From: Candidatus Coprousia avicola
Lineage (GTDB): Bacteria; Actinomycetota; Coriobacteriia; Coriobacteriales; Coriobacteriaceae
Reading direction: 5' to 3'
NCBI GenBank assembly: GCA_018715125.1
Contig: DVMF01000064.1
Coordinates: 1-47,434, forward strand
Length of the DNA stretch: 47,434 nucleotides
Shown here: piece by piece, positions 1 to 47,434 of the stretch
Numbering within the stretch: position 1 is the stretch's first letter
How the letters are laid out: each line of letters opens with the position of its first letter
Notes under the pieces: generated by a model
What the model was told of the DNA's origin: nothing
Databases searched by the model: none
The model's input: only the letters and a program-made list of their open reading frames with translations
Translations under genes and position numbers: made by a program

Positions 1-1
1 G

Positions 2-223
2 GGCGTCAACATCGCCCGTCTCGATGAGAAGTTCGAGGACGGTGCGGTGATTGATGGTGCCGCGCTCAAGGCGGCCGGCATCATCAAGAAGGAGTTCGAG
101 CCCGTTAAGGTTCTTGGTGAGGGCGAGACCACCAAGAAGTTCACCGTCAAGGTCGACAAGGTTTCGGCTGCGGCCAAGGCCAAGATCGAGGCGGCTGGAG
201 GGTCGGTCGAGCTCCCGTGCTAA
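2..223 (+). CDS. rplO: 50S ribosomal protein L15, C-terminal part
   Basis: Only the last 73 codons are inside the window; the 5' end is cut off. The frame reads [14 protein letters not shown] at its start and ends in GGSVELPC before TAA at 221-223. The text matches the C-terminal half of L15, including the conserved region around [21 protein letters not shown]15 is a late-assembling protein of the large subunit. In the spc operon rplO precedes secY, and that is the order here. The stop codon lies inside the first codons of secY (secY starts at 217), so the two are likely translationally coupled. Confidence 0.93.
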
Positions 224-1500
224 CTGGCCTGAAGAACGCTTTCCGCATCAAAGATCTGCGCGAAAAGATTCTCTTCACCATAGCGATGCTCGTGGTGTAC
301 CGCATCGGTGCCCACGTGCCTGTGCCCGGCATCCCCTTCGGGGAGATGGTGGACTTGTTCAGCGGCGACAACTCTGTCGCCGCTGGCGCTATGTCGCTCC
401 TGAATCTTTTCTCGGGCGGCGCGCTCAGCTATGTGTCGGTGTTCTCGCTTGGCATCATGCCCTACATCACGAGCTCGATCATCCTTCAGATGCTCCAGAG
501 CGTGGTGCCGAGCCTGCACGAGCTTGCCCGTGAGGGCGAGGTCGGTCAGACCAAGATCACCCAGTATTCTCGCTATCTGACGCTGGCGCTTGCGCTGCTC
601 AACTCGATCGGCTATCTCTTCCTCTTCAAGGGATACGGCATCAACTTCAACGGTGCCGGCGCTCCGGAGATCATCTTCGATATCCTCATCGTCGGTACGC
701 TCACCGCCGGTGCCATGCTCATCATGTGGATCGGCGAGCTCATCACCCAGCGCGGTATCGGCAACGGCATGTCGCTCATCATCTTCGCCAACATCATGGC
801 GGGGCTGCCGGCGGCTATCGTCTCCTCCGCCGCCGAGGGCACGATGGGCATCGTCATCACCGCGGTGATCTTCGTGGTCATCCTCTGCGTGATTCCGCTC
901 ATCGTTTATCTCGAGCGCGGTCAGCGCCGCATCCCGGTTCAGTACGCCAAGCGCGTTGTGGGCCGCCGTATGATGGGCGGTCAGTCCACCTACCTGCCCA
1001 TCAAGGTCAACACCGCGGGCGTCGTGCCAATCATCTTCGCGAGTGCGCTTCTGTACTTCCCGGCTCAGCTCGCCGTGTTCTTCCCGGGCATCGGCTGGGT
1101 CCAGGCAGTCGCGGGCGCGCTGGCGAGCGGTTGGATCAACTGGATCTTGAACGTCGTCCTCATCGTGTTCTTCGCCTACTTCTATACGAGCATGGTTTTC
1201 AACCCCGATGAGACGGCTGACAACCTGAAGAAGCAGGGTGGCTTCATCCCGGGCGTGCGTCCTGGCAAGGCCACGGCTGCCTACATCAAGAACGCCCTCA
1301 ACAAGATCACCCTGCCCAGCGCGATCTTCCTGGCGCTTATCGCCATCGTGCCGTCCATCGTGTTCTCGTTCACGGGCAACCAGCTCATCCAGTCGTTTGG
1401 CGGCACCTCGGTCCTCATCATGGTCGGCGTGGTCCTCGATACGCTTGCCAAGGTCGAGAGCCAGCTCAAGATGTATGATTATGACGGGTTCTTCAAGTAG
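217..1500 (+). CDS. secY: Protein translocase subunit SecY
   Basis: SecY is the channel-forming subunit of the SecYEG translocon in the cytoplasmic membrane; SecA, also in this window at 35840, drives export through it. The 427-residue length is normal for the family. It begins [20 protein letters not shown] and shows the typical alternation of about ten hydrophobic helices. Conserved stretches include the [10 protein letters not shown]-like loop (here [16 protein letters not shown]) and the cytoplasmic loop [14 protein letters not shown] that contacts the ribosome and SecA. The GTG at 217 is chosen because it gives the family N-terminus; it overlaps the end of rplO by 7 bp. adk follows 25 bp downstream in the same operon. 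Confidence 0.97.
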
Positions 1501-1525
1501 ACATAAGACTTGAGAGGAGTCAGCC

Positions 1526-2152
1526 ATGAACATCGTTTTGCTCGGAGCTCCGGGCGCTGGTAAAGGCACCGTTGCCCAAGAACTCGTAGAGGACTTCGGC
1601 TTTGCCCACATCTCTACGGGCGATCTGCTCCGCGCTGCCGTGAAGAGCGGCAGCGAGCTCGGCGTCAAGGCCAAAAGCTACATGGACGCCGGTGAGCTCG
1701 TTCCCGACCAGCTCGTTATCGACCTGGTGAAGGAGCGCCTGGCCGCCGATGATGCTCAGAAGGGCTTCATCCTCGATGGCTTCCCGCGCAACACCATGCA
1801 GGCGGTCACGCTCGATTCTGAGCTCGGCGCTATGGGCAACCCGCTCGATGCGGCGCTGCTGATTGATGTCGAGCCCAAGGTGATCATCGAGCGCCTGTCC
1901 AACCGTCGCACCTGCCGCGCCTGCGGCTACACCGGCACCGCTGCCGACGAGGTGTGCCCCAAGTGCGCCGGCGAAATGTATCAGCGCGACGATGACAAGC
2001 CGGAGACGATCGCTAACCGTCTCGACGTGTACGAGAAGAACACCAGCCCGCTCGTCGAGTACTACCGCGGGCAGGGGCGTCTCGACGTCGTCAACGGTGT
2101 TGGTACGGTCGCCGAGGTGCATGAGCGCGTTAAGGAAGCGCTTGGTCTATGA
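1526..2152 (+). CDS. adk: Adenylate kinase
   Basis: Cytoplasmic adenylate kinase converts AMP and ATP to two ADP. The protein is 208 residues. The P-loop GAPGAGKGT is at residues 7-15. The LID domain carries four cysteines, C130, C133, C144 and C147 (CRAC and CPKC pairs), so this is the zinc-binding form common in Gram-positive bacteria. The start ATG has the ribosome-binding site GAGAGGAG about 7 bases upstream. The 3' end overlaps map by four bases (ATGA), which is the usual secY-adk-map arrangement and suggests coupled translation. Confidence 0.97.
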   Translation: MNIVLLGAPGAGKGTVAQELVEDFGFAHISTGDLLRAAVKSGSELGVKAKSYMDAGELVPDQLVIDLVKERLAADDAQKGFILDGFPRNTMQAVTLDSELGAMGNPLDAALLIDVEPKVIIERLSNRRTCRACGYTGTAADEVCPKCAGEMYQRDDDKPETIANRLDVYEKNTSPLVEYYRGQGRLDVVNGVGTVAEVHERVKEALGL

Positions 2153-2937
2153 TCAAAATTAAGTCTGCACAAGAGGTCGAGCAGATGAAGAAAGCCGGGG
2201 CGCTGTCTAAGATGGCGCTCCGGCACGTTGGTGCCATGGTGCGCCCTGGCGTCTCGACGTTCGAGCTCGATCAGCTCGCTGAGCAAATCATCCGCATGCA
2301 TGGCGGTATCCCCACGTTCAAGGGGTACGGCGGATTCCCGGGTTCCATCTGCGCGTCCTTGAACGACGCCGTGGTGCACGGTATCCCCAACCCCGATATC
2401 ATCCTGCGCGACGGCGACATCATCTCGATCGACACCGGGGCCACCGTTGACGGCTGGGTGGGGGATAACGCTTGGACGTTCTACGTTGGCAACCCCTCGC
2501 AGGAAGTCAAGGCGCTCTGTGAGGTCACGCTCGACTGCCTCAAAGAGGGCATCAGGCAGGCCGTGCCGGGCAACCGCGTGGGCGACATCGGTCATGCCAT
2601 CCAAAGTCTGGCCGAGCATCATGGGTACGGCGTGCTGCGCGAGTACGTGGGGCATGGCGTCGGTCGCGTGATGCACGAGGACCCCAACGTCCCCAACTGG
2701 GGCAAGAAGGGCCGCGGCGTCAAACTCGAGGCCGGCATGGTTATCGCCATCGAGCCCATGATCACCCTCGGCACCTACCATGTGAGCGTGGGAGCCGACG
2801 GCTGGCTCGTCACCACCGATGACGGGCTGCCTGCGGCGCACTATGAGAACACCATCGCCATCACCAACGATGGCCCGGTGATTCTTACGCAGGATGCGCA
2901 GGGGCCGTGGTGCTCACTTCAAGGCGGCGTGATGTAG
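2149..2937 (+). CDS. map: Methionine aminopeptidase, type I
   Basis: Removes the initiator methionine from nascent proteins in the cytoplasm. The 262-residue length fits the type I enzyme without an N-terminal zinc-finger extension. The two metal-binding aspartates are seen in IDTGATVDGWVGDNAW, the metal-binding histidine in GHGVGRVMHEDP, and the two glutamates in AIEPMI and ENTIAIT. The start ATG overlaps the adk stop. A hairpin terminator-like structure follows at 3001-3036, so infA probably has its own transcription or is reached by read-through. Confidence 0.97.
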   Translation: MIKIKSAQEVEQMKKAGALSKMALRHVGAMVRPGVSTFELDQLAEQIIRMHGGIPTFKGYGGFPGSICASLNDAVVHGIPNPDIILRDGDIISIDTGATVDGWVGDNAWTFYVGNPSQEVKALCEVTLDCLKEGIRQAVPGNRVGDIGHAIQSLAEHHGYGVLREYVGHGVGRVMHEDPNVPNWGKKGRGVKLEAGMVIAIEPMITLGTYHVSVGADGWLVTTDDGLPAAHYENTIAITNDGPVILTQDAQGPWCSLQGGVM

Positions 2938-3000
2938 CGCGTTGCTTGCCAGTTTGCCGGTAACAGGCAAAGCGGTGACATGCGCGGGCCTATTGCCCAA

Positions 3001-3036
3001 CGCAAGAAGGAGGCTCCGGTAGGGGCCTCCTTTGCG
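3001..3036 (+). terminator. Hairpin after map (weak terminator or attenuator)
   Basis: AAGGAGGC (3007-3014) pairs perfectly with GCCTCCTT (3025-3032), and the outer CGCAA/TTGCG can extend the stem with a small bulge. Only a short T run is present at the 3' side, so termination may be partial. It separates secY-adk-map from infA-rpmJ-rpsM. Confidence 0.55.
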
Positions 3037-3086
3037 ATATAGGTCAAGCTCCTTTCCTCAAGATCGGGCGAAGCTAAGGCGAAGTC

Positions 3087-3125
3087 AAAGGTCCCGGTGT
3101 GCTGGAGGAAACAGCGGGAGCCTTT
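3087..3125 (+). other. Structured hairpin upstream of infA
   Basis: The bases can fold as AAAGG/CCTTT (3087-3091 with 3121-3125), TCCC/GGGA (3092-3095 with 3116-3119) and GCTG/CAGC (3101-3104 with 3112-3115). The terminal loop is GAGGAAA. A second small perfect dyad GATAGCG/CGCTATC lies at 3157-3180. Both are in the 284-bp gap between map and infA, which otherwise holds no gene. The role is unknown; an untranslated leader for infA is one possibility. Confidence 0.35.
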
Positions 3126-3221
3126 GCTAAATGTGGAGTCGATACGAAAAACACACGATAGCGAGCTGAAGTGCGCTATCATACGCTGTTGCTGTATGTT
3201 TCGCGAGAGAAAGATGTGCTT

Positions 3222-3440
3222 GTGAAGAAGGAAGATGCCATCGAGCTTGAGGGCACGGTAACCGAGCCGCTCCCCAATGCCATGTTCCGCGTCGAGCTTG
3301 AGAATGGGGCCTCGGTCCTGTGCTCCATCTCGGGCAAGATTCGCATGAACTACATCCGCATCCTTCCCGGTGACCGTGTGGTTGTGGAGATCTCTCCCTA
3401 CGACCTCACGCGCGGGCGCATCACCTATCGCTACAAATAG
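3222..3440 (+). CDS. infA: Translation initiation factor IF-1
   Basis: IF-1 is a small OB-fold protein that binds the A site of the 30S subunit during initiation. The GTG at 3222 is chosen because it gives exactly 72 residues ([18 protein letters not shown]...), the normal family length, and because the purine run GAGAGAAAG ends 8 bases upstream. The GTG at 3216 would add two residues. The frame stays open upstream to 3171, but that text ([14 protein letters not shown]) does not look like IF-1. The conserved core [11 protein letters not shown] and the C-terminus [13 protein letters not shown] are present. Its place between map and rpmJ is the common Gram-positive order. Confidence 0.95.
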
Positions 3441-3574
3441 CAGCCCGTATCGGATGGGGAGGGGAGCGCTCAAGCCCCGAGCCGTTCGGTGCGCTCATCA
3501 GCCGGTTATTCACGTCTGCGGCTGGACGAGTAGATAGTAGGTATACGTTTGAGCACAACTGAGAGGATCGCATC

Positions 3575-3688
3575 ATGAAGGTACGTCCTTCCGTCAAGAA
3601 GATGTGCGACAAGTGCAAGATCATTAGGCGCCACGGCAAGGTGCTCGTTATCTGCGAGAACCCGCGCCACAAGCAGCGTCAGGGTTAA
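3575..3688 (+). CDS. rpmJ: 50S ribosomal protein L36
   Basis: A 37-residue gene that reads [14 protein letters not shown] and continues with the zinc-ribbon pattern. The ligands are C11, C14, C27 and H32 in CDKC...CENPRH, so this is the zinc-containing form of L36. GAGAGG lies just upstream of the ATG at 3575. It is followed 15 bp later by rpsM, as in most bacteria. The 134 bp between infA and rpmJ show no other gene. Confidence 0.96.
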
Positions 3689-3703
3689 AGAGAGGAGACT
3701 ACG

Positions 3704-4078
3704 TTGGCCCGTATTAGCGGTGTCGATCTCCCGCGCGAGAAGCGCATCGAGATCGGTCTGACCTACATTTACGGCATCGGCCGCACCACCGCCAGCAAGA
3801 TCTGCGCGGAGACGAACATCAACCCGGATACGCGTGTCAAGGACCTCACCGAGGAGGAAGTCGACACCATCCGTAAGTACATCGATGAGGCCGGTCTCAT
3901 GATCGAGGGCGACCTGCGTCGTGAGCACAACCAGAACATCAAGCGCCTCATGGACATCGGCTGCAACCGTGGCCTGCGTCACCGCAAGGGCCTGCCGGTC
4001 CGCGGTCAGCGCACCCACACCAACGCTCGTACCCGCAAGGGTCCGAAGCGTCAGATCGGTGCCAAGAAGAAGAAATAA
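3704..4078 (+). CDS. rpsM: 30S ribosomal protein S13
   Basis: S13 sits in the head of the small subunit and contacts the P-site tRNA and the large subunit. The start is a TTG at 3704, preceded by AGAGGAG, giving the family N-terminus [20 protein letters not shown]. The 124-residue length is typical. The helix-two-turn-helix part ([12 protein letters not shown]) and the basic C-terminal tail ([16 protein letters not shown]) are present. It is co-transcribed with rpmJ and rpsK. Confidence 0.97.
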
Positions 4079-4091
4079 GGAGAGCGCTTAG

Positions 4092-4499
4092 ATGGCTACT
4101 GCAAAGAACAAGCGCGCCGCGCAGACCCGCATCAAGCGCGCCGACCGCAAGAACATCTCGGTGGGGCAGGCTCACATCCGTTCCACCTTCAACAACACGA
4201 TCGTTTCGATCACCGATCCCCAGGGCAACGTCATTGCCTGGAAGTCCGCTGGTCAGGTTGGCTTCAAGGGCTCGCGCAAGAGCACCCCGTTTGCCGCCCA
4301 GATGGCTGCCGAGGCCTGCGCCAAGGCCGCTATGGAGCACGGTATGCACAAGGTCGCCGTGTTCGTGAAGGGCCCCGGCTCGGGTCGCGAGACCGCCATC
4401 CGCTCGCTTCAGGCTGCCGGCCTCGAGGTTTCGAGCATTCAGGACAAGACGCCCATCCCGCACAACGGCTGCCGCCCCAAGAAGCGTCGCCGCGTGTAA
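4092..4499 (+). CDS. rpsK: 30S ribosomal protein S11
   Basis: S11 is a platform protein of the 30S subunit near the mRNA exit. The 135-residue product has the conserved [16 protein letters not shown] region, the [15 protein letters not shown] helix and the basic C-terminus [13 protein letters not shown] basic N-terminal extension (residues 1-20) is usual. AAGGAGAG precedes the ATG. The gap to rpsM is 13 bp and to rpsD 21 bp, so it is inside the alpha operon. Confidence 0.98.
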
Positions 4500-4520
4500 C
4501 TCTGAAAGGATCGCTTTACC

Positions 4521-5117
4521 ATGGCAATTGACAGGACTCCTGTTATCAAGCGCTGCCGCCAGCTCGGGATCGATCCCGTTGAGCTCGGTTACAGCAGCAA
4601 GAAGGAATCGATTCGCCAGCCCAAGCGCCGTCGCAAGGAATCCGAGTACGGCATGCAGCTGCGCGAGAAGCAGAAGGCTAAGTTCATCTACGGTGTGCTC
4701 GAGAAGCAGTTCCACCACTACTACGAGCGCGCTCTGCGTATGGAGGGCGTCACGGGTGAGAACCTCATGACGCTGCTCGAGCGTCGTCTCGACAACGTGG
4801 TGTTCCGTCTCGGCTTCGCCCGCACCCGCAAGGAGGCTCGCCAGACCGTCCGTCACGGCCACTTCACCGTGAACGGCCGTCGTGTCGACATCCCGTCCTT
4901 CCTCGTCAAGCCCGGCGACGTCGTGGCCGTGGGCGAGAAGTACCGCGACCTGCTTCCCATCAAGGAGGCTCTCATCCAGTCCGAGCGCTTCGAGGTGCCC
5001 GGCTGGCTCGAGGTTGATATCGAGAAGCTCTCTGGCAACGTGCTCTCCCTGCCCACGCGTGAGCAGATCAGCACCGATATCCAAGAGCAGCTCATCGTCG
5101 AGCTCTACTCTAAGTAG
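4521..5117 (+). CDS. rpsD: 30S ribosomal protein S4
   Basis: S4 nucleates 30S assembly by binding 16S rRNA and in many bacteria represses the alpha operon. The protein is 198 residues, with the S4 RNA-binding domain around [18 protein letters not shown]...[16 protein letters not shown]. The N-terminal zinc-knuckle cysteines of the metal-binding form are missing (only one Cys, in KRCRQLG), so this is the zinc-independent version. GAAAGGA lies upstream of the ATG. rpoA follows 44 bp downstream. Confidence 0.97.
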
Positions 5118-5161
5118 TCTAGTCCCGTATCGATTAGGCTGCTGAGGCTGGAGGTTAGTAC

Positions 5162-6103
5162 ATGTCAGAATTCATTAGGCCTCAGGTTCAGGTCGAGGAG
5201 ATCAACGAGACCTCCGCGCGCGTTTCCGTCGAGCCGCTCGAGCGCGGCTACGGCGACACGCTCGGTAACTCGCTGCGTCGTGTGCTTCTGTCGTCGCTCG
5301 AGGGCGCTGCGGTGGAGGCCATCCAGATCGATGGCGCTCAGCACGAGTTTACGACCATCCCCAACATGGTCGAGGATGTCACCGATATCGTCCTGAACGT
5401 GAAGGGCCTGGTGTTCGAGGCTCTCGGTACCACCGAGGAGGGCACCGCGACCATCTCGGTCGACGGTCCCTGCGAGGTCGTCGGCGGCGATTTTGCCCTG
5501 CCTTCTGACTTCGAGCTCGTGAACCCCGACCATCACATCGCCACCCTCACCGAGGGCGGTCACCTGACGATGAGCATGCGCATCGGCTACGGCCGCGGCT
5601 ACGTGTCCTACGAGAACAACAAGCGTGACAACGACCCCATCGGCGTTATCCACGTTGACTCCCTGTTCTCGCCGGTTCGTCGCTGCGCCAAGCTTGTCGA
5701 GGCGTGCCGCGTCGGTCAGCACACCGACTACGACCGTCTGGTCTTGGAGATCGAGACCAACGGCGCGATCAGCCCGCGTGACGCGGTGGTGCAGGCCGCC
5801 AACATCATTAACCAGCACATGACCGCCTTCATGAACCTTGCCGAGACCCCCGAGGTCGAGGAGGAGGTTTCGATTTTCGCCCCCGAGGTGACCAGCGATA
5901 ACGCTGAGCTTGATAAGCAGATCGAGGATCTGGACCTCTCCGTCCGCTCCTACAACTGCCTCAAGCGCGCGAGCATCCATTCGGTGCGCCAGCTCGTCGA
6001 GTTCTCTGAGAACGACCTGCTGAACATCCGTAACTTCGGTGTGAAGTCGATTGAGGAAGTTAAGGACAAGCTTCAGTCCATGGGGCTCAGCCTCAAGGAC
6101 TAA
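5162..6103 (+). CDS. rpoA: RNA polymerase alpha subunit
   Basis: The alpha subunit dimerises to start RNA polymerase assembly, and its C-terminal domain binds UP elements and activators. The length of 313 residues is normal. The N-terminal domain has the typical EPLERGYGDTLGNSLRRVLLSSL segment. The acidic linker (about 225-245) leads to the C-terminal domain, with the helix-hairpin-helix region LLNIRNFGVKSIEEVK. GGAGG stands upstream of the ATG at 5162. It is the standard neighbour of rpsD and rplQ. Confidence 0.98.
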   Translation: MSEFIRPQVQVEEINETSARVSVEPLERGYGDTLGNSLRRVLLSSLEGAAVEAIQIDGAQHEFTTIPNMVEDVTDIVLNVKGLVFEALGTTEEGTATISVDGPCEVVGGDFALPSDFELVNPDHHIATLTEGGHLTMSMRIGYGRGYVSYENNKRDNDPIGVIHVDSLFSPVRRCAKLVEACRVGQHTDYDRLVLEIETNGAISPRDAVVQAANIINQHMTAFMNLAETPEVEEEVSIFAPEVTSDNAELDKQIEDLDLSVRSYNCLKRASIHSVRQLVEFSENDLLNIRNFGVKSIEEVKDKLQSMGLSLKD

Positions 6104-6133
6104 CGCTATCGCGTATCAGAGGAGAAACGGACC

Positions 6134-6628
6134 ATGCGTCACAACAAGAAGAAGGGTCTGAAGCTCGGCACCGATGCCGCGCACACCCGTGCGATGAAGA
6201 AGAGCCTCGCCAAGGCGCTCTTCGAGAACGATCGCATCAAGACCACCGAGACGCGCGCCAAGGCGCTGCGCGGCTACGTGGAGCCGATCATCACCTGGGC
6301 GAAGAAGGGCGACCTTCACTCCCGTCGTCTCGCCATCGCCAAGCTCGGCGATAAGAACCTCGTTGCCGAGCTCTTCGACAAAGCCGCGCAGGGCATGTGG
6401 GCCGACCGCAACGGCGGTTACACCCGCATCATGAAGCTCGGCCCCCGCAAGGGCGACAACGCGCCGATGGTCATCATCGAGATCGTGTCGGAGCCCGTGG
6501 TGAAGAAGGCCCCCAAGGCCGCTCCCGCCAAGAAGGCCGCGCCGGCCAAGGTCGAGAAGGCCGAGGAGGCTCCGGTTGAGGAGCCCGCAGCTGCCGAGGC
6601 TGCGACGGAGGAGAACGCCGCCGAGTAA
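6134..6628 (+). CDS. rplQ: 50S ribosomal protein L17 with acidic/alanine-rich tail
   Basis: Residues 1 to about 120 are ordinary L17, with RHNKKKGLKLGTDAAHTRAM at the start and a conserved end near GPRKGDNAPMVIIEIV. About 40 further residues made of Lys, Ala, Pro and Glu follow (KKAPKAAP...EEPAAAEAATEENAAE). Such tails occur on L17 of some actinobacteria; their role is not clear. The ribosomal protein L31 in this window (35124) carries a similar, longer tail. AGAGGAG precedes the ATG. A strong hairpin terminator lies 27 bp after the stop. Confidence 0.96.
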   Translation: MRHNKKKGLKLGTDAAHTRAMKKSLAKALFENDRIKTTETRAKALRGYVEPIITWAKKGDLHSRRLAIAKLGDKNLVAELFDKAAQGMWADRNGGYTRIMKLGPRKGDNAPMVIIEIVSEPVVKKAPKAAPAKKAAPAKVEKAEEAPVEEPAAAEAATEENAAE

Positions 6629-6655
6629 CTGCTCGGAAGCCATATGCTCTGTTTG

Positions 6656-6685
6656 AGAGGGGTGCCTGCGGGCGCCCCTCTTTTG
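6656..6685 (+). terminator. Rho-independent terminator after rplQ
   Basis: AGAGGGGTGCC pairs with GGCGCCCCTCT (one T-G wobble) around a TGC loop, followed by TTTTG. It ends the alpha operon before the ECF transporter gene. Confidence 0.85.
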
Positions 6686-6752
6686 TGTATCATGCACGGG
6701 TGGATACGCTATGTGTTTGATGCGGAACACGCATGATGACAGGGAGGGGGAG

Positions 6753-9281
6753 ATGATGCTTCAGCTGGACCAAGTGCGCTTTGGGTATGAGGAGCAAGCG
6801 CCCGCCGTGGCGGATGTCTCCCTTACGATCGCTCCCGGAGAGATCGTCGCCCTCATTGGCGGTAACGGGTCGGGAAAGTCCACCGTGGGACGCCTGGCTG
6901 CCGGCGCGCTGCTGTCCGATGCGGGCACGGTCCGCGTCGACGGATTCGACCCGCATGACGTGGGCGCCCGCGACGAGGTGCGCCGTCGGGTCGGCCTCAT
7001 CATGCAGAACCCTGTTGATCAGATCGTGTCGACCGTGGTGGCGGATGAGGTTGCATTCGGACCGCAGAACCTCGGCGTTCGCGGAGATGAGTTGAGGCGT
7101 CGCGTGCGCACGGCTCTCGCCGCCGTCGGGCTCGCGGACTATGAGGACCGCGATGTCAACGCGCTGTCGGGCGGAGAGCAGCAGCGCCTGGCCATCGCGG
7201 GCGTTCTTGCGATGGAGCCGTCCTATCTGGTGCTCGACGAGGCGTTCTCGATGGTCGACAGCGCTGAGCGGCCGGCCCTGCGGCGCCTTATGCGGCACGT
7301 GGTTGCTAAGAGAAACATGGGGCTGCTGACCATCACGCACGATCCGCTCGAGGTGTTGGCGGCAACACGGGTGGTAGTGCTCGAGGCGGGCCGTACGGTG
7401 TGGGACGGTACGCCGGATGAGCTTGTCGGCGGGGAGCGCGCGCGGCTTCAAGGGCTGTTGCTCGAGAGCGGCTATACACGGGGGCTCACAGCCGCCTTCG
7501 ACGCGGGGTATCGCCTCGCGTCCGGGGTGGAGCCCGAGGCAGTGGCCGCTTGGCTTGCGGGCGCGGGAGCTGCGGCGCGGCGTGCGGTTGAGCGCGCCCT
7601 GGCGTCCGAGCGGGCCGCGGGCACGCCGTGCGATGATGCTCCTGCGCTCCTTCGCGCTGAGGGCGTTGCTGCGGGCTATGACGCGCGGCCGGTGCTGCGC
7701 GGGGCCGATGTCGCCCTCAAGGCGGGCCGGGTCGCGCTTCTTGCCGGCGCTTCGGGGTCGGGCAAGTCGACGCTCGCCACCGTGCTCGCGGGCTTGCGCG
7801 AGCCGCAGGAGGGCGCGGTTGCGCTCGTCCAACCAGATGAGACGCCCTGCGGGGCGCATGAGAGGCCGGTTGCCCCGGGCGACGTGGCCCTGGCGTTTCA
7901 GCACCCCGAGGGGCAGCTGTTTTTGGATAGCGTCGAGGCGGAGCTGCGGTTTGGTCCGGAGCACCTGGGTTGCGCGGCGGACGAGGTCGAGCGACGCGCG
8001 GCGCATGCGGCCAAGGCGTTGGGGATCGACGCCTCGCTTCTTGCGCGCGACCCGTTCTCGCTCTCGGGCGGGCAGGCGCGCCGCGCGGCGCTCGCGGCCG
8101 TGCTGGCGCTCGATGCGCCGGTGGTGATTCTCGACGAGCCGACGGCGGGCCTCGACGCGGCCTCGCGCCGCCGTCTGCATGCGGTGGTGCGCGGGCTCGC
8201 CCGGGAAGGGCGCGCCGTGCTCGTCATAAGCCATGACTTGGAGGAATGGCTCGAGGTGGCAGACGAGCTCCTTCTGATGGAGGGCGGCGGCGTGCGTGCG
8301 GTTTTAGACGGACGCCCCGAGCGGCTCGAGGAGGCGTTTGCGCGCGCGGGGCTGGCCGTGCCCGAGGCCTGGCGCCTGAGAGCGCTCATGTCGGCTCCGC
8401 CTGCAGGGGAGGAACCCGCCGCGGAGATGTTTGGCGAGGGCGCTGCCGGTCATGCGCCGAGAGGCGCTGAGAAGCTCTCTGAAGGCCCGCAGCGCGAGCA
8501 CCGGGACCTGGTGCCCGAGGAGCCTCGCGGGCGGCTCGACGCACGCGTGAAGATCATCTTGCTCCTGGTGGGTATCGCGGGCGTCTTCATGACGGGGAAC
8601 CTCGCGGTGCTCGCCCTCTGGGCGGTCGCCGCGGGCGCCCTCGCCCTGCGCGCGGGCATGGGTGCGCGGGCACTTCTCCGGGCGGTGCGGCCCGCGGCGG
8701 TCCTCATGGCGATCATCGTGGCCGTCAACCTCGTCTCGTGCGACGGGACGGCGGATGTGGCGCTTGCGGGCACGTGGGGCCTGTCGATTGCGGGCGGCCT
8801 GCGCGCCGCGGTGGCGGTGGCGCGCATCGCGCTCATGCTCGTCTTATCGCTGATGGTTACGGCGACAACCACGCCGGTGGCGGTGGCGGATGCCGTCGTG
8901 CGGCTGGGCAGGCCGCTCGCCCGGTGGGGCGTGCCCGTGGAGGAGCTGGGCATGGTGCTGTCCCTCGCCCTGCGCTTCATACCGCTGGTTACCGAGGAGG
9001 TGCATCGGGTGGAGCTCGCCCAGCGCTCGCGCGGCGTGCGGTTTGACGAGGGAGGGCTCGTCGCTCGCATACAGGTGTGGAAGACGGTCCTCGTGCCCGT
9101 GATGGTGGGCCTCTTCCGCCGCGCCGACCGCCTGGGGGCCGCCATGGATGCGCGCTGCTATCACGAGAGCCGCCGCGCCCCGCGCGATCCACGGCCGCTA
9201 GCGCGCCTCGACCGGTTGGCGCTCGCCGGGGGACTTGCCGGCATAGCGGCGCTCGTTGCGGTATCGTATCTTTGCTCGTAG
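6753..9281 (+). CDS. Fused ECF transporter: EcfA1-EcfA2-EcfT in one chain
   Basis: Energy-coupling factor modules use two ATPases (EcfA1, EcfA2) and one membrane scaffold (EcfT) to power vitamin or metal uptake with a separate substrate-binding S protein. All three parts are in one 842-residue product. The first ATPase has Walker A GGNGSGKST (36-44), signature LSGGEQQ (138-144) and Walker B YLVLDEAF. The second ATPase has GASGSGKST (332-340), LSGGQARR and VVILDEPTAGLD. From about residue 594 come hydrophobic helices with both EcfT coupling motifs, AQRSRG and AAMDARCY. The ATG at 6753 (or 6756) is chosen because AGGGAGGGGG ends just upstream at 6750; an earlier in-frame ATG at 6711 lacks this. 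rplQ-ecfA1-ecfA2-ecfT-truA is the usual Firmicutes order, so the position fits. No S component is adjacent. Confidence 0.93.
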   Translation: MMLQLDQVRFGYEEQAPAVADVSLTIAPGEIVALIGGNGSGKSTVGRLAAGALLSDAGTVRVDGFDPHDVGARDEVRRRVGLIMQNPVDQIVSTVVADEVAFGPQNLGVRGDELRRRVRTALAAVGLADYEDRDVNALSGGEQQRLAIAGVLAMEPSYLVLDEAFSMVDSAERPALRRLMRHVVAKRNMGLLTITHDPLEVLAATRVVVLEAGRTVWDGTPDELVGGERARLQGLLLESGYTRGLTAAFDAGYRLASGVEPEAVAAWLAGAGAAARRAVERALASERAAGTPCDDAPALLRAEGVAAGYDARPVLRGADVALKAGRVALLAGASGSGKSTLATVLAGLREPQEGAVALVQPDETPCGAHERPVAPGDVALAFQHPEGQLFLDSVEAELRFGPEHLGCAADEVERRAAHAAKALGIDASLLARDPFSLSGGQARRAALAAVLALDAPVVILDEPTAGLDAASRRRLHAVVRGLAREGRAVLVISHDLEEWLEVADELLLMEGGGVRAVLDGRPERLEEAFARAGLAVPEAWRLRALMSAPPAGEEPAAEMFGEGAAGHAPRGAEKLSEGPQREHRDLVPEEPRGRLDARVKIILLLVGIAGVFMTGNLAVLALWAVAAGALALRAGMGARALLRAVRPAAVLMAIIVAVNLVSCDGTADVALAGTWGLSIAGGLRAAVAVARIALMLVLSLMVTATTTPVAVADAVVRLGRPLARWGVPVEELGMVLSLALRFIPLVTEEVHRVELAQRSRGVRFDEGGLVARIQVWKTVLVPVMVGLFRRADRLGAAMDARCYHESRRAPRDPRPLARLDRLALAGGLAGIAALVAVSYLCS

Positions 9282-9298
9282 CAGATAGAAGGGACCCT

Positions 9299-10177
9299 AT
9301 GGACAGGATGCAGGATACGGCGCAGGCCGGGCAGTCCCGCCCTACGCATGACGGGGGAGCGCACGGTATGCGGGCGGCAGGCGGGGCGCTCGGCACGCTG
9401 GTGCTGCGCGTCGCCTACGACGGGGCCGCTTACGCCGGGTTTGCCGAGCAGCGCGACCAGGTGACGGTTGCCGGCGAGCTGCGGCGGGCGGTGGAGACGC
9501 TGCTCCGCCGCGAGGTCGACCTGACGTGCGCCGGTCGCACCGACGCCGGCGTGCACGCACTCAGCCAGTACGTGAGCTTTCCGGTGGAGGATCCCTCCGA
9601 GCTCGCGCTCACCCAGCGGCGCTGGCTGCGCGCTATGGATGCCCTGTTGCCGCGCGACATCGCCGTGCGCGCCGTCTATAGTGCTCCGGCGGGCTTCTCG
9701 GCACGTTTCGACGCGCGCGCCCGCACCTACATCTACCGTATCGCCGACCGTCCGGACCGTCCGGTGCTCACCCGACCGCATGTGTGGTGGCACCGCTATC
9801 CGCTCGATGAGGAGGCGATGGCCGCAGGTGCGGCCCATCTCATCGGCGAGCACGATTTCAAGAGCTTCTGCAAGGTCGCCTCAGCTGTAGGCAAGCCTAC
9901 GTGCCGCAACGTCATGCACACCTCGTTTGCGCGCACGTCCGAGCTGGGTGAGGAGGTGCTCGCTTTCACCATCACCGGCAACGCGTTTCTTCACTCCATG
10001 GTGCGCACCATTGTGGGCACGCTGGCGGAGGTGGGCGCTCACCGGCGGGACCCGGCGTGGGTGGGCGAGGTGCTCGCTCGCTGCGACCGCACGGCGGCCG
10101 GCCCCACGGCGCCCGCCGACGGCCTCGTGTTTGCCGATGTGACGTATGACGCCGGGCAGCTCACGCCCGTGGTATAA
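9299..10177 (+). CDS. truA: tRNA pseudouridine(38-40) synthase
   Basis: TruA makes pseudouridine at positions 38-40 of the tRNA anticodon stem. The product is 292 residues. The catalytic aspartate is D82 in CAGRTDAGVHA, and the substrate-binding part continues with SFPVEDPSELA and the C-terminal FLHSMVRTIVGTLAEVG. The ATG at 9299 is preceded by AGAAGGGA. It adds about 35 poorly conserved residues before LVLRVAYDGAAYAGF; ATG 9308 and 9368 are alternatives. It follows the ECF gene by 17 bp, the same order as in many Gram-positive bacteria. Confidence 0.95.
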   Translation: MDRMQDTAQAGQSRPTHDGGAHGMRAAGGALGTLVLRVAYDGAAYAGFAEQRDQVTVAGELRRAVETLLRREVDLTCAGRTDAGVHALSQYVSFPVEDPSELALTQRRWLRAMDALLPRDIAVRAVYSAPAGFSARFDARARTYIYRIADRPDRPVLTRPHVWWHRYPLDEEAMAAGAAHLIGEHDFKSFCKVASAVGKPTCRNVMHTSFARTSELGEEVLAFTITGNAFLHSMVRTIVGTLAEVGAHRRDPAWVGEVLARCDRTAAGPTAPADGLVFADVTYDAGQLTPVV

Positions 10178-10329
10178 GACCGGCCAGCCGCTCCGATACC
10201 GAAGTGTGGTGTCGGCGTGATGAACATTTGTGCGCGGCGTGCAGGAGGGCGGGGTTAAATTGCGTGTCCGCCCCCGGTGATACCATAAGCCAAAGTATGG
10301 AAGGCATATGGCAACCGGGAGGCTCAGGC

Positions 10330-11385
10330 GTGGAGATCCGAGCATCACAGCGCGCCCGATTATCGGTCATACTCGCGGCGCGCGACGGTGAGGAGACGCT
10401 CATGCGCGCGCTTGAGAGCGTGCTGGGCCAACGGTTCGATCGCTTGCAGCTCGTTATCGCCCTTATGCCTTCTGCCGATCGCACGCGCGCCATCGCCGAG
10501 CGCGCCGCCGAGCGCAACATTCGCATCGAGCTCGTAGATGTGGACGACGCGCATGAGGCGGCCGCCTTTGATGCCGGCCTTATGGCTGCGCGCGGCGACT
10601 ACGTGCTGTTTATGCGCGCGGACGACTGGTTTGGCCCCCGTGCGCTCGAGACGCTGCTCCAGGTGGCGGAGGACGCCGACCTCGACTTCGCGCTGCCGCT
10701 CCGCATAGGGGACGGGACGAAAATCGCGGCGGAGCTCGCAGAGGACACGGACACGTTGATATACGGCTCTGCGCCGGAGGTGCGCGCGGCTGCCGCCGCA
10801 TGGGTCGAGGCGGGGGCCTTCGATGCCGTGACCGGGCGCTTGCTGCGTCGTTCTCGCATCGAGGATCTGGCGCTGCGCATGAGCCTTACGCGGGACCCGA
10901 GCGCTTATATGGCGGCATATCTCGAGGGGTGCGAGTCCGCTGCCTGGGTGCCCGCCGCGCGCTTTCATGCGGGCGGCGACGTTTGCGCGACGCAGGCGGA
11001 CCAGACGGGTATCGAAGGGTTCGAGCGCGAGCGCGCGCTCTTGTTGGAGCTGACGCACCGCTGGAATGCCGGAGATGAGGCGACGCTTGCCGTCAACCGG
11101 CATCATCTCCGCCAGGTGATCGCCTGCATCAACGAGGTGTGCGCGCGCCGGGCCATCTCTTCTATCGAGCGCTGCGAGCGCGTGCGTGACATCTTGGAGG
11201 CGCCCGCTACCCGCGAAGCGGTGGCGGCCCTCAACAGAGACGTGGAGGCGCGCCGGGCCATGGGCCTTATGTACGGTCCCATCGTGCGCAAGAACGCCGT
11301 CGCGTGCTGTCTCTCGGCACGGGTGGCGGCATGGATGGGCGCCCCGCAGGACATGCTATCGCGACGCCGTCCCGCCGTGGCGTAG
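10330..11385 (+). CDS. Family 2-like glycosyltransferase
   Basis: Probable nucleotide-sugar glycosyltransferase of the GT-A fold. The N-terminus reads RLSVILAARDGEETLMRALESVL, then QRFDRLQLVIAL, and further on FDAGLMAARGDYVLFMRADDWFGP. The last is the typical acidic metal-binding region of GT2 enzymes. The C-terminal half (about 150-351) is not recognisable and may be acceptor-specific. The GTG at 10330 is chosen because GGGAGG lies 7 bases upstream; the ATG at 10297 has no such site. No membrane helix is evident. The acceptor and sugar cannot be told from the sequence, and no other glycan gene is adjacent. Confidence 0.75.
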   Translation: MEIRASQRARLSVILAARDGEETLMRALESVLGQRFDRLQLVIALMPSADRTRAIAERAAERNIRIELVDVDDAHEAAAFDAGLMAARGDYVLFMRADDWFGPRALETLLQVAEDADLDFALPLRIGDGTKIAAELAEDTDTLIYGSAPEVRAAAAAWVEAGAFDAVTGRLLRRSRIEDLALRMSLTRDPSAYMAAYLEGCESAAWVPAARFHAGGDVCATQADQTGIEGFERERALLLELTHRWNAGDEATLAVNRHHLRQVIACINEVCARRAISSIERCERVRDILEAPATREAVAALNRDVEARRAMGLMYGPIVRKNAVACCLSARVAAWMGAPQDMLSRRRPAVA

Positions 11386-11400
11386 CGCCCTCTGTTGCGA

Positions 11401-11430
11401 TTCGTGAAATATTCAGATATCTGCTAGAAT
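11401..11430 (+). promoter_or_regulatory. Probable promoter of argR
   Basis: TTCGTG (11401-11406) and TAGAAT (11425-11430) are 18 bases apart in an A+T-rich patch before argR. The match to sigma-70 type boxes is moderate at -35 and good at -10. Confidence 0.45.
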
Positions 11431-11451
11431 AACCTCGTTTTATGCATAATA

Positions 11452-11469
11452 TGAGAATGTTGATGCAGA
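11452..11469 (+). promoter_or_regulatory. Possible ARG box (ArgR operator)
   Basis: TGAGAATGTTGATGCAGA matches about 12 of the 16 defined positions of the 18-base ARG-box consensus. It lies between the putative -10 box and the argR start, where an autorepression site would be expected. A second half-site-like TATGCAT lies just upstream. Confidence 0.4.
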
Positions 11470-11485
11470 ACGAGGGGAGTTATCT

Positions 11486-11932
11486 ATGGCGAGGACGCGC
11501 AACAGCCGCCGCGATGCCATTCGCGACATCGTGCGCACCGGCGCCGTGCGCACCCAGCGTGCGCTCGTGAGCGAGCTGCGTGCCCGGGATTTCGATTGCA
11601 CGCAGGCAACCGTCTCGCGCGATGTGGCGGATATGGGTCTGAGGAAGATGCCCAACGGCGTGTACGCGCTACCGGAGGACCTGCACTTGAAGCGCATGGT
11701 GTCCGACATGGTGACCGATGTGGTGCGGACGGGCAACCTCGTCCTCATCAAGGCGCAGCCGGGTCTTGCGTCGGGTATTGCCGCCGCGGTGGACGCGGCC
11801 GATCTGCCCGACATCCTCGGTTCCATCGCCGGTGACGATACCGTGCTGGTGATAGCTGACGGAGACGAGGGCGGGGCGCGCGTCGAGGCGGCGCTTCGCG
11901 AGCTTTTGGTGCGAGAGGGGGATGCCGCATGA
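11486..11932 (+). CDS. argR: Arginine repressor ArgR
   Basis: ArgR is a hexameric arginine-dependent repressor of arginine biosynthesis and an activator of catabolism. The 148-residue protein has the N-terminal winged helix (RRDAIRDIVRTGAVRTQRAL...CTQATVSRDVADMGLRKM) and the C-terminal arginine-binding oligomerisation domain, with the hallmark SIAGDDTVLVI. GAGGGGAG precedes the ATG. No arginine biosynthesis gene is adjacent, so it acts in trans. Its stop codon overlaps the start of a 34-residue membrane peptide gene. Confidence 0.95.
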   Translation: MARTRNSRRDAIRDIVRTGAVRTQRALVSELRARDFDCTQATVSRDVADMGLRKMPNGVYALPEDLHLKRMVSDMVTDVVRTGNLVLIKAQPGLASGIAAAVDAADLPDILGSIAGDDTVLVIADGDEGGARVEAALRELLVREGDAA

Positions 11933-12033
11933 TCGCCGCGCTGCATATCGGGCTGTTTGCCCTGCTGCTCCTGTTGCCCATCGCCTTGGTGGCGCTGCTC
12001 GTCTATTACTTTCTCCATACGCGCAAGCGCTGA
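11929..12033 (+). CDS. 34-residue single-helix membrane peptide
   Basis: This small frame starts at an ATG that overlaps the argR stop (ATGA), so it would be translated by coupling, with GAGAGGGG upstream. It begins IAALHIGLFALLLLL, continues with another hydrophobic stretch (ALVALLVYYF) and ends in a basic HTRKR tail. The pattern is one transmembrane helix with the positively charged end in the cytoplasm. The function is unknown. The coupled start and the well-formed helix favour a real gene, but conservation cannot be judged here. Confidence 0.5.
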   Translation: MIAALHIGLFALLLLLPIALVALLVYYFLHTRKR

Positions 12034-12069
12034 GGGCGTGTCCTTGCGTGATGGCTGCGGATCCGGAAT

Positions 12070-12125
12070 AAAGTCACGCTTGCGGTCGGTCAGGGATCAA
12101 GATCTGACCGCTGGCGTGACTTTTT
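12070..12125 (+). repeat. Dispersed hairpin repeat, copy A
   Basis: AAAGTCACGCTTGCGGTC pairs with GACCGCTGGCGTGACTTT (two mismatches) and is followed by TTTTT, so it can act as a terminator for argR and the small ORF. The same arms occur at 28787-28845. In both places the sequence AGGGGCTGGA follows shortly after the second arm. Both copies lie between convergent genes. Confidence 0.8.
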
Positions 12126-12201
12126 CGGAGGGGCTGGAGGTAACAGAGAGGGCGTCGGGACCGGCGCCCTCCCTATTTACGGTGGAATTGCAGAGATATA
12201 G

Positions 12202-12230
12202 AAAAACGGGGCCTCGCGGGCCCCGTTTTT
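12202..12230 (-). terminator. Bidirectional terminator after the PBP gene
   Basis: AAAAACGGGGCC and GGCCCCGTTTTT form a perfect stem around a short CGCG-rich loop, with A and T runs on the two sides. It can stop the leftward penicillin-binding protein transcript and rightward read-through. The whole 12034-12277 interval otherwise holds only hairpin copy A. Confidence 0.88.
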
Positions 12231-12277
12231 CACTGCGTTCGAAGGGAGGCAGTGCGCCGATTCGCTCGATACGCTGC

Positions 12278-14464
12278 CTACGCCGATGGCTGCGGTTCCG
12301 GTTCCGGCTCTGGCTCGGGCTCCGGTTCGGGGTCCGGAGGCGTCACCGGATCGGGGGGCGTCACAGGGTCCGTCGGGGTAGAGGGATCGGTCGGCGTGGT
12401 GGGGCTCGTCGGGGTCGTGGGGTCGGTCGAGGTTGCGGGGGTGTCCGGGCTCTCGGCCTCGGTGGTGTCCGCCTCGGAGGTATCCGCCTCCTGGCTGCGG
12501 CCGACGAGCGAGTTGCCCTCGACCTCCCAGACGGAGTCGTCCTTATAGCTGATGGACGAGTCGCTCGTGGGGAACTCGGCCCGCGGCACGCCCGCGAGGA
12601 TGGCGTTCAGGGTGTTGCGCGCCATGGGCAGCGTGAAGTCGCTGCCGAGAGCCTCGCGACCGTAGACGTAGATGGGGACGGAGCCCTGCGTGTAGCCCGT
12701 CCACACCGACACCGTGTACTGCGGGGTGTAGCCGCAGAACCACAGGTCAGCTGTGTTGTCCGTCGTGCCGGTCTTGCCGGCGAGCGGCTGGTCGACCGAA
12801 AGCTGCGCTGCCGTGCCCGTGGCGCCGCTGTGGTTGATGACGCCCTCGAGCACCTCGGTCAGCGCCTGGGTCACGCTCGTGTCGAGCACCTGCTCGGGCG
12901 CGTCCTGATGCTCGTACACGACCTCGCCCTCGCGGTTCTCGATCTTGGTGATGGCGACGGCCTCGCGGTGATAGCCGCCCGTGGCGAACGTGGAGTACGC
13001 CTCGGCCATCTCGAGCGTGGAGATGCTCGACACGCCGAGCGTGAGGGAGAGCACGGGGTCCATCTGCGCGGAGATGCCGAGGTCGCGCGCCGTGCTGATG
13101 ACGTTATCGATGCCCACGGCCAGCTCGACCTGCACGTAGCCGGTATTGGAGGAGAGCTCGGTCGCCCGCGCAAGCGAGATGGTGCCGTAGCTCTGGTTGC
13201 CGTAGTTCTCGATGCGCGCCGGCTGGGCGGAGTTCTTGTTGAACGTCATAGGCGAGGCGCAGTTGATGCGGATGTTGGGGTTCATGCCCTGCTTGAGCGC
13301 CGTGGCGAGCGTGTAGGCCTTGAACGAAGAGCCCACCTGACGCGCCGAGGTCGCATGGTTGGTGTGGTCGTCGTCGGCATAGTAGTTGCGGCCGCCCACC
13401 ATGGCGCGGATGTAGCCCGTGTTGTTCTCGAGCACCGTCATGCCGGCGTCGAGTCCCTCGATGCCGTACTGGTCGAGCTGGCTCACGACGGCGCTCTCGG
13501 CAGCGGACTGAACGGTGGGGTCGATGGTGGTGTAGACGGTCAGGCCGCCGGAGAAGATGGTGTCGTAACTGAACTGCTCGTTGAGGAGCGCGCGGACATA
13601 GTCCACGAAGTAGGGCTGCGCGTACACCTCGACGCCGGTGGAGGAGTTCTCGGTGACGGCGAGGGTGACGGGCTCCGCCTGCGCGGCGTCATGCTCCTCC
13701 TGGGTGATCTTGCCGTTGGAGAGCATGCGGTCGAGGACGGTGTTGCGGCGCTGGGTGGCGAGGTCCATGTTGACGGTGGGGTCGTACATCGACGGCGAGT
13801 TGGGGAGGCCGACCAGAAGCGCGGCCTCGGCGAGCGTGAGGTCGGTGGCGTTCTTGGAGAAGTACGTCTCCGCCGCCGCCTGGATGCCGTAGGCGCCATG
13901 GCCGTAATAGATGGTGTTGAGATACATCATGAGGATCTCTTCTTTGGAGTAGATCTCCTCCATCTTGAGGGCGAGGTAGGCCTCGCGCACCTTGCGCTCG
14001 AGCGTGTCGTCAAACTGCTCGTCGGAAAGGATCGTGTTGCGCACGAGCTGCTGGGTGATGGTCGAGGCGCCCTCGTGGCCACCGGTGAGCTGCACCACCA
14101 CGGCGCGCGCGATGCCCATGAGGTCGACGCCGTTGTGCTGGTAGAAGCGCTCGTCCTCGGTGGCGACGGTGCCGTCGAGCACGTACTGCGACACCTGGTC
14201 GATGCTGACCGAGGTGCGGTTCTGCGTGTAGAGCGTCGCGATGGTGTTGCCCTGCGCGTCGAGAATCGTGGTGGGCTCGCTCGTGAGGTAGAGGTCGGTG
14301 TTGGTGTAGTCGGGCAGGTCCTCCAGCCAGCGGCTCACGTTGCCGAGCATGCCGATGCCGAAGGCGATGCCCGTGATGAGGAGAAAGCCGAAGAACGACG
14401 CCACGATGGCAGGGACGAGATGCGTCTTGGCGTTTGCCCGAAGTTGACGCTCGCGTGGACCCAT
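12278..14464 (-). CDS. Class A penicillin-binding protein (transglycosylase/transpeptidase)
   Basis: Bifunctional enzyme that polymerises and crosslinks peptidoglycan outside the membrane. The 728-residue product has a basic cytoplasmic start, a membrane anchor at about 17-41, and the GT51 domain with the catalytic glutamate in ATEDERFYQH (E103) and GASTITQQLVRN. The penicillin-binding domain has S379-S-F-K382 (SxxK), an SSN element and the K564-T-G motif. After about residue 650 comes a tail rich in Pro, Thr, Asp and Glu, ending in EPEPEPEPEPQPSA. The start follows GGGAGG six bases upstream; the longer open frame is not used. It is divergent from the U32 gene. Confidence 0.93.
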   Translation of the reverse strand: MGPRERQLRANAKTHLVPAIVASFFGFLLITGIAFGIGMLGNVSRWLEDLPDYTNTDLYLTSEPTTILDAQGNTIATLYTQNRTSVSIDQVSQYVLDGTVATEDERFYQHNGVDLMGIARAVVVQLTGGHEGASTITQQLVRNTILSDEQFDDTLERKVREAYLALKMEEIYSKEEILMMYLNTIYYGHGAYGIQAAAETYFSKNATDLTLAEAALLVGLPNSPSMYDPTVNMDLATQRRNTVLDRMLSNGKITQEEHDAAQAEPVTLAVTENSSTGVEVYAQPYFVDYVRALLNEQFSYDTIFSGGLTVYTTIDPTVQSAAESAVVSQLDQYGIEGLDAGMTVLENNTGYIRAMVGGRNYYADDDHTNHATSARQVGSSFKAYTLATALKQGMNPNIRINCASPMTFNKNSAQPARIENYGNQSYGTISLARATELSSNTGYVQVELAVGIDNVISTARDLGISAQMDPVLSLTLGVSSISTLEMAEAYSTFATGGYHREAVAITKIENREGEVVYEHQDAPEQVLDTSVTQALTEVLEGVINHSGATGTAAQLSVDQPLAGKTGTTDNTADLWFCGYTPQYTVSVWTGYTQGSVPIYVYGREALGSDFTLPMARNTLNAILAGVPRAEFPTSDSSISYKDDSVWEVEGNSLVGRSQEADTSEADTTEAESPDTPATSTDPTTPTSPTTPTDPSTPTDPVTPPDPVTPPDPEPEPEPEPEPEPQPSA

Positions 14465-14529
14465 AAGAGACCTCCCGTAGGTTTCCGTCGACGGCCCGCA
14501 CGGTGAGCACGGCGTCGAGGATTGCTGCG

Positions 14530-14557
14530 TGCATATGTACTGAACACAATAGCGCAA
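14530..14557 (-). promoter_or_regulatory. Possible promoter of the PBP gene
   Basis: Read on the minus strand, TTGCGC (14557-14552) and TATGCA (14535-14530) are 16 bases apart, about 65 bases before the PBP start. The match is moderate and untested. Confidence 0.3.
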
Positions 14558-14630
14558 CGCGCGGACGCGTGGTCTCGTGTATTCTTCTGGCAGGTATTTT
14601 CCAGACCGCGTGCATATGGAGGTGAGGTCG

Positions 14631-16727
14631 GTGGCGAGCTGCGAGCACAGGGGACAGGGTGCCGAGGTGCCCGCAGGGCGGCTGCAGGCGCCTTCCGGCG
14701 CGGGGGCCCGCGTCGCCGGGGCCGCGCGCCTGCCTGAGCTTCTGGCCCCGGCGGGCTCCTTCGAGGCGCTGCTCGCGGCGCTTGCCGCGGGGGCCGATGC
14801 CGTGTATGCGGGCCTCGCCGCGCCCGGCCTTGACGCGCGCGCCGCCGCGCCGGGCCTCACCGCCGTCGAGCTCGCCCGCGCGTGCGCGCTCGCCCATGCG
14901 CGGGGCGCCCGCGTGTACGTGACGCTGAACGCCCTCGTCTACACCGCCGAGCTCGACCGCGCCGTGGCCTGCGCCCGCGTTGCCATGGCCGCCGGGGCGG
15001 ACGCCTTTATCGTGGCCGACCTCGGCCTCGCTTCCCGCCTCGCGCGCGACCTCCCCGCCGCCGAGCTCCACCTCTCCACGCAGGCGGGGGCGCAGGCCGC
15101 GCCTGCGGTGGCGTGGGCGGCCCGGGAGCTCGGCTGCTCCCGCGTGACGGTGGCGCGCGAGCTCTCGGTGGCAGAGATCGCCCGGGTGTGCGCCACGGGC
15201 GTGGAGGTCGAGGCCTTCTGCCACGGGGCCATCTGCATCTGCTATTCCGGCGCGTGCGGCCTCTCGGCCCATGCCCGCGGCCGCTCGGCGATGCGGGGCG
15301 ACTGCACGCAGCCCTGCCGACAGCCGTGGGCGCTTGCGGACGCCTCGGGCGCGCCGTGTGCGCGCACGGCGGGCGATAAGCTCCTCTGCCCTAAGGACTA
15401 CCTCGGCCTGCGCGCGCTGCCCGCGCTCGTGCGGGCGGGGGTGGGTGCCCTCAAGATCGAGGGCCGCATGAAGAACCCGGATTACGTCTACAACGTGGTG
15501 GGCGCCTACCGTGCGGCGCTCGACGCGCTCGCGGCGGGGGAGGAGATCCCCGTCGACGCGCTTATCGAGCGGGTGGGGCGCTCGTTCAACCGCGGGTTTA
15601 CGGACGCCTACCCGCGCGGGGACCGGGCGGGCACGGGGCGCGCCCTCATGAGTTTCGAGCGCTCGTGCAACCAGGGCGTGCCGGTGGGAACGGTCGTCGC
15701 GCGCGGGCACCGGCAGGTGACGGTCGAGCTTGAGGCGGACGTCGCGGCGGGCGATACGCTCGAGATCCATACGGTGCTTCCGGCTGATGCCGCGGCGGAC
15801 GTGCCGCGCCGCTGGCCGCTGGTGCCCTGCACGGCCGACGCCCGGGCGGGTGAGCGGATCGAGGTCGCCTGCAAGCGCCGCGTCGCGCCGGGAAGCGCCG
15901 TCTACCTGACGGCGAGCGCCGCCGTGCGCGCGCAAAGCGATGCCGCCCTCGCGCGTTTGGCGGCCGAGGCCGCGGCCCTCGCCGTGCCCGCCGTTCCCGA
16001 GCTGCCGGAGGCGCCCGCCGCGGCGCCGGAGGGCGCGGGCGCTTCTGGCGAGGTGCGCGCGGGCCGCGTGCCGCTGGCGGTGAGTCCCCGCTTTGCGCGA
16101 ACCGCTGCCGCCGCGGCGCGCCTTCTGGAGGCGGGCGCTGCCGAGGTCGCGGTCGAGGCGTGGCGCCTTATGGACGGCGCTGCCGCCTGGGAGCCCCTGC
16201 TGCCACGGCTGACGGTCCTTCTCGACGCGGTGTTTCGCGAGGGGGACGAGGGGCGCTGCCGGCGTCTGGTGCGCACGGCGCGCCGCGTCATCTGCCGCAA
16301 CCTGGGCGAGGTGGCCCTCTGCCAGGCGGAGGGCGTGCGCTTCGACGTGGCGGCGCCCGTGTATGCAGAGAATGAGGCGGCCGTGGACGTGCTCGTCCGC
16401 GCGGGGGCGGCGCGCATCTGGCTCGCGGACGAGCTCTCCGCGGCGGAGGCGTCGGGCCTCGCCGCCGTGGTCGCTCCGTTGGCGCCCGTGGGCCGCCTCG
16501 CGCTCCCCGCGGCCGAGCTCATGGTGATGGAGCACTGCGTCCTTACGGCAGAGGGCCCGTGCGACCAGGCGTGCGCGACGTGCCGGCGCCGCGCCGAGGA
16601 GCGCTTCCTTGTGGGCGCCGACGGCGCGCGCTATGCCGTCGCGACCGACGCCCTCGGCCGCTCCCGTATCTTCGCGCCCGCCCTACCCGCCGTCTCGCCC
16701 CGTCCGCTCGGCCGGCCCGCCCGGTAA
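14631..16727 (+). CDS. Peptidase U32-family protein (probable RNA hydroxylation factor)
   Basis: Members of this family include collagenase-like U32 proteins and the RNA-modifying TrhP/RlhA proteins. The core reads LPELLAPAGSFEALLAALAAGAD, then the family signature EAFCHGAICICYSGACGLS with DCTQPCRQPW, then GALKIEGRMKNPDYVYNVVGAYR. A long C-terminal part holds MVMEHCVLTAEGPCDQACATC, resembling the extended RlhA/YdcP type. The cysteines fit an Fe-S or metal site. Hydroxylation of tRNA or rRNA is inferred from the family; proteolysis is less likely. The GTG at 14631 is chosen because GGAGGTGAGG lies upstream with good spacing; ATG 14616 is an alternative. The membrane protein gene follows after 9 bp. 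Confidence 0.85.
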   Translation: MASCEHRGQGAEVPAGRLQAPSGAGARVAGAARLPELLAPAGSFEALLAALAAGADAVYAGLAAPGLDARAAAPGLTAVELARACALAHARGARVYVTLNALVYTAELDRAVACARVAMAAGADAFIVADLGLASRLARDLPAAELHLSTQAGAQAAPAVAWAARELGCSRVTVARELSVAEIARVCATGVEVEAFCHGAICICYSGACGLSAHARGRSAMRGDCTQPCRQPWALADASGAPCARTAGDKLLCPKDYLGLRALPALVRAGVGALKIEGRMKNPDYVYNVVGAYRAALDALAAGEEIPVDALIERVGRSFNRGFTDAYPRGDRAGTGRALMSFERSCNQGVPVGTVVARGHRQVTVELEADVAAGDTLEIHTVLPADAAADVPRRWPLVPCTADARAGERIEVACKRRVAPGSAVYLTASAAVRAQSDAALARLAAEAAALAVPAVPELPEAPAAAPEGAGASGEVRAGRVPLAVSPRFARTAAAAARLLEAGAAEVAVEAWRLMDGAAAWEPLLPRLTVLLDAVFREGDEGRCRRLVRTARRVICRNLGEVALCQAEGVRFDVAAPVYAENEAAVDVLVRAGAARIWLADELSAAEASGLAAVVAPLAPVGRLALPAAELMVMEHCVLTAEGPCDQACATCRRRAEERFLVGADGARYAVATDALGRSRIFAPALPAVSPRPLGRPAR

Positions 16728-16736
16728 AGGAGGATC

Positions 16737-18368
16737 ATGTCCGACCGTCCGCTCTCCGTCCTGCGGCCTCTCGCCGCGTGCGTCCTTGCCGTGGTGCGGC
16801 GGCTCGAACGCGTGCGCTCCGAGCGGGTGCTCGCCGTCGCGCTCGTCGCTCTCTTGGCGGCGGCGCTCATGCCGATGGTCGCCATCTCCGCGTACGACCA
16901 CAGCTACGCGGATGACTGGCACTACGGCGTCAACGTGCACCTCGCGCTCGCGGCGGGCGGTGGCGCCGCCTCGGCGCTCTCCGCCGCGGTCGCTGAGGTC
17001 ATCGACGCCTTCTTTACCTGGCAGGGCACCTATTCCGCTATCTTTCTCATGGCGCTGCAGCCGGGCGTGTTCTCCGAGGAGCTCTATGGTGCGGGCGCCG
17101 TCGGCATCATGGCGGCCCTCATCGCCGCGACGGCCTACGCGGCGAGCGTGCTGGTGCGGGACGTGCTCGGGGCAGGGCGCGCGGTGTGGGCGAGCGTCAC
17201 GGCGGGGGTGCTGCTGCTCGAGACGCAGCTCATGCCGAGCCCGGTAGAGGGCATCTGGTGGTATAACTCGGCCATCTACTATACGTTCTACCATGCGCTG
17301 CTTCTGGTGATGACGGGGCTTGCCGTGCGCTTGCTGCGCGGCGGTTCGCGCCGGGGCGCCTACACCCCGGGCGGCACGGCCGTGCGCGCGGTGGCGCTCG
17401 CCGCCCTCGCCGCCGTCGTGGCCGGCGGCAACTTCGTGACCGCGCTCGTGGCCGCCCTCGCGCTTGCGGGCGCATGGCTGTGCGCGGCGCTGGGCCCCCA
17501 GGGCGGCACGCGGCGCCATCTGCTCATCGTACCGGCCCTCGTCGTCTTCGCTCTGGGGTTCACCGCCTCGGTGGCGGCGCCGGGCAATGCCGCCCGGCAG
17601 GCGACGCAGTTTGCAGGCGATGGCCTCGGCGCGCTGTCCACCCTGCTGCGCAGCGGGTTTGCGGCGGGCGAGTACCTCGTACTTTGGACCAATGGGCTTC
17701 TCGTCCTCATGCTCGCCCTGCTGCTGCCGCCGCTCGTGCGCGCGGCGGCGCGGTCGCACCTGTCGTTTCGCCTGCCCGGCGCGGGTATCGTTGCGGCCTT
17801 CGCCCTGTTCGCCGCGAGCTTTACCCCCACGTTCTTCTCGATGGGGACGGTCGGCCCGGGGCGCGTGCAGAACATCCGCTACGACCTCTTCGTGACGCTC
17901 GTGGTGATCTGCGCCACCTGGGTGGGCGGCTGGTGGGTCCGTCGCCGCGAGGCCGCCGCCGTGCCGCCGGGCGCTCACATGGCGCCTGCCGCCGCGCCGT
18001 CTCCGGATGTCTCGCACGCCTGCGTGCCGGCCCCGCGCTGCGCCCTTACGGTGGCGCTGCTCGTTGTGCTCGCGTTTGGGGTGGGCGCGCTCGCGCTCGA
18101 CGAGCGCCATGCGGACGACCTCGTGGCGGTGTCGGCGGCGCGCTCGCTTGCGAGCGGCGAGGCGGCGGCCTACGACGCGCAGATTCGCGACCGCATCGCG
18201 CTCATCGAGGAGTCGGATGCCGCCGAGGTGGAGGTGCCGTTCATCACGACGGCGCCCAAGGTGCTCTTTATGGGCGACATCCGCGACAACATGGCGAACT
18301 ACATCAACTTCCGCCTGGCGCAGTGGTACGGGAAGGACTCCATCATCGGGTACCACGCCTCCCTGTAG
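16737..18368 (+). CDS. Polytopic membrane protein, DUF6056/GT-C-like
   Basis: A 543-residue protein with about ten to eleven hydrophobic helices. After the first helix the loop contains YDHSYADDWHYG; an acidic pair in this loop is typical of GT-C type membrane glycosyltransferases and of the DUF6056 group. Later a conserved-looking RVQNIRYDLFVTL segment follows a helix, and a soluble C-terminal part ends in QWYGKDSIIGYHASL. AAAGGAGG precedes the ATG. It is 9 bp downstream of the U32 gene, so the two are probably co-transcribed. Enzymatic activity is only an inference from fold-like features. Confidence 0.6.
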   Translation: MSDRPLSVLRPLAACVLAVVRRLERVRSERVLAVALVALLAAALMPMVAISAYDHSYADDWHYGVNVHLALAAGGGAASALSAAVAEVIDAFFTWQGTYSAIFLMALQPGVFSEELYGAGAVGIMAALIAATAYAASVLVRDVLGAGRAVWASVTAGVLLLETQLMPSPVEGIWWYNSAIYYTFYHALLLVMTGLAVRLLRGGSRRGAYTPGGTAVRAVALAALAAVVAGGNFVTALVAALALAGAWLCAALGPQGGTRRHLLIVPALVVFALGFTASVAAPGNAARQATQFAGDGLGALSTLLRSGFAAGEYLVLWTNGLLVLMLALLLPPLVRAAARSHLSFRLPGAGIVAAFALFAASFTPTFFSMGTVGPGRVQNIRYDLFVTLVVICATWVGGWWVRRREAAAVPPGAHMAPAAAPSPDVSHACVPAPRCALTVALLVVLAFGVGALALDERHADDLVAVSAARSLASGEAAAYDAQIRDRIALIEESDAAEVEVPFITTAPKVLFMGDIRDNMANYINFRLAQWYGKDSIIGYHASL

Positions 18369-18539
18369 CGCGGGGATGCCCTTGGGGGCGAAATACCCGT
18401 GCTTTTTCACCGCGGAGGGTCCTGCCTCCGCTACACTAGAAACGTTGTACGCAAAGACCCAGCACCGCCCCGGGCGCCCGCGCGTGATGCCGCCGGCCGC
18501 CCCTGCGAGGGCGAGGGTGCTAGAACGCAGGAGGAACCT

Positions 18540-19754
18540 ATGCTCTCTGTCGACGAGCAGATGCGTATCATCACCTCGGGCGCCGCGCAGATCGTGCCCG
18601 AGGCCGATCTCAAAAAGAAGCTGGAGCGCGGTGTCCCGCTGAACATCAAGCTCGGCGTCGACCCCACCAGCCCCGACCTGCACCTGGGCCACGCGGTGCC
18701 GCTGCGCAAGATGCGCCAGTTCCAGGATCTCGGCCATCGCGTCACCCTCATCATCGGCAACGGTACGGCGATGATCGGCGACCCCTCGGGTAAGAACACC
18801 ACGCGCCCGCAGCTCACGCAGGAGGAGGTCGAGGCCAACGCCGCCACCTACGTGGCGCAGGCCATGAAGATCCTCGATCCCGAGAAGACCACCATCGTGC
18901 ACAACGGCGACTGGATCCTCTCGCTCGACCTGAAGGGCATGCTCGAGCTCTGCAGCAAGTTCACCGTGGCGCGCATCCTGGAGCGCGACGACTTCACCAA
19001 GCGCTACCAGAGCCAGACCCCCATCGCGCTCCACGAGTTCCTCTACCCCGTGATGCAGGCCTTCGACTCGGTTCAGATCAAGGCAGATGTGGAGATGGGC
19101 GGCACCGACCAGCTCTTCAACCTGCTCGCCGGCCGCGAGCTCATGGAGAAGATGGGCATGGAGCCGCAGGTGGCGCTCACGATGCCGCTGCTCGAGGGCA
19201 CCGACGGCGTGCGCAAGATGAGCAAGTCGTACGGCAACTACATCGGCCTCACCGATGAGCCGGCCGACATGTTTGGCAAGACGATGTCCATTCCGGACGA
19301 GATGATCGGCAAGTACTACCGTCTCGCGAGCTCCAAGACCCCGGACGAGGTCGACGCGATCGAGGCGGCGCTCGCCGACGGTTCTGCCGACCCCTACGAG
19401 CTCAAGCGCGCGCTCGGCCGCGACCTGTGCGACACCTACCACGGTGCCGGCGCGGGCGAGGAGGCCGAGGCGGCGTTCGACCGCGTGTTCAAGGAGAGCC
19501 AGCTGCCCGAGGACATCGCTGAGGTCGAGGTTGACCTCACGCCCAACGACGAGGGCCTCGTGTACCTGGCGGGCGTTCTGCACGCGGCGGGGCTCGCCTC
19601 GAGCATGGGCGAGGCGCGTCGCCTCATCGACGGCGGCGGCGTGAAGATCGACCAGAAGGCCGTCGCCCCCAAGAGCTACAACGTCGATCCGGCGCTGCTG
19701 CATGCGGGCGCCGTGCTCCAGGTGGGCAAGCGCAAGTTCGCGCGCCTGGTGTAG
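18540..19754 (+). CDS. tyrS: Tyrosyl-tRNA synthetase
   Basis: Charges tRNA-Tyr in the cytoplasm. The 404-residue product has the class I signatures H48-L-G-H51 (HIGH) and K226-M-S-K-S230. The C-terminal S4-like RNA-binding domain (GLASSMGEARRLIDGGGVKIDQ) is present. The ATG at 18540 is preceded by GGAGG and gives the expected N-terminus LSVDEQMRIITSGAAQIV. The 171 bp upstream contain a small hairpin (18412-18431), but I see no T-box signature. A strong terminator follows. Confidence 0.96.
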   Translation: MLSVDEQMRIITSGAAQIVPEADLKKKLERGVPLNIKLGVDPTSPDLHLGHAVPLRKMRQFQDLGHRVTLIIGNGTAMIGDPSGKNTTRPQLTQEEVEANAATYVAQAMKILDPEKTTIVHNGDWILSLDLKGMLELCSKFTVARILERDDFTKRYQSQTPIALHEFLYPVMQAFDSVQIKADVEMGGTDQLFNLLAGRELMEKMGMEPQVALTMPLLEGTDGVRKMSKSYGNYIGLTDEPADMFGKTMSIPDEMIGKYYRLASSKTPDEVDAIEAALADGSADPYELKRALGRDLCDTYHGAGAGEEAEAAFDRVFKESQLPEDIAEVEVDLTPNDEGLVYLAGVLHAAGLASSMGEARRLIDGGGVKIDQKAVAPKSYNVDPALLHAGAVLQVGKRKFARLV

Positions 19755-19788
19755 GATCTGGCGCGGTAGGTGCTTGACCCGTATTACG

Positions 19789-19825
19789 AACGCCCCCGTC
19801 CCAATCGGGACGGGGGCGTTTTTTT
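19789..19825 (+). terminator. Rho-independent terminator after tyrS
   Basis: AACGCCCCCGTCCC pairs perfectly with GGGACGGGGGCGTT around an AATC loop, followed by a T run. It is one of the clearest terminators in the window. Confidence 0.95.
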
Positions 19826-19931
19826 GGCGGCGTGAGCAGTCGGAACTGGGCTTCTCGTCTGCCAGAAGGGGCTGCGCGTGGGTTGTTCGGAGGTGATGCG
19901 GGCTCTTTTTAGTCAGGCCTTGTTCGACATT

Positions 19932-20060
19932 GCGCCAAGGTAAGGAATTCCCGGTGGATGTGCGAGAAGACGGGGCGATGGCAGTATGAAAAACGCCGGT
20001 CAAAACCTTGGCGGTGAGGCGTCTTCAGCGAGGGTGGGTTTGAATTCCTTACCTTGGCGC
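19932..20060. repeat. 19-bp perfect inverted repeat bracketing a structured segment
   Basis: The left arm GCGCCAAGGTAAGGAATTC (19932-19950) is matched exactly by its reverse complement at 20042-20060. Inside are a nested dyad GAAGACG/CGTCTTC (19966-19972 and 20020-20026) and another ACCTTGGCG at about 20005-20013. No open frame of note is inside. It lies in the 413-bp gap between tyrS and the convergent lipase gene. It could be a miniature mobile element or a structured RNA; neither is proven. Confidence 0.7.
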
Positions 20061-20167
20061 GTCTGCTGCCGGAACAGGCGCCTGCGGTGAAGGCCGGCCA
20101 GCGATTTCCGTGGGGGACACGCTGCGTGTCGGCAGTCACCCTACTCGCAGGGTCCGGGCAGGCCCGC

Positions 20168-21607
20168 CTACGATGCCGGGGAGAGCTCCGCGGCGTCGAG
20201 CGCGTACATCCAGGCGATGTAGACGCTCGGGTAGTGACCGTAGAGCACCTGCAGAGGATTGATCAGAGAAAAGAGGTTGCCCACGGTGGACGCGACGCCG
20301 CCCGGGGTGGCGAGGTCGTCTGCGGTGGGCACCGCCGCGCCGATGTCCTCGATGAGCGCATCGACCCGCACGCGGTCCTTGGGCACGTAGGGGTTCTCGA
20401 CGCCGCACAGCTCCTTAAACGTCGCGCGCATGCGCGCGAAGCGCTCGTCGAACCCCTCGTCGCCAAAGCCGGGGAGCGCGAGGTCGCGCCCGTATCGAGC
20501 ATAGCCCCAGCTTGCAAGCGGCATGCGCGGCACGATGTCCGACGGGTTCAGGATATTGAAGATGTTGTCGTACAGCGCGTCGCCTACCGTGTCCATCTGG
20601 GTGAGCTCGGGGGTGGCGAAGGTGTAGCAATAGATGCTCTCCAACGGGGCGAGGGCGCGCAGGCCCTGCGTCATGTCGTCGGCGTAGCTCGCGGCGAGGT
20701 TGGCCGTTGCGGCGCCGCGCGAGTGCCCGCAAAAGAGCAGGGCCACGTCGCCCGTGCCCGCATCCTGCACGTCGGCGGTGATGCGACGGGCGAGGTCGTC
20801 TACGATCTCGCTCGCGGCGCGCATGAAGCCCTCGTGGTCGATGGCCTGCATCTCATAGTGCGCCGCGTCGCCCATATTGAGGTCGCTCAGCCACTCGGCG
20901 CCGTAGCTGCCGCGCACCGACACGAGGTAGAGGGTCTTTTCCTGTCCGCCTGGGCCCGTCACGCGCTTGGTGGCGACGGAGTAGGCGACGACGTCGTCCG
21001 TGCCGGTGATGAAATCGACCACCTCGTCAAAGATCTCGCTGCGGTAGCGGTAGGACGCCGTGGAGATGTCATCGAAGCCGAGGGCGGCGAGCGCCTCCTC
21101 CAGATAGGCGGGCGCGGTGGAGCCGGCCTGATAGTAGGCGGACTCCGCGTTGGCCACCGCGGAGAGCACCGCGCATGCGCGGGCGAGGTCGTGATTGTAG
21201 GCGGTGGGGTCTTCGAAGAACCAGGCGTCGTCCCAGCGGACGGGTGCCGTGACGGTTGCCGCCCCCGTCGCCATGGTGGTGAAGGACACGTCCGCGGTGA
21301 AGGCGCCCGTGCGGCCGGATGAGTGCTCGAGTGCGCGGGGAGCCTCGGGCGCGCTCACCGCGCCGAGACCCAGGCGCTCCTGCTCCTGGCGGTGCTGAAC
21401 GGCGAGCGCGAGCGCTGCTGCGGCGACGAGTGCGAGGGCGAGAAGCAGCACGAGGACGCGGCGCCGCCATGGGTGGCGCCGCCGGGTGGACGCACGGCCA
21501 TGGGCGGTTGCCGCGCGCTCCGATGCGGTCTCCGCCTGAGAGCCGGGGTCGCTCGTGGGAGCGCTGCCTGTTGCGGTGTCTGTTGCAGAGGGCACGGGAG
21601 AGGGCAT
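20168..21607 (-). CDS. Membrane-anchored lipase-like alpha/beta hydrolase
   Basis: The 479-residue product starts with a Ser/Thr/Ala-rich cytoplasmic segment and then a membrane helix (about 48-72, VLVLLLALALVAAAALALAV), so the catalytic part is outside. The domain is lipase class 3-like: the nucleophile elbow is GHSRG in ALLFCGHSRGAATANLAA. Downstream are PSDIVPRMPLASWGY, which holds a candidate catalytic Asp, and a C-terminal part with NPLQVLYGHYPSVYIAWM, where a His could complete the triad. The substrate is unknown. It follows the LysR gene on the same strand after 27 bp. Confidence 0.75.
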   Translation of the reverse strand: MPSPVPSATDTATGSAPTSDPGSQAETASERAATAHGRASTRRRHPWRRRVLVLLLALALVAAAALALAVQHRQEQERLGLGAVSAPEAPRALEHSSGRTGAFTADVSFTTMATGAATVTAPVRWDDAWFFEDPTAYNHDLARACAVLSAVANAESAYYQAGSTAPAYLEEALAALGFDDISTASYRYRSEIFDEVVDFITGTDDVVAYSVATKRVTGPGGQEKTLYLVSVRGSYGAEWLSDLNMGDAAHYEMQAIDHEGFMRAASEIVDDLARRITADVQDAGTGDVALLFCGHSRGAATANLAASYADDMTQGLRALAPLESIYCYTFATPELTQMDTVGDALYDNIFNILNPSDIVPRMPLASWGYARYGRDLALPGFGDEGFDERFARMRATFKELCGVENPYVPKDRVRVDALIEDIGAAVPTADDLATPGGVASTVGNLFSLINPLQVLYGHYPSVYIAWMYALDAAELSPAS

Positions 21608-21634
21608 GGTCGCTCGTTTCTGTCGGCTGGGTTG

Positions 21635-22699
21635 CTACGCGGCGGGCGGAGTGGGTGCGGTCGGGTCCTCGGTTGAGGAGGGGGCAGGCGAGCCGTCGAC
21701 TGCGGCGGGAGCGCCGGCGGGCGCTGTGGCGCGCAGCGCCTCGTCGGATACGTCGCTTCTGCTGAAGGATGCGAGCACCTTGGGGATGCGCTCGGTAAAC
21801 GCGGCGAGCGCGGGTCCCGGGGCGTCGGTCTTGGCGACGAGGCAGATGGGTACGGGGATCTGATCGGGCGTCGCGATGGGCAGGGCGCGGCAGCCGGGGA
21901 AGGGGCGTTTGAGCGCCGGCAGGTACACCATCATGGAGTATGCGCGGGCGCGCTCCCCCTCATCGATGGCGCGCGACGTGCTGCCGTCCGCGCCGACGGC
22001 GGGCGCATCGACATGTATCACGGGGGAGGCGAGTCCCTGGGCGAGATAGCGCGCGAGCACCGATTCCCGGGCGCCGTCGAAGGGCTCGGCCCAGATGACG
22101 GGATAGGGGGCGAGGTCGGCGAGGGTGACGGCGCGCTGGCGGGTGAGTGGGTGGTCGTCGCGCACGGCGACGCCCGTGGGAAGGCTCCCGATGACGGTGC
22201 AGGTCGTTTGCGCCGAGCGATGGGTGCCGATGGTGATGACGGCGTCGACGGCGCCCGCGTCGAGTGCGGCGAGCGCATCGTCGAGCGGCGACACGAAGAG
22301 CTCGAGGCGAACGCCGGTAGCGTGCGAGAGGAACCGCGAGAGCTTCTGCATGATGCGCTCGGCGTTGGTGAAGGCGGGCGCGCAGAAGGCGACGAGGAGG
22401 CGGCCTGCGGCGTCGCCGGCGACGACGTCGCGCATGGCGCCGGGGATGTTGGCGACAAACGCCTGGAGCGCGCTGAATCCCTCGAGCACGTCGCGCGTGC
22501 GCTCGAGAAACGCGCGCCCGAGCGCCGTCGGCCGGACGCCGCGGTTATCGCGCGTGAGCAGCGGCGTGCCCACCTCGCGCTCGAGATCGGCGACGCCCTT
22601 GGAGACCGCCTGCACCGATACGTGGTGCTCCTTAGCCGCGTGCGTGAGCGAGCCGGAGCGAGCGGCAGAGGAGAGGTAGCGCAGCTGACGAATATCCAT
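21635..22699 (-). CDS. LysR-family transcriptional regulator
   Basis: The 354-residue protein begins with the LysR winged helix-turn-helix (DIRQLRYLSSAARSGSLTHAAKEHHVSVQ, residues 2-30). An effector-binding domain follows, with RLLVAFCAPAFTNAER and LEAFVSPLDDALAALDAG-like stretches. The last 40 residues (Pro/Ala-rich, TAPAGAPAAVDGSP) are a low-complexity tail. The regulated genes are not evident. It lies 15 bp after the putative permease gene and before the lipase gene, all on the minus strand. Confidence 0.88.
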   Translation of the reverse strand: MDIRQLRYLSSAARSGSLTHAAKEHHVSVQAVSKGVADLEREVGTPLLTRDNRGVRPTALGRAFLERTRDVLEGFSALQAFVANIPGAMRDVVAGDAAGRLLVAFCAPAFTNAERIMQKLSRFLSHATGVRLELFVSPLDDALAALDAGAVDAVITIGTHRSAQTTCTVIGSLPTGVAVRDDHPLTRQRAVTLADLAPYPVIWAEPFDGARESVLARYLAQGLASPVIHVDAPAVGADGSTSRAIDEGERARAYSMMVYLPALKRPFPGCRALPIATPDQIPVPICLVAKTDAPGPALAAFTERIPKVLASFSRSDVSDEALRATAPAGAPAAVDGSPAPSSTEDPTAPTPPAA

Positions 22700-22714
22700 A
22701 GGGCCTCCCGTGCG

Positions 22715-24040
22715 CTAGAGGCTGTCCTCGGCGAGCGCCGCGGCGGCTTGTTCTGCCAGCCCTTCCGCCTCGATGTCGGCTGCGGCAAGCTCGCCGGCGG
22801 TGTCGACGCGCGTGGAATCTTCCGGTGTGATGGTCATGCTCTCAAAGCGGTGCGCCATGTACTCATTATCGAAGTATCGGGCGTAGAACTCCTCCACGGG
22901 CGAGGTGGCCGGCACGCCGGAGACGCGCTCGAACCAGCAGTCGAGCGCCTGCAGCGTCATGGCGCCGTTGACGAGCATGAGGGCGGCGCAGACTGCGGTG
23001 AGCGAATAGCGGAGCTTCCAAGGGATCAGGTTGACGAGCGCGAGGAGCCGGGGCAGGCAGAGGCGGATCCAGACGAGCCCGAGCGCGCCCCACATGCACA
23101 TGAAGAGGGTCGAGGTGCGCCCGCCCATGAGCGCCGCGACGGGGTCGGGGAAGAGCCCGAGGATCGTCTGGCCGGAGTAGTCCCAGGCCACAGCGCCGAA
23201 GCCGGCCTGCATGAACCAGCTCACGGCCGCCTCGAAGAGGCCGCCGATGACGGCGGAGACCAGGAAGACGACGACCGGGCTCGCGCGCCAGAACCGGTTG
23301 AGCGCGACGGTCATGAGCACGGCGCCGAAGCCGTAGATGGGCGAGAACGGCCCGAAGAGGAGCCCGGCGCGGTCCTGGTAGACGCCCGGGTCGACGACGA
23401 GCATGTGGTAGGCCACCTCGATGAGGAGGCCGAGCACGGAGCACACCGCGAAGACCCAGAACAGGTTGAAGAAGTTGAGCTCGAGGTAGCCCCGCCCCTT
23501 CGGGTCGCGCCCGAGCATGCCGCGCGCCGCGGCCTGGCGGTCTTCCGCATCGCGCAGGACCCGCTTCATGTGGCGCTCGTGGCGCAGCGTCGGGTCGACG
23601 GTGACGGAGAGGGAGATGAGGATGGCGAGCTGGATGGCGGGGGCGATGAGATGGGTGCCGACGCCCTGCAGCATGATGGAGATGATGAGCTGCACGACTG
23701 AGGCGGCGATGAGCGCGCAGGACCAGCGGGCGGCGTTGCGACGGCGGCTCCTTAGGAGCGAGATGCCGAAGACGATGAGCGCGAAGGCGTTCGCAAGGGT
23801 GATGACGACGGAGAGCGCCGTCATCACCACGGGGAGCGTGGGGTCGGTGCCGATGGCGATGAGCGACGGATCGACGGAGAGCGCCCAGGCTACCATGGCG
23901 CCGAACAGGACGACCATGGGGATGGTGACGATGCCGTCGATAAGGCAGAGGGCGCCGTAGACCTTCAGGATGAGCGGGACGTTCCGCCCGCCCGCCTCAG
24001 CGTTGGCGGCGTGAGTCGGGTGCGATTCGGTGGCAGCCAT
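22715..24040 (-). CDS. Putative ABC-type permease (CmpB-like, PF06541 type)
   Basis: The 441-residue membrane protein has an N-terminal group of about four helices. The C-terminal part contains the CmpB-like signature VLGLLIEVAYHMLV, then DRAGLLFGPFSPIYGFGAVL, and later AVSWFMQAGFGAVAWDYSGQ. Proteins of this type are annotated as ABC transporter permeases without biochemical proof, and no ATPase gene is nearby. The start at 24040 (AATESHPTHAAN) is preferred over an upstream ATG because a GGGGA run lies just ahead and the upstream residues look unrelated. It heads a leftward run with LysR and the lipase. Confidence 0.7.
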   Translation of the reverse strand: MAATESHPTHAANAEAGGRNVPLILKVYGALCLIDGIVTIPMVVLFGAMVAWALSVDPSLIAIGTDPTLPVVMTALSVVITLANAFALIVFGISLLRSRRRNAARWSCALIAASVVQLIISIMLQGVGTHLIAPAIQLAILISLSVTVDPTLRHERHMKRVLRDAEDRQAAARGMLGRDPKGRGYLELNFFNLFWVFAVCSVLGLLIEVAYHMLVVDPGVYQDRAGLLFGPFSPIYGFGAVLMTVALNRFWRASPVVVFLVSAVIGGLFEAAVSWFMQAGFGAVAWDYSGQTILGLFPDPVAALMGGRTSTLFMCMWGALGLVWIRLCLPRLLALVNLIPWKLRYSLTAVCAALMLVNGAMTLQALDCWFERVSGVPATSPVEEFYARYFDNEYMAHRFESMTITPEDSTRVDTAGELAAADIEAEGLAEQAAAALAEDSL

Positions 24041-24175
24041 AATGAAATCCCCTACATTCGGTTTCAGGCACGAACGTGCTGGCGAAGATTGAAAACCAAC
24101 GCCATGGTAGCGCAACGCAGCGCCGCGCGAGGCCCGGCGTTGCGCATCGTCCCACCGGGCCGCCCGGTTGGAATG

Positions 24176-24577
24176 CTAGAGATCGGCCTCCCTGCGCACC
24201 GCGCCATCGAGGATGGCGGCGCAGAGCGCGGCGATGCCGATGACGGCGGCCAGGACGGGAATCTCCCGCCCGAGCCCGGCGAAGGCCCCCGTGCCGACGG
24301 CGAGAAGAACGATCAGGATCGCGATGAGCCGATGGCTCCCCAGGCGGCTCGGCTGGTTGGCCCCGTGGACGCCCATGAGCGCGCAGATAAAGGTGAGGAA
24401 GGCGCAGGCGAGGTAGAGGACGCCGTCGACGTCCACGACGAGCACGCCGAGGATGCCCGCCTCATCTTCGGCGAGCGGGGCGCCGGCGAGCGCGATGGCG
24501 CCGAGCGCGGCCGCCGCGATGGCGATGAGGATCTGTGCGATGCTCACGACTTTGAGGACTTTGCGATTGGTCGACAT
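24176..24577 (-). CDS. Small four-helix membrane protein, paralogue A
   Basis: A 133-residue hydrophobic protein with four predicted helices. It starts STNRKVLKVVSIAQIL and contains GAPLAED after helix 1 and a basic loop (ANQPSRLGSHR) after helix 2. The same layout and the matching GAPFAEG occur in the protein at 29028-29438, which also begins MSTN, so the two are probably paralogues. They flank the solute-binding protein and MscS-like channel genes. No family name is recognised. Confidence 0.65.
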   Translation of the reverse strand: MSTNRKVLKVVSIAQILIAIAAAALGAIALAGAPLAEDEAGILGVLVVDVDGVLYLACAFLTFICALMGVHGANQPSRLGSHRLIAILIVLLAVGTGAFAGLGREIPVLAAVIGIAALCAAILDGAVRREADL

Positions 24578-24696
24578 GAGATACCTTCCGTTGGATGGGA
24601 CGCTTCCGCTTCTATACCGTTTCGCGCCCTCAAACGGAATCGGCTTTAACTAAATATTGAACCCCATGCGGGCGCAGGGGCGAGCACAGATACTTG

Positions 24697-24710
24697 ATTG
24701 GTATGCCAAT
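24697..24710. promoter_or_regulatory. Palindrome before the solute-binding protein gene
   Basis: ATTGG and CCAAT are separated by TATG, a 14-base dyad about 31 bases before the start at 24741. TTGATT overlaps it as a possible -35 box. It may be an operator; the binding protein is unknown. Confidence 0.35.
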
Positions 24711-24740
24711 TTTCCTCATGACATGATAAGGAGATAGGGG

Positions 24741-25604
24741 ATGGAGATGATTTCCAGGAGACGCTTCGTCTCGCTGGCTGCGCTCGTCGCCGCGATTCCC
24801 GCGGGCCTTGCGGGCTGCACGCCCCGGGCGACGGGTGGCGCGGGAAGCGGGTCGGCCGCGGTGGCCGCTCCGGCGGCGGGGGCCGACACGCTGCGCGTGG
24901 GCGTGCGCGCCGACGTGGTGGGCTTCGGGTATCTCAACGAGAGGACCGGCAAGTATTACGGCCTCGAGATCGATATCGCGAACGAGCTCGCGGAGCGTCT
25001 GGGCTACCAGGATGTGGCCTTCACGACCGTTACGCCGGACGACCGCAAGGAGATACTGCTCGACGGCCAGGTCGATGCGCTGGTCGCGTGCTACTCCATC
25101 GCCGAATCGCGCCTGAAGAACTTCGACTTCTCCCCGGCATATTACGACGACGCGGTCATCGCGGTGGTGGAGAACTCTTCGCTCATCGCTTCGCTCGAGG
25201 ACTTGGTGGGCTGCACGTTCGGCACCATGGCGGGGTCCAACGCCGCGCCGCTTCTGAGCGTCAAGCTCTACGAGGAGGGGTTCACCTCGGGAGAGCCGCT
25301 TCAGGCCAACGAAGACAACTCCGACGTCACGTTTGATACCTGGCGCCTCAAGCAGTACGCCTCCTACCAGGAGCTCTCCGACGCGCTCGAGGTGGGCGAG
25401 GTCGACGCCATGGTGCTCGACGGCGCCATCGCCCATACCTACATGAACGACGAGCGCTCCATCCTCGAGGGCTTCACCGTCGAAGAGGTTTCCTACGGCG
25501 TCGCCACCATCAAGGATTCCGAGCTCTCGGCACGTGTCGCCGAGGCCGTCCAGGCGATGCTCGACGACGGCACGATCGATGCCCTCGTCGACAAGTGGAA
25601 CTAA
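24741..25604 (+). CDS. Tat-type lipoprotein, family 3 solute-binding protein
   Basis: The 287-residue product starts with S-R-R-R-F-V, a twin-arginine motif, followed by a hydrophobic segment and the lipobox AGLAGC (C26). It should be a lipid-anchored extracytoplasmic protein. The mature part is a periplasmic-binding-protein type 2 domain for polar amino acids: RVGVRADVVGFGYLNE, KYYGLEIDIANELAERLGY and VDALVACYSIAESRLKNFDF are typical. AAGGAG precedes the ATG. No ABC permease or ATPase is nearby; instead the MscS-like channel starts 15 bp downstream. It may present a ligand to that channel's sensor domains; that is inference. Confidence 0.85.
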   Translation: MEMISRRRFVSLAALVAAIPAGLAGCTPRATGGAGSGSAAVAAPAAGADTLRVGVRADVVGFGYLNERTGKYYGLEIDIANELAERLGYQDVAFTTVTPDDRKEILLDGQVDALVACYSIAESRLKNFDFSPAYYDDAVIAVVENSSLIASLEDLVGCTFGTMAGSNAAPLLSVKLYEEGFTSGEPLQANEDNSDVTFDTWRLKQYASYQELSDALEVGEVDAMVLDGAIAHTYMNDERSILEGFTVEEVSYGVATIKDSELSARVAEAVQAMLDDGTIDALVDKWN

Positions 25605-25619
25605 AGGGAGGCGATACGC

Positions 25620-28600
25620 ATGAAGATGACCCGCAAGGTGACGGGTAAGATCGCGGCGCTCGTGGTCGTGGCCCTCGTGAGCGTCGCAGTCATGGCTGTG
25701 GCGCTAACCGGCATGCAGAACACCCTTTCCCGGTCGGGCTATACCGACGAGATCGCCGCCGAGCAAGAGGCGCTCCCCGGGCTTCTGGAGGCCGCGGCCA
25801 GCGAGACCGTCGAGAACACCGAACAGTACGATGCCATTTACCAGTCCAAGGCGGCGCAGGTTGCCTACGCGGCGCAAAATGGCACGGGCTTCGAGGCGAC
25901 CGACACCCAGATGGTCGCGTACCAGGAGCTTCTCGGCGTCGACAACGTGCTCGTGGTGAACCGCGCAGGCGATGTCATCGCCGCCGCGCAGCCCACGAAG
26001 GCCCAGTTCTCCTACGCGCGCTTCAACCAGCTGCGCCAGACGTTCGACACGCACGAGCCCTCCCAGGCGGTCGAGATCGAGGTGCCGGAAGAGGAGTGGC
26101 TCGACCGGTACTACGCCTGCCGTATCGACGACGATATGATGGTCGTCATCGAGCAGAACCCGGCGGAGCTCCGCGAGCTCGTCGCGCAGTCCGGGTCCGT
26201 GGCGAGCGTCCTTTCCAACATCACCCTCGGCCAGACGGGCTTTGTGTTTGCCGTGTCCGCTCAGGACTACCTCATCACCTATCACCCGGATGAGAACCTC
26301 GTGGGCGCCGACGCCATCGACGCCGGTATCAGCGTGGCGGACCTCGAGGACGGCGCGTACGCGACGATGAACGTGGCGGGGCAGGAGCTGTACTGCGGCG
26401 TGACCCTCATCGACGGGACGTACTATCTGTGCGCCGTGCCCGAGGCGTCCATGGTCTCTTCGACCGCCATCACCGTGGGCGTCATCCTCTTTGTGTTTGT
26501 GGTGGTTGTCGCTGCCGTGACGCTCTACGGCATCTTCGTGCTGCGGAGCGAGGGACATGACGGCGCGACCGGGACGGGCGACGGGGCCGCGAAGAAGCCG
26601 CAGGGCGCGCTCCGCCTGAACCGTCGCATCGCCCCGCGCGCCGCGGTGCTCTGCGGCGTGGGCTTCCTTGCGGTGCTCGTCATCTCGTTCTACATGCAGA
26701 CGCTCTTCGCGCTGTCCTCGCAATCGCTGCTCATGAACGAGCGCGTCCTCGATATCGCCGACACCATCGAGCGCACCGAGGCGGCGGCAGACGACCTTAC
26801 CACGCAGTACAACGAGCGCTACCTGTCGAAGGCCGAGGTCGCGGCTTACATCATCGAGCGCAACCCCGAGCTTGCCAACCGGCAGAAGCTGCAGGAGCTC
26901 GCCGATGCGCTCGAGGTCCAGTCGGTGTTTGTGTTCGACGCCGCGGGCACCATGACCGCCACCAATTCCGGCTACACCAACTTCACCCTCTCTGAGGACC
27001 CGGCAGACCAGAGCTACGAGTTCCGCAAGCTTCTCCAGGGCGTGGAGTCGCTCGTGCAGGAGCCGCAGCCCGATGAGATCTCGGGCGAGTTTAAGCAGTA
27101 CATCGGCGTCACCACGCATGACGGGACGGGCGAGCTCACCGGCTTCGTGCAGCTGGGCATCCGCTCCGACCGCCTGGAGAGCATGCTCCAGAGCGTGCAG
27201 ATCGACCACGTGCTCGACGGCGTCAAGGTGGGCGCAGACGGCTTCGCCTTCGCCATCAACAAAGCCGACGGCACGTTCGCGTATTATCCCGATTCCAACA
27301 CCATCGGCAAGAAGGCCGCCGACTGCGGCCTTACCGAGGATCAGCTGCGCGACGGGTTCTCCGACTACATCACCGTGAACGGCACGACGTACTACGCCTC
27401 CGCGACCGAGACGGCGGACTACTACATCTTTGTCGCCGGCAGCGAGGGGGCCCTTATGGGCGACCGCATCCCCATGACGCTCACCACCGGTGCCATCGCG
27501 TTTGTGTGCCTCGCCGTGATCTTTGGCCTCATGGTGTGGGATACCGCCCAGACGGGCGCCGCGCCCGAGGCTGCCCGCGCGCGCGGCGGCGAGTCGCGCC
27601 GTATGATCGAGGTCTCGGTCGATGACCGTCGCGTGCGGACCGAGTCCGCCGCGACCCGGTGGCTCAGCCGCTCCCTGCACTGGGATGAGATGACGCCCGA
27701 GCAGAAGCTCGGCTTCGTGCTCAAGTGCTTTGTGGGGCTCGGCGCCATCCTGGTGGCCATCGCGGTCATCTGCAAGGATGCCATCTTCGAGCCCGGGACG
27801 CTGTTCTCCTACATCTTGGGCGGCGGCTGGGCGCATGGCCTCAACATCTTCGCCATCACCGCGTCGATCATGTTCGCCTGCGTGCTGCTCACGGTCGTCA
27901 CCATCGTTCAGAAGGTGCTCTCGCTCGTGGGGCGCGTGCTCGACGCGCGCGGCCTCACCATCTGCCGCCTCGTCTCGAGTGTGGCCAAGTACGGTTCCAT
28001 GATTGGCATGCTGTACTGGTGCCTGGCGCTGCTCGGCGTGGACACGGCGACGCTGCTCGCCTCTGCGGGCCTGCTCACCTTTGCGGTGTCGCTCGGTGCC
28101 AAGGACATCGTGACCGACATCATCTCCGGCCTCTTCATCATCTTTGAGGGCGAGTTCCGCGTGGGCGACATCATCCAGGTGGGCGGCAACAAAGGCGCCG
28201 TCATCGAGATCGGCGTGCGCTCCACCAAGATCAACGACGGCTCGGGCAACATCTTGGTGCTGCGCAACTCGAGCGTCTCCAACGTGGTCAACATGACCAA
28301 GGAGACGAGCTTCGCCGCCGTCGAGGTGGGCATCGAGTACGGCGAGAGCCTGGAGCGCGTTGAGGCGATCCTCTCGCGCGAGCTGCCCGAGATGAAGAAG
28401 CGCCTGCCCGCCATCATCGACGGCCCCTTCTACCGCGGCATCTCGATGCTCGCGGACAACGCCGTCAACATCAAGATCGTGGCGGAGTGCGCCGAGTCCA
28501 ACCGCGGCGGCCTTACGAGCGACCTGATGCGCGAGATGAAGCTCCTGTTCGACAAGTACGACATCTCCATCCCGTATCCGCAGGTCGTGGTGAACCAGCC

Positions 28601-28736
28601 CATCGAGTTCAAGAAGGCGACGCTTGCCGACAAGGCGGCGGCGCGCGAGTTCAACGCCGAGCAGAAGGAAGCCATCAAGAACCTGACGGACGAGAACGAG
28701 GACTTCGACGAGTTCAACGACACCCGCCGGCACTAG
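25620..28736 (+). CDS. MscS-family channel with two extracytoplasmic Cache-like sensor domains
   Basis: The 1038-residue product has an N-terminal helix (about 12-31), a first extracytoplasmic domain (32-281) with NVLVVNRAGDVIAAAQ and GQTGFVFAVSAQDYLITYHPDEN, and a helix (282-308). A cytoplasmic linker and another helix (about 340-360) lead to a second extracytoplasmic domain with VFVFDAAGTMTATNSG and GADGFAFAINKADGTFAYYPD, then a helix (618-641). Both soluble parts look like double-Cache sensors. From about 697 come MscS helices. The pore and beta domain read LLASAGLLTFAVSLGAKDIV and VGDIIQVGGNKGAVIEIGVR. Known MscS proteins release osmolytes on membrane tension; here gating by a small ligand is inferred from the sensors and from the upstream solute-binding protein. 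Confidence 0.85.
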   Translation: MKMTRKVTGKIAALVVVALVSVAVMAVALTGMQNTLSRSGYTDEIAAEQEALPGLLEAAASETVENTEQYDAIYQSKAAQVAYAAQNGTGFEATDTQMVAYQELLGVDNVLVVNRAGDVIAAAQPTKAQFSYARFNQLRQTFDTHEPSQAVEIEVPEEEWLDRYYACRIDDDMMVVIEQNPAELRELVAQSGSVASVLSNITLGQTGFVFAVSAQDYLITYHPDENLVGADAIDAGISVADLEDGAYATMNVAGQELYCGVTLIDGTYYLCAVPEASMVSSTAITVGVILFVFVVVVAAVTLYGIFVLRSEGHDGATGTGDGAAKKPQGALRLNRRIAPRAAVLCGVGFLAVLVISFYMQTLFALSSQSLLMNERVLDIADTIERTEAAADDLTTQYNERYLSKAEVAAYIIERNPELANRQKLQELADALEVQSVFVFDAAGTMTATNSGYTNFTLSEDPADQSYEFRKLLQGVESLVQEPQPDEISGEFKQYIGVTTHDGTGELTGFVQLGIRSDRLESMLQSVQIDHVLDGVKVGADGFAFAINKADGTFAYYPDSNTIGKKAADCGLTEDQLRDGFSDYITVNGTTYYASATETADYYIFVAGSEGALMGDRIPMTLTTGAIAFVCLAVIFGLMVWDTAQTGAAPEAARARGGESRRMIEVSVDDRRVRTESAATRWLSRSLHWDEMTPEQKLGFVLKCFVGLGAILVAIAVICKDAIFEPGTLFSYILGGGWAHGLNIFAITASIMFACVLLTVVTIVQKVLSLVGRVLDARGLTICRLVSSVAKYGSMIGMLYWCLALLGVDTATLLASAGLLTFAVSLGAKDIVTDIISGLFIIFEGEFRVGDIIQVGGNKGAVIEIGVRSTKINDGSGNILVLRNSSVSNVVNMTKETSFAAVEVGIEYGESLERVEAILSRELPEMKKRLPAIIDGPFYRGISMLADNAVNIKIVAECAESNRGGLTSDLMREMKLLFDKYDISIPYPQVVVNQPIEFKKATLADKAAAREFNAEQKEAIKNLTDENEDFDEFNDTRRH

Positions 28737-28786
28737 CCGCGTCGCACGGGGCGTCGCATGGATGCCGCTCGGCCCACGATTCTCTG

Positions 28787-28845
28787 AAAAAGTCACGCTT
28801 GCGGTCGACAGAGGAGCCTGTTCTGACCGCGGGCGTGACTTTTTT
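28787..28845 (+). repeat. Dispersed hairpin repeat, copy B
   Basis: AAAGTCACGCTTGCGGTC and GACCGCGGGCGTGACTTT repeat the arms of copy A at 12070-12125 almost exactly, while the loop differs (GACAGAGGAGCCTGTTCT here). A run of six T residues follows, so it can terminate the channel transcript. AGGGGCTGGA follows as in copy A. Confidence 0.8.
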
Positions 28846-28951
28846 ACAAGGGGCTGGATTGAAACGGAAGGCGGGGCGAGCGGCCCGCCGGCGTCCGGTT
28901 GCGCCCCGCTGCGCCCCGCAGCATTCACGGCGATCCAGCAGGGGTAAGAGA

Positions 28952-28983
28952 AAGGGGCCCGCACCATTGCGTGCGGGCCCCTT
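28952..28983 (-). terminator. Terminator of paralogue B gene
   Basis: AAGGGGCCCGCAC pairs with GTGCGGGCCCCTT around CATTGC, a 13-bp perfect stem. On the minus strand it is followed by a TTTCTCTT run, so it serves the leftward gene at 29028. The rest of the 28737-29027 interval holds only hairpin copy B. Confidence 0.85.
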
Positions 28984-29027
28984 GTAGTAACGCCGTGCCG
29001 GGCGGCGCGGCGCATGTCGAGCGCGGT

Positions 29028-29438
29028 TTACGCGGCGCCGTTCTCCTTGAGGGCGCGGCCGGCAAACATGACGCCGGAGAAGCACACGGCGGCGTAGATG
29101 AGGTAGGGCCACACGGGACCCATCTCCTCGCCGGACGTGAAGGACATGCCGATCTCTGCCAGGCAGACAACGATGATGAAGGCGCACAGATAGGTGAACG
29201 GCTTCAGGAGGTTGTCGTGCTTGGCGGCGCGCATGCCGATGATGCCGGCGATGAGCTGGAAGACGCCCATGACGGCGATGATGATGCCGAACATCCGGGC
29301 GATGGCGGGACCGTCCTCGATGACGCCCTCGGCAAACGGGGCGCCGAAGAACAGGGCAGCGCCGGCGACGGCGCTGATGATGCCCATGAGCAGGATGACG
29401 AATCCGATGCTCTGGACACCGCGATGGTTGGTGGACAT
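29028..29438 (-). CDS. Small four-helix membrane protein, paralogue B
   Basis: A 136-residue hydrophobic protein beginning STNHRGVQSIGFVILLMGII. It has four helices, the GAPFAEG motif after the first, a basic AAKHDNLLKP loop after the second, and a conserved-looking ALKENGAA end. The start at 29438 is chosen because AAGGGAAGGA lies upstream and because it gives the same MSTN start as paralogue A. A good minus-strand promoter lies at 29549-29578. The family is not recognised. Confidence 0.7.
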   Translation of the reverse strand: MSTNHRGVQSIGFVILLMGIISAVAGAALFFGAPFAEGVIEDGPAIARMFGIIIAVMGVFQLIAGIIGMRAAKHDNLLKPFTYLCAFIIVVCLAEIGMSFTSGEEMGPVWPYLIYAAVCFSGVMFAGRALKENGAA

Positions 29439-29548
29439 GGCTGAATCCTTCCCTTCGTGGGGCGGCATGCGGGCCGCCCGCCGTGCGGACGACGCGGCCG
29501 GGGCATTGCTGGTGCGGCCTCCAACCTCGTCGTTTATGCCAAACGGGT

Positions 29549-29578
29549 ATTGTATGGGCCGGTTTTGCCGTGCGTCAA
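29549..29578 (-). promoter_or_regulatory. Promoter of paralogue B gene
   Basis: On the minus strand TTGACG (29578-29573) and TACAAT (29554-29549) are 18 bases apart, close to the sigma-70 consensus. The transcript would have a leader of about 100 bases. The rest of the 29439-29734 interval shows no gene. Confidence 0.6.
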
Positions 29579-29734
29579 AGCGCACGCGCCGCCTCAACGA
29601 ACGGGTGAAGCCGGCGGGGACGGGCGAGCGGCGCCCCGCCCCGCCGGACCGCGACCCGCCGCGGCGTCCCCGCGCATCGGCTCACGCCGGGGTGGGTACA
29701 CCTCACACAAGGCGACAGGACAAGGAGGCGCTTC

Positions 29735-31567
29735 ATGGCGGAGACGGCGGCATTGGCGGATACCCTCAAGAACCTTATCGACGTGGCGGAGGGGCGCGCG
29801 CCGGCAGACATGCTCATCACCAACGTGCGCATCGTCGACGTGTACGGCCACCGCGTGGTGGGCGGCCGTGTGGCCGTTGCGGGCGGGTGCATCGCGAGCG
29901 TGCTCTTTGACGACCGTGACGCCGCCGTGCCCGATCCCGCGGCCGCCGAGGTCGTCGACGGCGCGGGCCGTTACCTCACCCCGGGCCTTATCGACGGGCA
30001 CCTCCATATCGAGAGCTCCAACATTCGGCCCGCCGAGTACGCCCGCATGGCGCTCGCGCGGGGCACGACGTGCGCCATCGCCGACAGTCACGAGATCGCC
30101 AACGTCGCGGGGACGGGCGGCCTCTCGTTTATGATCGAGGACGCCCGCCGCGCGCCGCTCGCCATCAAGTTCATGATGCCCTCCTGCGTGCCGGCGCTGC
30201 CGGACGAGCAGGCGGGCGCCGAGATCTCTGCGGCGGACATGCGCGCGTTCATGGCGGCGCATCCCGGGGAGGTCTTCGGTCTCGGCGAGATGATGAACAC
30301 CCCCGGCGTCTTCGCGGCAGACGGGGAGACGCTCGCGCGCATCGTGGCGGCGGGCGACACCGTCTCCGGCCTGGTGGACGGGCACGCGCCGCTCGTGGCG
30401 GGCGCCGACCTCAACGCCTATGCGGCGGCGGGCATCATCGCCGACCATGAGTGCACCGATCCCGCCGAGGCGCTCGACAAGCTCTCCCGCGGCATGTACC
30501 TCATGCTCCGCGAGGGGACGTGCAGCCACGACCTCGACGTGCTCGCGCCGCTGGTGGTCGAAGACCCCGCCCGGGCGCGCCGCTGCTGCTTTGCGACGGA
30601 CGACCGGGCCCCTTCCGACGCGTTTGCCGAGGGCATGATCGACAACGCCCTCAGGCGCGCCGTCGCGGCGGGGATCGATCCCGTCACGGCGGTCGCCATG
30701 GCAACGCTGTCGCCGGCGGAGCTCTTCGGGTTCGACCATGGGCACGCGCCCGCGTCTGAGCGCCGCGGCGCCGTCGCGCCGGGCAAGCGGGCCGACCTCC
30801 TGCTGTGGGACGACCTCACGTTTGCCGCGCCGCCCGCCGCCGTGTACGCCGCGGGATGCCTGGTGGCCGAGGCCGGGCGCTTTGTGGGCGCCGTCGCGCC
30901 CGAGGACGCGCGGCTGCGTGCGCTGGCAGACGAGCTCCGCGGGTCCGTGAAGCTGCCCGCGCTCTCGCTCGAGGCGTTCTCGTATCCCTTCCGGCCGGGC
31001 GAGGCGGTCATCGACGCCATCCCCGGTAAGGCCATCACCGGATGCGCCCGACCCCAGACCGAGGCGGGTCTCCGCCGCATCATGCTCATCGAGCGCCACG
31101 GCCGCGGCGCGGCGGCGCAGGCGGCGGGCGCCGACGGCGACTGCCCGGCGGCACTCGGCCTCGTGGGAAAGCATATCGGGTGCGGCTGGGTGCGCGGATA
31201 CGATATCGTGCGCGGCGCCATCGCCTCGACCATCGGGCACGACTCCCATAACGTCTGCGTGGTGGGCGATAACCCCGCCGACATGCTCGCTGCGGTGCGC
31301 GCCGTAGGCCAGGGCGGGCACGTGCTGGTGCGCGACGGCGAGGTGGTGGCCAAGGTCGACCTGCCGCTCGGCGGCCTTATGAGCGATAAGACGGCGGAGG
31401 AGGTCGCCCGCGAGCACGACGCCTTCGTCGCCGCGGCGCGGCAGATGGGCATCCAGCCGCCGCTCGACCCCATCATGGGCGTGATCTTCTTACCGCTGCC
31501 CGTCATCCCCGCGCTCCGCATCCGTCCGGAGGGCGTCTTCGACGTCAGCACGATGAGCTACGTGTGA
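29735..31567 (+). CDS. ade: Adenine deaminase
   Basis: Converts adenine to hypoxanthine and ammonia in purine salvage. The 610-residue product belongs to the amidohydrolase superfamily. Metal-binding residues appear in LTPGLIDGHLHIESSNI (HxH) and DSHEIANVAG, with further ligands in GLVDGHAPLV and DHECTDPAEA and the DDR motif in FATDDRAPSDAF. The C-terminal domain has KHIGCGWVRG and GHDSHNVCVVGDN, as in characterised bacterial adenine deaminases. AAGGAGG precedes the ATG. It ends 22 bp before the convergent HAD gene; no clear terminator fits in that gap. Confidence 0.93.
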   Translation: MAETAALADTLKNLIDVAEGRAPADMLITNVRIVDVYGHRVVGGRVAVAGGCIASVLFDDRDAAVPDPAAAEVVDGAGRYLTPGLIDGHLHIESSNIRPAEYARMALARGTTCAIADSHEIANVAGTGGLSFMIEDARRAPLAIKFMMPSCVPALPDEQAGAEISAADMRAFMAAHPGEVFGLGEMMNTPGVFAADGETLARIVAAGDTVSGLVDGHAPLVAGADLNAYAAAGIIADHECTDPAEALDKLSRGMYLMLREGTCSHDLDVLAPLVVEDPARARRCCFATDDRAPSDAFAEGMIDNALRRAVAAGIDPVTAVAMATLSPAELFGFDHGHAPASERRGAVAPGKRADLLLWDDLTFAAPPAAVYAAGCLVAEAGRFVGAVAPEDARLRALADELRGSVKLPALSLEAFSYPFRPGEAVIDAIPGKAITGCARPQTEAGLRRIMLIERHGRGAAAQAAGADGDCPAALGLVGKHIGCGWVRGYDIVRGAIASTIGHDSHNVCVVGDNPADMLAAVRAVGQGGHVLVRDGEVVAKVDLPLGGLMSDKTAEEVAREHDAFVAAARQMGIQPPLDPIMGVIFLPLPVIPALRIRPEGVFDVSTMSYV

Positions 31568-31589
31568 GGAGCCCCGCGCCCGAGATGGG

Positions 31590-32450
31590 CTACGCGCGGG
31601 GTGCGTGCGCCGGGCCCTGCGCGTAGCGCTCTAGGATAAACGCCCCCACGCCCGCCTCGTCGTTGGACGCGCAGACCGCGTCCGCGCTCGAGCGCACCTC
31701 GGCCTCGGCGTTTGCCACCGCCACGCCCGTGCCGGCGGCGAGGATCATCGAGAGGTCGTTCAGGTTGTCGCCAAAGGCCACGGCGTTCTCGACCGCGATC
31801 CCCAAGTGCCCGCACAACCATGCGAGGGCCGCCCCCTTGGAGGCACCGGCCTCCATCACCTCGATGTTCATGGGGTAGGAGCGGGTGAGGTCGATGCCCT
31901 CCATGGTGCTGAGCGCCTCCGTGAGCTCAGCCCGGTCGCGCGGGTCGTGCCAGTACATCGAGACGCGCTCGAGCTGGCGCACGCGCGCGATCGTTGCGGG
32001 CGCGCCCTCATCCACCGGCGTGCGCGTGTCGCGCATCGACTGCGCCATGTAGGGGTCGCCCGCAAACTCGTCGATGCGCTCGTAGAGGTCACGGCGCAGG
32101 TAGCACGTGCCGTCTGCAAAGACGTCAAACGTCACGTCGCGGTCGCGCGCAAGCTCCCAGCAGGCGAGCGCGTGCGCGCGGGTGAGGAGCGCCGTGTGGA
32201 GGGTGCGCGCCGAGGCCGCACCCGGGTGCGCGGGGTCGAGCTCGGAGACGCAGGCGCCGTTGGCGCTGACGGCGAACCGCACGGCGGGGTGGGCGAGAAT
32301 CTCATGCGGAATGCCGGCGAGCGGCCGGCCGGAGCACGGAACAAAGAGGTCGCCCGCACGGGCTATGGCGTCGAGCGCCTCCCATGAGCGCGCGGGCACG
32401 TGCTTCCGGGAATCCAGAAACGTGCCGTCCAGATCGGAGAAGAAGATCAT
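31590..32450 (-). CDS. HAD-superfamily (Cof-type) phosphatase
   Basis: A 286-residue cytoplasmic phosphatase of the Cof/YidA type, which removes phosphate from small sugar or cofactor phosphates. HAD motif I is FFSDLDGTFLDS at residues 3-14, motif II is near VPCSGRP, the lysine is in GASKGAALAWL and motif III is AVAFGDNLNDLSMI. The cap domain is between them. The substrate is not predictable. The ATG at 32450 lies 8 bp after the citrate synthase stop, so the two are probably in one leftward transcript. Confidence 0.88.
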   Translation of the reverse strand: MIFFSDLDGTFLDSRKHVPARSWEALDAIARAGDLFVPCSGRPLAGIPHEILAHPAVRFAVSANGACVSELDPAHPGAASARTLHTALLTRAHALACWELARDRDVTFDVFADGTCYLRRDLYERIDEFAGDPYMAQSMRDTRTPVDEGAPATIARVRQLERVSMYWHDPRDRAELTEALSTMEGIDLTRSYPMNIEVMEAGASKGAALAWLCGHLGIAVENAVAFGDNLNDLSMILAAGTGVAVANAEAEVRSSADAVCASNDEAGVGAFILERYAQGPAHAPRA

Positions 32451-32458
32451 GGCGTGCC

Positions 32459-33868
32459 TCAGCGCTCTGCCAGGGGTACGTAGGTCACGTCGTCCAGAAC
32501 GGCGTTGTACGCCGGGCGGATGATGCGGTGCGCGCCGTAGAGCTCCTCCATGCGGTGCGCGGCCCAACCGGCCATGCGCGCAACGGCGAAGAGCGGGGTG
32601 AAGAGAATCTCCGGCACGCCGAGGATGCTGTAGATGAAGCCCGTGTAGAGGTCGATGTTGGCGCAGATGGGCTTCGTCATGCCGCGCACGTCGCGCATGA
32701 CGCCCGGCGCGATGCGCTCGATACGCTCTATCAGGGCAAACTCCTCGCCCAGCCCCTTCTTGTCGGCGAGCGAGCGGGCGTAGCGCTTGCAGATCTGGGC
32801 GCGGGGGTCGGAGATGGTGTAGATGGCGTGGCCCATGCCGTAGATGAGGCCGGAGTGGTCGAAGGCGTCGCCCGTGAGGATCTTCGCCAGATAGGCGGCG
32901 ACCTCCTCGTCATCGTCCCAATGGGCGACGTGCTCGCGGATGTCGGCGTGCATCTGCGTCACCTTGGCGTTGGCGCCGCCGTGGCGCGGCCCCTTGAGCG
33001 AGCCGATGGCCGCGGCGTAGGCCGAGTAGGCGTCCGTGGCGGACGAGGAGAGCACGCGGCAGGTGAACGTGGAGTTGTTGCCGCCGCCGTGCTCGGCGTG
33101 GAGCATGAGCATGACGTCGAGGAGCATGGCTTCCTCGTGCGTGTAGTCGTCCCCGCCGCGGAGCACCTGCAAGATGGCCTCGGCCATCGATGCCGAGGCG
33201 TTGGGCTCGGGCACCTGCACGCGCACGCCGCTCGACTCCGCCTCGTGCGTGATGTGGGCGATGGCGGCGATGCGCGGGAGACGCGCGAGGAGCGAGAGCG
33301 CCACGTCCACCTCGTGCGGGGCGGTGATGTCGTCCGGCGTCTCGTCAAAGGCGTACAGCATGAGGACGGCGCGCTGCAGCACGTTCATGATGCTGTTGGA
33401 TTTGGTGGCGAGCGGGAACTCGGAGATGTACTCCTCTTCCAGAAGGCGCAGGCTCCCGATGCGCGCGCCGATGCTCTCGAGCTCGTCGGCGCGCGGGAGG
33501 GCGCCCGCGAGCAGCAGGTAGGCGAGCTCCTCGTACCCAAAGCGGTCCTCGGCCTGGGCATGGTCGATGATCTCGGCGATGTCGTAGCCGCGGATGGTGA
33601 GCTTGCCCTCGTCCGGGATGAACTTCCCGTCCTCCTTGCGGTAGCCGTGCACGTCGGAGATGCGCGTGAGGCCCGCGACCACGCCCGAGCCGTCCGCGTT
33701 GCGGAGCCCGCGCTTGACGTCGTGCTCCCGGTAGAGGTCCTCGGGGTAGGGGGCCATCGAGGCGCCGGCGTACAGGCGCGTGGAGGCGGTTGAGAGGCGC
33801 CGCGACTTGGCGAAGTTCTGCATATGGCGCTGGGTTGGAGCGATATGGTCGTAATATTGGTCGATCAC
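32459..33868 (-). CDS. gltA: Citrate synthase
   Basis: Condenses acetyl-CoA and oxaloacetate. The 469-residue product shows DVMLMLHAEHGGGNNSTFTCR with a catalytic histidine, then GSLKGPRHGGANAKV, and MGHAIYTISDPRAQICKRYA, with the second histidine and the conserved aspartate region nearby. The GTG at 33868 is chosen because CGGAGG lies a few bases upstream and it yields the likely N-terminus IDQYYDHIAPTQRHM; the long open frame upstream is not used. The N-terminal extension (about 60 residues before the core) makes it somewhat longer than E. coli GltA. In an anaerobe with an incomplete cycle it would serve glutamate synthesis. A 2-methylcitrate synthase role cannot be excluded. Confidence 0.9.
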   Translation of the reverse strand: MIDQYYDHIAPTQRHMQNFAKSRRLSTASTRLYAGASMAPYPEDLYREHDVKRGLRNADGSGVVAGLTRISDVHGYRKEDGKFIPDEGKLTIRGYDIAEIIDHAQAEDRFGYEELAYLLLAGALPRADELESIGARIGSLRLLEEEYISEFPLATKSNSIMNVLQRAVLMLYAFDETPDDITAPHEVDVALSLLARLPRIAAIAHITHEAESSGVRVQVPEPNASASMAEAILQVLRGGDDYTHEEAMLLDVMLMLHAEHGGGNNSTFTCRVLSSSATDAYSAYAAAIGSLKGPRHGGANAKVTQMHADIREHVAHWDDDEEVAAYLAKILTGDAFDHSGLIYGMGHAIYTISDPRAQICKRYARSLADKKGLGEEFALIERIERIAPGVMRDVRGMTKPICANIDLYTGFIYSILGVPEILFTPLFAVARMAGWAAHRMEELYGAHRIIRPAYNAVLDDVTYVPLAER

Positions 33869-33981
33869 GGTGCCTCCGTTCCGATTGGTCGCGGGAGTCC
33901 TTGGGGACGATGCGGTTGTCACGGGGTCGTCGCGCCGCCTCTGCCCGGTGTCTTTGGCGTCGGCGCGGCGGCAGGGTACCG

Positions 33982-34269
33982 TTACAGGCGGTACATGAAG
34001 TTGAACACGTCCTCGCGCTGCATCTGCACGCTCACGCCGATCTCGTCGCCCGCGGCGGTGAGCTCCTGCTGCAGCCCGGTGAAGTCGAGGGTGCAGGCGC
34101 TCGTATCGGCGAGCATCGTCATGGTGAAGATGTTCTCGATGACGCTTTGGGTGATGTCGCGGATGTCGACGTTGGTCTCGCCCAACACGCGCGTGATGGC
34201 GGCGAGGATGCCGGGGCGGTTCTTGCCGATGACGGTGATGACGACGCGGGTGGGGGAGAGCTCGGCCAT
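33982..34269 (-). CDS. ACT-domain protein (UPF0237 type)
   Basis: A 95-residue protein that is one ACT domain plus a short tail: TRVVITVIGKNRPGILAAITRVLGETNVDIRDITQSVI. Such proteins are thought to bind amino acids and regulate. They usually sit beside a PFL-like gene (DUF711), but here none is next to it; the next gene on the strand is citrate synthase, 113 bp downstream. The ATG at 34269 has AAAGGACCG upstream. The role here is unknown. Confidence 0.88.
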   Translation of the reverse strand: MAELSPTRVVITVIGKNRPGILAAITRVLGETNVDIRDITQSVIENIFTMTMLADTSACTLDFTGLQQELTAAGDEIGVSVQMQREDVFNFMYRL

Positions 34270-34594
34270 GAGCGGTCCTTTCTGGGACGCGCGCCCGCGG
34301 GCGCGGGCGCTTTATTGCGATGCAGTCTACCCATTGTACCGGTTCCCCACGCGCGGTGCGCTCCGTCACCATCAAGTGCCCACGGAGCTTACGCGAAATC
34401 GCAGCCTGCCGATCACGCGTCCATGCGCCCGTTCATCGAGGAGAGGGGCTCTGGAGGGCGATGCGAGCGTGCCGCTCAGCCGGCGTTTCGCCACCCGCCG
34501 ACTGCGCGGCGCGTTCGTCGCAGCGCTCCGAGGGGGATTGCATATCTGCGGCGTACCTGCGGTATGGGGAGCGTGAGGGGAGAGGGGAGCCAAT
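34270..34594. other. Intergenic region without a supported gene
   Basis: The 325 bases between two divergent genes hold a GC-rich dyad near 34290-34310 and a TACAAT-like box on the minus strand (about 34334-34339) that could serve the ACT gene. I see no open frame with a credible ribosome-binding site and family-like sequence. Confidence 0.5.
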
Positions 34595-35041
34595 ATGAGC
34601 GGGAATGCTTTGACGTCATTGCTCAAGCGGTCGTGGGCTGCCCTGGACGATCCGTCGCGCCGGGCGCTTAAGCGTGCGGTGATCTATCAGCTTGTATTTG
34701 GGCTCGTGTTGTTCGTGCTGTACGTCGTTGCCGTACCGTGGCTCGAGCACGCCGACATTTCCCTCCTTGTCACGGCGCTGGTTGCGCTCTTGGTATGTTG
34801 CGCGGTGGGCCTCGTGCTCGTGATGCACGCGTACCGTCCCATCCGGGACTGCTATCTCGCCCGCGAACGGGCAAAGCGCCCGGACGATGACGGTATCGGG
34901 TGGCGCGGCGCCGACGGCCTGATTCTCTACTGGGCGACTTCCGGCTCTTCGGGACGGCGCCTGGGGCGCACCGCCCACGCCGTGAACCTTTTGTGGTGCG
35001 CGGTGCTCGGCGCTGCCGGCAGATGGGGTGTGCTATCCTAG
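34595..35041 (+). CDS. Small membrane protein of unknown function
   Basis: A 148-residue protein with two membrane helices (about 29-49, [21 protein letters not shown], and 55-77, [20 protein letters not shown]). A C-terminal cytoplasmic or external part ends in [23 protein letters not shown] precedes the ATG. The gene ends 83 bp before rpmE, and its 3' end runs up to the rpmE leader hairpins. No family is recognised. Confidence 0.65.
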
Positions 35042-35055
35042 GCAAGTTGTGTTTT

Positions 35056-35106
35056 GCCTTGGTCGGAAACCAAGGCGCCTTGATCGCTCTGGTCGGAAAC
35101 CAGAGC
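35056..35106 (+). promoter_or_regulatory. Tandem-hairpin leader of rpmE
   Basis: Two hairpins with the same loop, TCGGAAA, occur 30 bases apart: GCCTTGG/CCAAGGC at 35056-35076 and GCTCTGG/CCAGAGC at 35086-35106. Stem bases differ but pairing is kept, which supports an RNA structure. The second ends 17 bases before the rpmE ATG. L31 leader motifs have been described in several bacterial groups, including, as I recall, one for Coriobacteria; autoregulation by L31 is likely. Confidence 0.75.
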
Positions 35107-35123
35107 ACGAAGGGAGTCCCTGC

Positions 35124-35552
35124 ATGAAGCCCAACATTCATCCTGAGTACATGGAGTGCACGGTGCGCTGCTCCTGCGGCAACACCTTTGTGACCCGTGC
35201 GACCGTGCCCGAGATCCGCGTCGAGCTCTGCAACGAGTGCCACCCGTTCTACACGGGCCAGCAGAAGTTCGTCGACACCGGTGGACGCGTGCAGCGCTTC
35301 GCCGACAAGTTCGGTGGCGCCGCCCAGGCCGCCCTCGAGCGCGAGGCCGCCAAGAAGGCCGAGCGCCAGAAGGCCGCCGAGGAGGCCGCTGCCAAGAAGG
35401 CCGCCGAGCGCGAGGCCAAGGCCGCCGAGAAGGCCAAGCGTGCCGCCGAGTTCGAGAAGAAGGCTGCTGCCGAGGCCGCCAAGAAGGCAGCCGAGGCTCC
35501 TGCGGAGGAGGCCGCCGAGGCCCCTGCCGAGACTGAGGCCGCTGCCGAGTAG
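35124..35552 (+). CDS. rpmE: 50S ribosomal protein L31 with long charged tail
   Basis: Residues 1 to about 68 are L31: [21 protein letters not shown], with zinc-ligand candidates C16, C18, C36 and C39 ([10 protein letters not shown]), the zinc-containing form. The next 74 residues are almost only Ala, Lys, Glu and Arg, likely one long helix ending in [10 protein letters not shown]. Normal L31 is about 70 residues, so the tail doubles the protein. AAGGGAG precedes the ATG at 35124. The leader hairpins suggest feedback control. A terminator follows at 35576. Confidence 0.94.
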
Positions 35553-35575
35553 CATCTCGCTCGTAGCATGTGCCG

Positions 35576-35613
35576 AAGGGCCCTGTCGCCGTGTGGTGGC
35601 AGGGCCCTTTTGC
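35576..35613 (+). terminator. Terminator after rpmE
   Basis: AAGGGCCCTG pairs with CAGGGCCCTT, extended by TCGCC/GGTGG with wobble pairs, followed by TTTTGC. It separates rpmE from secA. Confidence 0.85.
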
Positions 35614-35721
35614 TTGGCGGGGCAGCGCGCTCACACGGCGCCATAAGCTGCACCCGGGCCAAGGAATGGCCGGTCACGCACGCCGTTTTGGGCGGTGGCA
35701 GCGCCGGCGTGCGTGGTTTAT

Positions 35722-35748
35722 CCGTGCGCACACGTAACCTGCGCACGG
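35722..35748. other. Dyad upstream of secA
   Basis: CCGTGCGCA and TGCGCACGG form a perfect 9-bp inverted repeat with a 9-base spacer, about 90 bases before the secA start. It could be an operator or a leader hairpin. No T run follows, so a terminator is unlikely. Confidence 0.4.
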
Positions 35749-35839
35749 CGCGGCGGCGAAAGGGATAGAGTAAACCCGTGTGAATCTGACCGCCGGTGCG
35801 TGGTGCCCGCCGCCGGCGTCTTCGTGAAAAGGACCGCCC

Positions 35840-38749
<2,910 letters not shown>

Positions 38750-38755
38750 GCGCGC

Positions 38756-39895
38756 ATGGCAGATACCACCGAGAAGACCGTCGTGACCCCCGAGGAGCTC
38801 GATGCCCTGGCGGTGCGTCTCGACGAGGTAGAGCAGTACCTGCATCTGGACGAGAAGCGCGGCCGGGTGGCCGAGCTCGAGCGCGAGAGCGCCGCACCCG
38901 GGTTTTGGGATGACGGCGACCGCGCCCGCGCGCTCATGGCCGAGCTATCGGCGGCGCGCGACGACGTTCAGTCCGTGGAGAACGCGCGCACCGCGCTCGA
39001 CGACGCGCGCACCGCGCTGGAGTTCGCCGCAGAGACCGAGGGTGCGGAGGCCGACGAGTTCGCAACGGAGGCTACCGCCTCCGCCCGCGCCCTCGAGCGC
39101 GCCGTCGATGAGCTGGAGCTCTCGAGTTGGTTTACCGGCGAGTTTGACCACGGCGACGCGATTCTCACCATCAAGCCCGGTCAGGGCGGCCTTGAGGCGC
39201 AGGACTGGACGTTCATGCTCTTCAAGATGTACATGAAGTACTGCGCGCGCCGCGGATGGAAGGTCACCGTCAACGACTGCCCCGCGGCCGAGGTCATCGG
39301 TATCGACCGGGCGACCATTACCGTCGAGGGTAAGGACGCTTTCGGCATGCTTCGCGCCGAGGCGGGAGTGCACCGTCTGGTGCGCATCTCGCCCACCGAT
39401 GCCAAGAAGCGCCGCCAGACGACGTTCGCCGGCGTGGAGGTCATCCCCGTGTTGCCGGACGACATCGATATCGAGATCGCCCCTGACGACATCCGCGTGG
39501 ACGTGTACCATGCGAGCGGTCCCGGCGGCCAGGGCGTCAACACCACGGACTCCGCGGTGCGCGTGACGCACCTGCCCACGGGCATCGTGGTTACGTGTCA
39601 GAACGAGCGCAGCCAGATTCAGAACAAGGCCGCCTGCATGCAGATCTTGAAGGCGCGTTTGTATGAGCTGGAGCTCGAGAAGCGCGCCGAGCAGCTGGAC
39701 GAGATTCGCGGCCCCAAGACCGAGATCGGCTTTGGCAACCAGATTCGCAGCTACGTGCTCTATCCCTACCAGATGGTGAAGGACCTGCGCACGGGCGTGG
39801 AGACGGGCAACGTCGACGCGGTGCTTGAGGAGGGCGATCTCGACCCGTTCATCATCGGTTATCACCGTTGGGTCACCGGTAACGCGGACGCGTAG
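38756..39895 (+). CDS. prfB: Peptide chain release factor 2, SPT variant
   Basis: RF2 reads UGA and UAA stops. The 379-residue product has the GGQ catalytic loop (G257-G258-Q259 in GPGGQGVNTTDSAVR), and the N-terminus aligns with RF2 (YLHLDEKRGRVAELERESAAPGFWDD). No in-frame UGA is found near codon 25, so the well-known programmed frameshift is absent, as in other actinobacteria. At the position where RF2 proteins carry S-P-F, used to read the stop codon, the sequence is S212-P213-T214 (LVRISPTDAKKRRQTTFA). secA is directly upstream. Confidence 0.94.
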   Translation: MADTTEKTVVTPEELDALAVRLDEVEQYLHLDEKRGRVAELERESAAPGFWDDGDRARALMAELSAARDDVQSVENARTALDDARTALEFAAETEGAEADEFATEATASARALERAVDELELSSWFTGEFDHGDAILTIKPGQGGLEAQDWTFMLFKMYMKYCARRGWKVTVNDCPAAEVIGIDRATITVEGKDAFGMLRAEAGVHRLVRISPTDAKKRRQTTFAGVEVIPVLPDDIDIEIAPDDIRVDVYHASGPGGQGVNTTDSAVRVTHLPTGIVVTCQNERSQIQNKAACMQILKARLYELELEKRAEQLDEIRGPKTEIGFGNQIRSYVLYPYQMVKDLRTGVETGNVDAVLEEGDLDPFIIGYHRWVTGNADA

Positions 39896-40093
39896 GCGAC
39901 GCAATAGGGTATTTGGGATAGTTCGCGCGAACTCAAGGCCCGGCATTGCGCGGGGGAGGGCTGCGGCCGTCCCGAGCGCCCGTGTTACAATACATGCGAT
40001 CAATTCATCGACCATGCGCCTGTTAAGGTTCGGCGTCGTGCGTGCGGTTCTCGGGGTGGGAGCCGCGTGCGGCGTGCGCAGAAGGGACGGGCC

Positions 40094-40981
40094 ATGGTAA
40101 CCCGGAGCATCAGCACCATCATCCGCTCGCAGTTCGTGCGCGATCTGCCGCTCGTCATCTTTGGCTGCGCCGTCGCCGCCCTCGCGACCGATATGTTCCT
40201 CATCCCCAACGGTCTCGCTGCGGGCGGGGTGACCGGCATCGCCACCATCATCAATGAGCTTGCGGCGCGTCAGGGCATCAATCTGCCCGTCGGCATGCAG
40301 ACCATCGTCATGAATGCGGCGATCATGCTTCTGGTGGTGCGTTCGGGCGGCGCGCTCTACGCCATCCAGACGGCAACGGGCTTTCTGCTCTTCGGCTTCT
40401 TCACCGACCTCTTTGCCCCCTTTGTGGTGCCGCTTGCCCATGCGGAGCTTCTGGTGCCCGCGCTCTGGGGTGGCATCATCATGGGTCTCGGCCTTGGCTT
40501 CTCGTTTCGCTGCGGCGTTTCGACGGGCGGCTCCGATACCGTTGCGCAGATCATCGCGCGTAAATTCTCGCTGCCGCTCGGCACCACGGTCATGGTGATC
40601 GACTGCCTGATCTGCGCGGCCTCCGCACCGGTGTTCTCGGTGGATAACGCGCTCGCGGCGGCGCTCTCCATGGTGGTTACGGGCATTGTGGTCGACCGCG
40701 TCATCGACGGCGGCAACACGCAGCGCGCGGCCTTCATCATCTCGGAGCGCTACGAGGACATCGCGCACGACGTGCTCCACGGGCTCGACCGCGGCGTGAC
40801 GCGCATCCAGGCGCGCGGCGAATGGACGGGGGAGGAGCGCCCCATGCTCTTCATCATCCTCGACAAGCGCGAGATCCAGCTGCTCAAAGCCGTCGTCGCC
40901 GAGCACGATAAGGATGCCATCATGGTCATTACCGACGTGAACGAGGCGCTGGGCGAGGGCTTTGGCGAGCTTGGTGCGTAA
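40094..40981 (+). CDS. YitT-family membrane protein (DUF161 and DUF2179)
   Basis: The 295-residue protein has about five to six helices, with the family pattern FLIPNGLAAGGVTGIATIINE and GFSFRCGVSTGGSDTVAQIIARK. A soluble C-terminal DUF2179 domain follows (about 215-295), with VTRIQARGEWTGEERPMLFIIL and IMVITDVNEALGEGF. Family members are thought to transport an unknown substrate; no activity is proven. The ATG at 40094 follows AGAAGGGA. The upstream 198 bp hold no gene. A hairpin follows at 40998. Confidence 0.88.
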   Translation: MVTRSISTIIRSQFVRDLPLVIFGCAVAALATDMFLIPNGLAAGGVTGIATIINELAARQGINLPVGMQTIVMNAAIMLLVVRSGGALYAIQTATGFLLFGFFTDLFAPFVVPLAHAELLVPALWGGIIMGLGLGFSFRCGVSTGGSDTVAQIIARKFSLPLGTTVMVIDCLICAASAPVFSVDNALAAALSMVVTGIVVDRVIDGGNTQRAAFIISERYEDIAHDVLHGLDRGVTRIQARGEWTGEERPMLFIILDKREIQLLKAVVAEHDKDAIMVITDVNEALGEGFGELGA

Positions 40982-40997
40982 GCATCGCAAGCGGCTC

Positions 40998-41042
40998 ATC
41001 GCCGCAGAGGCGATAGGTGGCGTCGCTGCGGCGATGTTGTTG
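40998..41042. terminator. Hairpin between the YitT gene and the convergent membrane gene
   Basis: ATCGCCGCAG (40998-41007) pairs perfectly with CTGCGGCGAT (41026-41035), then GTTGTTGTTT. It can end the YitT transcript. The U-tract is imperfect. The rest of 41043-41178 shows no gene. Confidence 0.5.
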
Positions 41043-41178
41043 TTTGGGCTGCCGTGCGTTAGGGATTTGTCCCCGGCGGCGTGCGGGGTATGTAGGTGGG
41101 GAAGACCGGGTCTGAACGCCCGATCCGCTTAGCGACTGCGTGACTGCCAGTCAATCTGCCCGTGCGGCCACCACGTTT

Positions 41179-41718
41179 CTAGCGCGCCCCCCAGTAGGCG
41201 TTTGCGAGTTCGTGGTAGAGGGGCGAGGCGTAGGGAAGGTCGAGCTTGCGGCAGACGAGCGGTCCCATGTCCTCGTAGATGACGGGGTCAGTGCTCAGTC
41301 CGATAACTGTCCCCACGTAGTGCTGCCCATCGTACTCAAAGTATCGGCTCTCGACCATGGGGTCGGAGGCAACGCTTAGTAACGTGATGAGTCCAAACGC
41401 GACAAACGCGGCTAGCCACATGATCCCGCGCCGTATCACTCGCCCCACGCTCGGGCGAGCACCATCGACCGATCGCCTCGTTACAACGATGGTACGTGCC
41501 AGCATGAGCGCGGCGATCCAGCCGGGCACGTAGATTGTTATGGTGCGGAAGAACATAGTTCCGCAGTAACCCGCAGTATCGATTGCGGCGTTGAGGCAAA
41601 GCCCGAGCACAAAGATGCCGCCAAACCCCAAGAGGACGGCAGGGAGACGTTCTTCGCTCAGGAACGGCATCGTTATCGCTGCAAAGGCAAGGCAGAGCAG
41701 AAAGGCGGGCCAAAGCAC
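41179..41718 (-). CDS. Four-helix membrane protein, unknown
   Basis: The 179-residue product has four hydrophobic helices in the first 120 residues (LWPAFLLCLAFAAITMPF, LLGFGGIFVLGLCLNAAI, then two more). A C-terminal soluble tail carries YFEYDGQHYVGTVIGLS and ends NAYWGAR. The GTG start at 41718 has AGGAGA upstream. It follows the DUF1906 gene by 10 bp, so the two are probably one transcript. No family is recognised; a role with the upstream hydrolase-like protein is inferred from position only. Confidence 0.6.
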   Translation of the reverse strand: MLWPAFLLCLAFAAITMPFLSEERLPAVLLGFGGIFVLGLCLNAAIDTAGYCGTMFFRTITIYVPGWIAALMLARTIVVTRRSVDGARPSVGRVIRRGIMWLAAFVAFGLITLLSVASDPMVESRYFEYDGQHYVGTVIGLSTDPVIYEDMGPLVCRKLDLPYASPLYHELANAYWGAR

Positions 41719-41728
41719 GGTGGGTCTC

Positions 41729-44188
41729 CTATTCCAGTTCGGTCAGCAGATAGTTTGCCAACGCCCGGCAGCAGGCGAGATGCATGGCATCGGGGCTAGG
41801 ACCTGCAAACTGGCTCAGCAATCCGCCGGGGACGCTCTCAAGGTTACCGTGCATTTTTTCATAGAGTCCGAGTGTAAGATCGTCGATTGAGCTCCCTATG
41901 TTCATATCCGAAAGCAGAGTCGAAAACCTATTGAGATACATTTCGGCATTTCCATAGTACAGCGCAAGGCTCGAGGAAATTGGATGTCTTGAATCCGCTT
42001 GATCGGATAAAGCCAGGCTAGCGATGCTGATTGCATCAGCGTCGGTGTACAGATCCGGGCAGTTGCATGCTGAGGCCCCTTGCACCGCCCCGATAACAGC
42101 GTTAGCGGCATTTTGGAACGCCCCCATATCAGATGGATCGTCAAGCGATGCATAAGCAGAGGCAAACCCTGTTGCTAGGTCGCCGCCCCATCCGGTCCAG
42201 AAATTGGGGACAGATCCTGTTGGGGCATAGCCCTCCACAACAGCCATGAGATGACAGTAGTCGACGCGGCCCTCGAGCGCGGGGTCTGTGAACAGAGGGC
42301 TTGTTTCACCAAGTATCGACTGGAAATAATCATGAAGGGAAGCATGATAGAGCTCCATGAACCCGATGAAATCTTGGTTGATGGGAGCAAGAAGTGAAAT
42401 TGCCCAAGCTATTGAACCGTATCGAGGCGCTCTCAGATAGTTGGTGGTACCGAGAGCGAGTTCGTTTTGTGTCGGTGTTCTTTGGTTTGCAGCCTGGAAG
42501 TATTCGACATAGCAGTTTTCAAGATCCTCAACATGAGGAATGGTGTCGACAATATGCAAAGCTTCGACGAGGCTATCTTTCTGGGGCTGCGCGTAGTAGG
42601 GGGTGTACCTTGACTGACCTGCGTCGCGCCCCTTTTCGATACCCTTGTCGACGCTAAACGACCCATCGCTTGCGCTTAGCGTATATTCAAGAATCTGATC
42701 GAATGCCCAGTTTTCGGGGAGTGAGTAACCGAGGTTTCCGCTGTAGCCCGTTGACATATCTGCGATAAAACTATTCGTCGCCAAGTCTCGCGCCATGATA
42801 ATGCCGCAGGTGTTTCGTGCACTATAGATACCGACAGCATAAGGTGAGCCATAGGATTTGAAGAAATTGTTTATGCCGCTAAAGTGTGGAACAACTTTGT
42901 TGTAGACCTCTCCTTCCATATAGTCGTAATCCACAGCAAAGTAGATGGTGGAGCCCATGGGTATGCCTGCGCTTAGGGCTGCCAGCATAGCCTTGCGTGC
43001 ATCAGAGAATCCTCTGCTATAGCTAAAGTAATCGGAAAGATCTTCGTGCGTTTGCCACCAATCAGTATCATCTTGGAAGATGCAGAAGTAGCGCATGCCT
43101 CCTGAGATGATTCGCTCCATTTCCTCGCGAGTTAAAAATTTATCGTGTCGAGACGCTCCAGAACCAGCCGATCCTGTAAGGTAGCGTCCTACGATGCTGT
43201 ATCCGTCATTGCGGAGGGCGGTGACCTTTTGGGTGCTGAGCTGAGTAGCGCAGTCGCAGGATGTGCCGTTGCGTTGCTGGTTTCCCGTACTTACAAGGAG
43301 CGACATCCATTCGTCGAGACCCAGAATATCTCTGACGGGAAGAGCGTAATCGCTTTGAAATGTATGGAGAGCATTAAGCATTTCATTGGTGAAGGTACCG
43401 CTGAACTGACCGGGAGTATATCGATTGATAGCCGAGCCTCGATACCGGTCGATCCCATTGCAATAGAGGGTGTACTGCGCAAGTTCGGTAAATCTGCTCA
43501 TTTGTGTACTTGAATAGGGCTTGTTGCCGTATCCATATTGCTGTGTGCCGGTGTTAAGATCCGGGCACCACGTTCGAGTTGTTGGGCCGAACGTGCCGTT
43601 AGCTGTTCCGACGGGTAACCCCTCTTCCGCCTGAAGGGCGTAGATGAAGGCCTTCGAGGTGGAGCGCCCCACCACTCCGTCGGCTGCACAGATATCCGTG
43701 TACTCGAGATAGAGATGATTGAGCGTGCGCTGGATGTAGCGAACGCGTGCATCGCCTCCCGCAATGAGCTTGTACTCATCAACGCCGCATGCTGCCTTCA
43801 TTTGTCTGCCGGCTGCGGCAGTCGAAGCTTGATTGCTGTCAAGCCCCGCGTCTCCTTGTATTTCGAGAAGGGCGTTTTGCGTTGCCAGACTAAAGTGCCC
43901 ACTACATGAACCAGAATCATAGCCTTTTCCCTGTAAAGCATACTGAAGAATTCGCACCCTATTATTCTCGTCACCGTGCGATAGGGGTGCCGCGTCGCAT
44001 TTCGCATAGGTTTGTTCACCGAAGATACCGGTTATGGTTGGGAGCCCAAGCTCAATTTGAAGCGCAGAAACGAGTGAAGAGGAAAAAGCACTTCCTGGTA
44101 TTCCATTTTCCTCAACAGGGATGTATCCAGCCCGATTTGCATAAGTTGTGTTGAGCCATTGCTGAGCTTCGAGAACGATATCTGACAT
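41729..44188 (-). CDS. Peptidoglycan-binding repeats plus DUF1906 glycoside-hydrolase-like domain
   Basis: An 819-residue protein in A+T-rich DNA. Residues 1 to about 285 hold several peptidoglycan-binding-like units (NRVRILQYALQGKGYDSG, DARVRYIQRTLNHLYLEYTD, GTFTNEMLNALHTFQSDY). From about 325 to 560 comes a DUF1906 domain (VTALRNDGYSIVGRYLTGS, IPMGSTIYFAVDYDYMEGEV, PYAVGIYSARNTCGIIMARD), related to the Rv2525c type and placed near glycoside hydrolase folds. A C-terminal region of about 250 residues is unrecognised. No signal peptide or anchor is visible, which is odd for a wall-binding protein. GGGAGA precedes the ATG. It is divergent from the Tat-exported gene. Confidence 0.75.
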   Translation of the reverse strand: MSDIVLEAQQWLNTTYANRAGYIPVEENGIPGSAFSSSLVSALQIELGLPTITGIFGEQTYAKCDAAPLSHGDENNRVRILQYALQGKGYDSGSCSGHFSLATQNALLEIQGDAGLDSNQASTAAAGRQMKAACGVDEYKLIAGGDARVRYIQRTLNHLYLEYTDICAADGVVGRSTSKAFIYALQAEEGLPVGTANGTFGPTTRTWCPDLNTGTQQYGYGNKPYSSTQMSRFTELAQYTLYCNGIDRYRGSAINRYTPGQFSGTFTNEMLNALHTFQSDYALPVRDILGLDEWMSLLVSTGNQQRNGTSCDCATQLSTQKVTALRNDGYSIVGRYLTGSAGSGASRHDKFLTREEMERIISGGMRYFCIFQDDTDWWQTHEDLSDYFSYSRGFSDARKAMLAALSAGIPMGSTIYFAVDYDYMEGEVYNKVVPHFSGINNFFKSYGSPYAVGIYSARNTCGIIMARDLATNSFIADMSTGYSGNLGYSLPENWAFDQILEYTLSASDGSFSVDKGIEKGRDAGQSRYTPYYAQPQKDSLVEALHIVDTIPHVEDLENCYVEYFQAANQRTPTQNELALGTTNYLRAPRYGSIAWAISLLAPINQDFIGFMELYHASLHDYFQSILGETSPLFTDPALEGRVDYCHLMAVVEGYAPTGSVPNFWTGWGGDLATGFASAYASLDDPSDMGAFQNAANAVIGAVQGASACNCPDLYTDADAISIASLALSDQADSRHPISSSLALYYGNAEMYLNRFSTLLSDMNIGSSIDDLTLGLYEKMHGNLESVPGGLLSQFAGPSPDAMHLACCRALANYLLTELE

Positions 44189-44342
44189 AGCAAGTCTCCC
44201 TATTTGCGGTGGAACAATACAAAATATTAAATACCCAATATATAACAAAGAACACATATAATAATATATACTTAAGTAGGAGCCCACATTAGCCCGGATT
44301 GAAGAAGTAGGCAATGGGTTTTGAGGCAAAAAGGGGGATGTG
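44189..44342. promoter_or_regulatory. A+T-rich divergent promoter region
   Basis: About 154 bases between two divergent genes, with TATATAACAAAG and TATAATAATATATAC stretches. TATAAT at about 44257-44262 could serve the rightward gene. Exact boxes cannot be set with confidence. Confidence 0.5.
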
Positions 44343-45065
44343 ATGAGAAAGCACATGATAGGGAAGGGCGCTATGGGTCTGACGAGAAGAGCTTTCCTCA
44401 CCAGTGCGGTAACGGTCGGAATTGGCATGCTGTTGCCCGATAAGGCAAATGCTGAGCCCAATGCCTTTCTGTATGCTGAAAGTCCGACTGTATATGGTTA
44501 CAGCACCGATGGATATTATCAGTTTTCCGGCAACATGCAGCTGGGGGTTGAGGAGGGTGCGCGTTCAACTCTATGGACGAATTTTGAGTGCAACCGCATT
44601 TGTGCGGAGGGATCGATACTGACCATCGCTTGGATTCAATATGGAATTGAGATGGTGGCAACAACTCGGGATTTGAATGAGGCAAGGACGGATCGTCGCT
44701 ATGTGACAACGGTGTGCAATCATACGAACAACTATGGCGCGGGAGTCATCGGTTACTCCCAGGTCTTTTTAGATCAAGTCGCTGGGGGCAATCTGGACTA
44801 TGGGACCGTCAGCGCTGGTCCATTTGTAAACTCATCGGCTGAGTCGTTCAATTTCTCCTCAGGCTCAGGGAGGTTTCCGGCTCGGGGAACGAAAGGCGAG
44901 CACGGGGAAATACAGCTTGACGATATTTTGTATCCGACGGCAATCGATCGGCGGGAGCGCTCTCAGTATTTTGGCAAGCATGCTGGAAAGGTCTACATCC
45001 CCTTGTATAAGCGGGGTAGCGATGAGGTCATTGGGAGATACGGAATAGACAACACGCTTTCATAG
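44343..45065 (+). CDS. Tat-exported protein of unknown function
   Basis: The 240-residue product starts with RKHMIGKGAMGLTRRAFLTS, a twin-arginine motif (TRRAFL), then a hydrophobic core and ANA|E as a likely signal peptidase site. Mature text includes GYYQFSGNMQLGVEEGAR, two cysteines (CNRICAE) and a third in TTVCNHTNNYG, and ends YGIDNTLS. No family is recognised. The ATG at 44343 is chosen over the overlapping GTG at 44340 because AAGGGGG lies a few bases upstream. It is divergent from the peptidoglycan-binding gene; a shared role at the cell wall is inferred only. Confidence 0.65.
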   Translation: MRKHMIGKGAMGLTRRAFLTSAVTVGIGMLLPDKANAEPNAFLYAESPTVYGYSTDGYYQFSGNMQLGVEEGARSTLWTNFECNRICAEGSILTIAWIQYGIEMVATTRDLNEARTDRRYVTTVCNHTNNYGAGVIGYSQVFLDQVAGGNLDYGTVSAGPFVNSSAESFNFSSGSGRFPARGTKGEHGEIQLDDILYPTAIDRRERSQYFGKHAGKVYIPLYKRGSDEVIGRYGIDNTLS

Positions 45066-45389
45066 GTGATGATGGCTACAGTGTCTCGGCTTTCTAGTAT
45101 GTGTCTCGGCGGCACTGGGGTCTACTGTGCGGGTTTGCCACAGGTGTGTCCAGAGCGAGCCGACGCTGGTTTTGACGGTGGGTCCGACCTTTATTAGTGC
45201 GGGGCTAACGGTTGCTTGTCACAATCGGCACGCTTTACTTTGCTGGTGGTCTCCGTGGCGACGACGTCCGCTTGTGCTGATCTAGTAGTGGGCTCGCGCG
45301 GGAAAGAGCTCGCTCAACGGTCTTCACGCTTTCTGCATGCTGCTATATAATCTCATAAGATGATATTCAGAATATAGAAAGTATTGTCT
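45066..45389. other. Intergenic region before the radical SAM gene
   Basis: The 324 bases hold a short frame (45069-45197, 42 codons, three Cys) without a good ribosome-binding site, a 10-base direct repeat GTGTCTCGGC at 45081-45090 and 45101-45110, and the promoter at 45323-45351. I see nothing else; a decayed element is possible. Confidence 0.4.
45323..45351 (+). promoter_or_regulatory. Promoter of the radical SAM gene
   Basis: TTCACG (45323-45328) and a perfect TATAAT (45346-45351) are exactly 17 bases apart. The leader would be about 32 bases, with AGAAAG before the ATG at 45390. Confidence 0.7.
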
Positions 45390-46619
45390 ATGCATCTTGG
45401 CGAGCATATTGTACGGTTTTCGATGGGCTCGATTCCGGTAGTGGGGAATACCGTTGCCGGTGCTATCGTCGGGCTCACTCCGAGTGGGGCACAGCTGTGC
45501 GACCGGATGCTCGAGCAGGATGTTGCCGAGACCGAGGTCCCGAACGATTGCCGGGAGTTAGTTGAGTATCTACAGGCGCACGGGTTTTTAGCGAGTCAAA
45601 ACGCCGTGCGAGAAACCTCAATAAAAAGCGCGTATCTGCATGTGACGAACCGATGCAATCTGGATTGCATTGGGTGCTACTCGCGCGACAGCGCTCGTAA
45701 TCGGGCGGAAGACCCGTCGTTGGAGGATCTTCAGCGCGCAGTGCGACTTCTGGCCGACCTCGGCATCACTCAGCTGATCATCTCTGGCGGTGAGCCATTT
45801 ATGCGCGGCGATCTCGCAGAGATTGCTCGAACTGCAAAAGAGTGCGGCGTGGCAAAGGTTGTTGTGCTGACCAACGGGATGCTTTGCTCGCAAGAGCGTT
45901 TGGTCGAACTGCAGGGTGTCGTCGATACGATTTCCGTTTCATTCGATGGGGCCTCGGCTGAAGACCCGGCGTTTATTCGGGGCTCGCAGCTTTATCGACG
46001 GTTGGTTTCTGCAGTGCGGGACATTACAGATGCAGGCATCCACGCACATATCCTAGTCACGCTCCATGCCAAGAATATCGAAGACGTTCCTCGATATCTG
46101 ACGTTGGGTGAGATGCTTAAGGCCACGGTTGGATTTAGCCTGCTGAGCGGCAGAGAGAGCGAGCTTGGTGACCTGTATCCTTCGGAGGGCTGTCTTGCTC
46201 GACTTGCTGAGATCATGTTTGAGCATAATGCCAGCAACGGAGATGGCGCGGTAGCGCATACCGAGGACGTTGGATTGCGTGCGTGTGTATCGTGCGGCGC
46301 GGGCAGGACGGGCGTTAGCGTTGCAGCCGATGGATCGATCTATCCGTGTCACATGCTGCAGCATCCAGAGTTCTGCCTTGGTAATGCGTTTTGTGACACC
46401 GAGGGCCACCTGAGGAAGGAAATAGCAAGGTTCGTACTGCCAACGGTTGACGAAATGGCTGGATGTTCATCATGTGACAAGCGCTACTTGTGTGGAGGTG
46501 GTTGCAGGGCAAGAGCGTATAGGCAGTATGACGAGATTGAGAAAAAAGACCCCTACTGCACTTTCTACCGCAATATTATTTGTGCTGCGGTAGAGGAGCT
46601 CAATGACACATATCACTAG
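45390..46619 (+). CDS. Radical SAM/SPASM peptide maturase with N-terminal PqqD-like part
   Basis: A 409-residue radical SAM enzyme. Residues 1 to about 70 look like a PqqD/RRE leader-binding domain (VVGNTVAGAIVGLTPSGAQL, then LVEYLQAHGFL). The radical SAM cluster cysteines are C89, C93 and C96 in CNLDCIGCYS; ISGGEPFMRGDL is the usual SAM-binding region. The C-terminal SPASM part has CVSCGAGRTG, YPCHMLQHPEFCLGNAF, then CSSCDKRYLCGGGCRARAY and DPYCTFY, enough cysteines for auxiliary Fe-S clusters. Such enzymes modify ribosomally made peptides. The ATG at 45390 is chosen over TTG 45384 by AGAAAG spacing. A small peptide gene starts 7 bp after the stop. Confidence 0.88.
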   Translation: MHLGEHIVRFSMGSIPVVGNTVAGAIVGLTPSGAQLCDRMLEQDVAETEVPNDCRELVEYLQAHGFLASQNAVRETSIKSAYLHVTNRCNLDCIGCYSRDSARNRAEDPSLEDLQRAVRLLADLGITQLIISGGEPFMRGDLAEIARTAKECGVAKVVVLTNGMLCSQERLVELQGVVDTISVSFDGASAEDPAFIRGSQLYRRLVSAVRDITDAGIHAHILVTLHAKNIEDVPRYLTLGEMLKATVGFSLLSGRESELGDLYPSEGCLARLAEIMFEHNASNGDGAVAHTEDVGLRACVSCGAGRTGVSVAADGSIYPCHMLQHPEFCLGNAFCDTEGHLRKEIARFVLPTVDEMAGCSSCDKRYLCGGGCRARAYRQYDEIEKKDPYCTFYRNIICAAVEELNDTYH

Positions 46620-46625
46620 GAGGCT

Positions 46626-46706
46626 ATGATGCTTTTTGTAATTCAGTCTGTCAAAGAAGAATTCCCGGTTTGCGTACCTGTCGGGGGCATTGTGATTGGT
46701 TTCTAA
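46626..46706 (+). CDS. Candidate RiPP precursor peptide, 25-26 residues
   Basis: A perfect AGGAGG (46618-46623) overlaps the stop codon of the radical SAM gene and leads to ATG 46626 or, with better spacing, ATG 46629. The peptide is hydrophobic with a charged middle (KEE) and ends EEFPVCVPVGGIVIGF, with one cysteine, then TAA. Position, coupling and the PqqD-like domain on the enzyme suggest it is the substrate. No known precursor family is recognised. A weak dyad ATTGGTT/AACCATT spans the stop codon. Confidence 0.6.
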   Translation: MMLFVIQSVKEEFPVCVPVGGIVIGF

Positions 46707-46741
46707 CCATTAATGTGGGCCGATTGAAAGGTTGACGAAGG

Positions 46742-47242
46742 ATGACAGATGGTCGCGCTAAGACACGCTGGCTCACCATCGCGTTGGTCGTTTCTTGTGC
46801 AGCCGCGACGGTGGGTGTTCTTTTTAACTGCATTATTACTGTTATGCAAGTTGACGCTCTGTTAGCCAGTCCTGTCTTATCTTGGGATGCAGAGCTTCTG
46901 CGCTTGTGCGGTGTGGATTTAGCTGGCACTGTTGCTGACCTTGTATTTCTCGCAGCATTTATAACGCTTGCCGCAGTGGTACTTCGGAACAAAGATATGT
47001 TTGGCAAAACGCAAACAAGATGTCTGCTTTGCGTGGCGGTCGCGGCGTGTATAAAAGCGCTACTTGGTCTTGCTTTGCCGTCGATTCAGCTACCAGAAAA
47101 TGTCGAAGGGTTTATCGGTCCCGTTGCCATCGCTCCCACGTTAGATCTTCGTCTGCTTTCGTTCTCGTTTATGTTTTTTGCGCTTGCCGGTATTTTCGAG
47201 TACGGTAGAATTCTGCAGGAAGACTCAGACAACATTCTGTAG
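46742..47242 (+). CDS. DUF2975 membrane protein
   Basis: A 166-residue protein with four helices (about 11-35, 57-82, 92-112 and 132-152) and the family-like C-terminus FEYGRILQEDSDNIL. DUF2975 genes are often followed by a small XRE-type regulator, and that is so here (47262). The function is unknown. GACGAAGG precedes the ATG. The 120 bp upstream hold the peptide gene. It might be independent of the radical SAM pair or act as membrane immunity; neither can be shown here. Confidence 0.8.
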   Translation: MTDGRAKTRWLTIALVVSCAAATVGVLFNCIITVMQVDALLASPVLSWDAELLRLCGVDLAGTVADLVFLAAFITLAAVVLRNKDMFGKTQTRCLLCVAVAACIKALLGLALPSIQLPENVEGFIGPVAIAPTLDLRLLSFSFMFFALAGIFEYGRILQEDSDNIL

Positions 47243-47261
47243 CAGGTATGGGAGGACGTCA

Positions 47262-47434
47262 GTGCCTATCGTCATGCGTCTCGATCGAGTTATGGCGGAT
47301 CGCAAGATGTCCTCCCTTGAACTTGCTGAGAAGGTTGGCATTTCTCCTGTTAATATCTCGCGCATCAAGACGGGTCGCCTCAAGGGTATCCGATTCTCTA
47401 CGCTGACCGCCATGTGCGAGGCGCTCCATTGCAA
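47262..47434 (+). CDS. XRE/YozG-like DNA-binding protein, N-terminal part
   Basis: The window ends inside this gene; 57 complete codons are visible. The GTG at 47262 has GGGAGG 6 bases upstream. The text is a helix-turn-helix of the Cro/C1 type: RLDRVMADRKMSSLELAEKV, then GISPVNISRIKTGRLKGIRF and STLTAMCEALHC. Small regulators of this kind usually follow DUF2975 genes and are about 65-80 residues long. It probably controls its own pair. Confidence 0.85.
   Translation, partial: MPIVMRLDRVMADRKMSSLELAEKVGISPVNISRIKTGRLKGIRFSTLTAMCEALHC

What the first reader, a model, noticed from the sequence alone, without database searches (positions are those of the whole stretch)
45390..46706. Candidate undescribed RiPP: radical SAM/SPASM maturase plus coupled 25-26 residue peptide
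Seen: a 409-residue radical SAM protein with CxxxCxxC and a cysteine-rich SPASM end, an N-terminal segment that looks like a PqqD-type leader-binding domain, a TTCACG-17-TATAAT promoter, and a small gene whose AGGAGG overlaps the maturase stop codon. The peptide ends EEFPVCVPVGGIVIGF, with a single Cys and no similarity that I recognise to PqqA, MftA, SCIFF or sactipeptide precursors. Known: SPASM enzymes with PqqD domains modify short peptides encoded nearby. Inferred: this peptide is the substrate, with a thioether, C-C or epimerised product.
Basis: partly seen in the sequence, partly recalled or inferred. Interest (0 to 1): 0.82.

Follow-up and report, generated by a model that had tools for sequence, protein, structure and literature searches.

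The report
New short radical-SAM peptide family (CxxIG)
These bacteria carry a small, previously unnamed four-gene unit in which an iron-sulfur radical enzyme almost certainly remodels a tiny 25-residue peptide, probably by cross-linking its conserved cysteine, and the same unit, with the same peptide signature, recurs in about one in five of the related genomes searched.

Summary
A 409-aa RRE-radical SAM-SPASM enzyme (45390-46619) is followed by a real, conserved 25-aa peptide gene (46629-46706; the second ATG is the likely start). Orthologous maturases occur in 75 of 397 genomes of the same order. The peptide is intact in 73 of 76 informative loci: 66 just downstream of the maturase, 7 in a rearranged order about 1 kb upstream of it. 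Expected by chance: about 0.06. Sequences are MLF...C..[IV]..., with M, F, one Cys and one Gly invariant. One maturase clade has single-Cys peptides. The other has two tandem C-x-x-[IV]-G repeats (last-Cys Gly 45/45, first-Cys 42/45). Changes are mostly synonymous (pN/pS 0.25). A DUF2975 membrane protein and a Cro/C1 regulator complete a four-gene cassette (69/79 loci); no protease or exporter is conserved. AlphaFold and PDB comparison confirm an N-terminal RRE and place CteB as the nearest solved structure. No NCBIfam model reaches its cut-off, and I found no paper on it. Most likely chemistry: Cys thioether(s), sactionine-like, in small rings. Most likely role: a narrow bacteriocin or signal sensed through the DUF2975-regulator pair. 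Chemistry and role are inferred. New variant of a known kind; interest 0.62.

The parts
45323..45351 (+). sigma-70-like promoter TTCACG-N17-TATAAT upstream of the maturase
   Evidence: read in sequence; consensus match only, not conserved as an alignable block upstream of orthologues
45390..46619 (+). RRE-radical SAM-SPASM peptide maturase, 409 aa
   Evidence: Pfam Radical_SAM 2e-22; 66-row orthologue alignment with all cluster cysteines invariant; AF2 pLDDT 93.9, nearest solved structure CteB 5why/5wgg Z 28 over residues 5-408
45390..45614 (+). N-terminal RiPP recognition element (about residues 1-75; three strands, two helices)
   Evidence: separate AF2 model pLDDT 90.7; best PDB matches are RREs of TigE, TbiB1, ThcOx, PbtF, CteB, SuiB
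45654..45677 (+). radical SAM motif C89xxxC93xxC96
   Evidence: invariant in 66 sequences
46293..46559 (+). SPASM region, seven cysteines C302, C320, C359, C362, C368, C372, C390 (two auxiliary Fe-S clusters expected)
   Evidence: all invariant; Pfam SPASM found in 15/15 members
46618..46623 (+). Shine-Dalgarno AGGAGG of the peptide gene, overlapping the maturase stop codon
   Evidence: similar RBS in orthologous loci
46629..46706 (+). precursor peptide MLFVIQSVKEEFPVCVPVGGIVIGF (25 aa; alternative ATG at 46626)
   Evidence: conserved in 73/76 informative loci; invariant M1, F3, C15, G24 in 68 aligned sequences; pN/pS 0.25
46742..47242 (+). DUF2975-like membrane protein, 166 aa
   Evidence: orthologues in most cassettes; Pfam PF11188 in 29 of 49 family members although not the window copy itself
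47262..47434 (+). Cro/C1-type (HTH_26) regulator, 5' part; runs off the contig end
   Evidence: orthologues hit PF13443 at about 1e-20; in 69/79 loci all four genes on the same strand

Best explanation
This is a compact RiPP cassette. The maturase's RRE binds the N-terminal MLF-[acidic] part of a roughly 25-residue precursor. Its radical SAM and two auxiliary clusters then install one thioether per conserved cysteine, most likely to an alpha-carbon, in small rings within the C-x-x-[IV]-G motif: a single ring here, two unnested rings in the two-cysteine precursors, comparable in topology to streptosactin. The DUF2975 membrane protein and Cro/C1 protein form a sensing, immunity or autoregulation pair for the product, which acts on the producer's close relatives as a narrow bacteriocin or signal. 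Shown by computation: coupling, conservation, RRE fold, cluster ligands, four-gene cassette. Inferred: thioether chemistry, ring size, and the role of the product and of the DUF2975-regulator pair.
For: Peptide kept in 73/76 informative loci, even where gene order is permuted. M1, F3, Cys and Gly invariant. In single-Cys precursors the Cys always lies 10 residues from the end and C+9 is Gly in 27/27; in two-Cys precursors last-Cys+4 is Gly in 45/45 and first-Cys+4 in 42/45. Precursor Cys type follows the maturase tree, not the host family. pN/pS 0.25. RRE fold. Best full-length NCBIfam resemblance is StsB, the streptosactin maturase, in 15/15 members; best solved relative is the thioether-forming CteB. 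Streptosactin has a pair of 4-residue unnested rings, Cys25-Ser28 and Cys31-Gly34 (PMC8172795, PMC13361665). DUF2975-regulator: 69/79 loci have all four genes and 78 of 81 hits to this regulator profile in all loci lie in the cassette; two loci that lost the peptide also lost DUF2975; the same pair follows a different SPASM maturase and ABC exporter elsewhere in this genome; a locus without the pair has an ABC ATPase resembling lantibiotic-protection subunits and a CPBP protease instead.
Against: No mass-spectrometric or biochemical evidence. StsB bits (99.6) are far below the family cut-off (625), and several non-thioether maturases score nearly as well. In single-Cys precursors C+4 is not conserved (G, F, L, A, W, E), so the acceptor is uncertain. 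Cys is also compatible with other chemistry or with an unmodified role. No protease or exporter is conserved in the cassette, so release of a bacteriocin is unexplained. The DUF2975 call rests on family members, not on the window protein itself.
Confidence: 0.6

Rival explanations
1. The maturase modifies this peptide but by another chemistry: a ranthipeptide (beta or gamma) thioether, a C-C cross-link or epimerisation, with the Cys and Gly needed for positioning.
For: PapB, WgkB and DynA-type maturases also score; EpeE epimerase and SuiB structures are among the fold matches; Cys-to-acceptor spacing is not uniquely defined in single-Cys precursors.
Against: An invariant Cys in every precursor, and a second Cys appearing inside a copy of the same C-x-x-[IV]-G unit, fit one S-linked ring per Cys better; the acidic or aromatic acceptors expected for PapB- or cyclophane-type chemistry are not conserved after the Cys.
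Confidence: 0.25
2. The peptide is a signal: a modified ligand detected by the DUF2975 protein and relayed to the Cro/C1 regulator, controlling the cassette or other genes, rather than a growth inhibitor.
For: The DUF2975-regulator pair is the only conserved partner, and DUF2975 is lost together with the peptide in L109 and L123; no exporter, protease or classical immunity gene is conserved.
Against: No conserved operator found upstream; one locus replaces the pair by an ABC ATPase resembling lantibiotic-protection subunits plus CPBP protease, which looks like a bacteriocin cluster.
Confidence: 0.3
3. The small frame is not a substrate but a regulatory leader peptide or small partner of the DUF2975 protein, and the maturase acts on something else.
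For: Very short, no obvious leader/core boundary; directly precedes the DUF2975 gene in most loci.
Against: Seven rearranged loci and L136 show that the peptide stays with the maturase through changes of gene order and even without DUF2975; Cys number follows the maturase clade; the maturase has an RRE.
Confidence: 0.06
4. Chance open frame (not a gene).
For: Only 26 codons.
Against: About 0.06 pattern matches expected against 66 found; purifying selection.
Confidence: 0.01

Closest known systems
Streptosactin (GggA/GggB, StsB family; type II sactipeptide of Streptococcus)
   Same: RRE/SPASM radical SAM maturase; StsB model matches all 15 members, the window copy over most of its length; two unnested small thioether rings resemble the tandem C-x-x-[IV]-G repeats
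   Different: maturase far below the StsB cut-off (99.6 vs 625 bits); no GGG motif, no Rgg/SHP regulator and no dedicated protease in the cassette; precursor shorter with an invariant MLF-type start
CteB / SCIFF (six-Cys) maturase
   Same: best solved structure and profile match (5wgg/5why), RRE plus full SPASM
   Different: precursors have 1-3 Cys in 21-64 aa, not the SCIFF six-Cys peptide; TIGR03974 63 bits vs cut-off 425
PqqE/PqqA and MftC/MftA cofactor pathways
   Same: RRE-assisted SPASM enzyme acting on a short peptide encoded next door
   Different: scores far below cut-offs (87 vs 381; 89 vs 265); the C-terminal residue is variable (F, Y, V, I, A, T, M, L...), so not a Tyr-derived cofactor
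Other RaS-RiPP subfamilies of streptococci (WGK, KxxxW, HGH, NxxC, QMP ...)
   Same: short precursor beside radical SAM maturase and regulator
   Different: different motifs; regulator here is HTH_26 plus DUF2975, not Rgg/SHP

Membership tests
RiPP made by a radical SAM/SPASM enzyme | conserved short precursor gene adjacent to the maturase | tested here: met
   73/76 informative loci
RiPP made by a radical SAM/SPASM enzyme | CxxxCxxC and SPASM cysteines intact | tested here: met
   full seven-Cys SPASM pattern invariant
RiPP made by a radical SAM/SPASM enzyme | leader-binding RRE | tested here: met
   by predicted fold (TigE Z 7.8, TbiB1 Z 7.6, CteB Z 5.9); no Pfam PqqD hit
RiPP made by a radical SAM/SPASM enzyme | maturase-dependent modification of the peptide | not testable with these tools
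   needs co-expression and mass spectrometry
Sactipeptides | Cys S to C-alpha thioether | not testable with these tools
   only conserved Cys and resemblance of the enzyme to sactisynthases
Streptosactin/StsB family | maturase above NCBIfam NF045574 cut-off | tested here: not met
   99.6 bits vs 625
SCIFF/ScfB | six-Cys precursor and TIGR03974 maturase | tested here: not met
   1-3 Cys; 63.4 vs 425 bits
PQQ (PqqA/PqqE) | TIGR02109 maturase | tested here: not met
   87.1 vs 381 bits
Mycofactocin | TIGR03962 maturase | tested here: not met
   89.4 vs 265 bits
DUF2975 (PF11188) for 46742-47242 | profile match | tested here: inconclusive
   29/49 orthologues match, best 6e-7, but not the window protein itself

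The most novel reading that the evidence does not exclude
A new RiPP class in which an almost leaderless peptide with a Met-Leu-Phe start and one or two C-x-x-[IV]-G thioether rings is not exported as an antibiotic but is a ligand for the DUF2975 membrane protein, which relays to the Cro/C1 regulator: a modified-peptide sensing circuit. If the N-terminus stays formylated and the product is released, it would also carry fMLF, the classic formyl-peptide-receptor motif (recalled knowledge; untested here).
Probability: 0.15. Interest if true: 0.85.

Novelty: new variant of a known kind. Interest (0 to 1): 0.62.

Why it matters
It adds an unnamed, well supported radical-SAM peptide family present in about a fifth of the related genomes searched, with precursors so short that the RiPP and protein-family libraries tried here miss them (no NCBIfam, Pfam or paper match found). 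A 2014 survey of anaerobes listed no sactipeptides in Actinobacteria (PMC4289311). The single-Cys and double-Cys versions, linked to two maturase clades, give a natural comparison of how such enzymes place rings. The conserved DUF2975-regulator pair makes an unexplained membrane family directly testable as a RiPP sensor or immunity protein.

Tried and rejected
Chance frame: rejected. PQQ, mycofactocin, SCIFF, StsB membership: scores far below cut-offs. Pfam PqqD search of all members: no hit, RRE only found by fold. Common operator upstream of the cassettes: only RBS-like words found. Conserved exporter or protease: neighbours are varied chromosomal genes (LysR, NUDIX, HAD, EamA, RNB, an ABC ATPase); ABC ATPases occur near a few loci only. 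Family in plasmids, phages, viral contigs: only distant SPASM relatives. The genome-contig scan with patterns from this one protein found only five distant relatives, so it says little about spread outside the phylum. Rows below CteB in the fold search mostly show the general radical SAM fold. The tree viewer failed once through overlapping group labels; redone with FastTree.

Full report
Observation. The family shows which ATG is used: nearly every orthologue starts MLF (one pair starts with a GTG codon and reads MQF), so the second ATG (46629, 5 nt from the SD) is the better start. The window is an entire contig (G000:C40) and ends inside the fourth gene.

Is the peptide real? The maturase was searched in 100 relatives and, as a 15-row profile, in 397 genomes of the same order: 75 carry it at E<=1e-70. 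It was not found outside that order in the 149 class and 198 phylum genomes sampled at E<=1e-60. I fetched 78 loci of up to 18 kb. Of 79 loci including the window, 66 have an ORF of the pattern MLF...C...G at -31 to +138 nt from the maturase stop; 7 more (L102, L106, L112, L113, L119, L125, L128) have it about 2.2-2.4 kb upstream of that stop, i.e. about 1 kb before the maturase start, followed by the DUF2975 gene where that was called. Three loci are uninformative because of contig ends (L071, L108, L127), one is frame-shifted (L140), and two (L109, L123) have lost both the peptide and DUF2975 while keeping the maturase and regulator. So 73/76 informative loci keep an intact peptide gene. In shuffled versions of the same loci the pattern occurs 26 times per 3.7 Mb on both strands, about 0.06 expected in the windows where 66 were seen. 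Ten independent close pairs give 52 synonymous and 43 non-synonymous differences, pN/pS 0.25.

Anatomy of the precursor. In 68 aligned precursors M1, F3, C15 and G24 (window numbering) are invariant and L2 nearly so. Among 72 distinct sequences, 27 have one Cys beyond the start region: always 10 residues from the C-terminus, C+3 always I, V or F, C+9 always Gly. Forty-five have two or more: C-x-x-[IV]-G occurs twice in most, with the last-Cys+4 Gly in 45/45 and the first-Cys+4 Gly in 42/45. The segment between MLF and the first Cys is variable but usually has an acidic residue at position 6. The C-terminal residue is free to vary and some precursors are C-terminally extended (L105, L133), which argues against a cofactor cut from the C-terminus. 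In the maturase tree the single-Cys and double-Cys types fall into largely separate clades, and members of the same host families (f1, f5) appear in both with the matching precursor. The exceptions in the single-Cys clade are L117/L120 (CACC) and L087 (an extra Cys at position 5). The peptide follows the enzyme, not the host.

The enzyme. All rSAM and SPASM cysteines are invariant in 66 sequences, and the SPASM spacing matches the full seven-Cys motif (recalled from anSME-type enzymes), so two auxiliary clusters are expected. AlphaFold2 with the 66-row alignment gives pLDDT 93.9. CteB is the best match over the whole length (Foldseek E 5e-20; Z 28; best PDB profile hit E 2e-31). anSME and ChlB match the catalytic part; SuiB and TigE are further down. 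The first 78 residues folded alone (pLDDT 90.7) form three strands and two helices. Foldseek E-values for so small a domain are weak (best 0.03), but nearly all its top rows, and most top VIA-align rows, are RRE domains: TigE, TbiB1, a lasso B1 protein, ThcOx, PbtF, CteB, SuiB. I take the RRE as established by fold, not by sequence (no PqqD hit). NCBIfam gives many matches below cut-off; the model with the widest and strongest match across members is StsB.

The cassette. Clustering of all neighbours shows only the maturase, precursor, DUF2975-like membrane protein and HTH_26 regulator as widely shared partners. All four are on the same strand in 69/79 loci, and 78 of the 81 hits to the regulator profile in all fetched DNA lie in these cassettes. 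Flanking genes are varied. Two side observations bear on the role of the pair. L136, with two tandem precursors, lacks the pair but has an ABC ATPase whose best NCBIfam match is the lantibiotic-protection type (below cut-off), a 267-aa protein without a Pfam match and a CPBP/Rce1-like protease. In the window's own genome a second DUF2975-like/HTH_26 pair follows a different SPASM maturase, a CPBP-type protease end and an ABC permease-ATPase (G000:C32:1-4337). Hence I think the DUF2975-regulator pair is a sensing or immunity module for modified peptides. That is inference.

Mechanism. Most likely the RRE holds the MLF-acidic N-terminus and the radical enzyme makes one thioether per conserved Cys. 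The tandem C-x-x-[IV]-G unit suggests small, unnested rings, as in streptosactin, a 14-mer with a pair of 4-residue sactionine rings, Cys25-Ser28 and Cys31-Gly34 (PMC8172795, PMC13361665). Acceptor position and alpha- versus beta-linkage cannot be settled by sequence; in single-Cys precursors C+4 varies, so the invariant Gly at C+9 may instead be the acceptor or a recognition element. Without a conserved protease or exporter, release must use housekeeping functions, or the product may act inside the cell or at the membrane.

Prior knowledge. Searches of 5.39 million open papers found nothing on this family; DUF2975 is mentioned in only two papers, once each. A 2014 survey of anaerobes reported no sactipeptides in Actinobacteria (PMC4289311). 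Most subscription journals are not covered, so an unseen description is possible.

Limits. The tools give no organism names; the genome sizes and gene content suggest Coriobacteriia (gut Actinomycetota), which I did not test. Distribution outside the phylum was not tested well. No biochemical evidence exists for any modification.

Noticed in passing
L171 1-4337 (window genome G000:C32:1-4337): A second RiPP-like cluster in the same genome: CPBP-type protease end, SPASM maturase (best TIGR04463, 278 bits, below its cut-off), ABC permease-ATPase, then a DUF2975-like/HTH_26 pair like that of the cassette.
   Followed up: partly
L136 about 900-4030 (minus strand): Two tandem MLF precursors, no DUF2975/regulator, instead an ABC ATPase of lantibiotic-protection type, a 267-aa protein without a Pfam match and a CPBP protease: the most bacteriocin-like version of the family.
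   Followed up: partly
L109 and L123: Maturase and regulator retained but precursor and DUF2975 lost together, suggesting the two are functionally tied.
   Followed up: partly
L083 about 2786-3590 (minus strand) and the ORF at +4763 from the maturase stop: A second precursor (MLFHSEAQMMSLCFAIGILEIGY) with its own DUF2975 and regulator but without a second maturase in the stretch read.
   Followed up: no
window 46629-46637 and nearly all orthologues: The conserved N-terminus is Met-Leu-Phe, the sequence of the classic formyl-peptide-receptor agonist fMLF; it may be only the RRE recognition motif.
   Followed up: no
window 44340-45065: A 241-aa protein with an RR-containing (Tat-like) signal sequence upstream of the cassette, no Pfam or NCBIfam match; not shared with other cassettes.
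   Followed up: no
window 41729-44461 (minus strand): A 910-aa frame with peptidoglycan-binding-like repeats next to the cassette (impression from the translation only).
   Followed up: no
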